Of a stretch of 64,000 nucleotides of DNA, positions 1 to 64,000 are shown in pieces. The position numbers and the translations under genes are program-made. The number at the start of each line of letters is the position of its first letter. Within the stretch, counting starts at the first letter, position 1. Source of the DNA: Prochlorococcus sp. MIT 1307 (GTDB lineage Bacteria; Cyanobacteriota; Cyanobacteriia; PCC-6307; Cyanobiaceae); NCBI RefSeq assembly GCF_034092395.1, contig NZ_CP139301.1, positions 1,612,001 through 1,676,000 on the forward strand. Reading direction: 5' to 3'. The notes under the pieces are model-generated. The model was not told the DNA's origin. It ran no database searches and saw only the letters and a program-made list of their open reading frames with translations.

Positions 1-287
1 GAGGTTATAGAGGACAAACTGTAAAAGCAGAAGTAGCAGTCACTATGACCCAGGGGGGAGATATTGGTTTTCGTTGGAATGAGGCAACTAAAACTTATGA
101 ATTAGTGACTGATTTGGACCTTTGGAAGCAGCAAGTTCCTATAGAACGTTTTTTGGCGCAACTCACGCAGAGATATGCCCTTAATACAGTGTTAACTGCA
201 ACTGTGGAGGAGGGTTATCAAGTTGCCGAAGAGAAAAGAAATTTGGATGGTTCTATTGAATTGGTCGTTACACGTTGGGACCCTTGA
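1..287 (+). CDS. ycf35: Ycf35/DUF1257 family protein, 3' end only
   Basis: The reading frame is open from position 3 to the stop at 287, so the gene begins before the window; the internal ATG at 45 is not the start. The visible C-terminal ~95 residues match DUF1257 (Ycf35), a cyanobacterial and plastid family of unknown function. The C-terminus ends with the family-like VTRWDP. A ferredoxin gene follows after 12 nt on the same strand, suggesting one transcription unit with a redox-related role, which is inference from context only. Confidence 0.8.
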   Translation, partial: GYRGQTVKAEVAVTMTQGGDIGFRWNEATKTYELVTDLDLWKQQVPIERFLAQLTQRYALNTVLTATVEEGYQVAEEKRNLDGSIELVVTRWDP

Positions 288-299
288 TTAACTAATCCA

Positions 300-686
300 T
301 TGAGCATTGATCCTTCAGTAGCTTTTAAGGCCAGAGCTCAAGTTTTTATTGAGCCCAATGGCAAAGAACCATGTCTAGGGGGGCAACTTCGTGAACAAGC
401 TGTTTGGGTAGATGAGTCCATTTGTATTGGTTGTCGTTATTGCGCCCATGTTGCGACAAATACCTTTGTTATTGAGCCGGATCTGGGTCGCTCAAGAGCA
501 ATTAGACAAGATGGGGATAGCACTGAACTCATTCAGGAAGCAATTGGGACTTGCCCTGTGAATTGTATTCATTGGGTTCCCTTTGAGCAGCTGGACGATC
601 TCCGTGCTCGTTTAGATGCATTGGACCTGCAAGATTTAGGGAAACTTCCACAAGTTTCTAGGAGGAATCAACGTCGAGTGAAGTGA
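300..686 (+). CDS. single [4Fe-4S] ferredoxin
   Basis: Small soluble electron carrier of 128 aa. Cysteines at about residues 42, 45 and 48 (CIGCRYC) plus C85 in CPVNC form a classic Cx2Cx2C...CP site for one 4Fe-4S cluster; a second cluster motif is absent. The start is a TTG. It lies between ycf35 and an aldo/keto reductase whose GTG start overlaps this stop, so it may be the electron partner of that reductase (inference). The family is conserved in cyanobacteria beside ycf35. Confidence 0.85.
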   Translation: MSIDPSVAFKARAQVFIEPNGKEPCLGGQLREQAVWVDESICIGCRYCAHVATNTFVIEPDLGRSRAIRQDGDSTELIQEAIGTCPVNCIHWVPFEQLDDLRARLDALDLQDLGKLPQVSRRNQRRVK

Positions 687-1915
687 TTTATAAGGTCTTG
701 TCTGATGCACCTTCACCCTCAATGCCTCTTCGACGTTTTGGCCGTACAGGTATTGAAATGCCAGTGTTATCGCTTGGAGGTATGCGCTTTCAGCAAAGTT
801 GGAGTGAACTGCAGCCAGATGAAATTACCCCTGAAAGTCAACAGCAATTAGAAAGAACTCTGAGTAAAGCGAAGGATTGTGGACTCACTCATGTCGAGAC
901 TGCAAGGCACTATGGCAGTTCAGAGCTTCAGCTTGGTTGGGGGTTGAAAACTCTGCCTGATAGAAATCGAATATTGCAGACAAAAGTTCCACCTAGAGAG
1001 GACTCTAAGAAATTTGAGGCAGAACTTGAGTTAAGTTTTCAAAGACTAGGTTGTGAGAAATTAGACCTCTTGGCCATTCATGGAATAAACCTTAGTGAGC
1101 ATTTGGTTCAAACTTTTCGACCTGGAGGTTGTCTAGAAGTCGTAAGGCGCTGGCAAGATCTAGGCCGAGTGGGCCATGTTGGGTTTTCTACACATGGTTC
1201 AAAACAATTAATTGTGGAGGCGATTAATTCTGATGAATTCGATTATGTGAATCTTCATTGGTATTTCATTCGTCAGGACAATGACCCTGCCTTAGATGCT
1301 GCAGCGAAATTAGACCTTGGGGTTTTCATTATCAGCCCCACTGATAAAGGAGGACATTTGCATACACCTTCACCAAAGCTTTTAGATTTGTGCGCACCAT
1401 TGCATCCAATTGTTTTTAATGATCTTTTTTGCTTAAAGGATTCGAGAGTGCACACTATTAGTGTGGGTGCAGCAAAACCCGAAGACTTAGATCATCATCT
1501 TAAGGCGATAGAGCTACTAAATAGAGCGGGTGAATATGTGCCTAGAATTGAAGAGAGCTTATACAACGAGGCTCGCATTATTCTTGGAGAGTCTTGGCTG
1601 TCTTCATGGCATATTGGATTGCCAAGTTGGAAAGAAACACCAGGACGTATCAATATCCCTATTTTGCTTTGGTTATACAATCTTGTGGAAGCTTGGGATA
1701 TGGACAGTTTTGCAAAAGCCCGTTATGGCCTTCTTGGTAATGGGAGCCATTGGTTTCCCGGAGAGAATGCTGATTGCCTTGATCGAGATATTAGTGAGGA
1801 GGCATTAAGAAGAGTTCTTGCAAAAAGTCCTTGGTGTAATCAGATACCTAGTTTGCTTCGCAAGCTACGAAATCGTGTAGGTGGTAGTGGGCAGGAAAGA
1901 CTTTCTTCCACTTAA
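683..1915 (+). CDS. aldo/keto reductase with C-terminal extension
   Basis: 410-aa member of the cyanobacterial aldo/keto reductase family. Candidates for the AKR catalytic tetrad are visible: Y77 (ARHYGSSE), K101 (QTKVPP) and H133 (AIHGIN). The usual Asp is replaced by E72 in HVETA. The C-terminal ~110 residues form the extension that in many relatives carries a cysteine-rich 4Fe-4S motif; here only scattered cysteines remain there (AWDMD...ADCLDR...SPWCNQ), so a cluster is doubtful. GTG start at 683 overlaps the ferredoxin stop; ATG 722 is an alternative. Substrate unknown. Confidence 0.8.
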   Translation: MIYKVLSDAPSPSMPLRRFGRTGIEMPVLSLGGMRFQQSWSELQPDEITPESQQQLERTLSKAKDCGLTHVETARHYGSSELQLGWGLKTLPDRNRILQTKVPPREDSKKFEAELELSFQRLGCEKLDLLAIHGINLSEHLVQTFRPGGCLEVVRRWQDLGRVGHVGFSTHGSKQLIVEAINSDEFDYVNLHWYFIRQDNDPALDAAAKLDLGVFIISPTDKGGHLHTPSPKLLDLCAPLHPIVFNDLFCLKDSRVHTISVGAAKPEDLDHHLKAIELLNRAGEYVPRIEESLYNEARIILGESWLSSWHIGLPSWKETPGRINIPILLWLYNLVEAWDMDSFAKARYGLLGNGSHWFPGENADCLDRDISEEALRRVLAKSPWCNQIPSLLRKLRNRVGGSGQERLSST

Positions 1916-2655
1916 ATTCCTAAGGGCTTTTTTTCTGGTATCCCAATTGGTCTTGGATAGCTCTCTGGACAAGGAAACTTTGCCTGAAGTTTTATCAAGT
2001 GCCTTTTCCCTCTCTTCGCTGGGAGCTCCACACTTTCAACTGTTTTTATTCTCGCTTTAAGTAAAAACAATGCTTTGTTGAGGTTTTTTTCATCAATCTT
2101 GCTCCACTTCCCTCGAAACAAAAAGGCTTCGCCTTTTTGTTTCAGGAGTGGAATTAAATACTCTGCTGCGATAGGTGCATCCGCAACGGCACGAGCCATT
2201 GCCAGATCAAACACTCCTCTATAAGACATATTCTGACCTGTATTTTCTATACGGTCAGTAAGGATATTGATTCGCGAATTTAGGTCAAGCTCTACTGAGA
2301 TCTTTTGGAGGATTGTAGTTTTTTTCTTGGTTGCATCTACCAGTGTGATGTGTGCCTTTGGTAGAGCTATGGCAACTGCCCAACCAGGAAATCCACATCC
2401 TGTTCCAACGTCAATGCAATTCAGTACTTTTTGGGGCTCACTTAGCAACGTTTGCATAGGCCATAAGCTGTCAAAAACATGCCCGATCCAATAATCCTCA
2501 CCATTTAAAAGTCTTGTTAAATTAACTTCTTTGTTGAAATGACTGAGCAGATTCTGAAGAGTACAAAATTGTTCAAGTTGTGTTGAAGATGGATGCCAGA
2601 GCAACTTTTCCCATAATGCTGGACTGGGCTTGTTGAAGCAGTCTTTAATAGACAT
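1912..2655 (-). CDS. rsmG: 16S rRNA (guanine527-N7)-methyltransferase RsmG
   Basis: RsmG (GidB) methylates G527 in the 530 loop of 16S rRNA using S-adenosylmethionine. The SAM-binding motif DVGTGCGFPGW and the downstream VDATKKK are clear. The open frame extends to 2811, but ATG at 2655 (MSIKDCFNKPSP) gives 247 aa, close to the family length, and avoids overlap with the divergent J-domain gene, so it is preferred. The 3' end overlaps the reductase stop by 4 nt (convergent). Confidence 0.88.
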   Translation of the reverse strand: MSIKDCFNKPSPALWEKLLWHPSSTQLEQFCTLQNLLSHFNKEVNLTRLLNGEDYWIGHVFDSLWPMQTLLSEPQKVLNCIDVGTGCGFPGWAVAIALPKAHITLVDATKKKTTILQKISVELDLNSRINILTDRIENTGQNMSYRGVFDLAMARAVADAPIAAEYLIPLLKQKGEAFLFRGKWSKIDEKNLNKALFLLKARIKTVESVELPAKRGKRHLIKLQAKFPCPESYPRPIGIPEKKPLGI

Positions 2656-2735
2656 GTAAAAAGTGGCTGCTTTTTCTAAAATTGTGCAACACAGATGAAC
2701 TTCAAAGACCTTTTGAATAATGGATTGTTGATCAA

Positions 2736-3293
2736 TTGACCTTGCGTAAAAGCCACTATGAAGTGTTGGGTGTTGCTCAATCTGTGGACGGGGAAACTCT
2801 TCACAAAGCATTTCGCCATTTGACTAAAGCATTGCATCCTGATACCACTGTTTTGCCACCTGATGAAGCTGCGCGGAAATTTCGGCAGGTGTGCGAAGCT
2901 TATGAATTACTTTCAGATCCTATTCGAAGGTTAAGTTACGACAAAAGTTTTAATGAAGTCAACTGGAATGAGACGATGCATTCTCATAAGTCATTAGTTA
3001 CTCCAGAAAAGTTCTCGAAACAACTCATTACAAAGGAGGTACGTCGGACGCTGTCTGGAGGTGAATTGCTCTCACTTCTATTATTGGTAGTAGCGTTTTT
3101 GATTAGTGTGTTGCTTGCATTAGGGTTTGCATTCGTTCAGGGCAGGGAATTGCAAGTTCGACCAAGTTGGCTAACAGTTAGTCAGACACCTCACAACATT
3201 ATTTTTCAACGTAACAGCAATGGCTCTGTTGCCTCCAGTTCAAACACCTTTGAATCAACACTCTTTAGCTGCATTAGAACTTTGGCTTCATGA
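2736..3293 (+). CDS. J-domain membrane protein (DnaJ-like)
   Basis: 185 aa with an N-terminal J domain (residues ~6-72) carrying the HPD tripeptide at 34-36, which stimulates Hsp70 ATPase activity. There is no G/F or zinc-finger region. Residues ~111-134 form one hydrophobic membrane segment (LLSLLLLVVAFLISV), so this is probably a membrane-anchored co-chaperone, unlike canonical DnaJ. TTG start at 2736, divergent from rsmG. Its last 74 nt overlap the DUF3143 gene in another frame, which is unusually long and may mean the C-terminus has run on past its original stop. Confidence 0.8.
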   Translation: MTLRKSHYEVLGVAQSVDGETLHKAFRHLTKALHPDTTVLPPDEAARKFRQVCEAYELLSDPIRRLSYDKSFNEVNWNETMHSHKSLVTPEKFSKQLITKEVRRTLSGGELLSLLLLVVAFLISVLLALGFAFVQGRELQVRPSWLTVSQTPHNIIFQRNSNGSVASSSNTFESTLFSCIRTLAS

Positions 3294-3486
3294 GTTAGGA
3301 GCAAAAAAGAGTAAAGAAGATCTTTGTATCTGGACTTTACTAATGCCCAACTGGTCAGCTGAAATAAAAATTGAGCAGGACGAACTGAAGGTTACTTGGG
3401 AGCAGAATGGTAAATCAAGTTCCTGTTCGTTCCCTTACGGCTTATCTCGGCAAGATGTTCAAATTGCTATAACTGAGGGCCCATAA
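3220..3486 (+). CDS. DUF3143 family protein
   Basis: 88 aa. Recognised as the small cyanobacterial DUF3143 family from the N-terminal PPVQTPLNQHSLAALELWL, the central IWTLLMPNWSAEI and the C-terminal YGLSRQDVQIAI. No catalytic motif is visible and function is unknown. It overlaps the 3' end of the preceding J-domain gene, indicating coupled expression; the pairing suggests a chaperone-associated role but that is only context. Confidence 0.75.
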   Translation: MALLPPVQTPLNQHSLAALELWLHELGAKKSKEDLCIWTLLMPNWSAEIKIEQDELKVTWEQNGKSSSCSFPYGLSRQDVQIAITEGP

Positions 3487-3514
3487 ATGAACTTGTCTTC
3501 TATTAAAGAGACTT

Positions 3515-4798
3515 TTAAAGCATATCCAAACCTTTCTCAATAGCTGAATAGCATTGTTCTAGTTGTGAATTATTAAGGCAGAGTGGAGGTAGTAAGTAAA
3601 CCACATTCCCCAAAGGCCTCAGAAATACACCATTTTGCATTGCGATGGCTTTAATAGTTTTTCCTGCAGTATTTAGATAGCCTGAAGGTCCCTCAACATC
3701 AAGATCAAAGGCTGCAATTGTCCCAGTAACTCTTATTCTTTTTACTCTTGGATGCTTCGCAATTATATGTAAATGTGCTATGTGCCTTGATTCAAATTTT
3801 TGATATTGCTCAGGATTTGCTTCTAATAGATCCAAACTTGCGTTTGCTGCTGCACAACCGAGGGGGTTCCCAGTAAAGCTATGCCCATGCCAAAGAGTCA
3901 AATGGGGCGCCTCTCCTATGAACGCAGAAAATATTTCTTCACTTGCCATTGTTACGCCCATAGGAAGAAAGCCTCCAGTTAATCCTTTTGAAAGAGCAAT
4001 CAGATTTGGTTTTATGCCAGCTCTTTGAAATGCAAAGAGGCTGCCACATCGTCCGAACCCGGTCAGAACTTCATCGGCAATAAGGAGTGCGCCTGCTTCT
4101 TGAATCCGTTTCTCGACTTTTTGAAGAAACTCGGGCCTCACCATTGACATCCCTCCTGCCCCTTGAACAAGAGGTTCAAGGATTACAGCAGCTGTTGGTG
4201 TTTCGAGGCTTTGTTCCAGTTCTGATAAGACAACCTTCTCTTTTTTTTCTAGATTGTCATCTCCCCACCAGGTGTCAGGCCAAGGGAGCCTCCTTACAGG
4301 GAATAGCATATCTTCAAACGGTGCATTAAAGAGAGTTCGTTCTCCTAGCGCCATTGCTCCGAAAGTATCGCCGTGGTAGGCCCCTTGAAAAGCGATTAGT
4401 TGATGTCTAGGTTCACACCTGTTCTTCCACCATTGACATGCGATCTTTAAAGCAACCTCTACTGCAGTTGAGCCATTATCTGAAAAGAATAAGCGTTCAA
4501 GACCTGTGACATGGCTTAGTCTCGCAGCTAGCTTTTCAGCTTGTGGGTGGGTGAAATCAGCAAATATAACTTGCTCTAACTCTTCAGTTTGCTTTGAGAT
4601 GGCAGATGAAATATAAGGATGAGTATGGCCATGAAGAGTGACCCACCAACTACTTATGGCATCAATCAGGGGTGGAGCGCCATCACGTAGCAATAAAGCT
4701 CCATCTCCAGAGATTACCCTTTGTGGAGGAGTTGATGTGGAAACTTGAGTGAATGGAGGCCAAAGATGAGGATTCCATTGCTGAGATTTATTGCTCAT
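3515..4798 (-). CDS. bioA: adenosylmethionine-8-amino-7-oxononanoate aminotransferase
   Basis: Third step of biotin assembly: PLP-dependent conversion of KAPA to DAPA with SAM as amino donor. 427 aa, normal family length. The class III aminotransferase signature LIADEVLTGFGR (D242) and Schiff-base lysine K271 in LIALSKGLTGG are present, as is the N-terminal WPPFTQ that is typical of BioA. It is the last gene of the minus-strand bio operon, 26 nt after bioD. Confidence 0.95.
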   Translation of the reverse strand: MSNKSQQWNPHLWPPFTQVSTSTPPQRVISGDGALLLRDGAPPLIDAISSWWVTLHGHTHPYISSAISKQTEELEQVIFADFTHPQAEKLAARLSHVTGLERLFFSDNGSTAVEVALKIACQWWKNRCEPRHQLIAFQGAYHGDTFGAMALGERTLFNAPFEDMLFPVRRLPWPDTWWGDDNLEKKEKVVLSELEQSLETPTAAVILEPLVQGAGGMSMVRPEFLQKVEKRIQEAGALLIADEVLTGFGRCGSLFAFQRAGIKPNLIALSKGLTGGFLPMGVTMASEEIFSAFIGEAPHLTLWHGHSFTGNPLGCAAANASLDLLEANPEQYQKFESRHIAHLHIIAKHPRVKRIRVTGTIAAFDLDVEGPSGYLNTAGKTIKAIAMQNGVFLRPLGNVVYLLPPLCLNNSQLEQCYSAIEKGLDML

Positions 4799-4824
4799 GT
4801 TTTAGTGGTTTAGCTTAGAATGCC

Positions 4825-5472
4825 TCATGCGAGTAGTTGTTTGAAGATTGGGCCAAGATTTTGCTTTTCCCATTCCTCAGCAAGTGTTTTGGCATTGATT
4901 TCCATCAAGGTAGGGAGCTGTCCAATTATCTGAACATTTCCAATTTGCTCTAGTGTTTTCGGGTTGTCTGCATGATGTGGCCCATTAAGTATCAGTCCTA
5001 GTAGAGGGATATTTCTACTTCTCAGGGCTTCAATGCTGAGTAAAGTGTGATTGAGAGTTCCTAATCCAGATTTTGCTACTAGGAGAACAGGTAGCTTCCA
5101 AGAGAGGAGTTGATCAATTTGTAGAAATTGCCTAGTGAGGGGCACTAGCAATCCTCCAGCAGTTTCTATTACTAGAGTTTTTTTGACTAAAGGTAGTTGC
5201 AATTTTTCAGGGTCTATGAATTGATTTTCTTGTTCTGCTGCCCAATGAGGAGAGACAGGTGCGTGGAATCTATATGCTTCTCTTATCCACCGCTCCTTTG
5301 GAAGGTTTAGAAGTTTGGAGACTTGGCCTGTATCGCCTCCATGCTCTAAACCACTTTGTATTGGTTTCCAATAAATTGCATCCAGGCCTTGGACTAGTAA
5401 AGCGCTAACGATGGTTTTACCTATATCTGTGTCTGTTCCACATACAATCAAACCAGAAGGTGATGAATTCAT
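4825..5472 (-). CDS. bioD: dethiobiotin synthetase
   Basis: ATP- and CO2-dependent closure of the ureido ring of DAPA to dethiobiotin. The N-terminal P-loop variant GTDTDIGKT and the downstream YWKPIQSG are diagnostic. The frame is open to 5562, but ATG 5472 places the P-loop near residue 12 as in the family and overlaps the bioC stop as ATGA (5469-5472), so it is chosen; product 215 aa. Confidence 0.93.
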   Translation of the reverse strand: MNSSPSGLIVCGTDTDIGKTIVSALLVQGLDAIYWKPIQSGLEHGGDTGQVSKLLNLPKERWIREAYRFHAPVSPHWAAEQENQFIDPEKLQLPLVKKTLVIETAGGLLVPLTRQFLQIDQLLSWKLPVLLVAKSGLGTLNHTLLSIEALRSRNIPLLGLILNGPHHADNPKTLEQIGNVQIIGQLPTLMEINAKTLAEEWEKQNLGPIFKQLLA

Positions 5473-6224
5473 CGCTGGACTAATAGTAATTGAATGAGCC
5501 AAGTGAGTCTTACTGCTCCATTCTCTGTGCAGTAGGGCCAGGATCGTTGCAATCTTCGCCAATCTCCAACACTAAGACCAAGCTTTGGAGTTGAGTGCGC
5601 TCCAATGTTTATCATTGGCTTTAAAAGAGAGCTGACTTTAGAAGCTGTTTGTGTGAAACTTTGCAATTCTTGATAGCGTACATTCTTCATACTTAAGCCC
5701 TGTAGAAGGGCTTCTGTCGAAGGCAGATGAAGTGCTGTGCAACGAACCCCACTGTTCCTTGAGGCAACATGCCATTCTTCGAAGCTTCCATGAACAGGTA
5801 GTGCTATTGCTAGCCAACCTCCAGGTGTTAATGCAGTAAACCACTCTGCGATTCGATTTGCAGGTTGATTGAGCCAATGCAGTGCAAAGTTTGAAGCAAG
5901 TAAGGCAGGTTTGTGGGGCCAAGTTGGTAGGCCAATATTTAAGTCACAGAGTTGTGTTTGGCTTGTGGATCGATTTTGAGCGAGCATTTGCGGGCTTCCA
6001 TCAACTCTAATTACAGATTTATTTGGGTTAAGTGCTTCCAATGCTTCCGCAAGTAGTCCTGTACCTGCTCCAAGATCCACCCAAATGCCTTGGGGAATTG
6101 ATTCTTTTGAACATTCTTTTGCCAGGCGCCACGCGAAGGTGCTTTGTAGCTCTGCTTCTGCGTTGTAGTGAGGAGCGGCTTCCCCAAAATTATTGAGAAT
6201 GATTTTTGGCCAATTGCTGGTCAT
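5469..6224 (-). CDS. bioC: malonyl-ACP O-methyltransferase BioC
   Basis: BioC methylates the free carboxyl of malonyl-ACP (or CoA) so that fatty-acid synthesis can extend it to pimeloyl-ACP methyl ester. SAM-binding motif WVDLGAGTGLLAEAL and N-terminal FGEAAPHYNAEAELQ match the family. The ATG at 6224 is chosen because it overlaps the bioK stop as ATGA; it gives 251 aa. Overlap with bioD at the other end indicates translational coupling through the operon. Confidence 0.9.
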   Translation of the reverse strand: MTSNWPKIILNNFGEAAPHYNAEAELQSTFAWRLAKECSKESIPQGIWVDLGAGTGLLAEALEALNPNKSVIRVDGSPQMLAQNRSTSQTQLCDLNIGLPTWPHKPALLASNFALHWLNQPANRIAEWFTALTPGGWLAIALPVHGSFEEWHVASRNSGVRCTALHLPSTEALLQGLSMKNVRYQELQSFTQTASKVSSLLKPMINIGAHSTPKLGLSVGDWRRLQRSWPYCTENGAVRLTWLIQLLLVQR

Positions 6225-6934
6225 GGCGAAGTATTTAACCAATTTTCTACGCGATTTATTAATCCTGGAATTAGAAGTAAGTGACTGGCCCCAGGAATCA
6301 ACCAATGGGTTGGGCCAGTATCAAGATGTTTTTTCAAGTCCTCTATTAACAAATTCCGAGAAGAAGGAACCACTATGGCGTCTTCCGCTCCTTGAACAAC
6401 CAATACTCTCGCTTGCGGGCTCAAACTTGTTGGTAGCTCATGAGTTTGGATAAGTAATTCAAGATCGGCTTTCAGTTGCTTGCGCCCTTCTAAGGACAGA
6501 CCTTTATCTATTGGTCCTGGTGGGTACTCACACATTTTTTCTGGTTCACAAGCTTTTCGAAGAAAATTATTTAGCATTGTTTTCTCTTTTGTTGTCCCGA
6601 TGTGTTTTTTCATGCTTTGCAGAGCAGCGTTTAGATAACGGCGTTCGATTCCAGTAGGCATGAAACGACTGAAACTTCCCAGTAAAACGATATCTGTGGC
6701 TTTGCTCAAAACTTGACTTTTGATTAGATGTAGGCCAAGAGAATGCGCTATGACCACCCGCCGCTGGGAAGCCGGGTCAGAAGATTCTTGCCAATCTGGA
6801 CTACAGGGTGGAATTGTTCCATACCCTCGCTCTGCGCTTTGCCATATCCATTTGGTTTTTTGAAATTGATCAATCCATAATTGCCAAGTGTTACTGTCGC
6901 CACTCCATCCGTGCATGGCTATTACTTGTTTCAT
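6221..6934 (-). CDS. bioK: pimeloyl-ACP methyl ester esterase, BioK type
   Basis: 237-aa alpha/beta hydrolase expected to remove the methyl ester from pimeloyl-ACP methyl ester, releasing the BioF substrate. The catalytic triad can be placed: nucleophile S65 in AHSLG, acid D185 in GAEDAIV, base H218 in PGASHLLL. It is not close to BioH in the regions visible; BioK is the known marine picocyanobacterial replacement, and its position between bioF and bioC supports that assignment. ATGA overlaps join it to both neighbours. Confidence 0.87.
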   Translation of the reverse strand: MKQVIAMHGWSGDSNTWQLWIDQFQKTKWIWQSAERGYGTIPPCSPDWQESSDPASQRRVVIAHSLGLHLIKSQVLSKATDIVLLGSFSRFMPTGIERRYLNAALQSMKKHIGTTKEKTMLNNFLRKACEPEKMCEYPPGPIDKGLSLEGRKQLKADLELLIQTHELPTSLSPQARVLVVQGAEDAIVVPSSRNLLIEDLKKHLDTGPTHWLIPGASHLLLIPGLINRVENWLNTSP

Positions 6935-8073
6935 TGTGCCTTTAAGGCGTTGATTAGTCGTTTTAGTGTCCCTTTTGGTAAGTTTTGACGTAGTGCTATT
7001 CGAAGACGGGAAGTCCTTTCAGGGACTGTAGGGGGACGAATTGCCACACTTAGTAGGCCTGACTTTTCTAGTTGATGTTGATAAAAAAGAGTTTTTTCGT
7101 CACTGCCGATTATTAGAGGAAGTATCGGACCATTACCTAGAGGGCGACTCCAACCTTCAATTGAAAGTCTAGAGCGCCATTTCTCTGCACGTTGTTGTAG
7201 CTTCTCTCCCCAAGTAGGGTTTTTTTTAATTAATTTTAGTGATGCCAATGCTGCTGCAGCTAGTGGTGGTGCAAGGGCTGTGCTGTATTTAAAGGCCCCG
7301 CTTGTTTGGAGTAGTTGTTCCTTCAATTTTTTGCTCCCCGCTAAGAAGGCACCCCCACTGCCAAATGCTTTGCCAAATGTTCCGCTCAAAATGGTTGTTT
7401 GCACAGCTAGTTCATAACACAGTCCTTTACCTTGGATTCCCATAGTCCCAAGCGAATGCGCTTCATCAACTATGAGTTGTGCTCCATATTTGTCACATAG
7501 TTCTGCTATTTCTTTGATTGCTGGGCTTGTGCCTTCCATGCTGAAAAGGCTTTCAGTAAGTACTAGTGGTGATTTATTGGTTTGATGATTTCTACAGATT
7601 TTTAAATGTTTCTCTAAATCATTAAGATCATTGTGAGCAAATCTTTTTAGTTTGGCACCACTGGCTTTGACTCCTAACAAAAGGGAATGATGAATAAGCC
7701 GGTCGGCTAGGACAGTGGTATGTCTATCGGTTATTGCAATTACTGCCGCAAGATTTGCTTGAAATCCACTAGGAAAAAGTAAAACACTTTCTTGACTGAG
7801 CCAATCAGCAAGGGCTTCCTCTAATTCTTGATGAATTGGCCGATGCCCAGTAACTAGTGGTGATGCTCCAGCACCTACACCATCAGCATCGATACTTGTT
7901 CTCGCGGCTTCTATGACGTCAGGGTGTCTGCTCAGTCCTAAGTAGTCATTACTTGCAAGGTCTAATAGTGAAATGGCTTTTCCGGACCTTCTATGAACTT
8001 TCAATTCACTAGGGCCTTTGCCATGACTCCATGTTCTGAGCTTGCGACGTCTTGCCAGGGGAATAATTTCCAT
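6931..8073 (-). CDS. bioF: 8-amino-7-oxononanoate synthase
   Basis: PLP-dependent condensation of pimeloyl-ACP and alanine to KAPA, first step of the biotin ring pathway. 380 aa. Schiff-base lysine K235 lies in SGTFGKAFGSGG, and the cofactor-binding VDEAHSLG (D203, H206) is intact. It is the first gene of the bioFKCDA operon; the promoter should lie in 8074-8224, shared with the divergent helicase gene. Confidence 0.93.
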   Translation of the reverse strand: MEIIPLARRRKLRTWSHGKGPSELKVHRRSGKAISLLDLASNDYLGLSRHPDVIEAARTSIDADGVGAGASPLVTGHRPIHQELEEALADWLSQESVLLFPSGFQANLAAVIAITDRHTTVLADRLIHHSLLLGVKASGAKLKRFAHNDLNDLEKHLKICRNHQTNKSPLVLTESLFSMEGTSPAIKEIAELCDKYGAQLIVDEAHSLGTMGIQGKGLCYELAVQTTILSGTFGKAFGSGGAFLAGSKKLKEQLLQTSGAFKYSTALAPPLAAAALASLKLIKKNPTWGEKLQQRAEKWRSRLSIEGWSRPLGNGPILPLIIGSDEKTLFYQHQLEKSGLLSVAIRPPTVPERTSRLRIALRQNLPKGTLKRLINALKAQ

Positions 8074-8224
8074 TTTTTAGTGTGGGCGTTAATTCAAGTG
8101 ATCTTTCTACTAGTGAAGATATTTCATGAGATGTATTGCAAGGTTCTATAGGATTTAGTGAATGAGTTAATCGGCGAACCTTACGACTGCCTCAGATCTC
8201 TCCAATGCTCAATTAGATCCTTCA

Positions 8225-10954
8225 GTGATCTTTCCTTTCGCATTGGATGCTTTTCAAATTGAAGCCATCGATGCTCTAAGTCAGGGTCATTCAGTTGTTG
8301 TGAGTGCTCCCACTGGTTCTGGAAAGACATTAGTGGGGGAATATGCGATTTATCGAGCGATTGCTCATAGACAAAAGGTTTTTTATACAACTCCGTTGAA
8401 GGCATTATCGAATCAGAAACTTCGAGATTTTCGTAAACAGTTTGGCCCCGAAAACGTTGGGTTAATGACTGGTGATTTAAGTGTAAACAGAGAAGCTTCA
8501 ATAGTCGTGATGACTACTGAGATCTTTCGGAATATGCTTTATGCGGAAGTTGATGAGCAAGAGGACCCTCTCGCAGAAGTAGAGGCAGTCGTTCTAGATG
8601 AGTGTCATTACATGAATGATTCTCAGCGTGGCACTGTCTGGGAGGAATCAATTATTCATTGCCCTTCATCCGTTCAAATAGTTGCTCTGTCAGCAACAAT
8701 AGCCAATGCTTGTCAACTAACTGATTGGATTCAACAGGTCCATGGTCCTACCCATTTAGTGAGCAGTAAATTCCGTCCAGTACCACTTCTCTATAACTTT
8801 TGCAGTGCTAAAGGTCTTCACCCGTTATTGAATGATGCGGGGAATGGATTACACCCTAATTGCAAAGTTTGGCGTGCGCCTAAGGGCTATAAGCGTAAGG
8901 GTCGACCTTCTAAACCGCCTCAACCAGAATCTCCACCTGCCAGTTTTGTGGTTTCTCAAATGGCAGATCGAGATATGCTTCCTGCTATTTATTTTATTTT
9001 TAGTCGACGTGGCTGTGATAAGGCTGTAAAGGATCTTGGATCACTCTGTTTGGTTACACCTAAAGAGCAGAGTTTGATTCAAAACCGTCTTTTTGAATAT
9101 ACCGCAACAAATTCTGAGGCTGTTCGTAGTGGAATTCACTCTGATGCGTTGTTGCGAGGAATTGCTGCACATCATGCTGGAGTATTACCAGCCTGGAAGG
9201 AATTAATTGAGAGCTTATTTCAAGATGGTTTGGTGAAGGTGGTATTTGCAACTGAGACTTTGGCTGCAGGTATCAATATGCCTGCTCGCAGTACAGTTAT
9301 TTCTACGCTATCTAAACGGACTGAGCGTGGACATAGGTCCTTGATGGGCAGTGAGTTCTTGCAGATGGCAGGTAGAGCAGGCCGTAGAGGACTCGACTCT
9401 CAGGGCTATGTGGTCACAGTCCAGAGTCGTTTTGAAGGAGTAAGAGAGGCAGGACAACTAGCTACAAGTTCGGCTGAACCTTTGGTTAGTCAGTTCACAC
9501 CAAGCTATGGAATGGTTTTGAATCTTTTGCAGCGATATGAACTTGATAAGGCTAAACAGCTTGTAGAGCGTAGTTTTGGACGTTATTTGGCCAGCTTAGA
9601 CCTTGTTGAAGAGGAAGACTTACTTGAACAACTAAGACATCAATTGGGTACTTTGCAGGGAGTGGCTGGCGATGTCTCTTGGGAAGATTTTGAAGATTAT
9701 GAGAAACGCCGAGGACGTCTTAAGGAAGAAAGAAGATTATTGCGGATTCTCCAACAACAAGCTGCCGAAACTTTGGCAAATGAGCTCACTATGGCTTTGC
9801 AGTTTGCAAGTGTTGGGACTTTGGTGAGTTTAAAAGCACCTCAACTGCATGGACGCATTACACCTGCTGTGATTTTTGACAAGTTAGATGGGCCAGGGCA
9901 ATTCCCTTTACTGCTTTGTCTTACTGATCAGAATATTTGGCTTTTGGTTCCGTGTCAGGCGGTGGTTAGTTTGCATGCTGAGTTGAGTTGCATGGTTCTT
10001 ACCGGTATAAATGAGCCTTCAATTAAGAAAATTGGGGAGTTGCGTCATGGGGACGAGCAGAGCAAGGCTTTAGCTTTGGCTATTGCCCATATCGCTACAC
10101 GGCATGAAATGAGGACTCCTCAATATGATCTTGCTGGTGAGGTTCTGGCTCAAGCAAAATTGGTCAAGACCTTAGAAGAAGACTTAGAAAAACAACCAGT
10201 ACATCAATGGGGTGATCGCAAAAAGCTCAAGAAACATCGTCGACGTATGGAAGAGTTAGAACTTGAGATTAGGGAACGTCAGCAATTGCTTCATCATCGG
10301 GCGAACAGTCACTGGGAAACCTTTTTAGCCTTAATCGAAATTTTGAGACATTTTGGATGCCTAGATGATCTTCTCCCGACCGAAATAGGAAGAACAGTTG
10401 CTTCACTGCGTGGAGATAACGAACTTTGGCTCGGGTTAGCATTGATTAGTGGCCATTTGGATGACTTGGATCCTCCGGTGTTGGCAGCAGTTATTGAGGC
10501 AATTAGTACTGAAGTAAATCGTCCTGATCTTTGGAGCGGCTTTACTAATTCACCTATAGCTGATGAGGTATTAAATGACCTTTTAGGTATCAGGCGGGAG
10601 TTATCACTTGCTCAAAATCGCTCTAAAGTAGTTGTTCCGATTTGGTGGGAGCTCGAGCTAATGGGGCTAGTCGAGGCTTGGGCAAGAGGAACATCATGGG
10701 CTGAACTTATTTCGAATACTTCTCTGGATGAAGGTGATGTAGTAAGAATCATGAGAAGAACAATTGATCTACTGTCACAAGTTCCCTATTGCGAGGCGAT
10801 TAGTGAGCGATTACGCAGTAATGCTCGCTTGGCATTTCAAGCTATTAATCGCTTTCCAGTTTGTGAAGCAGAAGATATATTGAAGACATCGTCAATTCAA
10901 GAGCAAAGACTTAACCCTGCGACTGAAAGGGTTTCAGGAGTAGAGAAGAAATAG
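8225..10954 (+). CDS. Ski2/Mtr4-like DEAD-box RNA helicase
   Basis: 909-aa superfamily 2 helicase of the Ski2-like class found across cyanobacteria and related to plastid ISE2. Visible motifs: Q-like FQIEAIDAL, motif I APTGSGKT, motif II DECHYM, motif III SATIAN, and C-terminal helicase FATETLAAGINMPAR and QMAGRAGRRGLD. A long alpha-helical C-terminal region follows, as in Mtr4 relatives. Likely role is RNA remodelling or decay. Start uncertain: GTG 8225 leaves almost no N-terminus before the Q motif and there is an in-frame stop at 8168; the intervening 18 codons look coding but lack a standard start. Confidence 0.85.
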   Translation: MIFPFALDAFQIEAIDALSQGHSVVVSAPTGSGKTLVGEYAIYRAIAHRQKVFYTTPLKALSNQKLRDFRKQFGPENVGLMTGDLSVNREASIVVMTTEIFRNMLYAEVDEQEDPLAEVEAVVLDECHYMNDSQRGTVWEESIIHCPSSVQIVALSATIANACQLTDWIQQVHGPTHLVSSKFRPVPLLYNFCSAKGLHPLLNDAGNGLHPNCKVWRAPKGYKRKGRPSKPPQPESPPASFVVSQMADRDMLPAIYFIFSRRGCDKAVKDLGSLCLVTPKEQSLIQNRLFEYTATNSEAVRSGIHSDALLRGIAAHHAGVLPAWKELIESLFQDGLVKVVFATETLAAGINMPARSTVISTLSKRTERGHRSLMGSEFLQMAGRAGRRGLDSQGYVVTVQSRFEGVREAGQLATSSAEPLVSQFTPSYGMVLNLLQRYELDKAKQLVERSFGRYLASLDLVEEEDLLEQLRHQLGTLQGVAGDVSWEDFEDYEKRRGRLKEERRLLRILQQQAAETLANELTMALQFASVGTLVSLKAPQLHGRITPAVIFDKLDGPGQFPLLLCLTDQNIWLLVPCQAVVSLHAELSCMVLTGINEPSIKKIGELRHGDEQSKALALAIAHIATRHEMRTPQYDLAGEVLAQAKLVKTLEEDLEKQPVHQWGDRKKLKKHRRRMEELELEIRERQQLLHHRANSHWETFLALIEILRHFGCLDDLLPTEIGRTVASLRGDNELWLGLALISGHLDDLDPPVLAAVIEAISTEVNRPDLWSGFTNSPIADEVLNDLLGIRRELSLAQNRSKVVVPIWWELELMGLVEAWARGTSWAELISNTSLDEGDVVRIMRRTIDLLSQVPYCEAISERLRSNARLAFQAINRFPVCEAEDILKTSSIQEQRLNPATERVSGVEKK

Positions 10955-10961
10955 TTAATTG

Positions 10962-12359
10962 CTAGACATGGGGAAAGATCATAGATGTAGGATCGACAAG
11001 ACGATCGAAATCGACTTCATTTATATAGTCAAGCTTTATTGCCGCGTCTCGTAGGCTAATTCTTTTTTGATGAGCATATTGGGCAATTTCACTTGCCTTT
11101 TTGTAGCCAATTGCAGGAGTTAATGCTGTAACCAACATTAGTGATTGGTCTAAATCTTCTTGAATTTTTGAATAATTGGGCTGCATGCCTTCTATCATTG
11201 CTGATCTGCAACTTTTTGAAGAGTCGTGAAGCATTTCTATGCTATGTAATAGGTTAAAAGCAATCAATGGTTTATAGGCATTCATTTGCAGATGACCACC
11301 ACTGCCAGCCATAGCAACAGCTACATCTAGACCTATTACTTGAGTACATATCATTGACATTGCCTCACATTGGGTAGGGTTAATCTTCCCAGGCATTATT
11401 GAGCTGCCAGGTTCATTTGCAGGTAGGTTCAGCTCGGCTATCCCTGCTCTTGGTCCACAAGACAAGAGGCGGATATCATTGACAATTTTTAGTAGAGTTA
11501 CAGCCAACAACTTGAGTTGAGACATTGTATTCACTAAGCCATCATGACTCGCCATTAAGGCGAACTTGTTAGAGGCTGGATTGAATGGGAGGCCAGTTAA
11601 ATCTGAGATTTCTGCAACAATTTCCAAGTCGAATTGGGGCGGAGCATTAAGTCCTGTTCCTACTGCTGTGCCTCCTAATGGCAATGAATATAACTCTTTT
11701 AATGCTGCTTCTATGCGGGAATAAGCTGTTGACAACTGTTCTTGCCAGGCAGAAACTTCTTGGCCAAGAGTGATTGGAACAGCGTCCTGTAAATGAGTTC
11801 TTCCAATTTTGATTATTCCTTTCCATTCAAGGCTTTTTTGTCCAAGGACTTTTGTTAAATTGGCTAATTGAGGTAGGAGTTTTTTGGTAATCCCTTCAAC
11901 AGTTGCTATATGGATTGCAGCCGGGAAGGTGTCATTAGTTGATTGTGATTGATTCACATGATCATTTGGATGAATAGGTCTATGACTGCCTAATGGTTCT
12001 CCAATTGATTGTGATGCGATGTTGCTAATGACTTCGTTTACATTCATGTTCGTCTGGGTACCGCTCCCGGTTTGCCAGACTCTTAATGGGAATTGGTCGT
12101 CATGTAGTCCTTTTGCGATTTCGTTCGATGCTTGTATTATCAAGTCTCGCTTTTTTGTATCAAGTACACCTAAACGGTGATTAACAGTCGCAGCAGCTTT
12201 TTTGATTGTGGCTAATGCATAAATCATTTCCATAGGCATGCGATCATCGCTAATGGAGAAATTCAGGAGGGATCTTTGAGTTTGAGCTCCCCAAAGTGCC
12301 TCAGCAGGAACTTCAATGGCCCCCATACTGTCTTGTTCTATTCGTAACTGTTTAGACAT
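10962..12359 (-). CDS. fumC: class II fumarate hydratase
   Basis: Reversible hydration of fumarate to malate. 465 aa, normal length. The fumarase/aspartase signature GSSIMPGKINPTQ is intact, as are the N-terminal GAQTQRS and the GRTHLQDAVP active-site segment. It is convergent with the helicase (7 nt apart) and lies upstream of nothing co-directional except purB 169 nt away, so it is probably transcribed separately or with purB. Confidence 0.95.
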   Translation of the reverse strand: MSKQLRIEQDSMGAIEVPAEALWGAQTQRSLLNFSISDDRMPMEMIYALATIKKAAATVNHRLGVLDTKKRDLIIQASNEIAKGLHDDQFPLRVWQTGSGTQTNMNVNEVISNIASQSIGEPLGSHRPIHPNDHVNQSQSTNDTFPAAIHIATVEGITKKLLPQLANLTKVLGQKSLEWKGIIKIGRTHLQDAVPITLGQEVSAWQEQLSTAYSRIEAALKELYSLPLGGTAVGTGLNAPPQFDLEIVAEISDLTGLPFNPASNKFALMASHDGLVNTMSQLKLLAVTLLKIVNDIRLLSCGPRAGIAELNLPANEPGSSIMPGKINPTQCEAMSMICTQVIGLDVAVAMAGSGGHLQMNAYKPLIAFNLLHSIEMLHDSSKSCRSAMIEGMQPNYSKIQEDLDQSLMLVTALTPAIGYKKASEIAQYAHQKRISLRDAAIKLDYINEVDFDRLVDPTSMIFPHV

Positions 12360-12528
12360 CTATTTTTTGGTGGTAGTAGTTGGTGTGTACTAGGTCCAAT
12401 AAAGTACTCAAGTAAGCTGTGTAGGAACAATGAAAGGTCCTAATAATTCATTAGCGAATAGCTTGTAGTCTTTCACGATGTATCACTAAAAGAAATTAAT
12501 GCAATTGTGGTGACCGTTAGATCATTTT

Positions 12529-13824
12529 TTAGATCCCAAGACGTTTCCAGATCACATCTAAGTTTGCCTGATGGATATCAGTGTTGAAACAGCTCTCTAG
12601 TCCATTAGTTGTTAAGCGTTTTATTACTTCATGGTCAGATTCAAGATTTGCTTTGAAGTCCCCTCCTTCTTGATTCCAGGCTGAGTGAGAATGCTTCTGA
12701 ACGACTTTATAGGCTTCTTCTCTACTCATGCCGCTTTCAACAAGAGCTAGGAGTACCCTTTGGCTAAAAACAACACCTCCATAGATATTCATATTCCGGA
12801 GCATGTTGGTTGGATAAACACCTAGCCCCTTAATCACCTCAGTCATTTCTCTAAGCATGAAATGGAGAGTAACAGAGGAGTCTGGGAACATCATTCGTTC
12901 GGTTGAACTATGACTGATGTCTCTTTCATGCCACAAAGCTATGTTCTCTAGAGCTGCAATGACATAGCTACGGAGAACTCTGGCCAATCCGCTTATTCGT
13001 TCACTACGAATTGGGTTGCGTTTATGAGGCATGGCTGAACTCCCTTTTTGACCTTTCGCAAAACTTTCTTCGACTTCAAGGACGTCAGTTCGCTGAAGGT
13101 TCCTAATTTCTGTAGCAAAGCGATCTAATGATGCCCCTATCAGTGCAATTGTTTGAATGTAATCCGCATGCCTGTCACGAGAAATTACCTGGGTACTTGC
13201 TACATCAGGTGTGAGACCAAGGCTTTCACAAGTTAGTTTTTCTACTTCTGGGTCGGTATTTGCATATGTTCCCATAGCACCACTTACTTGGCCTACAGCA
13301 ATATCCTTTTCCAGTCGTATCAATCTTTCACTATTTCTATTGGTTTCTGCCAGCCAGCCAGCCAACTTAAAGCCAAAGGTGATCGGTTCGCCATGAATTG
13401 CATGTGAGCGCCCAATCATGACAGTTGTCTTATGCGCTTTAGCTAAGTTCCGTATTGCTTCCTCTAATTCTTTTGTTTCCTTTTGGAGAAGCTTTACTGA
13501 GGCCTTTAGTTGCAAGGCAAGCCCCGTATCTAATACGTCACTACTGGTCATCCCAACGTGGATGTACCTTCCAGCATCACCTACAGATTCATTGACGTTT
13601 GTAAGAAAAGCAATAACGTCATGCCTTACTTCTGCCTCGATCTCAAGAATTCGTTCTGGATCGAAAGTTGCTTTCTCACGTATTTGCCGCATCACATCCT
13701 CTGGAAGACGACCAAGTTGGCAATTGGCTTCGCAAGCTGCTATTTCGACATCTAACCAACTTTGATACTTGGCTTTGTCGGTCCAAATGTTGCCCATTTC
13801 GGGCAGTGTGTAACGTTCGATCAA
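12529..13824 (-). CDS. purB: adenylosuccinate lyase
   Basis: Cleaves SAICAR to AICAR and adenylosuccinate to AMP in purine synthesis. 431 aa. Signature GSSAMPHKRNPIRSE and N-terminal MIERYTLPEM are characteristic; the GRSHAIHGEPITFG segment supplies a catalytic histidine. A small hypothetical gene lies 44 nt upstream on the same strand. Confidence 0.95.
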   Translation of the reverse strand: MIERYTLPEMGNIWTDKAKYQSWLDVEIAACEANCQLGRLPEDVMRQIREKATFDPERILEIEAEVRHDVIAFLTNVNESVGDAGRYIHVGMTSSDVLDTGLALQLKASVKLLQKETKELEEAIRNLAKAHKTTVMIGRSHAIHGEPITFGFKLAGWLAETNRNSERLIRLEKDIAVGQVSGAMGTYANTDPEVEKLTCESLGLTPDVASTQVISRDRHADYIQTIALIGASLDRFATEIRNLQRTDVLEVEESFAKGQKGSSAMPHKRNPIRSERISGLARVLRSYVIAALENIALWHERDISHSSTERMMFPDSSVTLHFMLREMTEVIKGLGVYPTNMLRNMNIYGGVVFSQRVLLALVESGMSREEAYKVVQKHSHSAWNQEGGDFKANLESDHEVIKRLTTNGLESCFNTDIHQANLDVIWKRLGI

Positions 13825-13868
13825 CGGATCGCAAATTTACTAGAAGTTATGAACTTAGGACCTAAAGC

Positions 13869-14171
13869 TCAAGCTGACTTAAGTCGGCAATGTTCAACTT
13901 CCCATTGAACGTGTCGACCCCAAGATTGTTGCCTAACCCAACAGCGGCCCCCTTTGCAATTGATTACTTGGAATGGAGGTAAATCATTAGGCTGATTTTC
14001 TAGTTTTGCAAAGCTCCCTGGGGCAAGGAGGTCAAGCACATTTGCCTTTTTTAGGGTTGGTAACAGATGCAGTCGATTGCATCTGTGATTGCGTTTTTTG
14101 GCTGACTTTGTGAATTGGTCAGACACTTCCTTTTCCGGTAGGTGGAAAGATTGTCTCGGGTTATTTGTCAA
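13869..14171 (-). CDS. hypothetical protein, 100 aa
   Basis: Not recognised. Basic, with a histidine/cysteine-containing N-terminal half (KKRNHRCNRLH) and a more ordered C-terminal half ending GGRCWVRQQSWGRHVQWEVEHC. No membrane segment or signal peptide. Co-directional and 44 nt upstream of purB, which suggests possible co-transcription. Codon use resembles neighbours. Confidence 0.6.
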   Translation of the reverse strand: MTNNPRQSFHLPEKEVSDQFTKSAKKRNHRCNRLHLLPTLKKANVLDLLAPGSFAKLENQPNDLPPFQVINCKGGRCWVRQQSWGRHVQWEVEHCRLKSA

Positions 14172-14224
14172 ATTGAATAACTTCAGTGGTTTTTATTCGG
14201 TTTCCTGTCTGCTTTTATGACTAA

Positions 14225-15381
<1,157 letters not shown>

Positions 15382-15407
15382 CTAATTTGAGAGATAAATT
15401 ACCTTTC

Positions 15408-15635
15408 TTAGAATTTACGTGTGATTGATAGTGAAGGAACATGATTAATTCTTAAACCTGCTTCTTCTGCATCAGATGAAAGGGCTTTGGCATCTTCTGT
15501 AGTCAGCCGAACTTTTTTTGAGGATAGTGCTTCCCAATGCTCATCTTCAAAATGGGTTTGCAACCAGAGCATGCCATGCACGCTTTCAGGACGAAGCTGA
15601 GTTCCTTCTTCGGTGTCGATCAGCCAAATATCCAT
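15408..15635 (-). CDS. hypothetical protein, ~75 aa
   Basis: Not assigned to a named family. Acidic small soluble protein beginning MDIWLIDTEEGTQ if ATG 15635 is used; a GTG at 15650 would add five residues. It contains LRPESVHGMLWLQTHFEDEHW, which looks folded and conserved-type rather than random, and codon use matches neighbours. Just upstream of glnB on the same strand (38 nt to its ATG), so it may be co-transcribed with it. Confidence 0.6.
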   Translation of the reverse strand: MDIWLIDTEEGTQLRPESVHGMLWLQTHFEDEHWEALSSKKVRLTTEDAKALSSDAEEAGLRINHVPSLSITRKF

Positions 15636-15871
15636 ATAAAAGGAGCTCACTGCCTACTATTAGGGGGGGTAAGGCGAGACTAAATTGTGCTTGTTGCTAC
15701 GGATTGCGCGTTTGATATCCAATTAGTAATACTTCTGACTTCTTAAAAAAGCTTCTTTCACATAATTTCTATGGGGGCAAGTAAGTGACATCTTTATATT
15801 GAAGGAACCTCTCTAATTCCTTCAATAATTTAAAAACGCTTTGTCAATTCTTTATTAAAGGAGATTTTCAG
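15636..15871. other. intergenic region upstream of queF
   Basis: About 235 nt between divergent genes. It should hold promoters for queF and for the small gene upstream of glnB. The right half is AT-rich with GGAACC-TCTC and TTCCTTCAA inverted segments; the only clear site is the queF ribosome-binding site. No RNA gene was recognised. Confidence 0.4.
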
Positions 15872-16279
15872 GTGATTCCCCTTGATTCAAAAAACATAAC
15901 TCCACTTTATGGCGAACGAGCTATCGCTCAGGGTGAGTTGATTTGTTTTGATAATCCAAATGAAGGCCGCCCTTATGAAATTTCCATAGAGTTACCGGAA
16001 TTTACATGCCTATGCCCTTTTTCTGGATATCCAGATTTCGCTGTATTGCGATTGCTTTATCAACCAGATAAAAAGGTTTTGGAATTAAAAGCTATCAAGC
16101 TGTATATAAATAGCTATCGCGATCGCAAGATTTCTCATGAACAGGTCGCTAATGAGATCCTGGATGATTTAGTCAAAGTATGCAATCCCTCTTGGATGCA
16201 GCTAGAAGCAGATTTCAACCCTCGTGGAAATGTTCACATGGTGGTTCGTGTTAAGCACGGCGAAAGGCAGCCTCATTAA
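15872..16279 (+). CDS. queF: NADPH-dependent preQ0 reductase
   Basis: Reduces 7-cyano-7-deazaguanine to preQ1 for queuosine tRNA modification. 135 aa, the short type I QueF. The active-site cysteine lies in [15 protein letters not shown] and the QueF signature [14 protein letters not shown] follows. GTG start at 15872 is supported by a strong ribosome site AAAGGAGA at about 15857. Its 3' end overlaps ccsB by 29 nt (convergent). No clear preQ1 riboswitch was found in the leader. Confidence 0.92.
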
Positions 16280-17570
16280 GTTCATTGTTTGAGATGGTGG
16301 CCAAAAGCTCTGGCATTTCATTCGCTAGCCCTGATAAGTTTCGATTGCTTAACCCTCCAACGTGTATATATTCGTTTTCTGGTTCTGAAACTGCCCATAA
16401 TTGTCGTGTTGAAAGAATACTTAGAAAACCACCAAGTAAGGTGATTGCAAAACCTGTATATACAACTGGCACTCCTGGATCACGTTTCAATAAAAGTCCT
16501 GTTGCGGGTATGACATCCACTACACGGAGAGGGACCCCCTTTATCTCTTGTGCATCTCCTCCAGGTCTTAGACCAGCAATGAGTTGCCCCCCTTCGTCAA
16601 ATACTTGTACAGGCCCTGCTTCGCTTGAAACACTCATCAAGATTGGCTCTTTCCCATTCTGATTAGTTGGAATAACCAATCCCCAAACTTGTTCTCCTAG
16701 TTGAGGAAACTCTTGTAAAGGTAGTTGCAGTTTTGGACTTTTACCCAGTTGTAGTGTGATTGCTGCAAGGGACCAATCGGCTTGATAAACCGTCATTCCT
16801 TTTATACGCAGCGGGTGATTTACACTTACTTCTCTTATCTCTCCATCCTCCTCCCTTTGATCGGTTAGTTCGAGAGTAGAACGAAACTGCTCTACTCTTC
16901 CAGCGGGATCACGTTCAATTTTGAAAGTATTCAGGGTTAGTGTTAATTGATTAACTCCTTCGCGATTAAGTAGCTGAAAAGATCTACCAGGAGCGAGAAA
17001 CTTTTCAACGCGTTGTCCTTTTACAGCGCCCCATGACGCTCCAAACAAGATCAATATCAGTCCTAGATGAATCAGTGGGGGGCCAATGCGGCCTAGAGCT
17101 CCTTTTCTGGCAGCAAGTCTTCCTGATTTTTGCTTGACTTGCCATCCTTTTTTTTGAAGGTGTACAGCAAGTTGATTTAACCCTTGTGATGATTGAGCAG
17201 TTGGAATTGTTTCAGCAATTGCCAGCTTGCTTAATTGTTGAGGATCTTTGTAGTCGATCCAATTAAGAGCGGCCTGAACCATTGGCCATTGCCTTCGCCA
17301 ACTGCAAATCATTAGTGATAGTCCAAGCCAGCCAAGTAGAGCTAAAAACCAATTACTGGAATAAACCTGATTGAACTGCAGTCTGATTAGAGTCTTTCCA
17401 TTAATGAAACCTAGCCAGGGATGTTTACCATAAACTTCCAGATAGTTTCCAATTGGTTCTTCTTGAGGTATCGCTGTGCCGATTGCGCTTGCTAGTGCAA
17501 TGACAAGCAATAAGAAGATTGCAACCTTGAGACTGGAGGCCCAGGCAATGATTTTTCGTAAAACCTGCAT
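16251..17570 (-). CDS. ccsB: cytochrome c biogenesis protein CcsB (Ccs1/ResB)
   Basis: System II cytochrome c maturation factor that, with CcsA, delivers haem to apocytochromes on the lumenal side of the thylakoid. 439 aa with the ResB-like N-terminal membrane segments ([19 protein letters not shown] followed by AIPQEEP), two more at ~75-95 and ~165-185, a large lumenal domain and a final C-terminal segment. It starts 3 nt after the ccdA stop, so the two form an operon. Confidence 0.92.
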
Positions 17571-17573
17571 GTG

Positions 17574-18239
17574 TTAGATCCAATTTGCCAGAAGGGTTAA
17601 TAGACCTGCAGTTAATAAGATGGTTCCACTTAATGGAGGGATCCACTGTCCTAAAGGTCGAAGGGCTAAAAGGTTGGGAATGCTTGCTGCTGCACTTCCA
17701 GCGATAAAGAGGGGGAGGGTTTGTCCTAATCCAAAAAAGGCCAGTAGTGTTATACCTATTAGAGGACTTCCTCTTTGGGCAATCCACCCTAGTAACACTG
17801 CCAATACAGGAGTTGTGCAAGGAGATGATGCCAGGCCAAATGCTAAGCCTGCCGCAACTGGTGCTAATGGACTAGGAACTTTTTTTTGCCAAGTTTCTGG
17901 GTCCGGCCCATTTGGTAACGGAAGTTTGACAATTCCAAGAAGGTTTAGCCCCATTAGTACTGCTAAAAGAGCTACTAACTTTGGAATTATTAAAGGTATT
18001 TGGCCGTAAACCTTCCCTACAAGTCCGCTAAGACTTCCTAAGAAAATTAATGAAAAAACTATGCCACTGCAGAAAATGAAACTACTTTGGATGGGCTTTT
18101 GATTGTTTTTATACCCTGCTAAAAAAGCGACTGTTATCGGGAGCAATGAAAGAGAGCATGGCCCGAGACTTGTAAGTAGGCCCCCCAAAAAAACAAAGAA
18201 TAATGTTTGTGGGCCTGGATCGAGCAGACCCTGGCTCAT
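17574..18239 (-). CDS. ccdA: thiol-disulfide transporter CcdA
   Basis: Six-helix membrane protein that carries reducing equivalents from stromal thioredoxin to the lumen for haem ligation. 221 aa. The two functional cysteines sit in the paired motifs SLGPCSLSLLP and ASSPCTTPVLA. First gene of a ccdA-ccsB unit dedicated to cytochrome c6/f assembly. Confidence 0.92.
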   Translation of the reverse strand: MSQGLLDPGPQTLFFVFLGGLLTSLGPCSLSLLPITVAFLAGYKNNQKPIQSSFIFCSGIVFSLIFLGSLSGLVGKVYGQIPLIIPKLVALLAVLMGLNLLGIVKLPLPNGPDPETWQKKVPSPLAPVAAGLAFGLASSPCTTPVLAVLLGWIAQRGSPLIGITLLAFFGLGQTLPLFIAGSAAASIPNLLALRPLGQWIPPLSGTILLTAGLLTLLANWI

Positions 18240-18329
18240 TATGTGCTCGCTCGCGCGGGCTAGATCGGATAATGTCAGATCTAGAGAAGTAATTGGCTTT
18301 ACCTGGTCATATACAGTCCTACATCAATT

Positions 18330-19550
18330 CTACTTAAGTTTTTTCTTTAAATTAGGACCTCCAATTAATCCAGTTGATTCTATTGAACAACGGATAAGTA
18401 GACCTCCGATTAATAGGCTTGACAAAAGAGAACTTCCTCCATAACTGATCATTGGTAATGGCAATCCTGTGGTTGGCATTACTCCTGAGGCAACTGCAAT
18501 ATTCATCAATGATTGGCCGACAAGAATTGTGCTACATCCCATTGCAACTAGTTTTGTTTGATTTGTGTTGCAGCGAAGGGCTACTCGTAACCCTAGGAAT
18601 GCTATTAACATTAAAAATAGCAATAGCATCATCGAGCCTAAAAAACCGAATTCTTCAGCAAAAACAGCAAAAATAAAGTCTGTACTTCTAAAAGGCAAGT
18701 ACTGCAGTTTTTGTGTTGATAATCCGTAGCCCTCCCCAAACCATCCTCCAGACCCTATAGCCAAGAGACTTTGCACTAGTTGATATCCAGTCCCTTGAGG
18801 GTCTTGCCAAGGATCAAGGAATGATATGACTCTAATGCGTTGATATTCCTTAAATAAGATACTTGTAGTTCCTAAGATTCCTCCTATAAAAGCCACCCCA
18901 AAAAGACTTCTAAATCTAATTCCTGCTGCTAAAGCTATTAACCAAAGCAGGATACCTATAAGTGCAGCAGTACTGAGATTGGGTTGAATAAGTATTAGTA
19001 ATAAAAGAGACCCAAAAATACTTAACCAAAAGAACTGTTGATCTCTGTTTAAGCGCTTCCACTGAGCAAAGAGGTTCGCAGCTTGAAGAATTAAAAAGGG
19101 CTTCATTAATTCTGATGGTTGTATTTGTATTGGGCCAATTAATAACCATCTGGTAGATCCGTTGATAGTTGTACCTACAAAGTAAGTTGCAATTAATAGA
19201 ATGATTGATATGAAAAGAGATGGTCCTGCAAGTTTTAGCCATCTTCGTAGATTGGTAGAAATGATGATATAAAGAAGACTCCAACTTGTTATTAGCCAAA
19301 GAAGTTGTCTTTTGATGTAGTACGTGCCATCGCCCATCTCTCGGCTGGCAACCCACCAACTCGCTGAGCCAAGAATAAAAAGCCCTGCCAAGCTCCAAAA
19401 AGCTATAAGGGTAATTAGCAGTCTTGCTTCAGCTGGCCAGACTGACCAAGGAAGTGGAAGTAGCTTTTGCCAAATTGGTACTCTTTCGCCGTTCTCGAAC
19501 AAGGTGGGATTACCTTTCCCTTTCGTTTTATAGCGCTTCTGAATTGGCAT
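18330..19550 (-). CDS. ftsW: cell division peptidoglycan polymerase FtsW
   Basis: SEDS-family glycosyltransferase for septal peptidoglycan. 406 aa with about ten membrane helices. The SEDS signature region GSTRWLLIGPIQIQPSELMK, the periplasmic loop YQLVQSLLAIGSGG and the terminal TGLPLPMISYGGSSL are intact. ATG 19550 start. Single gene; divergent ~185 nt from the methyltransferase gene. Confidence 0.93.
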   Translation of the reverse strand: MPIQKRYKTKGKGNPTLFENGERVPIWQKLLPLPWSVWPAEARLLITLIAFWSLAGLFILGSASWWVASREMGDGTYYIKRQLLWLITSWSLLYIIISTNLRRWLKLAGPSLFISIILLIATYFVGTTINGSTRWLLIGPIQIQPSELMKPFLILQAANLFAQWKRLNRDQQFFWLSIFGSLLLLILIQPNLSTAALIGILLWLIALAAGIRFRSLFGVAFIGGILGTTSILFKEYQRIRVISFLDPWQDPQGTGYQLVQSLLAIGSGGWFGEGYGLSTQKLQYLPFRSTDFIFAVFAEEFGFLGSMMLLLFLMLIAFLGLRVALRCNTNQTKLVAMGCSTILVGQSLMNIAVASGVMPTTGLPLPMISYGGSSLLSSLLIGGLLIRCSIESTGLIGGPNLKKKLK

Positions 19551-19736
19551 TAAGGCTTTTTGCCGAAGGGAGATGCTTAGATGAATCTTTCCTATTGAGC
19601 CTACTTAGAAGCTCTTTGCCAAGTGATGAACAATAAAAAGACGTTTAGAACACCACCACCAATTTTTTGCTTTTTTCAAACTAATTCAGTTATTTCAATT
19701 TTCTTTTATTGATTTCTACATAGCCTCTCACTGCAG

Positions 19737-20951
19737 ATGCCATTTCTTAATCAACTAGCTAGTGATAATGAGTCATCACTTGTTAGTGCTTTTTATGATC
19801 GACACCCTTATCCTGACGAAACTTTGAAAGATGAGCCGCCGCAAGGGTTTAATTGGCGATGGTCTTTCAATGATGTGTATTCATTTTGTACGGGTGCTCT
19901 TCCTTTCAAATATAGTTCTTCTGGGATTAAGAAAATTCTTGATGCAGGTTGTGGGAGTGGAGTAAGTACAGATTATCTCGCTTATCTCAATCCAGGTTCA
20001 CAAATTCTTGCTGTAGATATTTCCAATGTTGCTCTCAAAGTCGCAATTGAGAGATTAAGGCGCTCTGGCGGAGATAAGCAAGTCAGTTTACGCTTTGAAA
20101 ATAGGAGCCTTTTTGATTTGAAGGGTGAAGGACCATTTGACTATATAAATTCAGTAGGAGTTTTGCACCATCTTCAAGACCCCCTATCTGGATTAAATGA
20201 ATTAGGTTCACTTTTGAAAGAAGGAGGTATTTTGCACTTATTTCTATATGCAGAGGGAGGTCGAAGTGAGATAACTCATGTTCGGAAAGCACTTAAGACT
20301 TTAGGAGTATTGGATACAGAATTTGGACTGCAACTGGCACGAGACTTGATTAGAAATCTCCCCCCAAATAATTCTTTGAGAAGAAATTACGAAGAGAGAT
20401 GGGCATTTGAATGTACCTCTGATGTCAATTTTGCTGATATGTATTTACACCCAAGAGAAATGACTTTCAATCTTCATAGGCTTTGGGAATTAATCGATAA
20501 TTCAGACCTTGAATTTATAGGTTTTTCTAATCCAAATGTTTGGTCTTTGGAACGCTTCTTGAATGGAGAACTGTTAAAGAGAGCAAAAATATTACCAAAA
20601 TTACAACAACTTCATTTAGTAGAAAACTTAGATCAAGATATTAGTCATTTTGAATTTTTTCTTTCTAAAGGTGAATTACCAAAGTATGAATGGAAAAATG
20701 ATAATGATTTATTAGCGACAACCGGAGTGGTCAGTCGCCGCATTTTGGGGTGGCCTAGCACAACCACTTTTTATGATTCGGAAATGAACCGACTTGAAAT
20801 CAATGACGATTGCCTCCAACTTTTGAAGGCAATAAAGAATCATCCAGGGAAGCCCATGAATTTTTTGCCTTTGAATTGGGATAAATCTTTGACTGCCTCT
20901 ATAGCAAGGGATCTTCAGAAAAGGCAATTGCTATTGCTTTATCCGATTTAA
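19737..20951 (+). CDS. class I SAM-dependent methyltransferase with C-terminal extension
   Basis: 404 aa. Methyltransferase fold at residues ~30-190: motif I ILDAGCGSGVSTDYLA, motif II ILAVDISNVAL, and the GVLHHLQDP segment seen in small-molecule methyltransferases. The N-terminal YDRHPYPDETL resembles a widespread cyanobacterial family. The C-terminal ~200 residues have no recognised motif. Substrate unknown. Its downstream neighbour is atpI, with an intervening 111 nt before the atpI ATG. Confidence 0.75.
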   Translation: MPFLNQLASDNESSLVSAFYDRHPYPDETLKDEPPQGFNWRWSFNDVYSFCTGALPFKYSSSGIKKILDAGCGSGVSTDYLAYLNPGSQILAVDISNVALKVAIERLRRSGGDKQVSLRFENRSLFDLKGEGPFDYINSVGVLHHLQDPLSGLNELGSLLKEGGILHLFLYAEGGRSEITHVRKALKTLGVLDTEFGLQLARDLIRNLPPNNSLRRNYEERWAFECTSDVNFADMYLHPREMTFNLHRLWELIDNSDLEFIGFSNPNVWSLERFLNGELLKRAKILPKLQQLHLVENLDQDISHFEFFLSKGELPKYEWKNDNDLLATTGVVSRRILGWPSTTTFYDSEMNRLEINDDCLQLLKAIKNHPGKPMNFLPLNWDKSLTASIARDLQKRQLLLLYPI

Positions 20952-21062
20952 TTTCACCTGCATGATAGATTCCGCGGGCCTTTACGTAGAGAGCCTCGGA
21001 GCCCCTTGCTGGCATTCCCGCTGCTCCAGCTTAAAAATGATCCCCCTAAGGGAGGTGACTTA

Positions 21063-21500
21063 ATGCTGGGAAAATCACAGGATTCTGGTAAAAGTACCGA
21101 GAGCAATCTGAGTCTTGGCCCGTCAGATGAGCCTTTACAAGATTCGTCTGACGAATATGTGCTGCTACAGCAGCGCATATTCAGGGCTGCTTTGATTGTT
21201 TCTGCATTTGCAGTTTCGATTACAGCTTTACTCTTTGACCTCCATGTATCTATTAGTTTGCTAATAGGTGCCTTGTCAGGAATCCTTTATCTGCGTCTAC
21301 TTGCTCGCAGTATTGGAAAGCTTGGGAAGAGTTCAAAGTCTGTAAGCAAGATTCAGTTGGTTGTTCCTGTAGTGCTTGTGCTAGCAGTTTCAAAACTGTC
21401 TCAGCTCGAGTTATTACCTGCATTATTGGGTTTTCTTCTCTACAAACCCTCACTAATTTTTCAGATTTTGCTTGAGTCTCGATCAGATTCTTGTAGCTGA
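21063..21500 (+). CDS. atpI: ATP synthase protein I
   Basis: Small membrane protein encoded at the head of the F0F1 operon and thought to help assemble the c-ring. The ATG at 21063 is preferred over the longer frame from 21006 because it is preceded by an excellent ribosome site, GGGAGGTGA at ~21050. 145 aa with four hydrophobic segments (e.g. ALIVSAFAVSITALLF and IQLVVPVVLVLAVS). Confidence 0.85.
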   Translation: MLGKSQDSGKSTESNLSLGPSDEPLQDSSDEYVLLQQRIFRAALIVSAFAVSITALLFDLHVSISLLIGALSGILYLRLLARSIGKLGKSSKSVSKIQLVVPVVLVLAVSKLSQLELLPALLGFLLYKPSLIFQILLESRSDSCS

Positions 21501-21570
21501 TTAATTAAAACAGCCTTTATTTAGGCAACCTTATACTCCTGTCGTATATGCGACACCGACTTCACGCCGA

Positions 21571-22296
21571 ATGGGTTCCTATCTACTGTTTCTACCTTTT
21601 GCTGAATTAGAGGTTGGTCAACACCTCTACTGGCAGCTTGGGAGCCTAAGAATTCACGGTCAGGTTTTTTTAACTTCCTGGATCGTGATAGGCGCATTGC
21701 TTGCTCTTGTCGTTGCAGGAACTAAAAAGATGGAACGGGACCCGAAAGGGGTTCAAAACCTTCTTGAGTTCCTATGGGATTACATCCGTGACTTAGCGAG
21801 AACGCAAATTGGTGAAAAGGTTTACCGCGATTGGATGCCTTTTATAGGTACTCTTTTCTTGTTTATTTTTGTTAGTAACTGGGGTGGGGCTTTGGTGCCT
21901 TGGAGATTGATTCATCTTCCAAGCGGAGAACTTGGAGCACCCACCGCAGATATAAATACAACTGTTGCTTTGGCACTGTTGGTTTCTCTCTCCTATTTCT
22001 ACGCAGGCTTAAGCAATAAAGGATTGCGGTATTTCGAGTATTACGTGCACCCAACCCCGATAATGCTCCCCTTCAAGATCGTCGAGGATTTCACCAAGCC
22101 TCTATCTCTGTCTTTTCGTTTGTTTGGGAACATCCTTGCAGACGAATTGGTAGTAGCAGTTCTTGTGTTTTTGGTCCCTTTGGTGCTCCCAGTTCCAGTA
22201 ATGTTCCTTGGCCTGTTTACGAGTGCAATTCAAGCATTGATCTTTGCAACTCTTGCCGCCTATTACATCGGTGAAGCTGTTGAGGAGCATCATTAA
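21571..22296 (+). CDS. atpB: F0 ATP synthase subunit a
   Basis: Proton half-channel of the thylakoid ATP synthase. 241 aa, five to six helices. The essential arginine lies in [16 protein letters not shown] and the C-terminal helix contains [17 protein letters not shown]. Cyanobacterial nomenclature sometimes uses atpI for this subunit. Second gene of the operon. Confidence 0.96.
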
Positions 22297-22348
22297 TACA
22301 TTTTTATTTCCAGCTCTTAATTAATTTCTTGCAAATCCCTTGCGGTAA

Positions 22349-22711
<363 letters not shown>

Positions 22712-22730
22712 TCGAAAAGCTTGTGAGGTT

Positions 22731-22779
22731 AGGAATCTGACCACCTCAAATTCTCTTGTTTGGATTTTGTCAGATTCCT
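22731..22779 (+). promoter_or_regulatory. stem-loop downstream of atpE
   Basis: Perfect 11-bp inverted repeat AGGAATCTGAC/GTCAGATTCCT with a 27-nt loop, just after the atpE stop and before subunit b'. No U-run follows, so rather a processing or stability element than a full terminator; alternative pairing GAGGT/ACCTC overlaps it. Confidence 0.6.
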
Positions 22780-22860
22780 GCCTTAAGCAGACTTCTATTC
22801 CTTGGCTTTTAGCTCTTTGCCCACCTTGATGCTTGCTTTAAAAGCTCGCGCCTTTGTTAC

Positions 22861-23322
22861 ATGACCAGCTCGTTACTGTTCGGTGCTACTGAAGGAGGTC
22901 TTTTTGACTTCGATGCCACTCTTCCCCTTATGGCGGCTCAGGTGGTACTCCTTACTTTCATACTTAACGCTCTTTTCTTTAAGCCCGTAGGACGGGTGGT
23001 TGAGGAAAGAGAAGGTTATATAACCACTAGTCGAGCTGAGGCTAAGCAAAAACTTGCTGAGGTTCAAAGACTTGAATCTGAGCTCAGGGATCAGCTTAAA
23101 GAAGCTCGTCAAGCTGCTCAAAAAGTCATTAATGATGCAGAGCAGGATTCTGACAAGCTTTATAGGGAAGCTTTGTCTTTGGCGACTAACGAAGCCAACG
23201 CCTCTAGGGAAAAAGCAAGGCGCGAGATTGACTCTCAAAGGGACATTGCGCTTACTCAGTTGAAGGCTGATGCCGACAATCTGGGCAATTTAATTGTCGA
23301 ACGACTATTGGCATCAAAATGA
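22861..23322 (+). CDS. atpF2: F0 ATP synthase subunit b'
   Basis: Peripheral-stalk subunit particular to photosynthetic organisms (also called atpG). 153 aa with an N-terminal membrane helix ([18 protein letters not shown]) and a long charged coiled coil. It overlaps the next gene by 4 nt (ATGA). Confidence 0.92.
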
Positions 23323-23834
23323 CTTCTTCATTACTCTTCGCTTCTGAAGGTTTTGGTCTCAACCTCAATGTGTTTGAGACAAATATCATCAATTTGGCAG
23401 TCGTCATTTTTGGACTTTATAAATTCCTTCCGAATTTTCTCGGAGGAATGCTTGAGCGCCGCCGCTCAGCAATTCTGTCTGATTTAAAAGACGCTGAAGA
23501 TCGTCTTGATGAGGCATCCACTGCACTATCTCAAGCAAAAGAAGAGCTATCTTCTGCTGAACAGAAAGCCACCAAAATCAGAAATGATGGAAAGACAAGA
23601 GCAGAAGCAATTCGTTTAGAAACAGAAAAGAGAACTGTTGAAGAAATGGCTCGCATAAAGCAAGGTGCTGCTTCTGATCTAAATGCAGAGGCCTCAAGAG
23701 TGACAGCCCAATTAAGACGAGAAGCAGCTCGTCTGGCTATTGAAAAAGCCTTGGCAACCCTTCCTGCAAAGCTTGATGAAAGAGCTCAGACAAATTTTCT
23801 AAATCAATCAATCAAAAATATGAGTAAAGACTGA
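23319..23834 (+). CDS. atpF: F0 ATP synthase subunit b
   Basis: Second peripheral-stalk subunit, 171 aa: membrane helix at ~24-42 ([18 protein letters not shown]) then a long coiled coil ending in MSKD. Paralogue of b' with the same layout. Overlaps b' upstream and atpH downstream by one nt, giving tight translational coupling. Confidence 0.92.
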
Positions 23835-24382
23835 TGCCTCTTCTCAACACCATCACAACTCCATACGCGGAAGCTTTCCTTCAAGTGGCATCAAGTCGCA
23901 AGGAGGTTGATCAGGTTGTAGATCAGGCTAAGGCTGTATTAATTCTTTGGAATGATTGCCCTGAATTTGGCGAAGCTATGGCTTCGCCAGTATTGGAGGT
24001 AGATGCCAAAAAAGCAGCGCTTGAAAAGCTTTTTGCTAAACAAGTAACTCCGTCTTTTCTTAACCTCCTTAAGTTGCTAGCTGATCGCCAGCGCATAGGG
24101 CTCTTGGATTCTGTCCTTGAAAGGATGCTTGAGCTCTATCGTGAACAACGCAATATTGCATTGGCTACAGTCACCTCTGCATCTGCACTTGATGAAGATC
24201 AACAGGCTGATCTTCTCAAGAAGATTCAATCTGTAGCTGGAACAGATAATCTTGAGCTCAATATTAAGATTGATCCAGGTTTGATTGGTGGCTTCGTAGT
24301 TAGTGTCGGCTCAAAAGTCATAGACGCAAGCCTGTCTGGTCAAGTTCGTCGTTTAGGGCTTGCTCTGGCGAAAGTTAGTTAG
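23834..24382 (+). CDS. atpH: F1 ATP synthase subunit delta
   Basis: Connects F1 to the peripheral stalk. 182 aa with the OSCP-like N-terminal helical domain (TTPYAEAFLQVASSR) and C-terminal LIGGFVVSVGSKVIDASLSG, which is diagnostic. Confidence 0.93.
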   Translation: MPLLNTITTPYAEAFLQVASSRKEVDQVVDQAKAVLILWNDCPEFGEAMASPVLEVDAKKAALEKLFAKQVTPSFLNLLKLLADRQRIGLLDSVLERMLELYREQRNIALATVTSASALDEDQQADLLKKIQSVAGTDNLELNIKIDPGLIGGFVVSVGSKVIDASLSGQVRRLGLALAKVS

Positions 24383-24400
24383 CTCGTCTAAGTTCTCTAA

Positions 24401-25960
<1,560 letters not shown>

Positions 25961-25990
25961 CTCTAGAGATTATTTCGGAGAATCTTATTT

Positions 25991-26941
25991 ATGGCCAACC
26001 TTAAGGACATTAGAGACAGGATTGTTTCTGTCAAAAACACAAGAAAGATCACTGAGGCTATGCGACTAGTCGCAGCTGCAAAAGTCCGCAGAGCTCAGGA
26101 ACAGGTGCTTCGTAGTCGTCCCTTTGCCGATCGTTTAGCACGAGTGCTTGAAAACATTCAATCTCGCATGAGGTTTGAAGCGGCTGATGCACCTTTGCTT
26201 AAAACTCGTGATGTTCGCTCAATTACTCTTCTTGCTGTGACAGGCGATCGAGGTTTGTGTGGTGGGTACAACTCCAATATCATCAAACGCACTGAGCAGC
26301 GTTATGCCGAATTAAAAGGTCAAGGATTTAGTCCAGATCTTGTACTAATTGGTCGTAAGGCTATTACTTATTTCCAGAATCGCTCCAATCAATTTACAAT
26401 ACGTGCAACCTTTAAGGAACTTGAACAAGTTCCCACAGCTCAAGATGCAGAGTTAATTACTAGTGAGATTTTGGCTGAGTTCCTTTCAGAGAGTACAGAT
26501 AGAGTTGAGGTTATCTATACCAAATTTATTAATCTCGTTAGCTGTAATCCAGTAGTACAGACTTTGCTACCTTTAGATCCACAAGGGATTGCAGAAGCTG
26601 ATGATGAGATTTTTAGGTTGACCACGAAAGATAGTCGTTTAACTATTGAGAAGGATGTTGGTCCTGCGAATGAGCAGCCTGCCCTTCCTTCTGACATTGT
26701 TTTTGAACAAAGCCCTGAACAACTTCTCAATTCACTCTTGCCTCTTTACTTGCAGAACCAACTACTTCGTGCGTTGCAAGAATCAGCTGCTTCTGAATTG
26801 GCAAGTAGAATGACAGCCATGAATAATGCAAGTGATAACGCAAAAGAATTAGCGAAAACCCTTACCCTTGACTATAATAAGGCCCGTCAGGCAGCTATTA
26901 CACAGGAGATTTTGGAAGTTGTTGGTGGCGCCTGCGCGTAG
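25991..26941 (+). CDS. atpG: F1 ATP synthase subunit gamma
   Basis: Central rotor shaft, 316 aa (atpC in plant naming). N-terminal [19 protein letters not shown] and C-terminal [19 protein letters not shown] are conserved. The photosynthetic-type insertion is visible at ~195-235 ([19 protein letters not shown]) but lacks a Cys pair, as in cyanobacteria, so thioredoxin control of the plant type is not expected. Last gene of the atpI-G operon. Confidence 0.96.
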
Positions 26942-27085
26942 TTAATTGTTCGAATTGTGAATATCTTTAGGGGTTAATAGCATTAAAAACTTAGATGTTA
27001 ATTTTTATATTTTAAAATCTATATATATGTAGTTTTTGCTTAAATTATGGATTATAAATTAGTTATAAGATGTTAAATACCAGAA

Positions 27086-27298
27086 GTGAAATTGCAGGTA
27101 GTTGAGCTTGATTTGAAATGGCCTGATGAAGTTTCTCTTGAAGATCTCAGGTCTTGGATTTTTATGCGGTTAAGCGAGTTTGGAGATCCTTTGAGATGGG
27201 CTATTACTTCAATTGAATCTACTCACTCTCCTGATTCTCTAAAAAAGCTACGAGTTGAGGCAATAGTAATGAATCTTGAGCCTTTAGATTTGGGTTGA
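27086..27298 (+). CDS. hypothetical protein, 70 aa
   Basis: Not recognised by name. GTG start, product MKLQVVELDLKWPDE..., mixed alpha/beta looking, with LRSWIFMRLSEFGDPLRWAI and a C-terminal LRVEAIVMNLEP. Lies 33 nt before the DUF3326 gene on the same strand and probably in its operon. The 144 nt before it are very AT-rich and likely contain its promoter. Confidence 0.65.
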   Translation: MKLQVVELDLKWPDEVSLEDLRSWIFMRLSEFGDPLRWAITSIESTHSPDSLKKLRVEAIVMNLEPLDLG

Positions 27299-27331
27299 TG
27301 AGTCCTAAACCTTTCATTTTGTTTTTTATTT

Positions 27332-28420
27332 TTGGCTATTGAACTGCCCACACTTCTAGTCATCCCTACTGGTATTGGTTGCTCGGTAGGAGGGTACGCA
27401 GGAGATGCTATTCCTTCTGCTCGATTATTGGCAGGTGCTTCAGGTTGTTTGATTACACATCCAAATGTAATGAATGGAGCTGCCCTTTATTGGAGTGACC
27501 CACGCATTAAATATGTAGAAGGATTCGGATTGGATGGGTTCGCCACAGGCGAAATTGTGTTGCGATCAGTGAGACAACAAAGAATTGGTTTGCTTTTGGA
27601 TGCAGGTATAGAAACAGAATTGAGACTGAGGCATTTACAGGTGGCAGAAGCTTGTAAAGCAAGTTTGGGATTAAATATTGGACCTGTTGTGACTACAGAA
27701 GTACCTTTAGACATCAGCTTTCATGAAGGACGTAGTGGGTCGAGTTGGGGTTTCCTTGCTCAAGTAGATGCTTTGCTGGAAGCTGGTGAGAAACTCAAAA
27801 AGGCTGGATCAACAGCAATAGCTGTAGTGACGAGGTTTCCAGATGATCTTGGGAGTGCAGTATTAGATAGTTACCGAAAGGGGAATGGGGTTGATGTCCT
27901 TGCAGGTGCTGAGGCAGTTATAAGTCACTTGCTCGTGAAACATCTTTACTTACCTTGTGCGCATGCACCCGCATTGTCTGCCTTGCCACTTGATGCAGGA
28001 TTGGATCCACGAGCTGCAGGCGAGGAGCTAGGTCATACTTTTCTTCCTTGTGTCTTAGTAGGCTTGGATAAGGCACCTGACCTTGTTCAAGTGAAGAGAG
28101 CGAATGGCGTGGAGGATTGTCAGATTCAAGGGTCTTTACATGTTGATCAATTGGGAGCTTTGGTTGCTCCTGACGGAGCCTTAGGAGGCGCGGCTGTCTT
28201 ATCTTGTTTGGAAAGAAATGTCCCTTTAATAGTTGTATCAAACTCAAATGTTCTTCGTGTTACTGCAAAAGCTTTGGGGCTTGACAAAGATTCTCTTTCT
28301 AATAACAAAAGAGTTGTACTTCATGCCAATAGTTATTGTGAGGCCGCAGGGTTCATTACTCTTTTGAGGGAAGGGATAAATATTGAATCTGTGTGTAGGC
28401 CAATCTCACATATCTCTTAG
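27332..28420 (+). CDS. DUF3326 family protein
   Basis: 362 aa, cyanobacterial DUF3326. Recognised from LLVIPTGIGCSVGGYAGDA, GCLITHPNVMNGAALYW and the C-terminal LSCLERNVPLIVVSNSN. The glycine-rich start and repeated small-residue motifs suggest a nucleotide- or cofactor-binding fold, but function is unknown. TTG start at 27332 inferred from the conserved N-terminus. Convergent with ald. Confidence 0.82.
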   Translation: MAIELPTLLVIPTGIGCSVGGYAGDAIPSARLLAGASGCLITHPNVMNGAALYWSDPRIKYVEGFGLDGFATGEIVLRSVRQQRIGLLLDAGIETELRLRHLQVAEACKASLGLNIGPVVTTEVPLDISFHEGRSGSSWGFLAQVDALLEAGEKLKKAGSTAIAVVTRFPDDLGSAVLDSYRKGNGVDVLAGAEAVISHLLVKHLYLPCAHAPALSALPLDAGLDPRAAGEELGHTFLPCVLVGLDKAPDLVQVKRANGVEDCQIQGSLHVDQLGALVAPDGALGGAAVLSCLERNVPLIVVSNSNVLRVTAKALGLDKDSLSNNKRVVLHANSYCEAAGFITLLREGINIESVCRPISHIS

Positions 28421-28510
28421 AAGAATTGATAAGCTTATTTATCGATGCTTTTTGTGCGAGTTAAATAACTTTTTCTGCAATATTGCTAACAATTTAGAGG
28501 GTGCTCAATT

Positions 28511-29623
28511 TTAGCGTAAGCAAGCCATCGGATGTCGTGGAGTTATTCCTAAAGCTTTTGCAACGCCAGGGTGGCAAACAGAACTGCCTATTGTATTCAG
28601 TCCTGACAGGAGTTCGGGTCGTTCAGTGATAGCTTCTTCTAATCCACGACCTGCCATGCCGAGTATGTATGGAAGAGTGACACTGACAAGTGCTTCAGTG
28701 GACGTAAAAGGTACAGCACCAGGCATATTCCCTACTGCGTAGTGTTGTACACCATGAATGTTCACAGTTGGATTGGTGTGGGTGGTTTCAATGCTGGTGG
28801 CTACGCAACCTCCTTGATCTATTGCAACATCAACTATCACTGAATTTGGCTTCATTTGCTTCACCATTTGCTCGCTAACGAGTGTGGGTGAGCGCCCTCC
28901 TGGCGTTAGTACGGCACCTATAAGAAGATCTGCAGTTGGAATAAGTCTTTCTAGGAGGGCACGATTGCTTACAACACTCATTAATCGCCCTCTTCTGTCT
29001 GCTTCTAAGTTGCGCAATCTTTCTGGGGATCGATCCAAGAGCATTACTTCCGCATCCATTGCAGCAGCAAGCCTTGCTGCATTCCAGCCCACGGTACCTG
29101 CTCCTAGAACAATTACCCTTGCGGGCCGAACTCCAGTACAACCTCCTATAAGAACACCACTTCCACCATGAGGACGTTCTAATAAATGTGCACCTACTTG
29201 TGCTGCTAGGCGACCAGCAATTTCACTCATAGGCGCAAGTAAAGGTAAGCTGCCATTTTCCATTTGGACAGTTTCATAGCCGATTCCGGTGGTCCCAGCA
29301 GTTATTAAGGCCTCACTAACCTTGGGGTAGGCCGCAAGATGTAAGTAAGTAAATAAAACCATGTCTTTTCTGAGTAATTCAAATTCTTCCTGCTGCGGCT
29401 CTTTCACTTTCACCACTAGATGTGCAGCCCAGGCCTCATCTCTAGTCACTATTTTTGCGCCAGCATTTGCAAAAGCCTCATCTCTAATACCGGCTCCATC
29501 TCCAGCACCTGCCTGTACTCGGACTTCTAAGCCTTGAGTTACTAACTCTTTTGCTCCATCTGGGGTAAGAGCGACTCTGAGCTCATCTGCTTTGATTTCT
29601 TTTGGAACTCCGATGCTGGCCAT
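28511..29623 (-). CDS. ald: alanine dehydrogenase
   Basis: NAD-dependent interconversion of alanine and pyruvate plus ammonium. ATG 29623 (MASIGVPKEIKADELRVALT) gives 370 aa, the family length; an upstream ATG at 29650 adds nine. NAD-binding VIVLGAGTVGWNAARLA and catalytic K/H regions (TYLHLAA) are intact. Monocistronic. Confidence 0.93.
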   Translation of the reverse strand: MASIGVPKEIKADELRVALTPDGAKELVTQGLEVRVQAGAGDGAGIRDEAFANAGAKIVTRDEAWAAHLVVKVKEPQQEEFELLRKDMVLFTYLHLAAYPKVSEALITAGTTGIGYETVQMENGSLPLLAPMSEIAGRLAAQVGAHLLERPHGGSGVLIGGCTGVRPARVIVLGAGTVGWNAARLAAAMDAEVMLLDRSPERLRNLEADRRGRLMSVVSNRALLERLIPTADLLIGAVLTPGGRSPTLVSEQMVKQMKPNSVIVDVAIDQGGCVATSIETTHTNPTVNIHGVQHYAVGNMPGAVPFTSTEALVSVTLPYILGMAGRGLEEAITERPELLSGLNTIGSSVCHPGVAKALGITPRHPMACLR

Positions 29624-29712
29624 CGGAGCCGAGAGGATTGAAGACGGCATGGACGGCTGTAACTTCTCTTAGGTTGCACAAGTAATGCAAGGGCTGCCAG
29701 TATTTGTTTTGA

Positions 29713-31407
29713 TCATTTGGCTGCTATTGGTAATCGCCAGCCGCTGCCGAAGGCTTGATTGCTGACTTTTAGTGAAGGTGGGGCTTGGCGTCTTTTGAAT
29801 TCTGCTTTTTTCAGTAACTTTTCTATTTGATTGATAAACTTTGCGCAATGTCCTGAATTAATTAGCTCTTGCGAAGATTTGCGATCTTCCACAAAGCCTT
29901 TAAGAATTGGATCAAGAATTTCATAGGCAGGTATTGAATCACTATCAAGTTGTCCAGGACGTAGTTCTGCACTAGGTGGCTTTTTCAGAATAGTTTCTCC
30001 TACAAGCTCTGTATGACTTGGAAGACCTAAGGCTGACTTGCAAGGAGAAGCGGCTTTACTATCCAGCCATTTACATAGATCAAATACACAAGTTTTATAT
30101 AGATCTCCGATAACTGATAGTCCTCCGTTCATATCTCCATAGAGAGTGCAATAACCAATCGCTAATTCAGACTTATTTCCAGTAGAAAGCAGTAGATGTC
30201 CTTTTTGGTTCGCTAAGGCCATGAGTAAAGTTCCTCGAATTCTAGATTGCAAGTTTTCTGCTGTTATTCCTTCAGGTAATTGGCCTAAGGGATCCTTTAG
30301 GGTCGCGTCATAAGTTTGCATTAGAGAGTTAATTGGCAAGGTCTTTGTGCAAATACCAAGGCGATTAGCTAGTCCCAAAGAATCCTGAATGGAGCCAATT
30401 GAGCTCCAGGGAGAGGGCATAAGTACTGCGGTGACATTTTTAGAACCTAAAGCAGCTGTTGCAATAATTGTGACTAGAGAAGAGTCAATTCCACCACTTA
30501 AACCAACTATGGCTGAATCAAAACCGCACTTTTTGGCATAATCTTTAACACCTAAAACAAGTGCTTGAAAAAGCTCTTCTTGTTTACTAGAAGCTCTTTC
30601 TATTCCTGACTTTTCTTGACTTGTTGGACTCCATATCACTAAACTCTTTTTGCAAATTGGTAGTGTAAGAACTAACTCACCTTTTGCATTAAGTACAAAG
30701 CTTGCACCATCAAAAACAAGCTCATCATTCCCCCCTACTTGGTTTAGATAGATAACTGGACATTGCAATCTTTCTACAGCTTTTGAAGCTAAACTTTGAC
30801 GTAGATATGTTTTATTGTGGCTAAAGGGTGAAGCCGAAAGATTAATTAGTAAATCAATCTTTTGTGACTCTAGCTCTGCTATAGGGTCTGGTCCTAGGAC
30901 TCGTTGACCTTGAAGCTTTTCATCAACCCAAAGGTCTTCACAAATTGTTATTCCAATATTCCAGATTCTTTGATTGATTTCTAGATTTAAAGCTCCTAGA
31001 CCTTCACCAGGACGGAAGTATCGCTTTTCGTCAAAGACATCATATGTGGGAAGCAATTGTTTGCGGGCTATTACCTTCCAACCAGAGCTTTCTACTAAGA
31101 CTATTGAATTAAAAAGTGTTGGCAGGTGTATATCTTGAGTAGGCTCTGCTATTCCTATTACCGCACGTAACCCTTTAGCTTCTAAAGCTATAGATCTGGT
31201 GAGTTCATCAAGAATGTTGCGTTGCTCTTCAAATAGAAGAGTATTTAGAAGTAGATCTTTCGGTGGATAGCCCCAGAGAGATAGTTCTGGTGTCAGTAAA
31301 AGGTCGGCATCTTCTGAAGCTGCCTTACGGCATGCTTCCAATATGATTTGTGAATTCCCTTTGAGGTCTCCTATTAAAGGGTTGATTTGAGCGAGAGCAA
31401 GTCTCAT
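29713..31407 (-). CDS. nadE: glutamine-dependent NAD+ synthetase
   Basis: Amidates nicotinate adenine dinucleotide to NAD+. 564 aa: an N-terminal nitrilase-type glutaminase domain (residues ~1-250; TPELSLWGYPP, RKQLLPTYDVFDE, ITICEDLW) supplies ammonia to a C-terminal ATP pyrophosphatase domain (GLSGGIDSSLV, STGNKSELAIGYCT). ATGA overlap with nadD upstream couples consecutive steps of NAD synthesis. Confidence 0.95.
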   Translation of the reverse strand: MRLALAQINPLIGDLKGNSQIILEACRKAASEDADLLLTPELSLWGYPPKDLLLNTLLFEEQRNILDELTRSIALEAKGLRAVIGIAEPTQDIHLPTLFNSIVLVESSGWKVIARKQLLPTYDVFDEKRYFRPGEGLGALNLEINQRIWNIGITICEDLWVDEKLQGQRVLGPDPIAELESQKIDLLINLSASPFSHNKTYLRQSLASKAVERLQCPVIYLNQVGGNDELVFDGASFVLNAKGELVLTLPICKKSLVIWSPTSQEKSGIERASSKQEELFQALVLGVKDYAKKCGFDSAIVGLSGGIDSSLVTIIATAALGSKNVTAVLMPSPWSSIGSIQDSLGLANRLGICTKTLPINSLMQTYDATLKDPLGQLPEGITAENLQSRIRGTLLMALANQKGHLLLSTGNKSELAIGYCTLYGDMNGGLSVIGDLYKTCVFDLCKWLDSKAASPCKSALGLPSHTELVGETILKKPPSAELRPGQLDSDSIPAYEILDPILKGFVEDRKSSQELINSGHCAKFINQIEKLLKKAEFKRRQAPPSLKVSNQAFGSGWRLPIAAK

Positions 31408-31988
31408 TGTTTACTGCGGAGACCATAGAGATTTTGCTCTAAGACCATAGATAAAACTGTGTCTGGTATCTGAGAGGTTGTTGGATTCAGACGTACCTGT
31501 GAACTTGCAGCAGCAGGAATTTGTAAAGGTAATAAATCAACTCTTCCACCAAGAGATTTCAAACTTTTGAGGTGCTCTGTTTGAATAGGCCACCCTTCTC
31601 TTGGCGCAATTCCAATGCGAGCCTTTTGCATTAAAGCTTTTGGATTTTCCCAGGAAGAGATTTGACCTACAAGATCACTTCCTATAACAAAAACTAATTC
31701 ATTTGTTGGCCATATTTTAGAGGCTTTGTCTAGAGTTTTTATTGTCCTAGGACTGCTCAGATCTTGATTAAGTTGAAGATTGGGATTAGCTATCTCATTG
31801 ACCAGTGCATTTAGTAGTGCATGACGACTCTGAAGAGATGCACCATGTTTTTTCATTGGGTTGTCGCTAGCCCACGTGATAACTTTTGGAAAAATTTTTA
31901 GCAATCCTTTTAAAAGAGCTTGATGCCCATATGTGGGAGGATCTGCACTAGTTCCTAATAGGGCGATGGTTCCTAGGAAGCGACTCAC
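31404..31988 (-). CDS. nadD: nicotinate-nucleotide adenylyltransferase
   Basis: Transfers AMP to nicotinate mononucleotide, giving the NadE substrate. 194 aa. The nucleotidyltransferase motif appears as GTSADPPTYGHQ and the second motif SSSQVRLNP corresponds to the ISSTxxR region. Overlaps both neighbours by ATGA, which puts GTPase, nadD and nadE in one unit. Confidence 0.87.
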   Translation of the reverse strand: MSRFLGTIALLGTSADPPTYGHQALLKGLLKIFPKVITWASDNPMKKHGASLQSRHALLNALVNEIANPNLQLNQDLSSPRTIKTLDKASKIWPTNELVFVIGSDLVGQISSWENPKALMQKARIGIAPREGWPIQTEHLKSLKSLGGRVDLLPLQIPAAASSQVRLNPTTSQIPDTVLSMVLEQNLYGLRSKQ

Positions 31989-33307
31989 GGCAGGAGTGTT
32001 TGCAGCTTGATTGTGTTATTTGTGTTCTTTTCTGGCAAACTTCCTAACCAAACTCTTATTTGGGGATCTTTTTTAACCAAACGATTTAAAAGTGCACTTG
32101 GCTGACCGCCAAGCTCTTGACTCCCCATGAAGAGCACTTCTGCAGCTAGTCGTCCTGTAATTTTTGTTGTATATACCGCCAATGCAGCCTGCGCTAGAGC
32201 TACTGGGGCAGCTGAAGCAAGGCTCAACCCGCTAGTAAAAGGAGTTGCAAATATTAGAAGCTGCCGCACAATCCCTAGAGCTAATTGGACTCCAAGCTGT
32301 ACTCCACCAATAAAAGAGTTATATAGGGACAAGCGTTTTAACAGCCTTCTTGCTGCATAACCTCTCATGTTTAGGCCATATAAGTTGCTCAGTTGGACGA
32401 CAAGAGCGGTATCGCAAGCCAGTCCACCAGCAAGATCGAGCATGATTAGAGGGTTGACAGCAACCCCAGATGCTTTGAGGGCGGCAAATTTCCCAATCAG
32501 ACTTTGGGCGGCAGCCTGACCTCGTTTTAAGCGACCAAGCTTTATGGCTTGATAGAAAAGGTCAGCTTGGCGAAGTGAGTTCAGTGCTAAAAGTGTCTCT
32601 CCTTGTTCCGTTAGAAGAATTTTTAAATGATTTAGGAGAGGTTTGATTCTGGGTGGTGAGAGTTCACTTCTTACTCGACCATTTTCCTGAAGTTTTACTG
32701 TTCGTGGTGCTGCTGCTACTGCTTTGATTTCTAAATTGCGAGCATTAGCTGGTAGTCGTCTACGAATGCTTTGGACAACTTGATGTAATTCATCTGGGTT
32801 CCATTGATCACAACGATTGAGAGTCAGCAGAACAGGCTTGCCACTACTTAGGAGTATTTCTAGTGCTTCCAATTCAACCCTTGTAATATCGCTATCAAGA
32901 ACAAGCAGGACTAAATCAACCTGAAGAGCTATTCGGGCTGCTAATCGAGCTCTTGCTTTAGATGCAATTTCATCGATTCCTGGAGTGTCAACTAATTCAA
33001 TGCTTTCTAGGGTATTAATTGATTGTCCCCAGACAGCTGATTGCGTAATGCGTGTACAGCCATGGGCTACATCTGTCGCGAAAATTGCTTTCTCTAGCAA
33101 TGCATTTAAGAGGCTGGACTTCCCTACTCCAACTCGACCAAATGCTGCTACACGAAGCCGCTTCTGATTTAGTCGTTTTATTTGCCCATCAAGTGTTTTT
33201 AGCTCTCCAATTAATTGTGTTTGTTCTCTTTTGGTAAGTATTAACTGCTTTCGCCATTCATTTAGGAGCAATCGGCAGCGTTCTGCAGTTGTTGGTGTTG
33301 AGGTCAT
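31985..33307 (-). CDS. membrane-associated GTPase (Era/DUF697-like)
   Basis: About 440 aa from ATG 33307, chosen for its ATGA overlap with the upstream gene. GTPase motifs: G1 GRVGVGKSS, G3 DTPGID, G4 NRCD. The C-terminal half has hydrophobic, alanine-rich helices (SGLSLASAAPVALAQAALAVY) as in DUF697/YcjF-like GTPases, suggesting membrane attachment. Cellular role unknown; the operon partners are a CBS transporter-like protein and NAD synthesis genes. Confidence 0.8.
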   Translation of the reverse strand: MTSTPTTAERCRLLLNEWRKQLILTKREQTQLIGELKTLDGQIKRLNQKRLRVAAFGRVGVGKSSLLNALLEKAIFATDVAHGCTRITQSAVWGQSINTLESIELVDTPGIDEIASKARARLAARIALQVDLVLLVLDSDITRVELEALEILLSSGKPVLLTLNRCDQWNPDELHQVVQSIRRRLPANARNLEIKAVAAAPRTVKLQENGRVRSELSPPRIKPLLNHLKILLTEQGETLLALNSLRQADLFYQAIKLGRLKRGQAAAQSLIGKFAALKASGVAVNPLIMLDLAGGLACDTALVVQLSNLYGLNMRGYAARRLLKRLSLYNSFIGGVQLGVQLALGIVRQLLIFATPFTSGLSLASAAPVALAQAALAVYTTKITGRLAAEVLFMGSQELGGQPSALLNRLVKKDPQIRVWLGSLPEKNTNNTIKLQTLLP

Positions 33308-34302
33308 GAGCTGGACTTTCGCCACCACCCTGCTAATACGGCTAAGACTGCCTCCGCTCCTATTAAACCAACAAATCCGCCAAATTCATCAACTACAACT
33401 CTGACTCCCTTTTTGTCATTGTCAAAGTTCGTTAATAGATGATCGACTCGGATCATTTCTGGGACAAATTCCACTGCTTCACTTAGCTCTGCAGGAGTTT
33501 CTTCACCATCACCAACTAGTAAAGCTGTGAGCAGCTTCTCACGATTGACCACACCTAGAATCTTATCTACCTCTGCTCCAAGAACTACCCACCATTCCTC
33601 ATTGTTGTTTAGCAGAGTGGTTTTTAGATCATTCAATCTTGCTGCTCCATCAAGAGTTGGAGCAGAGACTCTGGGGGTCATTAAATCTCTGGCTTTAAGA
33701 TCGTTTAATTGGAAAACTTTAGTGATCATTGCTGCCTCGTCAGCCTCTATTTGGCCTTTCTGAGAACCGAGATGAGCCATTTGTTGAATTTCCTCTTCGT
33801 CTGTACTTAACTCATTCTCTTCTGTAATGACTGGCAGTAATTTTTCCAGAAACAGCAATAAGGGGCGCATTATCAATCCTAGGAAATGAAGGACTGGAGC
33901 GCTGGCAAGCGAGACTTCTATAGCCAGGCGACTGCCAATTGATTTAGGTAGTATTTCTCCTAGAAGGATAACTAAAATCGTTAGCCCAACTGAAAAGATT
34001 GGTAAGGCAATCCCATTGATGCCGTTTTGTTCAAATACAAAGGTTGCGTAACTGCCGAGCATCAAACTGCCAAAGATGTTGAAACCGTTATTTGCGATAA
34101 CGAGAACTGTGAGTGTGCGACCTAATTTTTGTCTGAGTCTTGCAAGGCGCTTGGCTCCTGGGATTGGCTTTGGCCTTGCGGCTAATTCATGGACTCGCAA
34201 GGGATTTACAGTAAGTAGAGCTGCTTCTACTCCTGAGCACAATGCAGAACCGATAAGTACCACTAATACAAGAAGTGCTAGTTGCAGAAGGTCCTCGCTC
34301 AT
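33304..34302 (-). CDS. CNNM/hemolysin-C-like membrane protein with CBS domains
   Basis: 332 aa. N-terminal DUF21 membrane domain (LLQLALLVLVVLIGSALCSGVEAALL and further helices to ~150), then a CBS-pair region (ARDLMTPRVSAPTLDG). Members are implicated in Mg/Co transport; no transporter-associated C-terminal domain is evident here. First gene of a four-gene operon with GTPase, nadD and nadE. Confidence 0.83.
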   Translation of the reverse strand: MSEDLLQLALLVLVVLIGSALCSGVEAALLTVNPLRVHELAARPKPIPGAKRLARLRQKLGRTLTVLVIANNGFNIFGSLMLGSYATFVFEQNGINGIALPIFSVGLTILVILLGEILPKSIGSRLAIEVSLASAPVLHFLGLIMRPLLLFLEKLLPVITEENELSTDEEEIQQMAHLGSQKGQIEADEAAMITKVFQLNDLKARDLMTPRVSAPTLDGAARLNDLKTTLLNNNEEWWVVLGAEVDKILGVVNREKLLTALLVGDGEETPAELSEAVEFVPEMIRVDHLLTNFDNDKKGVRVVVDEFGGFVGLIGAEAVLAVLAGWWRKSSS

Positions 34303-34556
34303 GATTAATGATGTGTTGTCTCTGTGGTCCTCGCCTCTTCATGATGCTTGGATGAGGCCGTAACTTTTGGCTTTTCAGTCATAAGGCAAATGAATTAGTT
34401 AATTCTTGCTGAAGTCAAGAATTAACTAATACTTACTAGTAACCACTTTGATGTCCAGCGCCTAATCAATCTTTTGATCAGATGCCTTTGGCAAAGTTCT
34501 GACCAAATTGCCTTCAAAAAAGTCTTTCTTCTGCCATCCTGAAGTCGTTAGAAGAT
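34303..34556. other. divergent intergenic region with a perfect inverted repeat
   Basis: 254 nt between the CBS protein gene and pepP. Its main content is a perfect 15-bp inverted repeat at 34394-34408 and 34416-34430 (arms ATTAGTTAATTCTTG and complement, 7-nt loop). No U-run follows on either strand, so an operator or RNA hairpin is possible. Otherwise no gene is seen. Confidence 0.7.
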
Positions 34557-35885
34557 GTGCCTTCTGTGATCGATCAGCATGGCTTGGTGAAACGACGCGA
34601 TCGCTTTTTGAGGCAATTAGGTGGCTATGCGGCGATTATTCCTGCTGCACCAATGGTTGTACACCATGCCGATTGTGAATATCCCTTTCGACAGAACAGC
34701 GACTTTTGGTATCTCACTGGATTTGATGAGCCTGATGCAGTCGCACTTTTTTTGCCACATAGGGCTTTGGGTGAGCGCTTTGTATTGTTTGTTTTACCCA
34801 GGGACCCAGCCCTAGAAGCTTGGACTGGTTCTCGGTCTGGAACTCAAGGAGTAGTGGATCATTTTGGAGCAGAGGTTGCTCATCCTTTAGAAGAGCTGCC
34901 TCTTAGATTGAAGGATTACCTCAAAGGAGCAGAAGGCATTGCTTTTAGAGTTGGTAAACATCCAAAGATCGAGCCAATAGTTCTTAAGTGCTTGACGGAG
35001 CAACTGGACAGTGTTCAACGATGCGGATCACTGCCATTTTCTTTGATTGCACCTTGCCCAATTCTGCATCAGTTGAGGCTTTATAAGGAGTCTTGGGAAT
35101 TAGAGCTTATGAGAGAAGCTGCTCGGATTTCTGCGAAAGCTCATGAATTAGCAAGAAATTTTGCTCGACCTGGAATGAACGAGCGACAAGTCCAAGCTCT
35201 AATAGAAAAGTGTTTTCTAGAACATGGAGCAAGAGGGCCAGCCTATGGCTCGATTGTTGCAGGTGGAGATAACGCGTGCATTTTGCATTACACCTCTAAT
35301 AATGCTCCTCTTAGAGATGGTGAATTGCTCTTGATTGATGCAGGATGTTCTTTATTTGATTATTACAACGGAGATATAACTAGAACTTTCCCTATTAATG
35401 GCCGCTTTTCTGGGGAGCAGAAAGATTTATATCAAGTGGTCTTAGCTGCTCAGCAGGCTGCTTTGGAATGTGTAGTTCCTGGTCAGAATGCCGAGGCTGT
35501 TCATGCAATTGCTGTAAGAGTAATAGTGGAAGGCTTATTAGATCTTGGAATACTTAAAGGCTCAATAGATTCTTTAATTGAGCAGGACGCTTATCGTCAT
35601 ATTTATATGCATCGCACTGGTCACTGGCTTGGTTTAGATGTACATGATGTGGGTGCTTATAGATTGGGTGACTATCCAGTAGAACTTGAGCCAGGTATGA
35701 CATTGACTGTGGAGCCTGGGATTTATGTCAGCGATAGATTCCCAGTTCCCGAGGGACAGCCAGAAATAGATAATCATTGGAAGGGAATTGGTATTCGTAT
35801 TGAAGATGATGTGCTAGTTACAGATAAAAGACCTGAAGTCCTTAGTGAGGATGCGTTGAAATCGCTAGAGGATATGCAGAAATAG
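34557..35885 (+). CDS. pepP: Xaa-Pro aminopeptidase P
   Basis: Removes N-terminal residues preceding proline. 442 aa with an AMP_N domain (ADCEYPFRQNSDFWYLTG) and a pita-bread catalytic domain. All five metal ligands can be placed: LLIDAGC, NGDITRTFP, HRTGHWLGLDVHDVG, VEPGIYV and IRIEDDVLV. GTG start at 34557. Confidence 0.93.
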   Translation: MPSVIDQHGLVKRRDRFLRQLGGYAAIIPAAPMVVHHADCEYPFRQNSDFWYLTGFDEPDAVALFLPHRALGERFVLFVLPRDPALEAWTGSRSGTQGVVDHFGAEVAHPLEELPLRLKDYLKGAEGIAFRVGKHPKIEPIVLKCLTEQLDSVQRCGSLPFSLIAPCPILHQLRLYKESWELELMREAARISAKAHELARNFARPGMNERQVQALIEKCFLEHGARGPAYGSIVAGGDNACILHYTSNNAPLRDGELLLIDAGCSLFDYYNGDITRTFPINGRFSGEQKDLYQVVLAAQQAALECVVPGQNAEAVHAIAVRVIVEGLLDLGILKGSIDSLIEQDAYRHIYMHRTGHWLGLDVHDVGAYRLGDYPVELEPGMTLTVEPGIYVSDRFPVPEGQPEIDNHWKGIGIRIEDDVLVTDKRPEVLSEDALKSLEDMQK

Positions 35886-36010
35886 GATTGCAGTGTTGTT
35901 TCTTTAATTGATTTAAACCCTCTTAAGCTAACTTAAAAGATTTTTATTGATTCTATTTGTAACCCTTATGGGTTTGAATTAGACTGTTTTATTTGAAACT
36001 TTCAAATGGT

Positions 36011-36805
36011 TTATTTATGAATACCAAACCAGCTCTTTGCGACGTTTAGACTTTCATAAGTAGTACTAAGAATAAAGTCTGCACCTGCCTCCTTGAGCTT
36101 TTTCTCATATTGATCTCGTGCTGGTTGATTTTGATGGCCATGTAGATGTGGTGGCGCAATTGCAAGACTTATAAAAAGTTGATCAGGTACCTTTTTGCGT
36201 GCTCTCTGTACCGTCAGTACATCTGCAACTGTATCTCCAAGATAGGCAATAGGTGGAAGCCCAGCTCCTAGACGGCATCCTGCAAGTTCAGTTGAGAGCC
36301 TAAGAAAGCCTGTTGGGTCTGGTTTGTCAGGAGCATCTCCCATTGCTATTAATGGTGGTTTTTTGAGGCCTAGACGAGTTTCCAGAATAAACTTTGCCGA
36401 TTGAGGTTCTGCACCACTTACGAAGCCCCATTTGATGTCATTGAGGGTTAGTTCTTTGAAGAAATCTTGATTTATTAGCAGTGGCTCATTTCTTATGAAA
36501 CCCTTCCATTGCAAACAATCCCCATCAGGATCCCCACCAAAGTAGAAACGACTAAAGACTTGCTCGATCTCATTTAAATTAGGAGTTCGATCTGTTACTC
36601 CTTGGCTTTTTTGATGGCGTTTAATTAGTTCCTGACTTGCTTGCCAGTCATTATTCCAACACCCTTCGGCTTTTAAAAGATCAATCTTTTCGATCGATGG
36701 CCGCCAGTTGCTGAAGTGATTTACGGACTCCTGAATCGCTAGACGGTAACTGCCTGCTACATCGCGGATCACTCCATCGATGTCGAATAGAAGAAAACCT
36801 CTCAA
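36011..36805 (-). CDS. HAD-superfamily phosphatase (TIGR01548-like)
   Basis: 264 aa. Catalytic DxD appears as FLLFDIDGVIRD at the N-terminus, and motif IV as YLGDTVADVL; a cap region lies between. It resembles the HAD-IA family sometimes annotated beside histidine biosynthesis, but no such neighbour is present. Substrate unknown. Convergent with pepP; divergent from ycf65. Confidence 0.8.
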   Translation of the reverse strand: MRGFLLFDIDGVIRDVAGSYRLAIQESVNHFSNWRPSIEKIDLLKAEGCWNNDWQASQELIKRHQKSQGVTDRTPNLNEIEQVFSRFYFGGDPDGDCLQWKGFIRNEPLLINQDFFKELTLNDIKWGFVSGAEPQSAKFILETRLGLKKPPLIAMGDAPDKPDPTGFLRLSTELAGCRLGAGLPPIAYLGDTVADVLTVQRARKKVPDQLFISLAIAPPHLHGHQNQPARDQYEKKLKEAGADFILSTTYESLNVAKSWFGIHK

Positions 36806-36825
36806 GTTCTGAGAATTGATTGTGA

Positions 36826-37380
<555 letters not shown>

Positions 37381-37427
37381 TCTATACAGGTCAAGAGAAA
37401 AGATGCAACACTGATTAGTTTTATTCT

Positions 37428-38096
37428 TTAGCAATTACTGGCGTCTTCTTCAAACTTTTCAGATGCTTTTAAGGTCTCTTCACAATTAAATAAATCTTGA
37501 GCCAATCGTTCATTAATAGTAAAAATCTTAATCCCTTGAGATGCCAGATGATTTATCTCGCTAATACTTCTAAGGCTAGCAACAAGTATTTGACAATTAC
37601 TATTAGTCCTTTGGAGGATCTCTTGCATAGTTTTTAGCTCGATCATTCCATTCCTTCCCTGGTCATTTATCCGCCCTAAATAAGGAGCTATATAGTTTGC
37701 CCCAATTGCAGCAGCAATAAGTACTTGTTTGATTTCATAGCATGCAGTAAATGTTACCGAAAAATTTGCGTTGATTAACTCTCTAGCTGCCTCACTTCCT
37801 GACTTGGTAATTGGTATTTTTACATGTACTTGCATTTCAGGGCTGGAAAGGCTGCCTATTGAAACCCCACAAGCTTTAATTTCACTGGCGTTGCCTCCCC
37901 AAGCTTGAATATGAAGTTCTTTGCAGCCAATAAGTTTTGCTTTTTTAACTAGTTCTTTGATATTTGAAAGGGTACATGGCTGACCGGCAACTTTTAGCAA
38001 GGTTGGGTTAGTTGTTATCCCATTAAACAGGCCTGACTTAAAAAGTTTGGCCCAAATTCGTGGATCTGCGTTATCAAGAAGTAGACTAATACTCAC
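37428..38096 (-). CDS. transaldolase-family protein (TalC/FSA-like)
   Basis: 222 aa, the short transaldolase/fructose-6-phosphate aldolase class. N-terminal NGITTNPTLL and the Schiff-base lysine in QVHVKIPITKSG are present; SVTFTACYEIKQVLIAA and YIAPYLGRINDQG also match. Length and motif fit TalC, but which sugar phosphate it uses cannot be told. It lies 31 nt after the atpC (epsilon) start on the opposite side of nothing else, so it may be co-transcribed after atpD-atpC. Confidence 0.8.
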   Translation of the reverse strand: MSISLLLDNADPRIWAKLFKSGLFNGITTNPTLLKVAGQPCTLSNIKELVKKAKLIGCKELHIQAWGGNASEIKACGVSIGSLSSPEMQVHVKIPITKSGSEAARELINANFSVTFTACYEIKQVLIAAAIGANYIAPYLGRINDQGRNGMIELKTMQEILQRTNSNCQILVASLRSISEINHLASQGIKIFTINERLAQDLFNCEETLKASEKFEEDASNC

Positions 38097-38127
38097 TCAA
38101 AATAATGTTATTTAGATTTTGGGAACA

Positions 38128-38538
38128 TTAACTGGCTGATTTCGTTGCTTGTAACCATGCCCTTGCTCGATTGAGGTTTTGTTGAGCTTTTACTTTTTCT
38201 GTGGTGTTGATTTGGTCTTGAACTTGATTGAATTCATTCTTGGCAGTCTCTAGTTCTGCTTCTGCACTTGCTGCATCTATTTTGCTTCCTAATTCAGCAC
38301 CATTTACAAGAACTGTCACTTCGTTGGATTCTACTTCTGCAAATCCTCCTAAAAGTGCAATGGAATTCCAATTCCCATTAGTTAGTACTCTTAAGACTCC
38401 TATATCAATGGCTGTCACCATTGATATGTGTCCTGGGAGAATGCCTAGCAGTCCAGTAGTACTTGGAAGAATTACTTCTTCAGCTTTGCCATCAAACACG
38501 CTCTGGTCGGGTGCCAGCACTCGTAGGGTGAGGGACAT
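38128..38538 (-). CDS. atpC: F1 ATP synthase subunit epsilon
   Basis: Regulatory rotor subunit, 136 aa. N-terminal beta-sandwich MSLTLRVLAPDQSVFDG and GLLGILPGHISMVTAI, then the C-terminal helical hairpin (AELETAKNEFNQVQDQI) that can inhibit ATP hydrolysis. Encoded after atpD as in all cyanobacteria; here the spacer contains a strong stem-loop. Confidence 0.94.
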   Translation of the reverse strand: MSLTLRVLAPDQSVFDGKAEEVILPSTTGLLGILPGHISMVTAIDIGVLRVLTNGNWNSIALLGGFAEVESNEVTVLVNGAELGSKIDAASAEAELETAKNEFNQVQDQINTTEKVKAQQNLNRARAWLQATKSAS

Positions 38539-38609
38539 TTTTAGAGGGTGTTGAAGAGAACAGGGGTTTTTTAGAGGGGCAGGGCGTGCAAAAAGGCTTT
38601 TACCCTGAT

Positions 38610-38642
38610 GAGAGAACGGTGAGTTTAATTCTCACCGCTCTC
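38610..38642 (-). promoter_or_regulatory. stem-loop between atpD and atpC
   Basis: GAGAG-AA-CGGTGAG pairs with CTCACCG-CTCTC: a 12-bp stem with a 2-nt bulge and 7-nt loop, about 12 nt after the atpD stop and ~70 nt before atpC. No U-run follows on the minus strand, so it looks like an attenuation or processing element setting the beta:epsilon ratio (inference). Confidence 0.65.
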
Positions 38643-38653
38643 GAATTGGAAAT

Positions 38654-40126
<1,473 letters not shown>

Positions 40127-40265
40127 CTAAAAAAATGATGGGATGCGCTAAAAGTGCATGCCCTTCCAGAGCCGCGCAACATTACCACTTTGCATGCAAA
40201 TTGGCCTATGGGTTCGGTCAACCGCACAGGGGGACTATGGTCGGCCACCCACTCAGCCGAATAAG

Positions 40266-40292
40266 TTGGCACTCATGGACTACGAGTGCTAG
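40266..40292 (+). promoter_or_regulatory. CIRCE operator (HrcA site)
   Basis: TTGGCACTC-N9-GAGTGCTAG, 54 nt before the groES ATG. The consensus CIRCE is TTAGCACTC-N9-GAGTGCTAA, so the GCACTC/GAGTGC core is perfect with single differences in the flanks. Implies repression of groESL by HrcA and relief on heat shock. Confidence 0.9.
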
Positions 40293-40345
40293 CTCAGTCC
40301 ATTTTGTGGCGTTCCGACGCCCTGTTGTTGCTCCTGCATTCATCC

Positions 40346-40657
40346 ATGGCAGCTGTTTCTCTCAGCGTTTCCACTGTTAAGCCTCTTGGAGACCGTGTTT
40401 TTGTAAAAGTCTCTGAATCAGAGGAGAAGACTGCTGGGGGAATCCTTCTCCCAGACACCGCTAAAGAAAAGCCTCAGGTAGGCGAAGTCGCTCAGGTGGG
40501 ACCTGGTAAGCGCAATGATGATGGATCTCGTCAATCCCCAGAAGTAGGTGTAGGGGACAAAGTTCTTTACAGCAAATACGCTGGAACTGATATCAAACTT
40601 GGTGGCGATGAATATGTTCTTTTATCTGAAAAGGACATTTTGGCAGTCGTGAACTGA
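40346..40657 (+). CDS. groES: co-chaperonin GroES
   Basis: Lid of the GroEL folding chamber. ATG 40346 gives 103 aa ([18 protein letters not shown]). The mobile loop is [16 protein letters not shown], and the C-terminus [12 protein letters not shown] is typical. Regulated by the CIRCE site upstream; groEL follows 72 nt downstream. Confidence 0.95.
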
Positions 40658-40678
40658 GACTTTCCAGTTCCCAAATAA

Positions 40679-42361
<1,683 letters not shown>

Positions 42362-42685
42362 TGAGTTAGCCTCTTCAATAGAAAACTAAAAACAAAGAAA
42401 AGGGATTTGCTTCTTGCTAGTCTCTTTTCTTTGTTTTTAGTTTTTAAAAGTTTGAAACAGAATTTGAAGCATTATTTGTTCGTTTTGGCAGGTTAACTTT
42501 TTAATAATGTCAATAATTTTACTTTTTAAGAGATGCATTGAGGATTGAATTAATAAAAGGATTAATGGCTTATCTTCTTTATTTATGCTCTCTTAAGGTA
42601 ATAAATAAGGGTATATTTAATTTTCCCTATTTATTGCTTGAAATTATTTTGAGTCTGGATGCTCTTAATATATTTTTTTACTTAT
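42362..42685. other. intergenic region groEL-secG
   Basis: 324 nt between convergent groEL and secG. Left part holds the groESL terminator; the rest (42450-42685) is very AT-rich with no open frame of coding character and no recognised RNA. Confidence 0.6.
42382..42444 (+). terminator. groESL terminator, 21-bp perfect stem
   Basis: Arms at 42382-42402 and 42424-42444 are perfectly complementary over 21 bp (AAAACTAAAAACAAAGAAAAG and its complement), loop 21 nt, ending in TTTT. It lies 20 nt after the groEL stop. AT-rich but unusually long for a terminator. Confidence 0.8.
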
Positions 42686-42916
42686 TTAGCCGAGCCAACC
42701 TGCACTAAGAATGATTGCCAGGCTGAGAAAAATAGTTAGGCAAGCCCATGTCGTTCTTTTAAGTGTGGCTTCAGCGCTACTGGCACTTGTGAACATTGAG
42801 CTTCCGCTTGCTGCGAGGCCTCCCATCCCATCGCCTTTGGGGCTATGAAGAAGGACTAACAAGATAAGTACTACCCCAGATACTGCCCATGCCCAAGATA
42901 GAAAAGAATTAATCAT
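42686..42916 (-). CDS. secG: preprotein translocase subunit SecG
   Basis: Auxiliary SecYEG subunit, 76 aa with two membrane helices (FLSWAWAVSGVVLILLVLLH and TWACLTIFLSLAIILSAGW) separated by the loop HSPKGDGMGGLAASGSSMF. Downstream of gpmI on the same strand, 57 nt apart. Confidence 0.9.
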   Translation of the reverse strand: MINSFLSWAWAVSGVVLILLVLLHSPKGDGMGGLAASGSSMFTSASSAEATLKRTTWACLTIFLSLAIILSAGWLG

Positions 42917-42973
42917 TATTTGTTGATTAGCAAGCCTTTTAAAAGGTAATTCATTTTGAATGATTGACAGTAT

Positions 42974-44596
42974 TTATGCTGGTTGTGGCATTCGAGCAGA
43001 TATCGAAGCCGAATCTATTTTCTCAATTAGGGATTCTCCTGTCATTGCATCAGGTTTAGGCAAATTAAGTAAATGAAGAATTGTTGGGGCGATATCTGCT
43101 AGGCCACCATCTTTTCTTAATTGAATGCAATTACCATGTCCAGGCAATTTTCTTTGTTCACCTTCAACAAGGATTACTGGAACTGGGTTAGTTGTGTGGG
43201 CTGTCCATGGTTGTCCATCAGGGCCTTTCATTTGTTCCGCGTTCCCATGATCTGCTGTTATTAGTAATGTTCCGCTCATTTTCCCTGTGGATTCGAGTAA
43301 TCGCCCTAGACAACAGTCAACTTTGTGGATTGCTGATGTTGCTGCTTCCATAACACCTGTATGACCAACCATATCTGGATTTGCATAGTTGATTACTACA
43401 AGAGAGTAAATACCCTTTTCGATTGCAGAAATACAACTTTCAGTGAGTGCATCTGCAGACATTGCCGGTGACAGATCGTAGGTTGCAACTCGTGGAGATG
43501 GCACTAAATGTCGGTCTTCTCCTTCTAAAGGCTTTTCTATCCCTCCATTTAAAAAATAAGTGACATGAGGATATTTTTCAGTTTCTGCTGTGCGGTATTG
43601 CTTTAACCCATGCTCAGAAATTATTTGCCCTAGTAAGTGATCTAACGACTCAGGAGGGAATGCTACTGATACAGGTAATTCAGCTTCATATTGTGTGAAG
43701 GTGACGATATCTAGATTTGGATGTTGTTTTCTCTTGAAACTTTGAAATTCTTCTAATGTTAGGGCGCGCATTAATTGTCTAGCTCGGTCAGGACGAAAAT
43801 TGAACATTATTAGACCGTCCCCTTCTTTGAGATACGAAGACGACAGCCTGATAGGTTCTAAAAACTCATCTGTTGTTCCAGCTTTATAACTTTTGGCTAG
43901 GCTTTTATGAGCAGATGATTCACTTATTGAGATTTCAGGGTTGGTTAGCAACTCATATGCTTTTGAAGTTCTTTCCCAGCGGTTGTCACGATCCATAGCC
44001 CAATATCTTCCACAAAGGCTTGCTATCTCACCTACCCCGTTAACTTTGATTGACTCTTCGATTTGGTGCAAATAATTACCTGCGCTTTGGGTTGGTGTAT
44101 CTCTTCCATCAGTGAAAACGTGAATTGCTATTTTGCTGAGTCCAGTTGAGGCTGCCCAGTTCAAAAGGCCACATAGATGGTCAACATGACTATGGACTCC
44201 ACCATCCGAGCAAAGTCCCATCATGTGGAGAGTGCCGCCTTTCTTTTTTAATCTTTTCGACAGGGCTAAAAGAGCAGGAGTTTTAGCTAACTCTTGATTT
44301 TTTACGGTATTAGTAATACGTACTAGCTCTTGTTGGATGATTCTTCCAGCACCAATAGTTAGATGGCCAACTTCAGAGTTCCCCATTTGATTATCTGGCA
44401 GACCAACATCGGCACCACTGGCTTCTATTAAGGTGTGGGGATATGCCTTTGTAAGGGCATCTATAACTGGAGTGTGAGCATTCTTAACCGCATTATTTTG
44501 TTTTTCTTCGCTGTGGCCCCATCCATCAAGTATTGCCAGCACAACAGGTGCTACATGTCCTGAACGCAGGGACTTTCCGGAGCTAATGTTGGGCAT
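42974..44596 (-). CDS. gpmI: 2,3-bisphosphoglycerate-independent phosphoglycerate mutase
   Basis: Interconverts 3- and 2-phosphoglycerate using two Mn ions. ATG 44596 gives 540 aa, the family size. Nucleophile serine lies in [10 protein letters not shown]; metal ligands in [23 protein letters not shown] and ITADHGNAE. Probably co-transcribed with secG downstream. Confidence 0.94.
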
Positions 44597-44756
44597 TGTG
44601 ACCGGGATAAATCTTGCTTCCTTTACTTCCAAATATCAAATTACTGCCTAAAAGGTCTCTGCTTCCTTTTCTATCGACTTCCGTCAGCTTTTGCGAATGC
44701 AATGCAATATATCCAATAAGGGTTCGTAATAAAATCTATCTCCAATTCATATTTTG

Positions 44757-45311
44757 ATGACCAATACTCGAAACGATGAAAGGGTGGAGATACTGACGGA
44801 AGATGAACTTGGACGTACTATTTCACGTCTTGCTTCCCAAGTTTTAGAAACAGTTTCCGATAGCAGAACCCTTTTTTTACTTGGTATTCCAACTAGAGGC
44901 GTCCAACTTTCCAGCGTCTTGGCTACACAATTAGAGGCAATAGTTGGTCACCCTATAGATCATGGGAGCCTCGATCCAACTTTTCACAGAGATGACCTCG
45001 TCAGAATTGGGACCAGAATGGTCCAACCAACTCAGCTTCCTGCGAGTGTAGAGGGGCGAAGTGTGGTTTTAGTAGATGATGTGATCTTCACTGGGAGAAC
45101 TGTGCGCGCAGCCCTTGAGGCTCTTCAATCATGGGGAAGGGCTCAAAGGGTCATGCTATTGGTGATGGTTGATAGGGGGCATAGGGAGCTCCCTATTCAG
45201 CCTGATTTTTGTGGTCGTACAGTTCCAACACGACGAACAGAAACAATAGAATTGCGACTTCGCGATTTAGATGGTGAAGAAGGAGTATTTTTGCGTCAGA
45301 CTCTGTCTTAA
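44757..45311 (+). CDS. pyrR: PyrR-like phosphoribosyltransferase
   Basis: 184 aa. PRPP-binding motif VVLVDDVIFTGRTVRA and N-terminal FLLGIPTRGVQL identify the PyrR family (bifunctional pyr attenuator/uracil phosphoribosyltransferase). No pyr genes or attenuator are adjacent, so a regulatory role is not shown here. ATG 44757, one codon after a TTG. Divergent from gpmI. Confidence 0.87.
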   Translation: MTNTRNDERVEILTEDELGRTISRLASQVLETVSDSRTLFLLGIPTRGVQLSSVLATQLEAIVGHPIDHGSLDPTFHRDDLVRIGTRMVQPTQLPASVEGRSVVLVDDVIFTGRTVRAALEALQSWGRAQRVMLLVMVDRGHRELPIQPDFCGRTVPTRRTETIELRLRDLDGEEGVFLRQTLS

Positions 45312-45360
45312 TGGCCTTAAATTTCTTTTTGATTTCTTGGAACTTATCTATTTAAATTGC

Positions 45361-46974
45361 CTAACGAATTAGACCCAGATTCTTTCTCTTTAGCTCTTTA
45401 CCTGTACGCAGATCTTTCCCTTCTACTTGGAGGTTGCTTTCAGTGTCAATGATAAAATTTAATTGTAAGCAATCTTCTCCAGGCTCACCTGGGGGAGTTA
45501 GAGAAAAGCTATTTATTGTTTGCGACCAACTTGTCATTTCAGGTTCTGTCAATTCATCTTTAATCGTTGGAACTCCATTGATATAAATTACCTCATGAAC
45601 CCCTTTCTCTTCAGGTTCTCCAATCACTAGATCAATCTCATTTTGATTCTTTTTGCTTGCAGATAGAATTAATTGCAGTCCTGTTGTCGTAGGCCAGGGT
45701 TGACCAGCAACAAATAAAGGGTGCCAAATATGTCTTTCACTTTTCTTGTCCCAACAACGTAGGGATGCCCCTTTTCGCAGTACATCTCGTATTGTGACTC
45801 CAGGAGTGAGGCTAAGGGCTCCTTTGGCAACAGCCTCTATAGGCGGTGGAGTTAAAAATGGAGCTGGCTGGCTATTTTTTTGTATCCAATTACGAATTAG
45901 AGGAATTCTTGCGCCTCCTCCAACCAACACTGCTCCATGAAGATCCTTAAGGCTGCAATCATTTGTATATCCAAGTTCCAGAGTTTGGGATAAAAGTCTG
46001 GTTAGACTTTTTAAAAGTCCACGCTCAATAAGCAGTTCTTCTAGTTCAGATCTATTTAGTCGAAGAATTAGCTGGTGACCTTTTGAAGGATAATTAACAG
46101 TTTCTTCAAGGAATTCGTTTCTATTTAGTCCCTCTTGGCTGAGACGACATTTAAGTTTCTCAGCTGCATTGAGAAGTGAATCGGTGAGAGGTACATCTGG
46201 AAAGAGATGATTTGCGATCCATCGATCAAAATCTCTTCCGCCAAGACGCAGTCCTGCTTTTCCAAGAACCTTTGCGCATCGCATGATTTGGGTGCTTTTG
46301 CCTTCAAGATCTTCGCCTGCAAATCTAAGTAATTGAGCAACTGGTTCTGCTCTCCCTTCTCCACCTTCTAGTGAAACTAATGACAGATCAATTGTGCATC
46401 CTCCGACATCAACTACTAGTAGTTTGGATCCTGCTGCTAAGCCTGCCCCCATTGCAGCAGCTGTAGGCTCATCTACTAGGGCAATTTCATCGACTGGAAG
46501 TGAATGGCATACTTCATTGAGCCACTTTCTATAAGCACGATATGTCGATACAGGAGCAGTTAAGACAAGTCTCTTGATTGCTAATTGAGAGGGGAGCCTC
46601 TTCCAAAGTTGGTGAATCAAAAGTTCACCTGCTTTTTCTGGCAAGAGATTTGAATGTCCCAATTGTGGTTGATTATCAGCTCCGATCCAACGCTTGAAAT
46701 CACTACAAATATGTGTTTTTTCTTGTTCTGTAAGTTCTAAGTCAAGAACTTCTTGTCCCACGAAAACATTTTGATTCTTTTCATGGCAGGCCCACACCAG
46801 ACTTGGGATTTCCCCTTTGGCTCGACTTATGGGCGGTAGATCTATGAGTTGTGAATTTCTATCTTTTTCTCCCTGGAAGGCTACGACTGTTGTTGAGTTT
46901 CCAAGATCTATCGCAAGGGTCCCAAATTCCTTGGAATTCTTCTTCTGCTCTTGTCTTGGCGAGAATCTCTCCAT
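45361..46974 (-). CDS. divergent Hsp70-family protein
   Basis: 537 aa from ATG 46974. Hsp70 ATPase motifs are present: phosphate 1 LAIDLGNSTTVVAF, phosphate 2 VVDVGGCTIDLSLV, connect region DEPTAAAMGAG and adenosine motif LVGGGARIPL. The substrate-binding half is short (~150 residues) and poorly conserved and the C-terminal lid and EEVD-like tail are missing, so it is not a standard DnaK. Candidate specialised chaperone; partner could be one of the J proteins here. Confidence 0.8.
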   Translation of the reverse strand: MERFSPRQEQKKNSKEFGTLAIDLGNSTTVVAFQGEKDRNSQLIDLPPISRAKGEIPSLVWACHEKNQNVFVGQEVLDLELTEQEKTHICSDFKRWIGADNQPQLGHSNLLPEKAGELLIHQLWKRLPSQLAIKRLVLTAPVSTYRAYRKWLNEVCHSLPVDEIALVDEPTAAAMGAGLAAGSKLLVVDVGGCTIDLSLVSLEGGEGRAEPVAQLLRFAGEDLEGKSTQIMRCAKVLGKAGLRLGGRDFDRWIANHLFPDVPLTDSLLNAAEKLKCRLSQEGLNRNEFLEETVNYPSKGHQLILRLNRSELEELLIERGLLKSLTRLLSQTLELGYTNDCSLKDLHGAVLVGGGARIPLIRNWIQKNSQPAPFLTPPPIEAVAKGALSLTPGVTIRDVLRKGASLRCWDKKSERHIWHPLFVAGQPWPTTTGLQLILSASKKNQNEIDLVIGEPEEKGVHEVIYINGVPTIKDELTEPEMTSWSQTINSFSLTPPGEPGEDCLQLNFIIDTESNLQVEGKDLRTGKELKRKNLGLIR

Positions 46975-47021
46975 GCCTCTAGTCAAATTTGTTGCTATAT
47001 GAGATTAAGAGGGACGAGAAG

Positions 47022-47294
47022 ATGTGTAAGTTGCAGCTTCTGGTTTTTTCTTTTTATAGAGAAGAACCTGAAATAAAGAAATTGCTTGATCCATTGCATT
47101 CATGCAGCATTACACGAAGCTGGGAAAGCATTCAGATTGATTGCTTAGATTTAAAACACTTAGAATCACTCAAAGCATTACTGATTTATTTAGAACCTCC
47201 ATTTGCTTTGTTAGGTCTTGGTAGGCAGATCATTTTGCGAGCCCCTGGACTCATCAAATACTCTCATCCGATTGAAGTCTGCTTTAAAAAGTGA
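47022..47294 (+). CDS. hypothetical protein, 90 aa
   Basis: Not recognised. ATG 47022 (MCKLQLLVFSFYREEPE) follows a plausible AGAGGGA ribosome site; product soluble, with ESIQIDCLDLKHLESLKALL and a basic end. The gene is divergent from the Hsp70-like gene (47 nt) and 60 nt before rpoZ. Codon use is like neighbours and the layout looks conserved-type. Confidence 0.6.
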   Translation: MCKLQLLVFSFYREEPEIKKLLDPLHSCSITRSWESIQIDCLDLKHLESLKALLIYLEPPFALLGLGRQIILRAPGLIKYSHPIEVCFKK

Positions 47295-47354
47295 TCTTTT
47301 GAAGTGAATGGGTACATTCTTCCCCTAGAGTAACTTTGGTATTTGTAGAATTCA

Positions 47355-47582
47355 GTGATTAAATCTGGCTTGGATTCAAAAGATCTTGCTAAACGAGGTG
47401 AGAGCCTCATTCGTCAATCTAGCAATCGTTATCTAACTACAGTTCGCATAGCATTTCGTGCTAAGCAGAGAAGATTCGATGATTTTGATGGGCTGCTAGA
47501 AGAATCTAGTGTTAAGCCAGTACAGAGAGCAATCGTCGAATTAAGTGATGAGCAAGACCAGCCTGATTTGCTACCTGGGTAA
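47355..47582 (+). CDS. rpoZ: RNA polymerase omega subunit
   Basis: Small structural subunit that assists beta' folding. 75 aa of the cyanobacterial type: [36 protein letters not shown] and C-terminal [15 protein letters not shown] start at 47355. Followed after 15 nt by the DUF1818 gene. Confidence 0.93.
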
Positions 47583-47597
47583 TCGAATGGGTAAAGC

Positions 47598-47975
47598 ATG
47601 ATTCAACATGAAGGCTCTGGCTGGCGCGTAGCAAGGGATTCTTCACGAAGTAGCTTCCCAGTGCTTATTGGAGGTGATGGGTGGGCATTAGAATTGACAG
47701 AGGAGGAGTGGACTTCATTGATTCCATTATTAGAGGACCTTATTGAGCAACATAAAAAGTTAGAAAATCAACTAATTCCTGAGGAGTCAATCTCCTTAGA
47801 AATCGAGAGAAAGCCGTGGTGGGCTTGTCTGGATGGTGATCGGGATTCCTGGAGTCTTCAATTGATTCTTGGAGACCATGGAACCTCTATTCGTGGGTTT
47901 GAAGTTTATTGGCCTATTCCCGCAGCCCAATCTATTACATCTGCAATGAGAAGTATTCATGAGTCTTCTCAGTAA
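47598..47975 (+). CDS. DUF1818 family protein
   Basis: 125 aa cyanobacterial DUF1818. Recognised from GSGWRVARDSSRSSFPVLI, GGDGWALELTEEEW and the C-terminal RGFEVYWPIPAAQ. Function unknown; consistently linked to rpoZ. It marks the right end of the core-gene block. Confidence 0.8.
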   Translation: MIQHEGSGWRVARDSSRSSFPVLIGGDGWALELTEEEWTSLIPLLEDLIEQHKKLENQLIPEESISLEIERKPWWACLDGDRDSWSLQLILGDHGTSIRGFEVYWPIPAAQSITSAMRSIHESSQ

Positions 47976-48153
47976 TTCCTTAGTTAATACAAGACTTTCT
48001 TCCTTATGGACTAAGTCAGCCTGGCAGGCTTGCTGCTATGAGATCTTGATGGCTTTTTAGCAATATTTATTCTAATTGCCAAGTTAAATTAATTTGATAC
48101 GTCTTTAAATATGAATTTAGGGGCTACAATCTCCAGTATTAATTGTTGTTGAT

Positions 48154-48633
48154 CTACTCTATTGGCTTGCCTAATCTTTCCATGAGATCATTGGCAGTTT
48201 TTTGTGAGATTGGCATGATTGAGAGTCTATTACCTTTACGGACAACTTGTAAATCTTCAGGCAAATATATATCTTTTAATTCCTCAAGACTCATGAATTT
48301 TTTAAATATTCCTATATATCTCATTTCAGTGCAATCCCACCGAGGACTATTGATTGATACCTTCGGGTCATAATATTTCGAATTTACATCGAATTGTGTT
48401 GGATCTATTACTCTAGTTTTAGTTACTTGCATCATTCCTACTATTCCTGGAGGCTTGCAGTTTGAATGATAAAAGAAAGCTTGATCTCCAATTTTCATTG
48501 AACGCATGAAGTTGCGTGCTTGATAGTTACGAATCCCATCCCATAGTGTCGTGACTTCTTTTTTGAGTTGACTGATGCTGTATGCCTCTGGCTCACTCTT
48601 CATTAGCCAATACGAGATATTTTTGTCAGCCAT
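48154..48633 (-). CDS. EVE-domain protein
   Basis: 159 aa single-domain EVE (PUA-like) protein, related to human THYN1. Motifs: SYWLMKSEPEAYSISQLKKE, TTLWDGIRNYQARNFMR, DQAFFYHSNCKPPGIVGM and YDPKVSINSPRWDCTEM. EVE domains bind modified bases in nucleic acids, and are known fused to HNH or other nucleases in modification-dependent restriction; alone, the role is unclear. Its 5' end (MADKNISYWLMK) is the parent type for four remnants scattered downstream. First gene of the accessory region. Confidence 0.88.
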   Translation of the reverse strand: MADKNISYWLMKSEPEAYSISQLKKEVTTLWDGIRNYQARNFMRSMKIGDQAFFYHSNCKPPGIVGMMQVTKTRVIDPTQFDVNSKYYDPKVSINSPRWDCTEMRYIGIFKKFMSLEELKDIYLPEDLQVVRKGNRLSIMPISQKTANDLMERLGKPIE

Positions 48634-48676
48634 TGCGATAAAAGAGGTTAGAAAGCTTGTTAAGGGTTAGAGGCTT

Positions 48677-48698
48677 GCTCGAATTTTGCTGGAATTTG
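48677..48698 (-). promoter_or_regulatory. tandem 11-bp repeat upstream of the EVE gene
   Basis: GCTCGAATTTT followed directly by GCTGGAATTTG (+ strand), 44 nt before the EVE ATG on the minus strand. Related in spacing and GAAT core to the tandem pairs beside every EVE remnant in this region, though its sequence is less close. Confidence 0.5.
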
Positions 48699-48868
48699 AG
48701 CAAGTTTTCCCTTTCCCTATTTTGACTCAATTATCTGGTTTGAGCTTTTAGCTTTTGCAGTGCTTTGGGAGAATCATGTGGCAAGTTCTAGCCTCCCTTG
48801 TCCTGAAAGCCTTTTCAGTGACCGGCAAAATAAAATGTACCAAAAAGCTGATCTGCTAATAATTGGTT
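48699..48868. other. intergenic region before the J-domain/HNH operon
   Basis: 170 nt with a small inverted repeat CTGAAA-GCC-TTTCAG near 48813 and AT-rich flanks; probably holds the promoter of the J-domain gene. No RNA gene recognised. Confidence 0.4.
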
Positions 48869-49417
48869 ATGGCACCAAGGCGCAAGCGACTCTCTAAATC
48901 TCAAGTAATGGAGTTGATTACTCAGCTCAGGAGAGATGGTTTGTGGACGGATGAAGTCCTCTTTGATTTTGCTGAAAAAGTTAACGGTGCTCCATTTTTA
49001 GAACCAAAGAAAAAGCCAATGACCGCAGCGCAAGCCAAGTCAGCAGTTTTGCTGAAATTTGGATGTAGTAATGCCCTGGAGTTGAGAAAAGACAAGACAT
49101 TCATGATGTCAATGACTGGAGAGACTTTTGCGTTAAGAAGCCGAGAAGATTGGATGAAGCTCTATAGAAGATGGATCGGTGTTCCTCCTGAAGAGAGAGG
49201 GAGGATGGGGCCAACATGCATTAACGGAATTGATGTTTTAGAAAACAATCGGCCATGGCATATTTTTGGTTTGGATAGCAATACGGCTTCTAAAGAAGAT
49301 GTCAAAAAAGCCTTCAAGGCTTTAGCAAAGCTCCATCATCCAGATACTGGCGGCGACCCAAGAGTTTTTCAGCGTTTACATATGATGAAGGATTCCTTGA
49401 TAGCCCTCATGGATTAA
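48869..49417 (+). CDS. protein with C-terminal J domain
   Basis: 182 aa from ATG 48869 (an in-frame TTG lies two codons upstream). A basic N-terminus (MAPRRKRLSKSQV) and an uncharacterised middle (MTAAQAKSAVLLKFGC..., REDWMKLYRRWIGVPPEERG) precede a C-terminal J domain with HPD in KLHHPDTGGDPRVF. The inverted order, J domain last, is not that of DnaJ. It lies 18 nt before the HNH gene and probably shares its transcript. Confidence 0.75.
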   Translation: MAPRRKRLSKSQVMELITQLRRDGLWTDEVLFDFAEKVNGAPFLEPKKKPMTAAQAKSAVLLKFGCSNALELRKDKTFMMSMTGETFALRSREDWMKLYRRWIGVPPEERGRMGPTCINGIDVLENNRPWHIFGLDSNTASKEDVKKAFKALAKLHHPDTGGDPRVFQRLHMMKDSLIALMD

Positions 49418-49435
49418 CGACCTTTTAACTATCTA

Positions 49436-50497
49436 ATGAAGGATCTACTTACTGACAAAGAAACCGCAACTATTCTTGGTATTAGTAGACCAAGTCTCTA
49501 TAAGATTGTAAAGACTTTCGATTCAGATCTAACGGGCAAGTGGAAGCTTGAAGAAGGTAAAGATTTCGAATTTGTCACTAGGAATGGTAGACGCAGTAGA
49601 CGTGCTAGGAGATTTACAGAGGCTGGTGTTGAAGCTATTGCTGCTTATATAGAAAAAGATAAAAATGGTTTCCTAGACTTTATTAAAGAGCTTCTAACTC
49701 GAAGAAGGATAAAGAGAAAGAAAACTCTTGTTTCTCGCCGAATTACTCAAGAATTTGTTGAATCTGCTGAGGATTTTATCATTAAAAATGAATTGGCATT
49801 TGTTCCTAAGAAAAGCACTATTTACATCCTTCAAACTAATGGTATTGGATACAAAAATACTCTGGACCGTCTTCGTAAAGAAGGATCAGCAGAAGGACCA
49901 GAAGCACTTGAAATAGATAAGCATTTTGTGCTTATAGAAGAAGAAAGATTATGGAGTCAAAAAGGAATAGCCAGGATGGCAATTAACATGAGAGAGAAAT
50001 CCTCTGTGAAGAAATCAAGGGCTCGTACGGCTTGGATGGATGCAGTGGGATTGGTTGTAGAAGATTGCTTTAAAAGAGAAATAAAAAGACTAAAAGCTGC
50101 TCCTAAGAATATTGATAAAGCAATTTCAGCTGCAAAACGAGCAACAGGAGAAACCTGTGAGGTGACAGGGAGAAAAAGGACTCAAGGAAACAGGTTGCAA
50201 TTAGACGGACACCATTTGTTTGATAGGAATACTCGGCCAGACTTGGCTGATCTACATGAAAATATCTTGGTAGTTGAAGGCAATGTCCATTCAGATTTCC
50301 ATTCCTGGAAAGGAGCAGGGAAATGTGAACCTAAAGACTTTTTGGAATATCTAGATACTTGCAGACTTGATTTGGTTGATCTTGATGATTCTGCTTCAGC
50401 ACGAAGATATAACAAGCTTGTAGTTCGCCTAGAAAATCTCCAAAAGAACTTTAAAGATAATCACCTCAGGTATCAAGGAGATTTAATTAGGTATTAA
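49436..50497 (+). CDS. HNH-type nuclease with N-terminal HTH
   Basis: 353 aa. The N-terminus (LTDKETATILGISRPSLYKI) is a helix-turn-helix of the excisionase/MerR kind, followed by a very basic stretch (GRRSRRARRF...RRRIKRKKTL). The C-terminus carries an HNH-like core: CEVTGRKR, DGHHLFDR, ENILVVEGNVHSDFHSW. A metal-dependent nuclease function is inferred. The gene is the strongest candidate for a mobility or defence gene in the window; no attachment sites or second recombinase were found. Confidence 0.7.
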   Translation: MKDLLTDKETATILGISRPSLYKIVKTFDSDLTGKWKLEEGKDFEFVTRNGRRSRRARRFTEAGVEAIAAYIEKDKNGFLDFIKELLTRRRIKRKKTLVSRRITQEFVESAEDFIIKNELAFVPKKSTIYILQTNGIGYKNTLDRLRKEGSAEGPEALEIDKHFVLIEEERLWSQKGIARMAINMREKSSVKKSRARTAWMDAVGLVVEDCFKREIKRLKAAPKNIDKAISAAKRATGETCEVTGRKRTQGNRLQLDGHHLFDRNTRPDLADLHENILVVEGNVHSDFHSWKGAGKCEPKDFLEYLDTCRLDLVDLDDSASARRYNKLVVRLENLQKNFKDNHLRYQGDLIRY

Positions 50498-50565
50498 GCC
50501 ATTTTCTCCTAAAGACAAACGCAATGGAGAGCCCATTACAAGCGCTATTACTACTTCAATGCTCC

Positions 50566-50667
50566 TCATACTTCTTGAGATAACTTGAAAGCTAAGTAGT
50601 ACCGAACATCTTTAGCGATATCCAGGTTGTGATAGATGTAATTGAATATTTCTCGCCTATTTGCTTG
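50566..50667 (-). pseudogene. 5'-truncated small ORF after an EVE remnant
   Basis: A 33-codon open stretch without any start codon, product ending REIFNYIYHNLDIAKDVRY then YLAFKLSQEV, with natural codon use. It starts right at the second 11-bp pair of the 50.7-kb remnant and seems to be the 3' part of a small gene whose beginning was replaced. Not recognised as a family. Confidence 0.4.
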
Positions 50668-50812
50668 CTAGAATTTTGCTAGAATAGATTTACCGAGATC
50701 GCTCAGATCCATTGGTATCATTGGCTTGTAACTGTTCATTAGCCAGTAGTTTATTTCAGTCATGCCAAGGGATTAAGAGGAAAATACAGGGTTAGAATAA
50801 AGTTAGAATAAC
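50667..50812 (-). pseudogene. EVE 5' remnant, copy 1
   Basis: On the minus strand: tandem 11-bp pair (GTTAGAATAAA/GTTAGAATAAC, 50791-50812), then 27 nt, then ATG 50763 encoding MTEINYWLMNSYKPM, matching the EVE start MADKNISYWLMK, but leaving the EVE frame within a few codons. A second pair (GCTAGAATTTT/GCTAGAATAGA) lies at 50667-50688. Confidence 0.65.
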
Positions 50813-50919
50813 TACACTTTAGAGACAAAGGTTGCCTAGTTGGCGATCACTTTAAGAAGTGAAAATACCATCAAAGGAAAACTTGTTTGAACAAGCTTCT
50901 TGTCTGCTGACATTATCGC

Positions 50920-51108
50920 TCAATCCTTTCTCGTATGGATCTGACCGAAGAGCTTTTCTATGCGGAGTTGAATCGCATACATCTGAGTTCGATCAAAGAA
51001 AAATCTTTCGCCTTTGTTGTTCTTGACCGTTGTGAGGAGCACATAAAGCTGTAAACCCAAGAAGATGAGTCCAACTAGCAATAGAACTGAATAGGGGTCG
51101 CCAAACAC
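50920..51108 (-). CDS. 62-aa single-pass membrane protein, copy A
   Basis: Begins with a hydrophobic helix (YSVLLLVGLIFLGLQLYVLL), then a charged tail NNKGERFFFDRTQMYAIQLR. Not recognised by function. A second copy at 55090-55278 is about 85% identical in protein and similar in DNA, including the 30 nt upstream. GTG start in both. A short cyanobacterial small-protein family; duplicated within the accessory region. Confidence 0.65.
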   Translation of the reverse strand: MFGDPYSVLLLVGLIFLGLQLYVLLTTVKNNKGERFFFDRTQMYAIQLRIEKLFGQIHTRKD

Positions 51109-51408
51109 TGAATTTCTGATCTTCTGTGCACTTTCTTTTTAGCTATTTTAGTTGGCTCACTCCTGTGGAGTGGCAAGGATGATTGCTCCTTTGGTTAGTC
51201 TGTGAACTTTGCTGATAATTGGAAAGAGTTTTTATTGTTGTGATTTTTCTCTCATTTGGAGAGGAACAAATTAATGGTGGAATCGTTCCTAACTTGGTTG
51301 CATTCTGTTAGTTCCTTGGATCTTCAGTTATTTCGTTTTCACTGGAAAAATGAAAACTAGTATTTCTAAGTTATTTGTGACCCGTAAAGAAGACTAAGGA
51401 CTCTCTTC
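51109..51408. other. intergenic region, nothing recognised
   Basis: 300 nt, AT-rich, between the 62-aa gene and the lipoprotein gene. A possible 28-codon plus-strand frame (ATG near 51273) has no supporting feature. No RNA or repeat identified. Confidence 0.4.
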
Positions 51409-51786
51409 TTAATACCTAAATCTTTTCTCGACTTGCCAGTCGAGGTTACGGTCAATTAATCGACTTGGCGAATTTTCAAGCCTTTGATTCTCATTAAAAA
51501 CATAGGTTTGTCCAGCAACTCTGTTTTTGAGAATGAGTCCTAAGACCTGATTTGTTTCTAGATCTTTTTGACACTTCCTTAATGAAAAGGTATTCAACGT
51601 GTCTATAAAAACTTCTTTCATCTGATTTTTATTGTTATTTGTCTCTGGAATAGCCTTAATGATTCCGTTGTAAGTACCACCATCTTTGATCCATTTAGCG
51701 CAATCATATTGAGCTTCGTAGAAAGAAGGATATCCACAAGCGGAAAGAAAGCTTAGAGAAGCTATGGAGGCAATTGCATTTTTCAT
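51409..51786 (-). CDS. putative lipoprotein, 125 aa
   Basis: Signal peptide MKNAIASIASLSFLSACGYP with lipobox LSAC, so probably anchored in the outer or plasma membrane. The mature part (YEAQYDCAKWIKDGGTYNG) has no known domain. Its ATG overlaps the stop of the adhesin upstream (ATGA), indicating co-transcription; it may help export or anchor the adhesin (inference). Confidence 0.7.
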   Translation of the reverse strand: MKNAIASIASLSFLSACGYPSFYEAQYDCAKWIKDGGTYNGIIKAIPETNNNKNQMKEVFIDTLNTFSLRKCQKDLETNQVLGLILKNRVAGQTYVFNENQRLENSPSRLIDRNLDWQVEKRFRY

Positions 51787-54116
51787 TTGATGATTCTAAG
51801 TGCAAAGACGAAGATTCTGTTATGACTTGAGATTAGAAAGTTTTTCAGGCTTGATAATGGGTTGGATAAGTTAAGGGAAGTGAATATTGGTTTATTGTTT
51901 TTTTGAGAATTAAAAGCAATACGCTCAAGTTTGTCCAGCCGCTGATTCTGCTTATGGATTTGATTATTTTGCAGTGTAACTAAATCTCTAAGCTCTTGAT
52001 TGCTTAGCTTCATTTCTTTGCTTTCTAATTTGATTTTCCGATTGTTTTCTTTGATTCTCTTGTTGCTTGTTAAAAGAAGATTGACTTTGGATTGCAGTGC
52101 TTTTTTTTCATTCATGCTGATGAGAGTGCTTTCGTTGGGTTTTCCAAACTTGAAAACAAAACCAGCTTTAACAGCAACGTTATCTAAAGAGCCATTTCCA
52201 TAGTTTTCAGAACCACCATTAACATAGGAACCACCAAAGTTAAAATTAATTTTCTCATTGACTTTAGAGGCACAACCAACCCCAATTGCATAACTGCGGC
52301 TATAAGCACCTGAGCCGATACCACAACTAAATTTTGAATCAGTAGATGCTTGAGGTAAAGCTGTTAGAGCCGCTGATAGTGCAGTAGCTTTAGCTACTGC
52401 AGCTCCAAGATTATTAATGTTGTTTCTGTTGGTAGCAATATCTGATGTGTTGGTTGTCGTTTGAGCTGAATCGCTACCAGTAATCTCTGTTCCATTGACT
52501 GTCAATGTACCACTGACGACTAAATCATCATCAATAGTTGTTGTGCCACCAGCCGAATCGATGGTTAAGTTTCCAGAAGCGGTATCAATTTCATTATCAC
52601 CAGTCACACCAATTTGAACGTTATCAATACTGGCACCACCATTGGCATCTAAGGCTCCAGTTAATGTCGTTGCGCCTGTGACTCCTAAGATTCCTGATAG
52701 GGAAGTATTGCCGGTGACTTCTAAAGTACCCCCAACGTTTAAGTTTTTAGCAATACCAGCACCACCATCAACTTTTAAAGCACCAGTGGTTGAATTCGTT
52801 GATTGAGTGGTGTCATCAATATCTACATCACCGGAGACATCTAATGTACTGTTTAAAGTAGCAGCCCCACTAACAGCTAAATCATCATCAATAGTTGTTG
52901 TGCCACCAGCCGAATCGATGGTTAAGTTTCCAGAAGCGGTATCAATTTCATTATCACCAGTCACACCAATTTGAACGTTATCAATACTGGCACCACCATT
53001 GGCATCTAAGGCTCCGGTCATGGTTGTCGTACCACTAACAGCTAAATCATCATCAATAGTTGTTGTGCCACCAGCCGAATCGATGGTTAAGTTTCCAGAA
53101 GCGGTATCAATTTCATTATCACCAGTCACACCAATTTGAACGTTATCAATACTGGCACCACCATTGGCATCTAAGGCTCCAGTTAATGTCGTTGCGCCTG
53201 TGACTCCTAAGATTCCTGATAGGGAAGTATTGCCGGTGACTTCTAAAGTACCCCCAACGTTTAAGTTTTTAGCAATACCAGCACCACCATCAACTTTTAA
53301 AGCACCAGTGGTTGAATTCGTTGATTGAGTGGTGTCATCAATATCTACATCACCGGAGACATCTAATGTACTGTTTAAAGTAGCAGCCCCACTAACAGCT
53401 AAATCATCATCAATAGTTGTTGTGCCACCAGCCGAATCGATGGTTAAGTTTCCAGAAGCGGTATCAATTTCATTATCACCAGTCACACCAATTTGAACGT
53501 TATCAATACTGGCACCACCATTGGCATCTAAGGCTCCAGTTAATGTCGTTGCGCCACTTGCACTTAGCGTGGTAAAAGCACCAGTTGATACTGAGCTTGA
53601 ACCAATGGCAGTACCGTCAATTGCACCTCCATTTATATCAACACTAGAAAATGTTGAGGTACCAACAATAACATTTAAATCAGCTCCTATCGTTAAGTCA
53701 CTATCGAATTCTGCCATTCCTTTAATGGTTACATTATCATCAGCTCGACCAAGAACAATTTGATTTACTTTATCAGTCGTTGCTCCATATCCAATCGCTG
53801 TAGAGTAGCTATAACCTGCATTGGTATCACCACCCACTGCAGTAGTTCTTAATGCTGATGCAGTGGCGTTATAACCAATAGCAATTGAGTCATGACCGTC
53901 GACATCAGCTAAATTACCAATTGAAATTGAGTTATCACTGTCGACATCAGCTAAATATCCAATTGCCATTGAGTCATTCCCCGTCAAAGCACCAACAGCT
54001 CTTCCTGCGGAGGTAAAACTTTGAGGGATGTCGTTTGCGAATGATTTGTTTTGAGCAAGTGGCAAAAAGTTTGAGCCAAGTAAGGTAATTGCAAAAAATA
54101 TTGATTTGCTCTTCAT
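51783..54116 (-). CDS. YadA-like repeat-rich surface adhesin with post-barrel coiled coil
   Basis: 777 aa from ATG 54116 (a TTG two codons upstream is the other choice). Signal peptide (KSIFFAITLLGSNFLPLAQNKS). Residues ~40-140 are YadA-head-like repeats (SMAIGYLADVD, SIAIGYNATAS, STAIGYGATTD). A long beta-repeat stalk follows with four copies of an ~46-residue unit (DANGGASIDNVQIGVTGDNE ...). A YadA-anchor-like segment (ALSAALTALPQAS ... FKFGK) then precedes a ~60-residue coiled coil and a C-terminal hydrophobic tail, an unusual ending for a trimeric autotransporter. Confidence 0.8.
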   Translation of the reverse strand: MKSKSIFFAITLLGSNFLPLAQNKSFANDIPQSFTSAGRAVGALTGNDSMAIGYLADVDSDNSISIGNLADVDGHDSIAIGYNATASALRTTAVGGDTNAGYSYSTAIGYGATTDKVNQIVLGRADDNVTIKGMAEFDSDLTIGADLNVIVGTSTFSSVDINGGAIDGTAIGSSSVSTGAFTTLSASGATTLTGALDANGGASIDNVQIGVTGDNEIDTASGNLTIDSAGGTTTIDDDLAVSGAATLNSTLDVSGDVDIDDTTQSTNSTTGALKVDGGAGIAKNLNVGGTLEVTGNTSLSGILGVTGATTLTGALDANGGASIDNVQIGVTGDNEIDTASGNLTIDSAGGTTTIDDDLAVSGTTTMTGALDANGGASIDNVQIGVTGDNEIDTASGNLTIDSAGGTTTIDDDLAVSGAATLNSTLDVSGDVDIDDTTQSTNSTTGALKVDGGAGIAKNLNVGGTLEVTGNTSLSGILGVTGATTLTGALDANGGASIDNVQIGVTGDNEIDTASGNLTIDSAGGTTTIDDDLVVSGTLTVNGTEITGSDSAQTTTNTSDIATNRNNINNLGAAVAKATALSAALTALPQASTDSKFSCGIGSGAYSRSYAIGVGCASKVNEKINFNFGGSYVNGGSENYGNGSLDNVAVKAGFVFKFGKPNESTLISMNEKKALQSKVNLLLTSNKRIKENNRKIKLESKEMKLSNQELRDLVTLQNNQIHKQNQRLDKLERIAFNSQKNNKPIFTSLNLSNPLSSLKNFLISSHNRIFVFALRIIK
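52522..53015 (-). repeat. 494-bp direct repeat, copy 1 (in adhesin)
   Basis: This block recurs at 53044-53537 with almost no difference by eye. Each block holds two ~137-bp units at its ends (52522, 52879) separated by a 220-bp segment. Confidence 0.8.
53044..53537 (-). repeat. 494-bp direct repeat, copy 2 (in adhesin)
   Basis: Second copy, offset by 522 nt (174 codons, in frame). The 137-bp units start at 53044 and 53401. Such near-identity points to recent duplication or gene conversion, and predicts length variation between strains. Confidence 0.8.
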
Positions 54117-54178
54117 TCTCAAATTTTCAATTAATTATGTGCGCATTATGAGCCTTAAATCTAGAAAAGCTAGGACTT

Positions 54179-54556
54179 CTAGTTATTGGCTTTGAAGCTC
54201 GCTTTTTCTATGGAAAGTTCTTCATAAACTGCTTCTACAGGTTTCCATAAATATCTGCTTAGTGGAATCTTTGATTGAGTATCCACAAAAATGCCTTCGT
54301 GTTTCAACAAATCTGTTTGGATCCAATCAGTTCCCTCTCTACTAATTTTCATTGATACTTTGCCTTTGGCGTTGATTACTCGATGCCAGGGAATCGTCGA
54401 GGGCAAACTCAATCTCTTTAAAGACCAACCCACTTGTCTAGCGCATCCATATGAACCAATTAGTTCAGCTATTTGCCCATAGGTAGCGACTTGACCTAAT
54501 GGTATCTGTGAAACAGCTTCATATACCCGCAAATCAAAAGATTTTTTCACGGTCAT
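54179..54556 (-). CDS. alkyltransferase-like (ATL) DNA-binding protein
   Basis: 125 aa from ATG 54556 (longer frame to 54604 overlaps the upstream gene). MGMT fold: VYEAVSQIPLGQVATYGQIA, CARQVGWSLKRL and the active-site loop. The acceptor cysteine of PCHRV is replaced by tryptophan, W57 in IPWHRVINAKGK, so it cannot accept alkyl groups. ATL proteins bind O6-alkylguanine and hand it to nucleotide excision repair. It starts 4 nt after the acidic small gene. Confidence 0.85.
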   Translation of the reverse strand: MTVKKSFDLRVYEAVSQIPLGQVATYGQIAELIGSYGCARQVGWSLKRLSLPSTIPWHRVINAKGKVSMKISREGTDWIQTDLLKHEGIFVDTQSKIPLSRYLWKPVEAVYEELSIEKASFKANN

Positions 54557-54560
54557 TTCA

Positions 54561-54683
54561 TTAGACCTCCCAGTCGACTCCATCGTCATCTTCGTCGTAT
54601 TCATAATTCAGTAGAGAGTTCTCAACCTTTTCTTTGTTCTCTTCTTGATTGGCAAGAGGCATTTCTTCTTCCATTTTTACCAT
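54561..54683 (-). CDS. small acidic protein, ~40 aa
   Basis: From ATG 54683: MVKMEEEMPLANQEENKEKV with an acidic end NYEYDEDDDGVDWEV. The longer open frame to 54749 runs back into EVE remnant copy 2 and is not expected to be its own sequence. A cut-off paralogue end (DEGDDGIDWEV) lies at 62823-62882. Just upstream of the ATL gene, possibly translated together with it. Confidence 0.55.
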   Translation of the reverse strand: MVKMEEEMPLANQEENKEKVENSLLNYEYDEDDDGVDWEV

Positions 54684-54690
54684 TTCTCTA

Positions 54691-54835
54691 GTTTGGATAA
54701 AGTTTGGATAGAAATTCCTGATTCGCTGAGATCGCTTGATATCACTCAAAGGGAACTTTTCATTAGCCAGTAGTTAATTTCGCTCATTTGCTTGGTATAA
54801 CTAGAGTTTGAAAGATTAGAGTAAAATTAGAGTAA
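54691..54835 (-). pseudogene. EVE 5' remnant, copy 2
   Basis: Minus strand: pair GATTAGAGTAA/AATTAGAGTAA (54814-54835), then ATG 54787 encoding MSEINYWLMKSSL followed by a stop; beyond it SDIKRSQRIRNF resembles the EVE YSISQLKKE...GIRNY segment with deletions. Ends at a second pair, GTTTGGATAAA/GTTTGGATAGA (54691-54712), 8 nt before the ATG of the acidic gene. Confidence 0.65.
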
Positions 54836-55089
54836 CTTCAGCCTGAAACAAAGAGTATCAAGCGGATTTTGGAAGAATCTTGCCCAAGTCCATTATTACC
54901 CAAATGGCTCAATCTTTTACCTCAATGATTTCGTAGTAAGGACGGTCCTCATAGTCAGCATCTGAGCAGCACATATCGCCATAGATTTCTTCCAATAACT
55001 CATAAGCATCGTCATAGTTTTCAAACTCTTGAGTAGTGATCTCGTCCTCTTCTCCGTCGTGCCTAGTGATGCGGTATTTCATTCCAGCT
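54750..55089. other. interval with EVE remnant and one small gene
   Basis: 340 nt that contain part of remnant copy 2 and the 57-aa acidic gene at 54909-55082. The remaining ~70 nt show nothing. Confidence 0.6.
54909..55082 (-). CDS. small acidic protein, 57 aa
   Basis: Open frame too short for most lists: MKYRITRHDGEEDEITTQEF ... ENYDDAYELLEEIYGDMCC ... EIIEVKD. Strongly acidic with regular codon use and a CC pair. It starts 7 nt after the 62-aa gene copy B on the same strand, so likely co-transcribed. Similar short proteins occur in marine picocyanobacteria and phages; function unknown. Confidence 0.6.
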   Translation of the reverse strand: MKYRITRHDGEEDEITTQEFENYDDAYELLEEIYGDMCCSDADYEDRPYYEIIEVKD

Positions 55090-55278
55090 TTAATCCTTCC
55101 TCGTATGGATCTTTGCGAAGAGCCTCTCTATACGTAGTTGAATCGCATACATCTGAGTTCGATCAAAGAAAAATCTTTCGCCTTTGTTGTTCTTGACGAT
55201 CGAGAGAAGCACATAAAGCTGTGTACCCATGAAGATGAGTCCAACTAGAAGCAGCACCGAATAGGGGTCACCTAGCAC
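55090..55278 (-). CDS. 62-aa single-pass membrane protein, copy B
   Basis: Near-duplicate of 50920-51108: hydrophobic YSVLLLVGLIFMGTQLYVLL then NNKGERFFFDRTQMYAIQLR. GTG start. The 30 nt upstream (GTGCACAG...AATTCAGTG) are shared with copy A, suggesting the promoter or leader was duplicated too. Followed by the 57-aa acidic gene. Confidence 0.65.
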   Translation of the reverse strand: MLGDPYSVLLLVGLIFMGTQLYVLLSIVKNNKGERFFFDRTQMYAIQLRIERLFAKIHTRKD

Positions 55279-55463
55279 TGAATTTCTGATTTCCTGTGCA
55301 CTTCCTTCCTAGCTGTTTTGAGCAGATTAATTCTGGAAAGATTCCAGGTCCATTGAACAATACGCTTAAAGTTATTCACATAGCCGAAACTTATAGTGTC
55401 TAGATTGCCTAGATGCTGAGCCAATCTAAGTGACGATAGTTTGATATCAATAACTACAATTGA

Positions 55464-56504
55464 ATGTTTATTCGAAAAACATATTCTTCTGCAATTGCCA
55501 GTGCAATTCTTCTATTAGGCAGTGGACCTGCCAAAGCAGAATGGGATTTGTGGGGATTAATACAAGGTGATGGAGGAAATTCTCTCCAGATTTATACAAT
55601 TAATAGCTCGACAGGTATAAATGAACTAAGGGATACACTAACTGGTTCTAACTTGACGTATGACAATGAAAATACTTATATAAACCAAATTACAGGAGAT
55701 CCAACAGTATTTTTTGACGACGGCACATTAAGGTCATTTAACTTCGATACATCAACTTGGACGATTCAAAGTTCAAATCCTACTGATTATGATGGGGTGT
55801 ATCAACGTCAACTAATTAGGAAGAATGGGAATACATATAGTATTGGTCAGAATTCGTTAAACTTCGAAGAAACAAGTACTAAATTGAGATTGTGGGGGAC
55901 AAGTGGACCTGAGGGTAGTGGGAACGTTGTACCAATTGATATAACAAATGGCAGCAAGTTATTGATTAATGGAAGAGATGTTGAACAAGCAATAGATAAC
56001 GTCGGAGCATTAAGTGCTGCATTAACTGGTCTTCCTAATGTGCCGCAAGACTCACCACTTTCGTGTGGAGTAGGCACTGGAACACATAGCGCCAACTTTG
56101 CAGTTTCGGCAGGTTGCGCATCACGTATTAATGACCGTCTTGCATTCAATGCAGCGGCATCAGTCATTCCAAAGAATCAGGAATACCAAGGAATTGCCAA
56201 TGATGCTTGGTCCGGAAGACTGGGATTTGTCTTCAAGATCGGCAAGATCAATAAGCCGGCGATGCTAAGCGTTAAAGAGAAGAAAGAACTACAAGCGAAG
56301 GTAGGAGATCTGCAATCTGAGAACCAAGAAATGAAAGCTTCAAATGCTGAATTGAGAAATCTAGTCGCGATGCAGAACGAACGTCTTGAGAAGTTAGAGC
56401 GTATTGCACTAGTAGACAGTGATGAAAAGGAAAAGTATGGTTTATTCTTTAACTTATCGAACTTATTCTCTGGTATGAAGAGCTTCCTAATATCTTCCAA
56501 ATAA
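55464..56504 (+). CDS. secreted protein with YadA-like C-terminus and coiled coil
   Basis: 346 aa. Signal peptide MFIRKTYSSAIASAILLLGS cleaved around AKA. The N-terminal ~170 residues (WDLWGLIQGDGGNSLQIYT) have no known domain. C-terminal half parallels the 777-aa adhesin: ALSAALTGLPNVP, LSCGVGTGTHSANFAVSAGC, GFVFKIGK, then a coiled coil (QSENQEMKASNAELRNL) and a short hydrophobic tail. Divergent orientation relative to the adhesin; the two likely share an export or anchoring mode. Confidence 0.7.
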   Translation: MFIRKTYSSAIASAILLLGSGPAKAEWDLWGLIQGDGGNSLQIYTINSSTGINELRDTLTGSNLTYDNENTYINQITGDPTVFFDDGTLRSFNFDTSTWTIQSSNPTDYDGVYQRQLIRKNGNTYSIGQNSLNFEETSTKLRLWGTSGPEGSGNVVPIDITNGSKLLINGRDVEQAIDNVGALSAALTGLPNVPQDSPLSCGVGTGTHSANFAVSAGCASRINDRLAFNAAASVIPKNQEYQGIANDAWSGRLGFVFKIGKINKPAMLSVKEKKELQAKVGDLQSENQEMKASNAELRNLVAMQNERLEKLERIALVDSDEKEKYGLFFNLSNLFSGMKSFLISSK

Positions 56505-56604
56505 ATTGCTTGACTAATAAATAGGCTCCAGAGAAATTAAAGAGAATAAATCCAAAAAGGAGATAGATCGATTGGTATGATTACTTTCTTGGCTTGGCTA
56601 GTAC

Positions 56605-56682
56605 TTCATTAGCCAGTAGTTAATTTCAGTCATATCAAGGGGCTTGGGCGAAAATGGGCGGTTTGAATAAAGTTTGAATAAA
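56605..56682 (-). pseudogene. EVE 5' remnant, copy 3
   Basis: Minus strand: perfect tandem pair GTTTGAATAAA/GTTTGAATAAA (56661-56682), then ATG 56633 encoding MTEINYWLMKY and a stop. Downstream sequence CATACCAATCGATCT resembles that of copy 1. No clear second pair. Confidence 0.65.
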
Positions 56683-56711
56683 CCCTCGATCTCAGGGTCT
56701 TCATTGATTAG

Positions 56712-56987
56712 CTAGTTACCAAAACGATAGTGCTTACGAACTGCTTTATGCACTTCCCATTTACAAGACATTCCTGCAGGAAAAACAATTAGATCACCAA
56801 CTCCAAATCGGACAGGCTCACCTCCATCAGGGGTAACGGTCACATCACCTTCCAGCAGTAAGCAAGTTTCCTTGTCGCTATAGGTCCAAGGGAATGAACT
56901 GGGATCACAAGTCCAAATTGGCCATTGCTTGATCCCTAGCTCGTTGATTGTGCTTTCCGGGCAGGGGGAGGTGACTGAGATTGACAA
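56712..56987 (-). CDS. cupin-domain protein
   Basis: 91-aa cupin_3-type barrel (DUF861-like): WPIWTCDPSSFPWTYSDKET, LLLEGDVTVTPDGG, FGVGDLIVFPAGMSCKW. The metal-ligand histidines of classical cupins are largely absent; E and C residues take those places. Small-molecule binding is likely but ligand unknown. Isolated gene in the accessory region. Confidence 0.78.
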   Translation of the reverse strand: MSISVTSPCPESTINELGIKQWPIWTCDPSSFPWTYSDKETCLLLEGDVTVTPDGGEPVRFGVGDLIVFPAGMSCKWEVHKAVRKHYRFGN

Positions 56988-57099
56988 CTAATTTTCTAAA
57001 GCTAACTGACTTTCTAGCTGATATCAGAAGTATTGCCCTTGTTTGGGTTGGATTGTTTAGGCAGTCAAGTTTGTGAGCTGCTTTATTAATAGTCACTTC

Positions 57100-57604
57100 C
57101 GTTTAATTCCCTGGGCCAATGTTTTTTAGGAGGCTCTTCGACATCTGTCCAGATAATAACTAGCTCAAGGTTTTCTTTTTAAGACTGTTTTGTTGAACCA
57201 CGATCAACGAGGACACGTTGGTTTTGAGAAGCTTTACTAGCGAGAGGAATAAAAAGGTGCGGGTGTGTATATTTCAGTCCCTTTATTTGTTTTGTAAGAC
57301 CGTTCAATTCCCCAATCTCTTTCTGAGATTTTGATTTCAATGGCTCCCTTAGGTATAGGTAGAGAGGCCATACGCGCACGATCCATTAATGAAATTGCAT
57401 TTATATCCTTTTAATTGATTAATACCTCCAGGCCAAGTTCATAAATTACACTTTAGTGGTTTATTTGTACGAGTTTCAATCTTTGGTAATTTAAATGGCT
57501 AAGAATCAAATCTAAAGTGAATGATTAAAGATCATTGAGAAGTTGAAAAGTGTTTATCTTATACACTTCGATGTAAAGCAAGATATATGCAGCTTATTTG
57601 AATC
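57100..57604. other. gene-poor interval
   Basis: About 500 nt, AT-rich on the right. Its only coding-like content is the possible frameshifted small gene at 57178-57386; 57400-57604 has nothing recognisable apart from a likely promoter for the 180-aa gene. Confidence 0.4.
57178..57386 (-). pseudogene. possible frameshifted small gene
   Basis: From ATG 57386 the frame reads MDRARMASLPIPKGAIEIKI ... GTEIYTPAPFYSSR then TAG at 57237; shifting +1 near the T-run continues as LASKASQNQRVLVDRGSTKQ. Both parts have natural codons, so one ~66-residue gene may carry a single-base frameshift near 57250. Family unknown; alternative is two chance frames. Confidence 0.35.
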
Positions 57605-58147
57605 ATGAGAGAATATATAAACCAATTAAATAAGCATATGGGCCCACAGAATGATAAAGAGATCATGGTTGAGTCTCTAGAGAATCCAGTAGAGGAAACT
57701 TCTGACAATGAATCAAATGAAAAAGACTTAGTTGAATCATTTATTCAGGTCGACGAAAATAAAGACGAGTTTGAATTCATTTATAATCAAATAGAGAATG
57801 CTTTTACTAAGAATAATGATAATAAGGAATTGTTGTTCCCAATGCCAAGGAAATGGATCGGCCCTCGCCTTTTTGCACCTTGGATATTCCCGATCTTTAT
57901 TGCTAGGAAAACAATTGAATTCATAAAGTCTGATAACTTTATCAAGCCTTATAGTAGAAATCTATATAAAGTTAAGGGAGTAGAAACTATTTACACATCT
58001 ACAAAAAAAACTTTTGATGGCTCAGATCAGATGAGATTCATGGGCCCTCGCTTCATGGCAATCTGGGTACTGCCAATGGCTATTACTGGAACAATAATGG
58101 AATTTCTATTTGTGAGTCCCTTGAGGAATATTAATCCCTTTAGTTGA
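57605..58147 (+). CDS. hypothetical protein with duplicated GPR-W-P motif
   Basis: 180 aa, not recognised. Acidic N-terminal ~75 residues, then two matching segments: KWIGPRLFAPWIFPIFIARK (followed by TIEF) and RFMGPRFMAIWVLPMAITGT (followed by IMEF). Each has the pattern GPRxxAxWxxP then EF about ten residues on, and is moderately hydrophobic, suggesting two membrane-associated hairpins. Single gene in an AT-rich setting. Confidence 0.6.
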   Translation: MREYINQLNKHMGPQNDKEIMVESLENPVEETSDNESNEKDLVESFIQVDENKDEFEFIYNQIENAFTKNNDNKELLFPMPRKWIGPRLFAPWIFPIFIARKTIEFIKSDNFIKPYSRNLYKVKGVETIYTSTKKTFDGSDQMRFMGPRFMAIWVLPMAITGTIMEFLFVSPLRNINPFS

Positions 58148-58371
58148 TGACTAGAAGTCATTTGGGCTGTTACTTGTCTTTGCTATAAAAATATACGACA
58201 AGCAGTTCTTACACAGTGATGCAACATTGACTATTAAGACTAATCTGAGATTATAAAAATAGTTTGAATGGAGCTTTGCTTTTGTCATTAACAGTCAGTA
58301 CTTGTGATTTAAAATATTAGATTAATCAGCTCAACTATTGCTAAAAGTGCATATTTATTACGGCAACGTAT

Positions 58372-58400
58372 AAAAAAGCCCTGCTAACAGCAGAGCTTTT
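58372..58400 (-). terminator. rho-independent terminator of pcb
   Basis: Minus-strand hairpin AGCTCTGCT-GTT-AGCAGGGCT (9 bp with one G-U pair) followed by TTTTTT, 30 nt after the pcb stop. Confidence 0.85.
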
Positions 58401-58431
58401 AACGGATGGCTAATTTTAGTAGGGATTTAAA

Positions 58432-59496
58432 TTAACTACTTGTAGTTGGGTTTGCGTTGTCCATACTGTCGAAGGCTTGCCCAATGCGACGGAAATCAAA
58501 TCCCATGGCTCTTAAGGCATGCCAAAGATGACCTTGAATGAAAAAGAATCCAAGATAGAAATGGGCATTTGATAGCCATGCTCTAGCTGTAAAAGTTCCT
58601 TCTGCGAGAGAAGTGTCAGTGTCGACAAAGTAAGGGGCGAAATCGAAATTAAGCTTGAGCAGATCACCATATAGTTCAACTGGATAGATTGTGCTATTTG
58701 TTGAACACCAGAATGAAGCGACTAAAGCCATATAGCCAACACCTGCACAAGCCCACGCAAGATTCGCTTCTGCAGAAAGCAGCCCTTTGCCTTTAAATTC
58801 TGTGTAATTACCAAATTGCTTAGTAAAGATGTGAAAAATAGCCCCAGCACTTAAGAAAAATGCTAAGAATGCATGTCCTCCCATTACATCTTCCAAGTTG
58901 TCAATAGCAAGGAAATCAACCTGTTGATTCCAGATCATCCCTAGATCAAGGTTGTAGCGAATCGTACGGGTAACACCTGCAGCCGAGTCCCAAATCCCAT
59001 GGTATTTGGCCCATTCAACAAATGAAACACATCCGAGAGCTAAAAAAAGTAGATGATGGCCAAGGATGAAAGTAAGCCTATCGGGGTCATCCCATTGAAA
59101 GTCAAATTTTCTAGGCCTACTGCCTTCTGGATAATCTCCTAAATCTCCTTTGTATCTCAATGAGTGGAGGAGGCCAGCGGCTCCGTACACAGCTGAGACA
59201 ATGAGGTGGAGAACGGCAACTACTGTTATTGAATAGGACTCAGTAATTACTGCGCCACTTTCAATTCCTCCAATGCCAAGGCCAGCCAAATGTGGCAAAA
59301 GAATTAGATTCTGTGTTCCCATTGGCAGGGAAGCATCGTAGCGAGCAAGCTCAAAAAGGGTTAATGCCCCAGCCCAGAAACACATCAAGCCAGCATGAGA
59401 GACATGAGCAGCGATGAATTTTCCTGATTGGCTTGGCAACCTTGAGTTGCCCGCATACCAGTCATACGTGACATTTGGGTTCCCGTAGGTCTGCAC
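58432..59496 (-). CDS. pcb: Pcb divinyl chlorophyll a/b-binding antenna protein
   Basis: 354 aa, six helices, CP43/IsiA-type light-harvesting protein of Prochlorococcus. N-terminal MQTYGNPNVTYDWYAGNSRL, conserved chlorophyll-ligand histidines in AAHVSHAGLMCFWAGA, ILGHHLLFLALGC, DVMGGHAFLAFFL and FYLGFFFIQGHLWHALRAMG. The large CP43-type lumenal loop between helices 5 and 6 is absent, as in all Pcb. Which pcb paralogue cannot be told. Own promoter and terminator. Confidence 0.95.
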   Translation of the reverse strand: MQTYGNPNVTYDWYAGNSRLPSQSGKFIAAHVSHAGLMCFWAGALTLFELARYDASLPMGTQNLILLPHLAGLGIGGIESGAVITESYSITVVAVLHLIVSAVYGAAGLLHSLRYKGDLGDYPEGSRPRKFDFQWDDPDRLTFILGHHLLFLALGCVSFVEWAKYHGIWDSAAGVTRTIRYNLDLGMIWNQQVDFLAIDNLEDVMGGHAFLAFFLSAGAIFHIFTKQFGNYTEFKGKGLLSAEANLAWACAGVGYMALVASFWCSTNSTIYPVELYGDLLKLNFDFAPYFVDTDTSLAEGTFTARAWLSNAHFYLGFFFIQGHLWHALRAMGFDFRRIGQAFDSMDNANPTTSS

Positions 59497-59925
59497 GTGA
59501 TAATAATCAAATTACTTATTTAATATATTTATGGTTGTAAAATATTAATTATGCACTTAACATGATTTATCCCTGAAGTAGTATTTATTCGATGTTTTTA
59601 TATCATTTGAGACTTATATACACATCCAAGTTATACAATCGTATTCTTTGTAAGTGTACCTATTCGAAATAGGTTGGAGTTGCTAAGAGAATACTCCTAT
59701 CCTTATGAGAAAGAAAAAGCACCCTATTTGAAGGGAAATAGAAAGTTTTGATACTTGACTCTCAGAAAAACTATACTCTTTTCTCAATATCTAATGTGAT
59801 TTGTGCCGCTTTTTGGTATTATCAATTAACCTAAATGATAAATCACAGGTCTAGACTTCTTGTTTTGGCTAGTAGATTTTTAATTCTAGATAAATTTAAC
59901 TAACTTTTGGATTGTGCCCAAGCCC
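59497..59925. promoter_or_regulatory. pcb upstream region
   Basis: 429 nt without genes, holding the pcb promoter and leader. An inverted repeat ACCTATT-CGA-AATAGGT lies at 59658-59674. No other feature recognised. Confidence 0.5.
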
Positions 59926-60327
59926 TCAAGACAATACCCTGACGAAATTAAAGCCACTTTGCAGTCCATAAGTTAATAGGATAAATGAAGTAATCCCAAT
60001 ACTTATTAGAAGTCCAGTATAAAGTCTATGTACGTTATAGTCATCTTCTATTGGGCTAAAATCTGCAATTAAGATTGATTTTCTTTTGTATTTGGACCTG
60101 TCGAATAAACTGCTTTCCATATTTGATGGCCTTAAAGCCCCTTCCTCAAATGAAGAACGCGGGGAACTGTTTATCAGCTTTTGGGCGGTACTAGTAGCTA
60201 ATCTATTCTCACCATTGGCCCTAAATATTCTTGGAAACATATCCGCATGCCACATGGCAATTACAGAAACCCAGAAGATTATGCTTAGTCCACTGATGCC
60301 AAAAAGAAGATCTTTAAAGAGTTCCAT
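59926..60327 (-). CDS. hypothetical two-helix membrane protein, 133 aa
   Basis: Not recognised. Hydrophobic helices at ~7-27 (LLFGISGLSIIFWVSVIAMW) and ~105-125 (YTGLLISIGITSFILLTYGL) flank a charged loop with SSPRSSFEEGALRPSNME. Divergence from known photosystem subunits is clear. It lies upstream of pcb on the same strand with a 61-aa membrane ORF further upstream. Confidence 0.6.
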   Translation of the reverse strand: MELFKDLLFGISGLSIIFWVSVIAMWHADMFPRIFRANGENRLATSTAQKLINSSPRSSFEEGALRPSNMESSLFDRSKYKRKSILIADFSPIEDDYNVHRLYTGLLISIGITSFILLTYGLQSGFNFVRVLS

Positions 60328-60379
60328 TTTTATTATTTGAAAGTGATAAGGAATTGTTGATTAGAATAAAAACTCTACT

Positions 60380-60565
60380 TCAATTCTCTTCAACGGTAAT
60401 TGGTTCAACCTTGTGGTTTGTGCTTTCTTTATTAGGAGCAGAAAGCTTTTTAAAGCTATAAAACTTGCTCCTATAAATTAAAGCAAATATCAAAAATGAG
60501 CCAATAGCGACTGGTTGATGATAAGCGATGGAATGGTTAAACAACTGAATTTCTTCGGCTGACAT
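60380..60565 (-). CDS. hypothetical single-helix membrane protein, 61 aa
   Basis: Begins MSAEEIQLFNHSIAYHQPVA with one helix (IGSFLIFALIYR) and an acidic, basic-mixed tail ending PITVEEN. Same strand and 52 nt before the 133-aa gene, so possibly one transcript. Not recognised. Confidence 0.5.
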   Translation of the reverse strand: MSAEEIQLFNHSIAYHQPVAIGSFLIFALIYRSKFYSFKKLSAPNKESTNHKVEPITVEEN

Positions 60566-60782
60566 TACATTAGTTTTAAATGCTCTAATGATTATTATCT
60601 AACACATAAGAAGTTTAAGAGTAATAAAATATCTGCTTTCAAGTAATATCCAATGCATTTGTCAGCTCAATTTGATCGCCTTGTTCATAATGTAAAAAAT
60701 AATAGTTGCAGTTGTCTCAATAATTACGTGAGATTTTGGCTACTTGCTGTATTAATAAAACCTATTATTCAGACAAAAATCA

Positions 60783-60890
60783 ATGAATTTATTTGCTGTT
60801 ATTTGTGGAATTATTGGATCAGCTTGCTATCTTGCTTTCTTTATCGGTGGTCGACGAGATAGCGATGGCCAAGGAACGAACATGTCCTAA
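60783..60890 (+). CDS. small membrane peptide, 35 aa
   Basis: MNLFAVICGIIGSACYLAFF then IGGRRDSDGQGTNMS: one transmembrane helix and a polar end. Size and shape resemble small photosystem or cytochrome subunits, but no named family fits. Weak evidence, frame confirmed only by codon use and hydrophobic pattern. Confidence 0.4.
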   Translation: MNLFAVICGIIGSACYLAFFIGGRRDSDGQGTNMS

Positions 60891-61052
60891 ACCCCATGAA
60901 GAATGAAAGTTGCTGGTCATGAATTTAGAGCTGATATTTACCTATTCCAAGCCCTTCCTAGTGATTTGATATGTCATTGCAAAATTCGTCTTCTAAAGGT
61001 TTTTGTCCGTTCCTTTTATCAAGATGACAACTAAGTCACGAGTCTTGGTCAT

Positions 61053-61424
61053 TTAATCAGTAAACATTCCATCTACTGACAGCTCTCTTCTTGTCTCTGG
61101 CGATGGGTATTGCCGGTAATACAAGACCATTCCACCGGTCAGAGTTATAGCAATCAGTATCCAAGCAATCAAAGATTTCTTTTTGCTAGGAGTCTTTGGT
61201 TTCATTGCCCTTGGTTTGGTTTGCATCTCAAGGAAAGAGCCAGTCACTTGGATGAGATCCCAGATCTCATCTCGGTTATATGAAGACAAGTTTTTCCCTG
61301 GTACCCCACTCCCTTCTTGTAACCCTTTGGCTTTCATTTTTGCTCTTATTAATGCTTTCCTCTCAGTACTAGACATTGCCTTGAATCGTTCTTTCCTTTC
61401 TTCATTGCTCTCTTTAGTTGCCAT
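61053..61424 (-). CDS. hypothetical single-pass membrane protein, 123 aa
   Basis: Basic N-terminal half (NEERKERFKAMSSTERKALI, DEIWDLIQVTGSFLEM), a membrane helix at ~86-103 (SLIAWILIAITLTGGMVLYY) and a short tail. Not recognised. Its ATG (61424) lies 40 nt after the second 11-bp pair of EVE remnant copy 4, which may supply its promoter. Confidence 0.6.
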   Translation of the reverse strand: MATKESNEERKERFKAMSSTERKALIRAKMKAKGLQEGSGVPGKNLSSYNRDEIWDLIQVTGSFLEMQTKPRAMKPKTPSKKKSLIAWILIAITLTGGMVLYYRQYPSPETRRELSVDGMFTD

Positions 61425-61463
61425 ATCTATTGCTTTCTTTTGTCGAATTTCATCATTTCTCTA

Positions 61464-61608
61464 GTTTGAATAAAGTTTGAATAGAAATTCCTGATTCGCT
61501 GAGAACGCTTGCTATCACTTAAATGCACTTGTTCATTAGTCAGTAGTTAATTTCAGTCATATCAAGGGATCTCAGGGAATTGCAGTGTGTGAATACTGTG
61601 TGAATGAA
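61464..61608 (-). pseudogene. EVE 5' remnant, copy 4
   Basis: Minus strand: pair GTGTGAATACT/GTGTGAATGAA (61587-61608), then ATG 61560 encoding MTEINY and a stop in place of the Trp codon (TGG to TGA). Second pair GTTTGAATAAA/GTTTGAATAGA at 61464-61485; the ~50 nt before it (TTCTCAGCGAATCAGGAATT) are shared with copy 2. Confidence 0.65.
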
Positions 61609-61730
61609 ACATGGCCGATGTTTTTATTGTCTCGCAGAATGATCCTGGCGGGATTGAATGACTAGTTAGATCATTTTGACTAGATAATTTTTTCATAGCC
61701 AATATTTGGTATCCGTTGCTACCATTTCTG

Positions 61731-61800
61731 TACGTTCGTCCCTTGGCTGGGATGCATGTTTTGGCAGCAGGGAACGGGGCTGTCACTTCGGAGGAACGTC
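61731..61800 (+). promoter_or_regulatory. three-stem leader, candidate glutamine-riboswitch class
   Basis: P1 ACGTTC (61732-61737) pairs with GAACGT (61794-61799); P2 GTCCC/GGGAT (61738-61742/61749-61753); P3 TGGCAGC/GCTGTCA (61762-61768/61779-61785). The ending CGGAGGAACG is close to the CGAAGGAACG of glnA/Downstream-peptide RNAs, and the ribosome site lies in the P1 3' strand. The middle loop deviates from the consensus, so the assignment is tentative. Confidence 0.5.
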
Positions 61801-61965
61801 ATGAACACTCTCCCATTAATTCGCTCGCACATCAAAAAAGCAGAAAGGCTTCACCAAGCTCAACTTGCTGCTACAAAAAATGGAAACTTTATTTCTTATA
61901 GGCCTTCTGTTTTTCAAGAAAGGCAAAAGCAAGCTCGTGAAGAAGTCGCAGCAATGGATTCTTAA
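61801..61965 (+). CDS. small basic protein, 54 aa
   Basis: ATG 61801 follows GGAGGA at an ideal distance. MNTLPLIRSHIKKAERLHQA ... QLAATKNGNFISYRPSVFQE ... EEVAAMDS: basic, helical, no membrane segment. Downstream-peptide RNAs are known to precede short genes like this in marine Synechococcus and Prochlorococcus. A role in nitrogen regulation is inference from the leader. Confidence 0.7.
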   Translation: MNTLPLIRSHIKKAERLHQAQLAATKNGNFISYRPSVFQERQKQAREEVAAMDS

Positions 61966-61997
61966 TTCACAATTGAATTGTTGACAGTCGATCGCTA

Positions 61998-62022
61998 GGG
62001 GGCAATTAGCCCCCCTTTTTTT
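61998..62022 (+). terminator. rho-independent terminator
   Basis: GGGGGC-AATTA-GCCCCC with seven T residues following, 33 nt after the 54-aa gene stop. Strong; makes the small gene a self-contained unit. Confidence 0.93.
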
Positions 62023-62076
62023 ATTCAATTCAGCCCTAAACCTCCGATAGCTTGCGTTGAAGGTTTGTCGTGAGGA

Positions 62077-62487
62077 ATGGATCTCTCCAGTGTAGAGAGA
62101 CATCTTGGTGTTTCCTTAACTCCTGTTCAGAAAGATGTGAATAGGGGTCTTTTTGAAGTTAGAGATTTTCAGATGAGCGGTTTACCTGTGAATAGTCTTC
62201 GTGTTCGAGTTGAAGACAAGGATGGCTTGAAACAGCTTGCTTATGAAATGGACTATGAAAACATGATGGAAGTATTGGCAGGCTTACGACATCGTTTTGG
62301 TCCTCCGGTTGGAACAAGCGTTGATGTTGACGGAAGATCGCCTCAACAGCAATGGATTTGGCATACAGGAGAAGATGTAATTACTGCAGTCAAGAGTGAA
62401 CAAAGACCTTTCTTACTTTCTTATCGACCATCCCGTTTAGACCCTTCTTTCCTTTGCAAATGTGTGGATGGTGTGTGGATGGCTTAA
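62077..62487 (+). CDS. hypothetical protein, 136 aa
   Basis: Not recognised. Soluble, mixed: MDLSSVERHLGVSLTPVQKD, VEDKDGLKQLAYEMDYENMM, LRHRFGPPVGTSVDVDGRSP, WIWHTGEDVITAVKSEQRPF. Well-behaved codon use and ordered sequence suggest a real folded protein. Single gene after the terminator. Confidence 0.65.
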   Translation: MDLSSVERHLGVSLTPVQKDVNRGLFEVRDFQMSGLPVNSLRVRVEDKDGLKQLAYEMDYENMMEVLAGLRHRFGPPVGTSVDVDGRSPQQQWIWHTGEDVITAVKSEQRPFLLSYRPSRLDPSFLCKCVDGVWMA

Positions 62488-62822
62488 CATTCTCAGCCTC
62501 TTATTTCTATTCTATTTCAATCAAGGTTCTATTACTAATAACGAACAGATCGCAACTGAAAGAAAAAACTTCTCTATTCCTAATAAAAATTCTCTTTTGA
62601 GAAATTGAGTCACGGCAACCCAAGGACGTCAAAGATGAGTTCTTGGCTGTTTGCGCACTTTGTGAAATACCTACAACTTCGCGCATTAACTGTCTAAATA
62701 AAGAGCACATCCAAAAACTGATCGATTATCACCAGAACTCAAAATGTTTTGGACGCCCTACGCTGATTGGATTTATGTAGTTGTGAGCCTGACAGGGCTC
62801 TTGTTCATTACTTGGATGGTGC
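62488..62822. other. interval with one doubtful ORF
   Basis: 335 nt, AT-rich. A plus-strand frame starts at ATG 62744 (MFWTPYADWIYVVVSLTGLL) with a membrane-like first 30 residues, but no ribosome site, and its 3' half runs antisense through the acidic-gene remnant and the HTTM gene. No other feature seen. Confidence 0.4.
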
Positions 62823-62882
62823 TTAGACCTCCCAGTCGATACCATCGTCACCTTCATCGAATTCTGATAGGCGACCTTTTAT
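62823..62882 (-). pseudogene. 3' remnant of the small acidic gene
   Basis: Minus strand frame IKGRLSEFDEGDDGIDWEV ending TAA at 62823, paralogous to the end of the 54561-54683 gene (DEDDDGVDWEV). It follows the HTTM gene stop directly and in the same frame and has no start, as if an insertion replaced its 5' part. Confidence 0.6.
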
Positions 62883-63689
62883 TTATAGGTAGTGATGCAC
62901 GCTGTCTGGATCGAAAAACGCGAGGTAGAGAAAGATCATGGTCAGGCTGAAGGTGCCCACTGGTAATAACAAATACATCAGGATGTGGAGGCTGACTCCC
63001 ATTGGCATGAGCCACCAATGCCATCTCCGTATATAGAGCCCTATGACCAGAAGATATTCCAGCAAGACCGTAGTCCAGGCCATGATCAGGATTACTATAC
63101 GAAGACCTTCCCATGGAAGATGTGAGCCGAAATATGCGGTTTGAAAGACTTGTTCCAGTCGCTCTCCATAAGCCAGATAGCTTTTATCCAATGCTGTAAA
63201 GAAGTAGAGGATGGTTACCTGGGCCATTAGGAGCTTCAGCCCCCAGACAGGTCCAAGCTCTTTCGGTGGCGATTTCCCTTCACGTTTCGCATGCCGCAAT
63301 GACAGCAGTCGATCCAGAGAGTAGGAGCGACCGCTGGGTAGAAAGCAGAGCCACGTAATGACCATTGCCAGTAGGTTTGCGTGGTGGGAACGAAATGGTG
63401 CGTGATTGTGGTAGACACCCAGGTAGAGCACCATGGTGTTGAGGATCAGTGCCAGGCCGATGTTTGCGAGTTTTGTTCGCCAGCCGACAAAGAGCATCCC
63501 TGAGAAAATGAAATAGGCAGTGCCTATCAAGAACCAGTCGAGCTGTTGGAAGGTTCTGTAGATGATCATCTCTTTGGCAAAGCATGACCAGACCAGGGCC
63601 ACTAGACCTAGCCGCAAAATGGCCGATGATCGGGTGGAGGCTTTGCGCTCAAAGCTTCGCATCATGGAATGGAGGGTCAGGTGGTTCAT
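62883..63689 (-). CDS. HTTM / VKGC-like membrane protein
   Basis: 268 aa with about seven hydrophobic segments, e.g. LGLVALVWSCFAKEMII, LDWFLIGTAYFIFSGMLFVG, LLMAQVTILYFFTALDKSYL and LLEYLLVIGLYIRRWHWWLM. The layout and QVTILYFFTALDKS / GVSLHILMYLLLPVGTFS match the HTTM domain family related to vitamin-K-dependent gamma-carboxylase; no catalytic proof. GC content is far above the rest of the window (two hand-counted 60-nt lines each 34/60). ATG overlaps the upstream gene stop (ATGA). Confidence 0.7.
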   Translation of the reverse strand: MNHLTLHSMMRSFERKASTRSSAILRLGLVALVWSCFAKEMIIYRTFQQLDWFLIGTAYFIFSGMLFVGWRTKLANIGLALILNTMVLYLGVYHNHAPFRSHHANLLAMVITWLCFLPSGRSYSLDRLLSLRHAKREGKSPPKELGPVWGLKLLMAQVTILYFFTALDKSYLAYGERLEQVFQTAYFGSHLPWEGLRIVILIMAWTTVLLEYLLVIGLYIRRWHWWLMPMGVSLHILMYLLLPVGTFSLTMIFLYLAFFDPDSVHHYL

Positions 63690-64000
63690 TGACTTTCTTC
63701 AGCCTTGCTCCTTCTGGTTATTTTTTTGCCATTGCAGAAAGGTTTGGCACTATCGATGTGTACTTTCCAACCGGCCCCACGTTGTCCACAGCGTACTTTT
63801 CCATATAGGACGTTTCCCTTGGGAAGTCTCTCGCAGATTTTGTTCGCCTGTGCCTTGACTTCGCTTGGCTTATTAAGGTTCTTGAGGCGTTTGGGCGCTT
63901 TCCACCAGCTGTGCGAATCAAGGTATGAATATGGGTCGATTGCGGTTCGATTGCCATCTTCGGTAGACACCGAGAATTGAACGTCGCAGATTTGATGACC
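63686..64000 (-). CDS. hypothetical protein, 5' end outside the window
   Basis: Frame is open to the window edge (GHQICDVQFSVSTEDGNRTA...), so the start lies beyond 64000; the GTG at 63970 is internal. The last 100 residues include SYLDSHSWWKAPKRLKNL and a Cys-containing CERLPKGNVLYGKVRCGQRG. Not recognised. Stop overlaps the HTTM gene start by ATGA, so the two form an operon of the same foreign-like composition. Confidence 0.6.
   Translation of the reverse strand, partial: GHQICDVQFSVSTEDGNRTAIDPYSYLDSHSWWKAPKRLKNLNKPSEVKAQANKICERLPKGNVLYGKVRCGQRGAGWKVHIDSAKPFCNGKKITRRSKAEESQ

Follow-up and report, generated by a model that had tools for sequence, protein, structure and literature searches.

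EVE-derived repeats in Prochlorococcus as compound recombination sites of a probable accretion array of small integrative elements

The dispersed copies of the EVE gene 5' end in a Prochlorococcus genome are compound recombination sites, the scars of gene packets slotted one after another in front of the EVE gene, and the region that holds them appears, with a probability of roughly 85%, to be an accretion array of small integrative elements formed at the 5' end of EVE by site-specific recombination. This reading draws on the anatomy, spacing and orientation of the sites, on the EVE gene at the end of the array, on arms that match element by element and on units that have moved from core to core, all of which were established by comparing sequences. 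The agent is probably a lambda-type tyrosine integrase, to judge from a shared design of arm sites and from an integrase-derived protein (IntN) encoded in the arrays; it would act in trans, and EVE would presumably still be expressed after an insertion. Apparently this is a common and undescribed route of gene exchange in Prochlorococcus, the ocean's most abundant photosynthetic bacterium, where the swapping of niche genes in a streamlined genome with few transposons and rare prophages is a long-standing question. The EVE locus offers a concrete and testable place of exchange across much of the Prochlorococcus group, with borders of the exchanged units marked by sequence and a cargo that includes a Pcb antenna gene and surface adhesins. 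The short DNA pattern makes a catalogue of cassettes possible in thousands of single-cell genomes, and IntN, a conserved integrase-derived protein without the catalytic domain, has a role open to assay.

The window, the whole 64-kb stretch of DNA analysed (G000:C1:1612001-1676000), lies within the 2.03-Mb single-contig genome of Prochlorococcus sp. MIT 1307. Its intact EVE-domain gene (48154..48633, minus strand; Pfam EVE E=9.6e-51) is the anchor and downstream end of the array and the inferred attB target, and wherever an EVE gene was found in a genome it was single. An earlier note on this DNA had described four minus-strand ATGs (50763, 54787, 56633 and 61560) opening frames that begin like EVE, and both these and the intact gene lie where it placed them. 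The high identity it saw among the four copies is borne out by a 23-nt core that matches at 22/23, 23/23, 23/23 and 22/23 positions (at 50757, 54781, 56627 and 61554); the note saw this core only, and missed two tandem 11-bp pairs around it at fixed distances. The dispersed element it suspected is real, tied to the EVE gene and located in accessory DNA, no transposase lies near the copies, as it had said, and further copies occur elsewhere in the same genome (G000:C1 1683397(-), 1684895(-), 71447(+) and 94270(+)).

The core, GAAATTAACTACTGGCTAATGAA, consists of EVE codons and is present at every border. On the minus strand, a complete site begins with an 11-bp tandem direct pair; about 30 nt follow, the last of them a start codon, and then come the core, about 48 nt and a second pair. 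Among 118 sites from 35 loci, scanned with a motif tuned on these same sequences, the left pair begins at a distance of 52, 53 or 54 nt ahead of the core in 12, 27 and 21 sites, with none at 50, 51 or 55-57 nt. The right pair begins 71 or 72 nt past the core start in 48 and 7 sites; single sites have it at 69 and at 70, and no other spacing occurs within the ranges searched. The two 11-mers within a pair are nearly identical, while the pairs vary among sites (TATTCAAACTT, TATTCTAACTT, CATTCACACAC, TATTCTAGCAA and others); the arm repeats are direct, not inverted, and the core is flanked by short inverted repeats. An ATG in the EVE frame is found in the left half of 109 of 141 sites, as against 8 of 282 for the other two frames, and 103 of those 109 ATGs are placed exactly 2 or 4 codons upstream of the EVE codons. 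No core with at most four mismatches arose in twenty base shuffles of the window, and tandem 11-bp pairs of this kind number 11 in the window against 0 per shuffled window.

In the window itself the sites follow one another on the minus strand. Upstream of EVE lies the tandem pair AATTCCAGCAA AATTCGAGCAA (48675..48696), 22 nt beyond the usual distance and so 75 nt, not 53, from the core; the same holds in one other genome (G005, L077), and a local rearrangement may be the cause. Site c1 has a left pair TATTCTAACTT TATTCTAACCC (50789..50810) 53 nt before its core GAAATAAACTACTGGCTAATGAA (50735..50757, 22/23) and a right pair TATTCTAGCAA AATTCTAGCAA (50665..50686) 71 nt after the core start. In site c2 the pairs TACTCTAATTT TACTCTAATCT (54813..54834) and TATCCAAACTT TATCCAAACTA (54689..54710) enclose a perfect core (54759..54781, 23/23), and site c3, with left pair TATTCAAACTT TATTCAAACCG (56659..56680) and again a perfect core (56605..56627, 23/23), has a right arm that is degenerate at its expected place near 56535-56556. 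Site c4 joins a left pair CATTCACACAG TATTCACACAC (61585..61606) and a right pair TATTCAAACTT TATTCAAACTA (61462..61483) through a core (61532..61554, 22/23) whose mismatch creates a TGA stop in the EVE frame. Farther upstream, a remnant without a core consists of the left pair CATCCACACAC CATCCACACAT (62460..62481, minus strand) fused to the right flank of a 757-bp cassette, which in the window is a degraded single-gene cassette (61555..62481, minus strand; 757 bp in G004 and G010) with a cargo frame at 62077-62487 on the plus strand; a deletion between arm repeats seems to have removed its upstream core.

These sites divide the array into elements, all set on the minus strand. The one from c4 to c3 (56628..61554) has identical TTCAAAC heptamers in the arms of both ends and carries the Pcb chlorophyll-binding antenna gene (58432-59496; TIGR03041, 4.7e-153) and a cupin gene (56712-56987; Cupin_3). 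The next, from c3 to c2 (54782..56627), encodes a YadA-anchor protein (55464-56504, plus strand) and two small ORFs; that from c2 to c1 (50758..54781) encodes a 779-aa YadA-like repeat adhesin (51783-54122, minus strand) and an alkyltransferase-like protein (54179-54604, minus strand); and that from c1 to EVE (48634..50757) encodes a 353-aa HTH protein (49436-50497, plus strand) and a DnaJ-like protein (48869-49417, plus strand). Some smaller features of this stretch may be recorded here. The 779-aa YadA-like protein contains near-identical internal 300-nt repeats, with the second YadA-anchor gene nearby. A 228-nt repeat, 87% identical between 50922-51149 and 55092-55319, encodes a 62-aa protein beside c1 and c2 and has a relative in the array contig of another genome (L044:2710-2898), and a 42-nt repeat, 88% identical between 54561-54602 and 62823-62864, falls where a small ORF encodes its acidic C-terminus. 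A Glutamine-II riboswitch-like match on the plus strand (61730-61784) scores 32.3 bits against a gathering score of 33, and IsrR, the isiA antisense RNA, has a match below threshold (58923-59094, plus strand) that lies antisense to the Pcb (IsiA-like) gene.

In the mechanism we propose, each element would carry an attP-like site made of a left arm, about 30 nt with the start codon, a core of EVE codons, about 48 nt and a right arm. A tyrosine integrase supplied in trans would recombine this core with the 5' end of EVE, the point of exchange probably falling within CTACTGGCTAATGAA, and so the element would insert upstream of EVE while EVE would receive the start region and left arm of the newcomer. 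Later insertions would stack to build the array, so that in each dispersed copy the right arm of one element would meet the left arm of the next, and EVE codons would recur in the copies because the elements, targeting the EVE 5' end, bring the same stretch with them as their core. If each interval holds one inserted element, the ends of an interval should match each other and the two arms of a single site should not. At the two ends of an interval, where the right arm belongs to the site upstream and the left arm to the site downstream, the arms indeed agree at 6.61 of 8 against 6.13 when permuted (P = 0.00025, n = 28; P = 0.002, n = 25, with three redundant intervals removed), and the left and right arms of the same site do not (5.97 against 5.97 permuted, P = 0.48, n = 27). 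The idea that the copies are debris or templates of one amplified element is thus contradicted by the arm-match test, each copy being the junction of two different integrated elements. In several intervals, c2 to c1 among them, the arms of the two ends plainly differ, and so some intervals are composite or decayed.

The same arms bear on a regulatory origin, according to which the 11-bp pairs are response-regulator sites duplicated together with promoters by homologous recombination. Head-to-tail 11-bp repeats do resemble OmpR/PhoB-type boxes and the left pair does stand upstream of a start codon, but the right pair follows a short frame that is non-functional, the arms vary among copies yet match within an element, and pairs of the same kind flank integrase genes with unrelated sequences, all of which makes such an origin very unlikely.

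Movement of whole units, as expected of an accretion array, is shown by comparison of genomes. The 118 core-to-core intervals span 332 to 6138 bp, and eight pairs of them are homologous between contigs over at least 75% of both members, at 76-97% identity, with no homologous neighbours (at most 9% covered). The EVE genes of the compared genomes are 67-77% identical, below the 76-97% of the cassettes, and so the cassettes travel between genera. In the clearest case a 757-bp unit with one gene for a 160-aa secreted protein, running opposite to the sites, is found in G004, G010 and G038 at 89-92% identity, and between the G004 and G010 copies similarity turns to dissimilarity at the cores.

The sites also keep a single direction. 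Within the 24 array contigs, 112 of the 114 sites lie on a shared strand, and in 49 loci retrieved by the pattern 27 further sites are upstream of EVE on the EVE strand and 1 is downstream; in complete genomes the EVE positions agree with the downstream end of the array. A left arm at 52-54 nt is found at 17 of 24 EVE genes of the Prochlorococcus type as against 0 of 15 from genomes of at least 2.2 Mb, and in the scanned array loci no EVE gene has a right arm. An exception is G033, whose sites at 233-239 kb run against the direction of its EVE gene and of its other sites; this is the only genome with EVE-type sites pointing both ways around EVE (G033:C2 218-256 kb; L111, L233, L418), through an inversion or an assembly error. 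With units and direction both in hand, a MITE-like origin, in which non-autonomous copies with a captured EVE 5' end were spread by a transposase, can be judged extremely improbable: many dispersed copies do share a common core, and an element of that type fits with there being no transposase nearby, but the arms, which keep a set distance to the core, are direct and not terminal inverted repeats, what moves is the stretch between two cores rather than the one between the arms of a single copy, and random transposition would not place nearly all copies upstream of EVE in one orientation.

A 107-nt query, searched genus-wide and beyond, matched 6 of 8 genomes of the genus and 152 of 400 genomes of the family, in 33 of 59 genera, and among the matches listed all positive genomes but one are of about 2.0 Mb or smaller. 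A pattern scan of genome contigs gave only Prochlorococcus or Synechococcaceae records among the matches listed.

Arrays of one orientation at a fixed locus, with units mostly of 0.4-6 kb and down to single-gene cassettes, are what integrons have too, and a system of cassettes with folded single-stranded attC sites gathered by an integron integrase would account for them. It is nevertheless highly improbable here, since the strands of seven sites fold no better than shuffles (z −1.8 to +1.8), the conserved core is EVE coding sequence and not an attC box, and the gene of the 757-bp unit opposes the direction of the sites; moreover NCBIfam cut-offs do not class the integrases in and near the arrays as integron integrases, those of the family fall far below the XerA/integron cut-off, and a PF00589 match is absent from the array of the window. 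In place of IntI and a folding attC, the EVE arrays have lambda-like compound sites. An RNA element was likewise rejected, on the same folding result and because no Rfam family matches at the sites.

The probable accretion of integrative elements before EVE has closer parallels elsewhere. The SXT/R391 ICEs insert in the 5' end of prfC, replace its start region and can form tandem arrays, and so share with the EVE elements the insertion at a protein-gene 5' end with replacement of the start region; unlike the EVE elements they are large and conjugative, have their own integrase and no mini-cassettes. In Dehalococcoides many tandem islands lie at the single-copy tmRNA gene ssrA with direct repeats of the target at their borders, and several of them have no integration module, which is explained by accretion (PMC3146451). 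Tandem units at one single-copy gene with target repeats at the borders are thus common to both, but there the recombinase is the serine recombinase DsiB and the target an RNA gene, whereas the EVE array sits at the 5' end of a protein gene with relics of tyrosine integrases, has a core with paired 11-bp arms and includes units down to 757 bp. The CIMEs related to ICESt1 are described, in work cited by the same source, as att-bounded units without recombination genes that accrete in tandem and are moved by helpers (PMC3146451); compared with that account, the EVE arrays consist of many very small units at one gene, are group-wide and include a conserved integrase-derived N-terminal protein. 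Tycheposons, as that source describes them, also build islands in Prochlorococcus and carry cargo, but they border tRNA genes and carry tyrosine recombinases (PMC10872708), whereas the EVE array targets a protein gene, carries no intact recombinase in the window and is, by the tRNA criterion of that description, not a tycheposon: neither the 64-kb window nor array loci L009 and L044 contain a tRNA. Borders that directly repeat the target end, an intact target at one end and movement of whole units, which are marks of an accretion array, are found at EVE. The novelty here rests on the EVE target, the compound sites with a portable start codon, the small and numerous units across Prochlorococcus, and IntN. 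A 48-bp island repeat was reportedly noted by Coleman in 2006. That nothing had been described, as the earlier note believed, agrees with the literature in so far as nothing was found that joins EVE with attachment sites in Prochlorococcus; the repeats may have been noticed before, and a mention in Hackl 2023 or Coleman 2006 is possible.

As to the recombinase, tyrosine integrases of the Cyanobiaceae have tandem 11-bp pairs next to int on its upstream side, and another pair often stands 183-222 nt beyond, a design which, as read from sequence, looks the same as that of the EVE sites and of lambda-type arm sites. Such paired repeats beside many Cyanobiaceae integrases (loci L119-L178) could permit the automatic calling of attP arm sites. 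The arrays hold relics of integrases, mostly in the orientation of the sites; besides fragments they contain IntN, which has no catalytic domain, and one candidate integrase with catalytic residues near sites (L055). Integrases exist in the genome of the window, none tied to an EVE-type site, and among about 90 integrase loci none combined an intact integrase with the EVE core and these arms. Three candidates were set aside. INT85 has a site about 160 bp away in four assemblies, but it is not taken as the cognate enzyme because its far border has no core and its own 11-bp repeats differ; a conserved 386-aa recombinase of the genus is placed between housekeeping genes without 11-bp arms; and the G000 integrase at 87479-88765, like its relatives, differs in its arms and lacks the EVE core. 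A 1.8-kb unit of an integrase and an EVE-type site is about 99% identical in four genera (L179:11366-13150, L180, L181, L182), and neither its far border nor the 11-bp repeats of its own (TTGTCCTAAAA) bear any relation to the EVE core.

IntN is an open frame of about 215-237 aa equal to the N-terminal half only of a tyrosine integrase, ending at the linker that precedes the catalytic domain. It is found in 31 genomes in all and in five arrays (L009:7933-8607, that is G000:C1:1683933-1684607, minus strand; L042:4194-4886, L048:11516-12202, L104:11179-11841 and L113:2730-3377), and in about half of 30 loci it starts 276-299 nt after a site core. Across genera it is 72-100% identical and under purifying selection, with a median dN/dS of 0.20 over 351 pairs. 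Its full-length homologues, 35-39% identical, are Synechococcus-type integrases with a tRNA directly upstream in most of nine loci. No family in Pfam, NCBIfam or PHROGs matches IntN, and it was not found in IMG/VR or INPHARED. An AlphaFold2 model (mean pLDDT 79.9) gives a three-stranded sheet and a helix followed by a helical bundle, a predicted fold as expected for arm-binding and core-binding domains; a Foldseek search of the PDB gave no significant match, and so the domain reading rests on the homology (35-39%) and on the order of secondary structures. From this domain content we would guess that IntN may silence, license or direct the reaction.

A wider picture, tentative and rather doubtful at this stage, is a cassette-exchange system in which cassettes of one to a few genes with lambda-type compound sites would be kept at EVE and a shared integrase would move them in trans; IntN, a domesticated integrase N-terminal half, would be the arm- and core-binding factor controlling insertion or excision, and capsid-encoding islands with the same site a possible vehicle. 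EVE-type sites were not found in IMG/VR or INPHARED. In the genome of the window, one EVE-type site with a perfect right arm (L010:9462; G000:C1:71447-71552) lies between a module of a major head protein and primase and a DnaB helicase gene, with a tRNA-Pro some 7 kb away, and this region is a phage- or satellite-like element bearing an EVE-type recombination site.

Follow-up and report, generated by a model that had tools for sequence, protein, structure and literature searches.

The adhesin gene described here lies on the minus strand (51783-54116) of the window, a 64-kb stretch of DNA from the chromosome of the picocyanobacterium Prochlorococcus MIT1307, a member of the LLVII grade; the picocyanobacterial host supposed in an earlier note on this DNA is thus the actual one. 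Read from the ATG at 54116 the gene encodes a protein of 777 amino acids, whereas its listed open reading frame starts at the TTG at 54122. The N-terminus is hydrophobic when the translation is read by eye and forms a putative signal peptide. The YadA-type head region (53745-53996, minus strand), recognized by domain and repeat scans, includes a 42-bp array (53871-53996). Pfam YadA_head (PF05658) matches the protein in two stretches with 45.2 bits (cut-off 25) and YadA_anchor (PF03895) matches with 30.1 bits (cut-off 22.7), C-terminal to the passenger. These two domains, both above cut-off, flank the repeat region, which agrees with the earlier proposal that the repeats form an adhesin stalk.

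The YadA-like outer-membrane anchor (aa 588-640; 52197-52355, minus strand) was found by Pfam, by structure prediction and by Foldseek. The structure predicted for the C-terminal 238 residues (mean pLDDT 70) shows a helix, four strands and then a long, confidently modeled helix (aa 668-740; 51897-52115, minus strand), which may be a periplasmic coiled coil following the barrel strands. In Foldseek the anchor model is closest to Hia (3emo, E 4.5e-5; 2gr7, E 3.8e-4), followed by AtaA (9vnj) and YadA (2lme). Based on the Pfam domains and on this predicted anchor fold, the protein is classified as a trimeric autotransporter adhesin (TAA), and its trimerization, surface display and adhesive activity are putative. 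The helix and four-strand anchor is shared with YadA, Hia and AtaA of type Vc secretion; unlike these, the MIT1307 protein has ~120 largely helical residues after the barrel and two anchor cysteines that are conserved without exception across the 31 aligned picocyanobacterial relatives (alignment A4). This tail and these cysteines, both present in relatives, are a variation on the textbook TAA form. The position of the cysteines (within 52197-52355 and its counterparts in the relatives) suggests that they might link strand 1 to strand 2.

The end of the adhesin gene is overlapped by 4 bp by a gene for a companion lipoprotein of 125 amino acids (51409-51786, minus strand; lipobox read by eye), and an alkyltransferase-like gene also lies beside the adhesin gene. 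Homologues of the lipoprotein, 46-47% identical to that of the window, also adjoin the adhesins of Prochlorococcus MIT0604 and AG-321-E21. Among 400 family genomes the lipoprotein has matches in 11, which are strong in only 3. In the genome G201 a lipoprotein homologue (locus L163, 6460-6837) stands beside a classical autotransporter (7097-9397). Envelope partner genes beside TAAs are described for SadA-SadB and AtaA-TpgA (PMC8151025), and the MIT1307 locus resembles these operons in having a gene for a small envelope protein next to the TAA gene. The likeness is one of arrangement, and gene order differs between strains. Further along the window a paralogous anchor protein of 346 amino acids (55464-56504, plus strand), recognized by Pfam and sequence comparison, lacks the phage-type stalk described below. 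The adhesin, lipoprotein and alkyltransferase-like genes are flanked by direct repeats (50922-51149 and 55092-55319, 87% identical) that hold an open reading frame of 62 amino acids, and beyond the window, at about 1.68 Mb in the genome, this repeat recurs in partial or broken copies. In AG-321-E21, pieces of VapE-like and helicase-like genes upstream of the adhesin (L149, 1754-2922) suggest a mobile element. Despite these pieces we do not claim a tycheposon or satellite setting for MIT1307, where an element was not shown and where no tRNA was found in the 64-kb window.

The stalk itself is built of long exact repeats. The earlier note had reported a nearly identical repeat of 494 bp (52522-53015 and 53044-53537) and a 137-bp sub-unit occurring four times (52522, 52879, 53044 and 53401). 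Both were confirmed: the blocks agree in 494 of 494 bases, the four sub-units in 137 of 137, and the maximal exact repeat from sequence self-comparison is slightly longer, at 496 bp, with its first copy in gene order at 53042-53537 and its second at 52520-53015 (both minus strand; offset 522). Other exact runs in the gene stand at offsets of 165 (149 bp), 357 (139 and 167 bp) and 879 (157 bp). All four offsets are multiples of three, so the frame is kept not only at 522, as had been noted, but throughout. When the codons of the gene were shuffled in 20 trials, the longest exact repeat reached 13 bp, against the 496 bp observed, and every same-strand repeated 100-mer of the window falls within the adhesin gene. 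With 0 differences in 496 bp, the recent duplication proposed earlier also stands.

Since the minus strand encodes the gene, the repeat blocks follow one another in reverse in the protein. There the stalk reads X-Y-X-X-Y-X, where X is a module of 50 residues and Y one of 69, and a short linker separates the second X from the third. By sequence comparison, the modules (all on the minus strand) are X at aa 194-243 (53388-53537), Y at aa 244-312 (53181-53387), X at aa 313-362 (53031-53180), X at aa 368-417 (52866-53015), Y at aa 418-486 (52659-52865) and X at aa 487-536 (52509-52658). A monomer model of X is of fair confidence (pLDDT 82.6), but DSSP assigned it no secondary structure and no PDB match for the model was found; a search for a solved structure resembling the stalk, by sequence and by fold, was also negative. 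Such a result might be expected for one chain of a trimeric fiber.

One question that is raised by such a repeat is whether it is real, since repeats of the BadA type are reported to have been mis-sequenced before (PMC8859334), and the earlier note had voiced the worry that the assembly had collapsed or expanded them. The MIT1307 genome is described as closed at 317x with PacBio RS II reads from libraries of 21-28 kb (PMC11559063), and the assembly is a single contig of 2,032,419 bp. Libraries of this size greatly exceed the 1-kb array, so that reads should span it, and the worry is largely answered by the long-read, closed assembly. The MIT0604 genome, described as finished by directed PCR and PacBio (PMC4421930), likewise has a stalk array. 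We therefore regard an assembly error as extremely improbable.

Comparison with phages gave the stalk an unexpected set of relatives. PHROG 697, annotated 'structural protein', matches aa 125-326 of the adhesin (E 1.5e-18). By tblastn, 24 of 50,697 phage records match the adhesin; 22 of them are cyanophage records and the remaining two belong to Rhodococcus phage E3, which matches the head alone. The stalk modules are common to tail-fiber and YadA-domain proteins of T4-like cyanophages (PHROG 697; S-SRM01, S-H38, S-CREM1 and S-WAM1), which differ from the adhesin in being virion proteins of ~1,100-2,600 amino acids encoded in phage genomes. In 7 of 10 isolate phage records, neck genes of a T4-like cluster come directly after the matched gene; in P-RSM6, one of the seven, the genes that follow are an unnamed one and one with a noted similarity to gp14. 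YadA-domain structural proteins were already known in cyanophages (PMC9146016).

A scan of viral contigs for the stalk gave 104 contigs, from which 80 loci were kept. With composition-corrected BLAST, X was found in 80 of the 80 loci, a count that holds partly by construction since the scan patterns contained part of X, with up to 92% protein identity, and Y in 24 of the 80, with up to 69% identity. The 108 viral copies of X, from 78 loci, have a median identity of 70% to the X of the window, and 32 of them reach at least 80%. Of eight open reading frames that adjoin the X gene in three environmental viral loci, five match PHROG tail families. One could argue that this likeness is only convergence of low-complexity sequence: residues G, T, S, D and N abound in the stalk, and uncorrected BLAST aligned it to viral open reading frames along most of its length. 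Those coverages were discarded in favor of the composition-corrected run, which still leaves matches over all 50 residues of X at up to 92%, and 27 of the 50 columns are invariant over 11 X copies, hand-picked from 23 representatives and the window. Convergence alone is thus hardly credible. The phage-fiber composition of the stalk is the new part of this work; the earlier note did not remark on it. Among the matches listed in our literature search, which covered picocyanobacterial TAAs and links between TAAs and phages and lay mostly outside subscription journals, no description of a phage-fiber-type stalk in a cellular TAA was found. We also considered the adhesin itself as a cyanophage tail fiber. 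This was rejected: fiber modules are present, but the gene is chromosomal in a complete host genome and no phage structural gene cluster was seen among the neighbors that were scanned against PHROGs.

In cells the stalk is rare. Among the 400 family genomes it has matches in 8, strong only in MIT1307 and in MIT0604 (G397; HLII); in all 8 the open frame has the same length and strand as that of an anchor hit, and so none of them looks like a free phage fiber. The six other genomes carry weakly similar stalks in giant TAAs (31-44% over the matched parts). The MIT1307 stalk was found in none of seven same-genus genomes, of which only one is at least 90% complete. A search of the collection genome_contigs with the full-length adhesin gave no confirmed relative, and a search of it with the alignment of X gave three contigs: one of Prochlorococcus AG-321-E21 (92%) and two of one Candidatus Jacksonbacteria MAG (62-65%). 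In that MAG (L150 and L151) the X-like modules lie within large proteins. The MIT0604 and AG-321-E21 genes carry the phage-type stalk between YadA heads and anchor, and they are the only strong cases besides MIT1307 among the genomes searched. In the genus of MIT0604, 61 of 266 genomes match a fragment of AG-321-E21; apart from MIT0604 and G539 (AG-321-E21 itself, 100%) these matches are mainly on the linker before the anchor. Each of the three Prochlorococcus strains has its own duplicated unit, and the phage-fiber composition of these stalks, as judged from their sequences, is for us a more interesting fact than the repeat.

How the modules came to be shared can be approached from the trees of X. 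A DNA tree built from 47 copies, with Jacksonbacteria left out, has the two host copies as sisters (support 0.92) among viral copies. When Jacksonbacteria are included, splits of moderate support (up to 0.93 for DNA and 0.85 for protein) place the hosts together with some of the viral copies and separate them from the three Jacksonbacteria copies, and the host copies are then not strictly monophyletic, being joined by one viral copy in the DNA tree and by two in the protein tree. Jacksonbacteria were rejected as a root, as their three copies form no clade and are mixed with viral ones, and for this reason we claim only splits of the trees. At the DNA level X shows 85% identity between the hosts, and its identity to the 108 viral copies does not exceed 79%. 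Third-position GC is 0.26 in the stalk and spans 0.19-0.39 over the rest of the gene, and this comparison gave no compositional sign of foreign origin. Identities this low together with unremarkable GC indicate that any transfer would be old and would have left no compositional trace. The trees and identities favor, and do not prove, an old transfer of stalk modules from phage to host. The opposite direction, from cellular adhesins to cyanophage fibers, or a third pool on which both drew, appears rather unlikely to us. YadA-type domains occur in cells and phages alike, the giant TAAs and the Jacksonbacteria MAG offer cellular sequences of this kind, and the X trees lack a clean root; against this, X is found in 78 viral loci (108 copies) but, in the genomes searched, in no more than two Prochlorococcus TAAs, and the host copies group with some viral copies rather than with those of Jacksonbacteria. 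A broader reading is that Prochlorococcus and its phages may share a pool of trimeric fiber modules, in which stalks are captured from cyanophage tail fibers and then remodeled by duplication, and infection itself could bring new stalk pieces to the cell surface. We put it forward tentatively, as quite possible though short of probable.

Another question is whether the length of the stalk changes. Perfect repeats of over 100 bp are substrates for recombination. The longest exact internal repeats of the three TAAs are 496 bp in MIT1307 (offset 522), 281 bp in AG-321-E21 (offset 351) and 183 bp in MIT0604 (offset 135), the last from an array of three copies of a Y-like unit at that offset. Unlike the adhesin, the fiber genes of ten isolated cyanophages have exact internal repeats of at most 50 bp; these ten were drawn from 13 matched phage names, leaving out P-SSM5, 9515-10a and Rhodococcus phage E3, with one gene per phage and that of P-SSP6 taken without its last 68 bases. 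Environmental viral open reading frames have an exact repeat of at least 100 bp in 0 of 78 cases and of at least 60 bp in 2 of 78, but short-read assembly may collapse repeats, and the isolate genes were therefore used as the better control. Duplication is not special to phage-type modules, since 2 of the 18 anchor-family open reading frames without a phage-type stalk also have exact repeats of at least 100 bp (from 18 loci, of which L129 and L130 gave no row and L137 and L140 two rows each).

Evidence for a change in copy number comes from the giant TAAs of the congeneric genomes G299 and G317. These TAAs are orthologous (52% over 4,841 alignment columns), and the sequence surrounding their stalk is nearly identical. 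A 177-bp stalk unit is present in 6.7 copies at 99% matches in G299, a draft in about 40 contigs, against ~1.7 in G317, a manual count of one full and one partial copy for which the repeat scan listed no such array. This difference is a change between species and not within a clone. At locus L208, the 6.7 copies of a 177-bp unit (2194-3373; 99%) lie within an open frame of 4,809 residues that bears a TAA anchor. A known parallel is BadA of Bartonella henselae, a TAA with head, repetitive stalk and anchor like the MIT1307 adhesin, for which it is reported that stalk modules are multiplied, deleted or recombined between strains with a change in fiber length (PMC8859334). Near-perfect in-frame stalk repeats are likewise present in MIT1307. 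BadA differs in that its modules are neck and coiled-coil units, where those of MIT1307 are of phage-fiber type, and in that it varies within a species, where the MIT1307 adhesin is known from one strain.

The earlier claim that the repeat is a device for length variation is therefore supported in part: duplicated units in two other Prochlorococcus TAAs and the unequal copy numbers in the orthologous TAAs of two congeneric species speak for it, and for MIT1307 there is one closed assembly with one length. From these sequences, length variation of the MIT1307 stalk is plausible, and switching of the stalk within a population is unproven. It is possible, if somewhat doubtful, that the length is fixed, with the copies kept identical by gene conversion or merely young. 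Identity alone is no proof of instability, and 0 differences in 496 positions bound the divergence below ~0.6% (rule of three); this would fit a fixed stalk, as does the single length of the closed assembly, less so the duplicated units of different length in three strains and the unequal orthologous giants. The other half of the claim, phase variation, found no support. The repeats could recombine, but every offset is in frame, and recombination would alter the length without switching the gene off. A tandem-repeat scan of the window listed nothing besides the stalk and the 42-bp array of the head, and very short tracts would escape such a scan. An on/off surface switch is hence most unlikely.

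A probable explanation that fits these data is that phage-fiber-type spacers form the stalk of the TAA and that its length shifts on an evolutionary time scale through in-frame duplication. The protein would begin with a signal peptide and YadA-type head, continue with the spacers X-Y-X-X-Y-X and a trimeric anchor in the outer membrane, and end in a helical tail. Phage fibers and TAAs are both trimeric fibers, and a trimeric spacer module can for this reason serve in either. An ancestor most likely acquired the modules from a phage fiber gene, and in the MIT1307 lineage the X-Y-X block would then have been duplicated in frame, adding 174 residues between head and membrane and putting the head further from the cell; stalk length may be a selected trait. 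Homologous recombination between the copies could lead to a loss or gain of 55, 119, 174 or 293 residues, and recombination between X copies predicts shorter proteins of 722, 658, 603 and 484 amino acids.

A trimeric adhesin gene is now placed in the LLVII grade, which is described as standing at the base of the branch on which attachment to particles is thought to have disappeared (PMC11559063). For strains grown in culture, discrete stalk lengths are predicted. A spacer of a bacterial adhesin that is built of the fiber modules of phages attacking its relatives would make the exchange of structural parts between host surface and virus directly testable.
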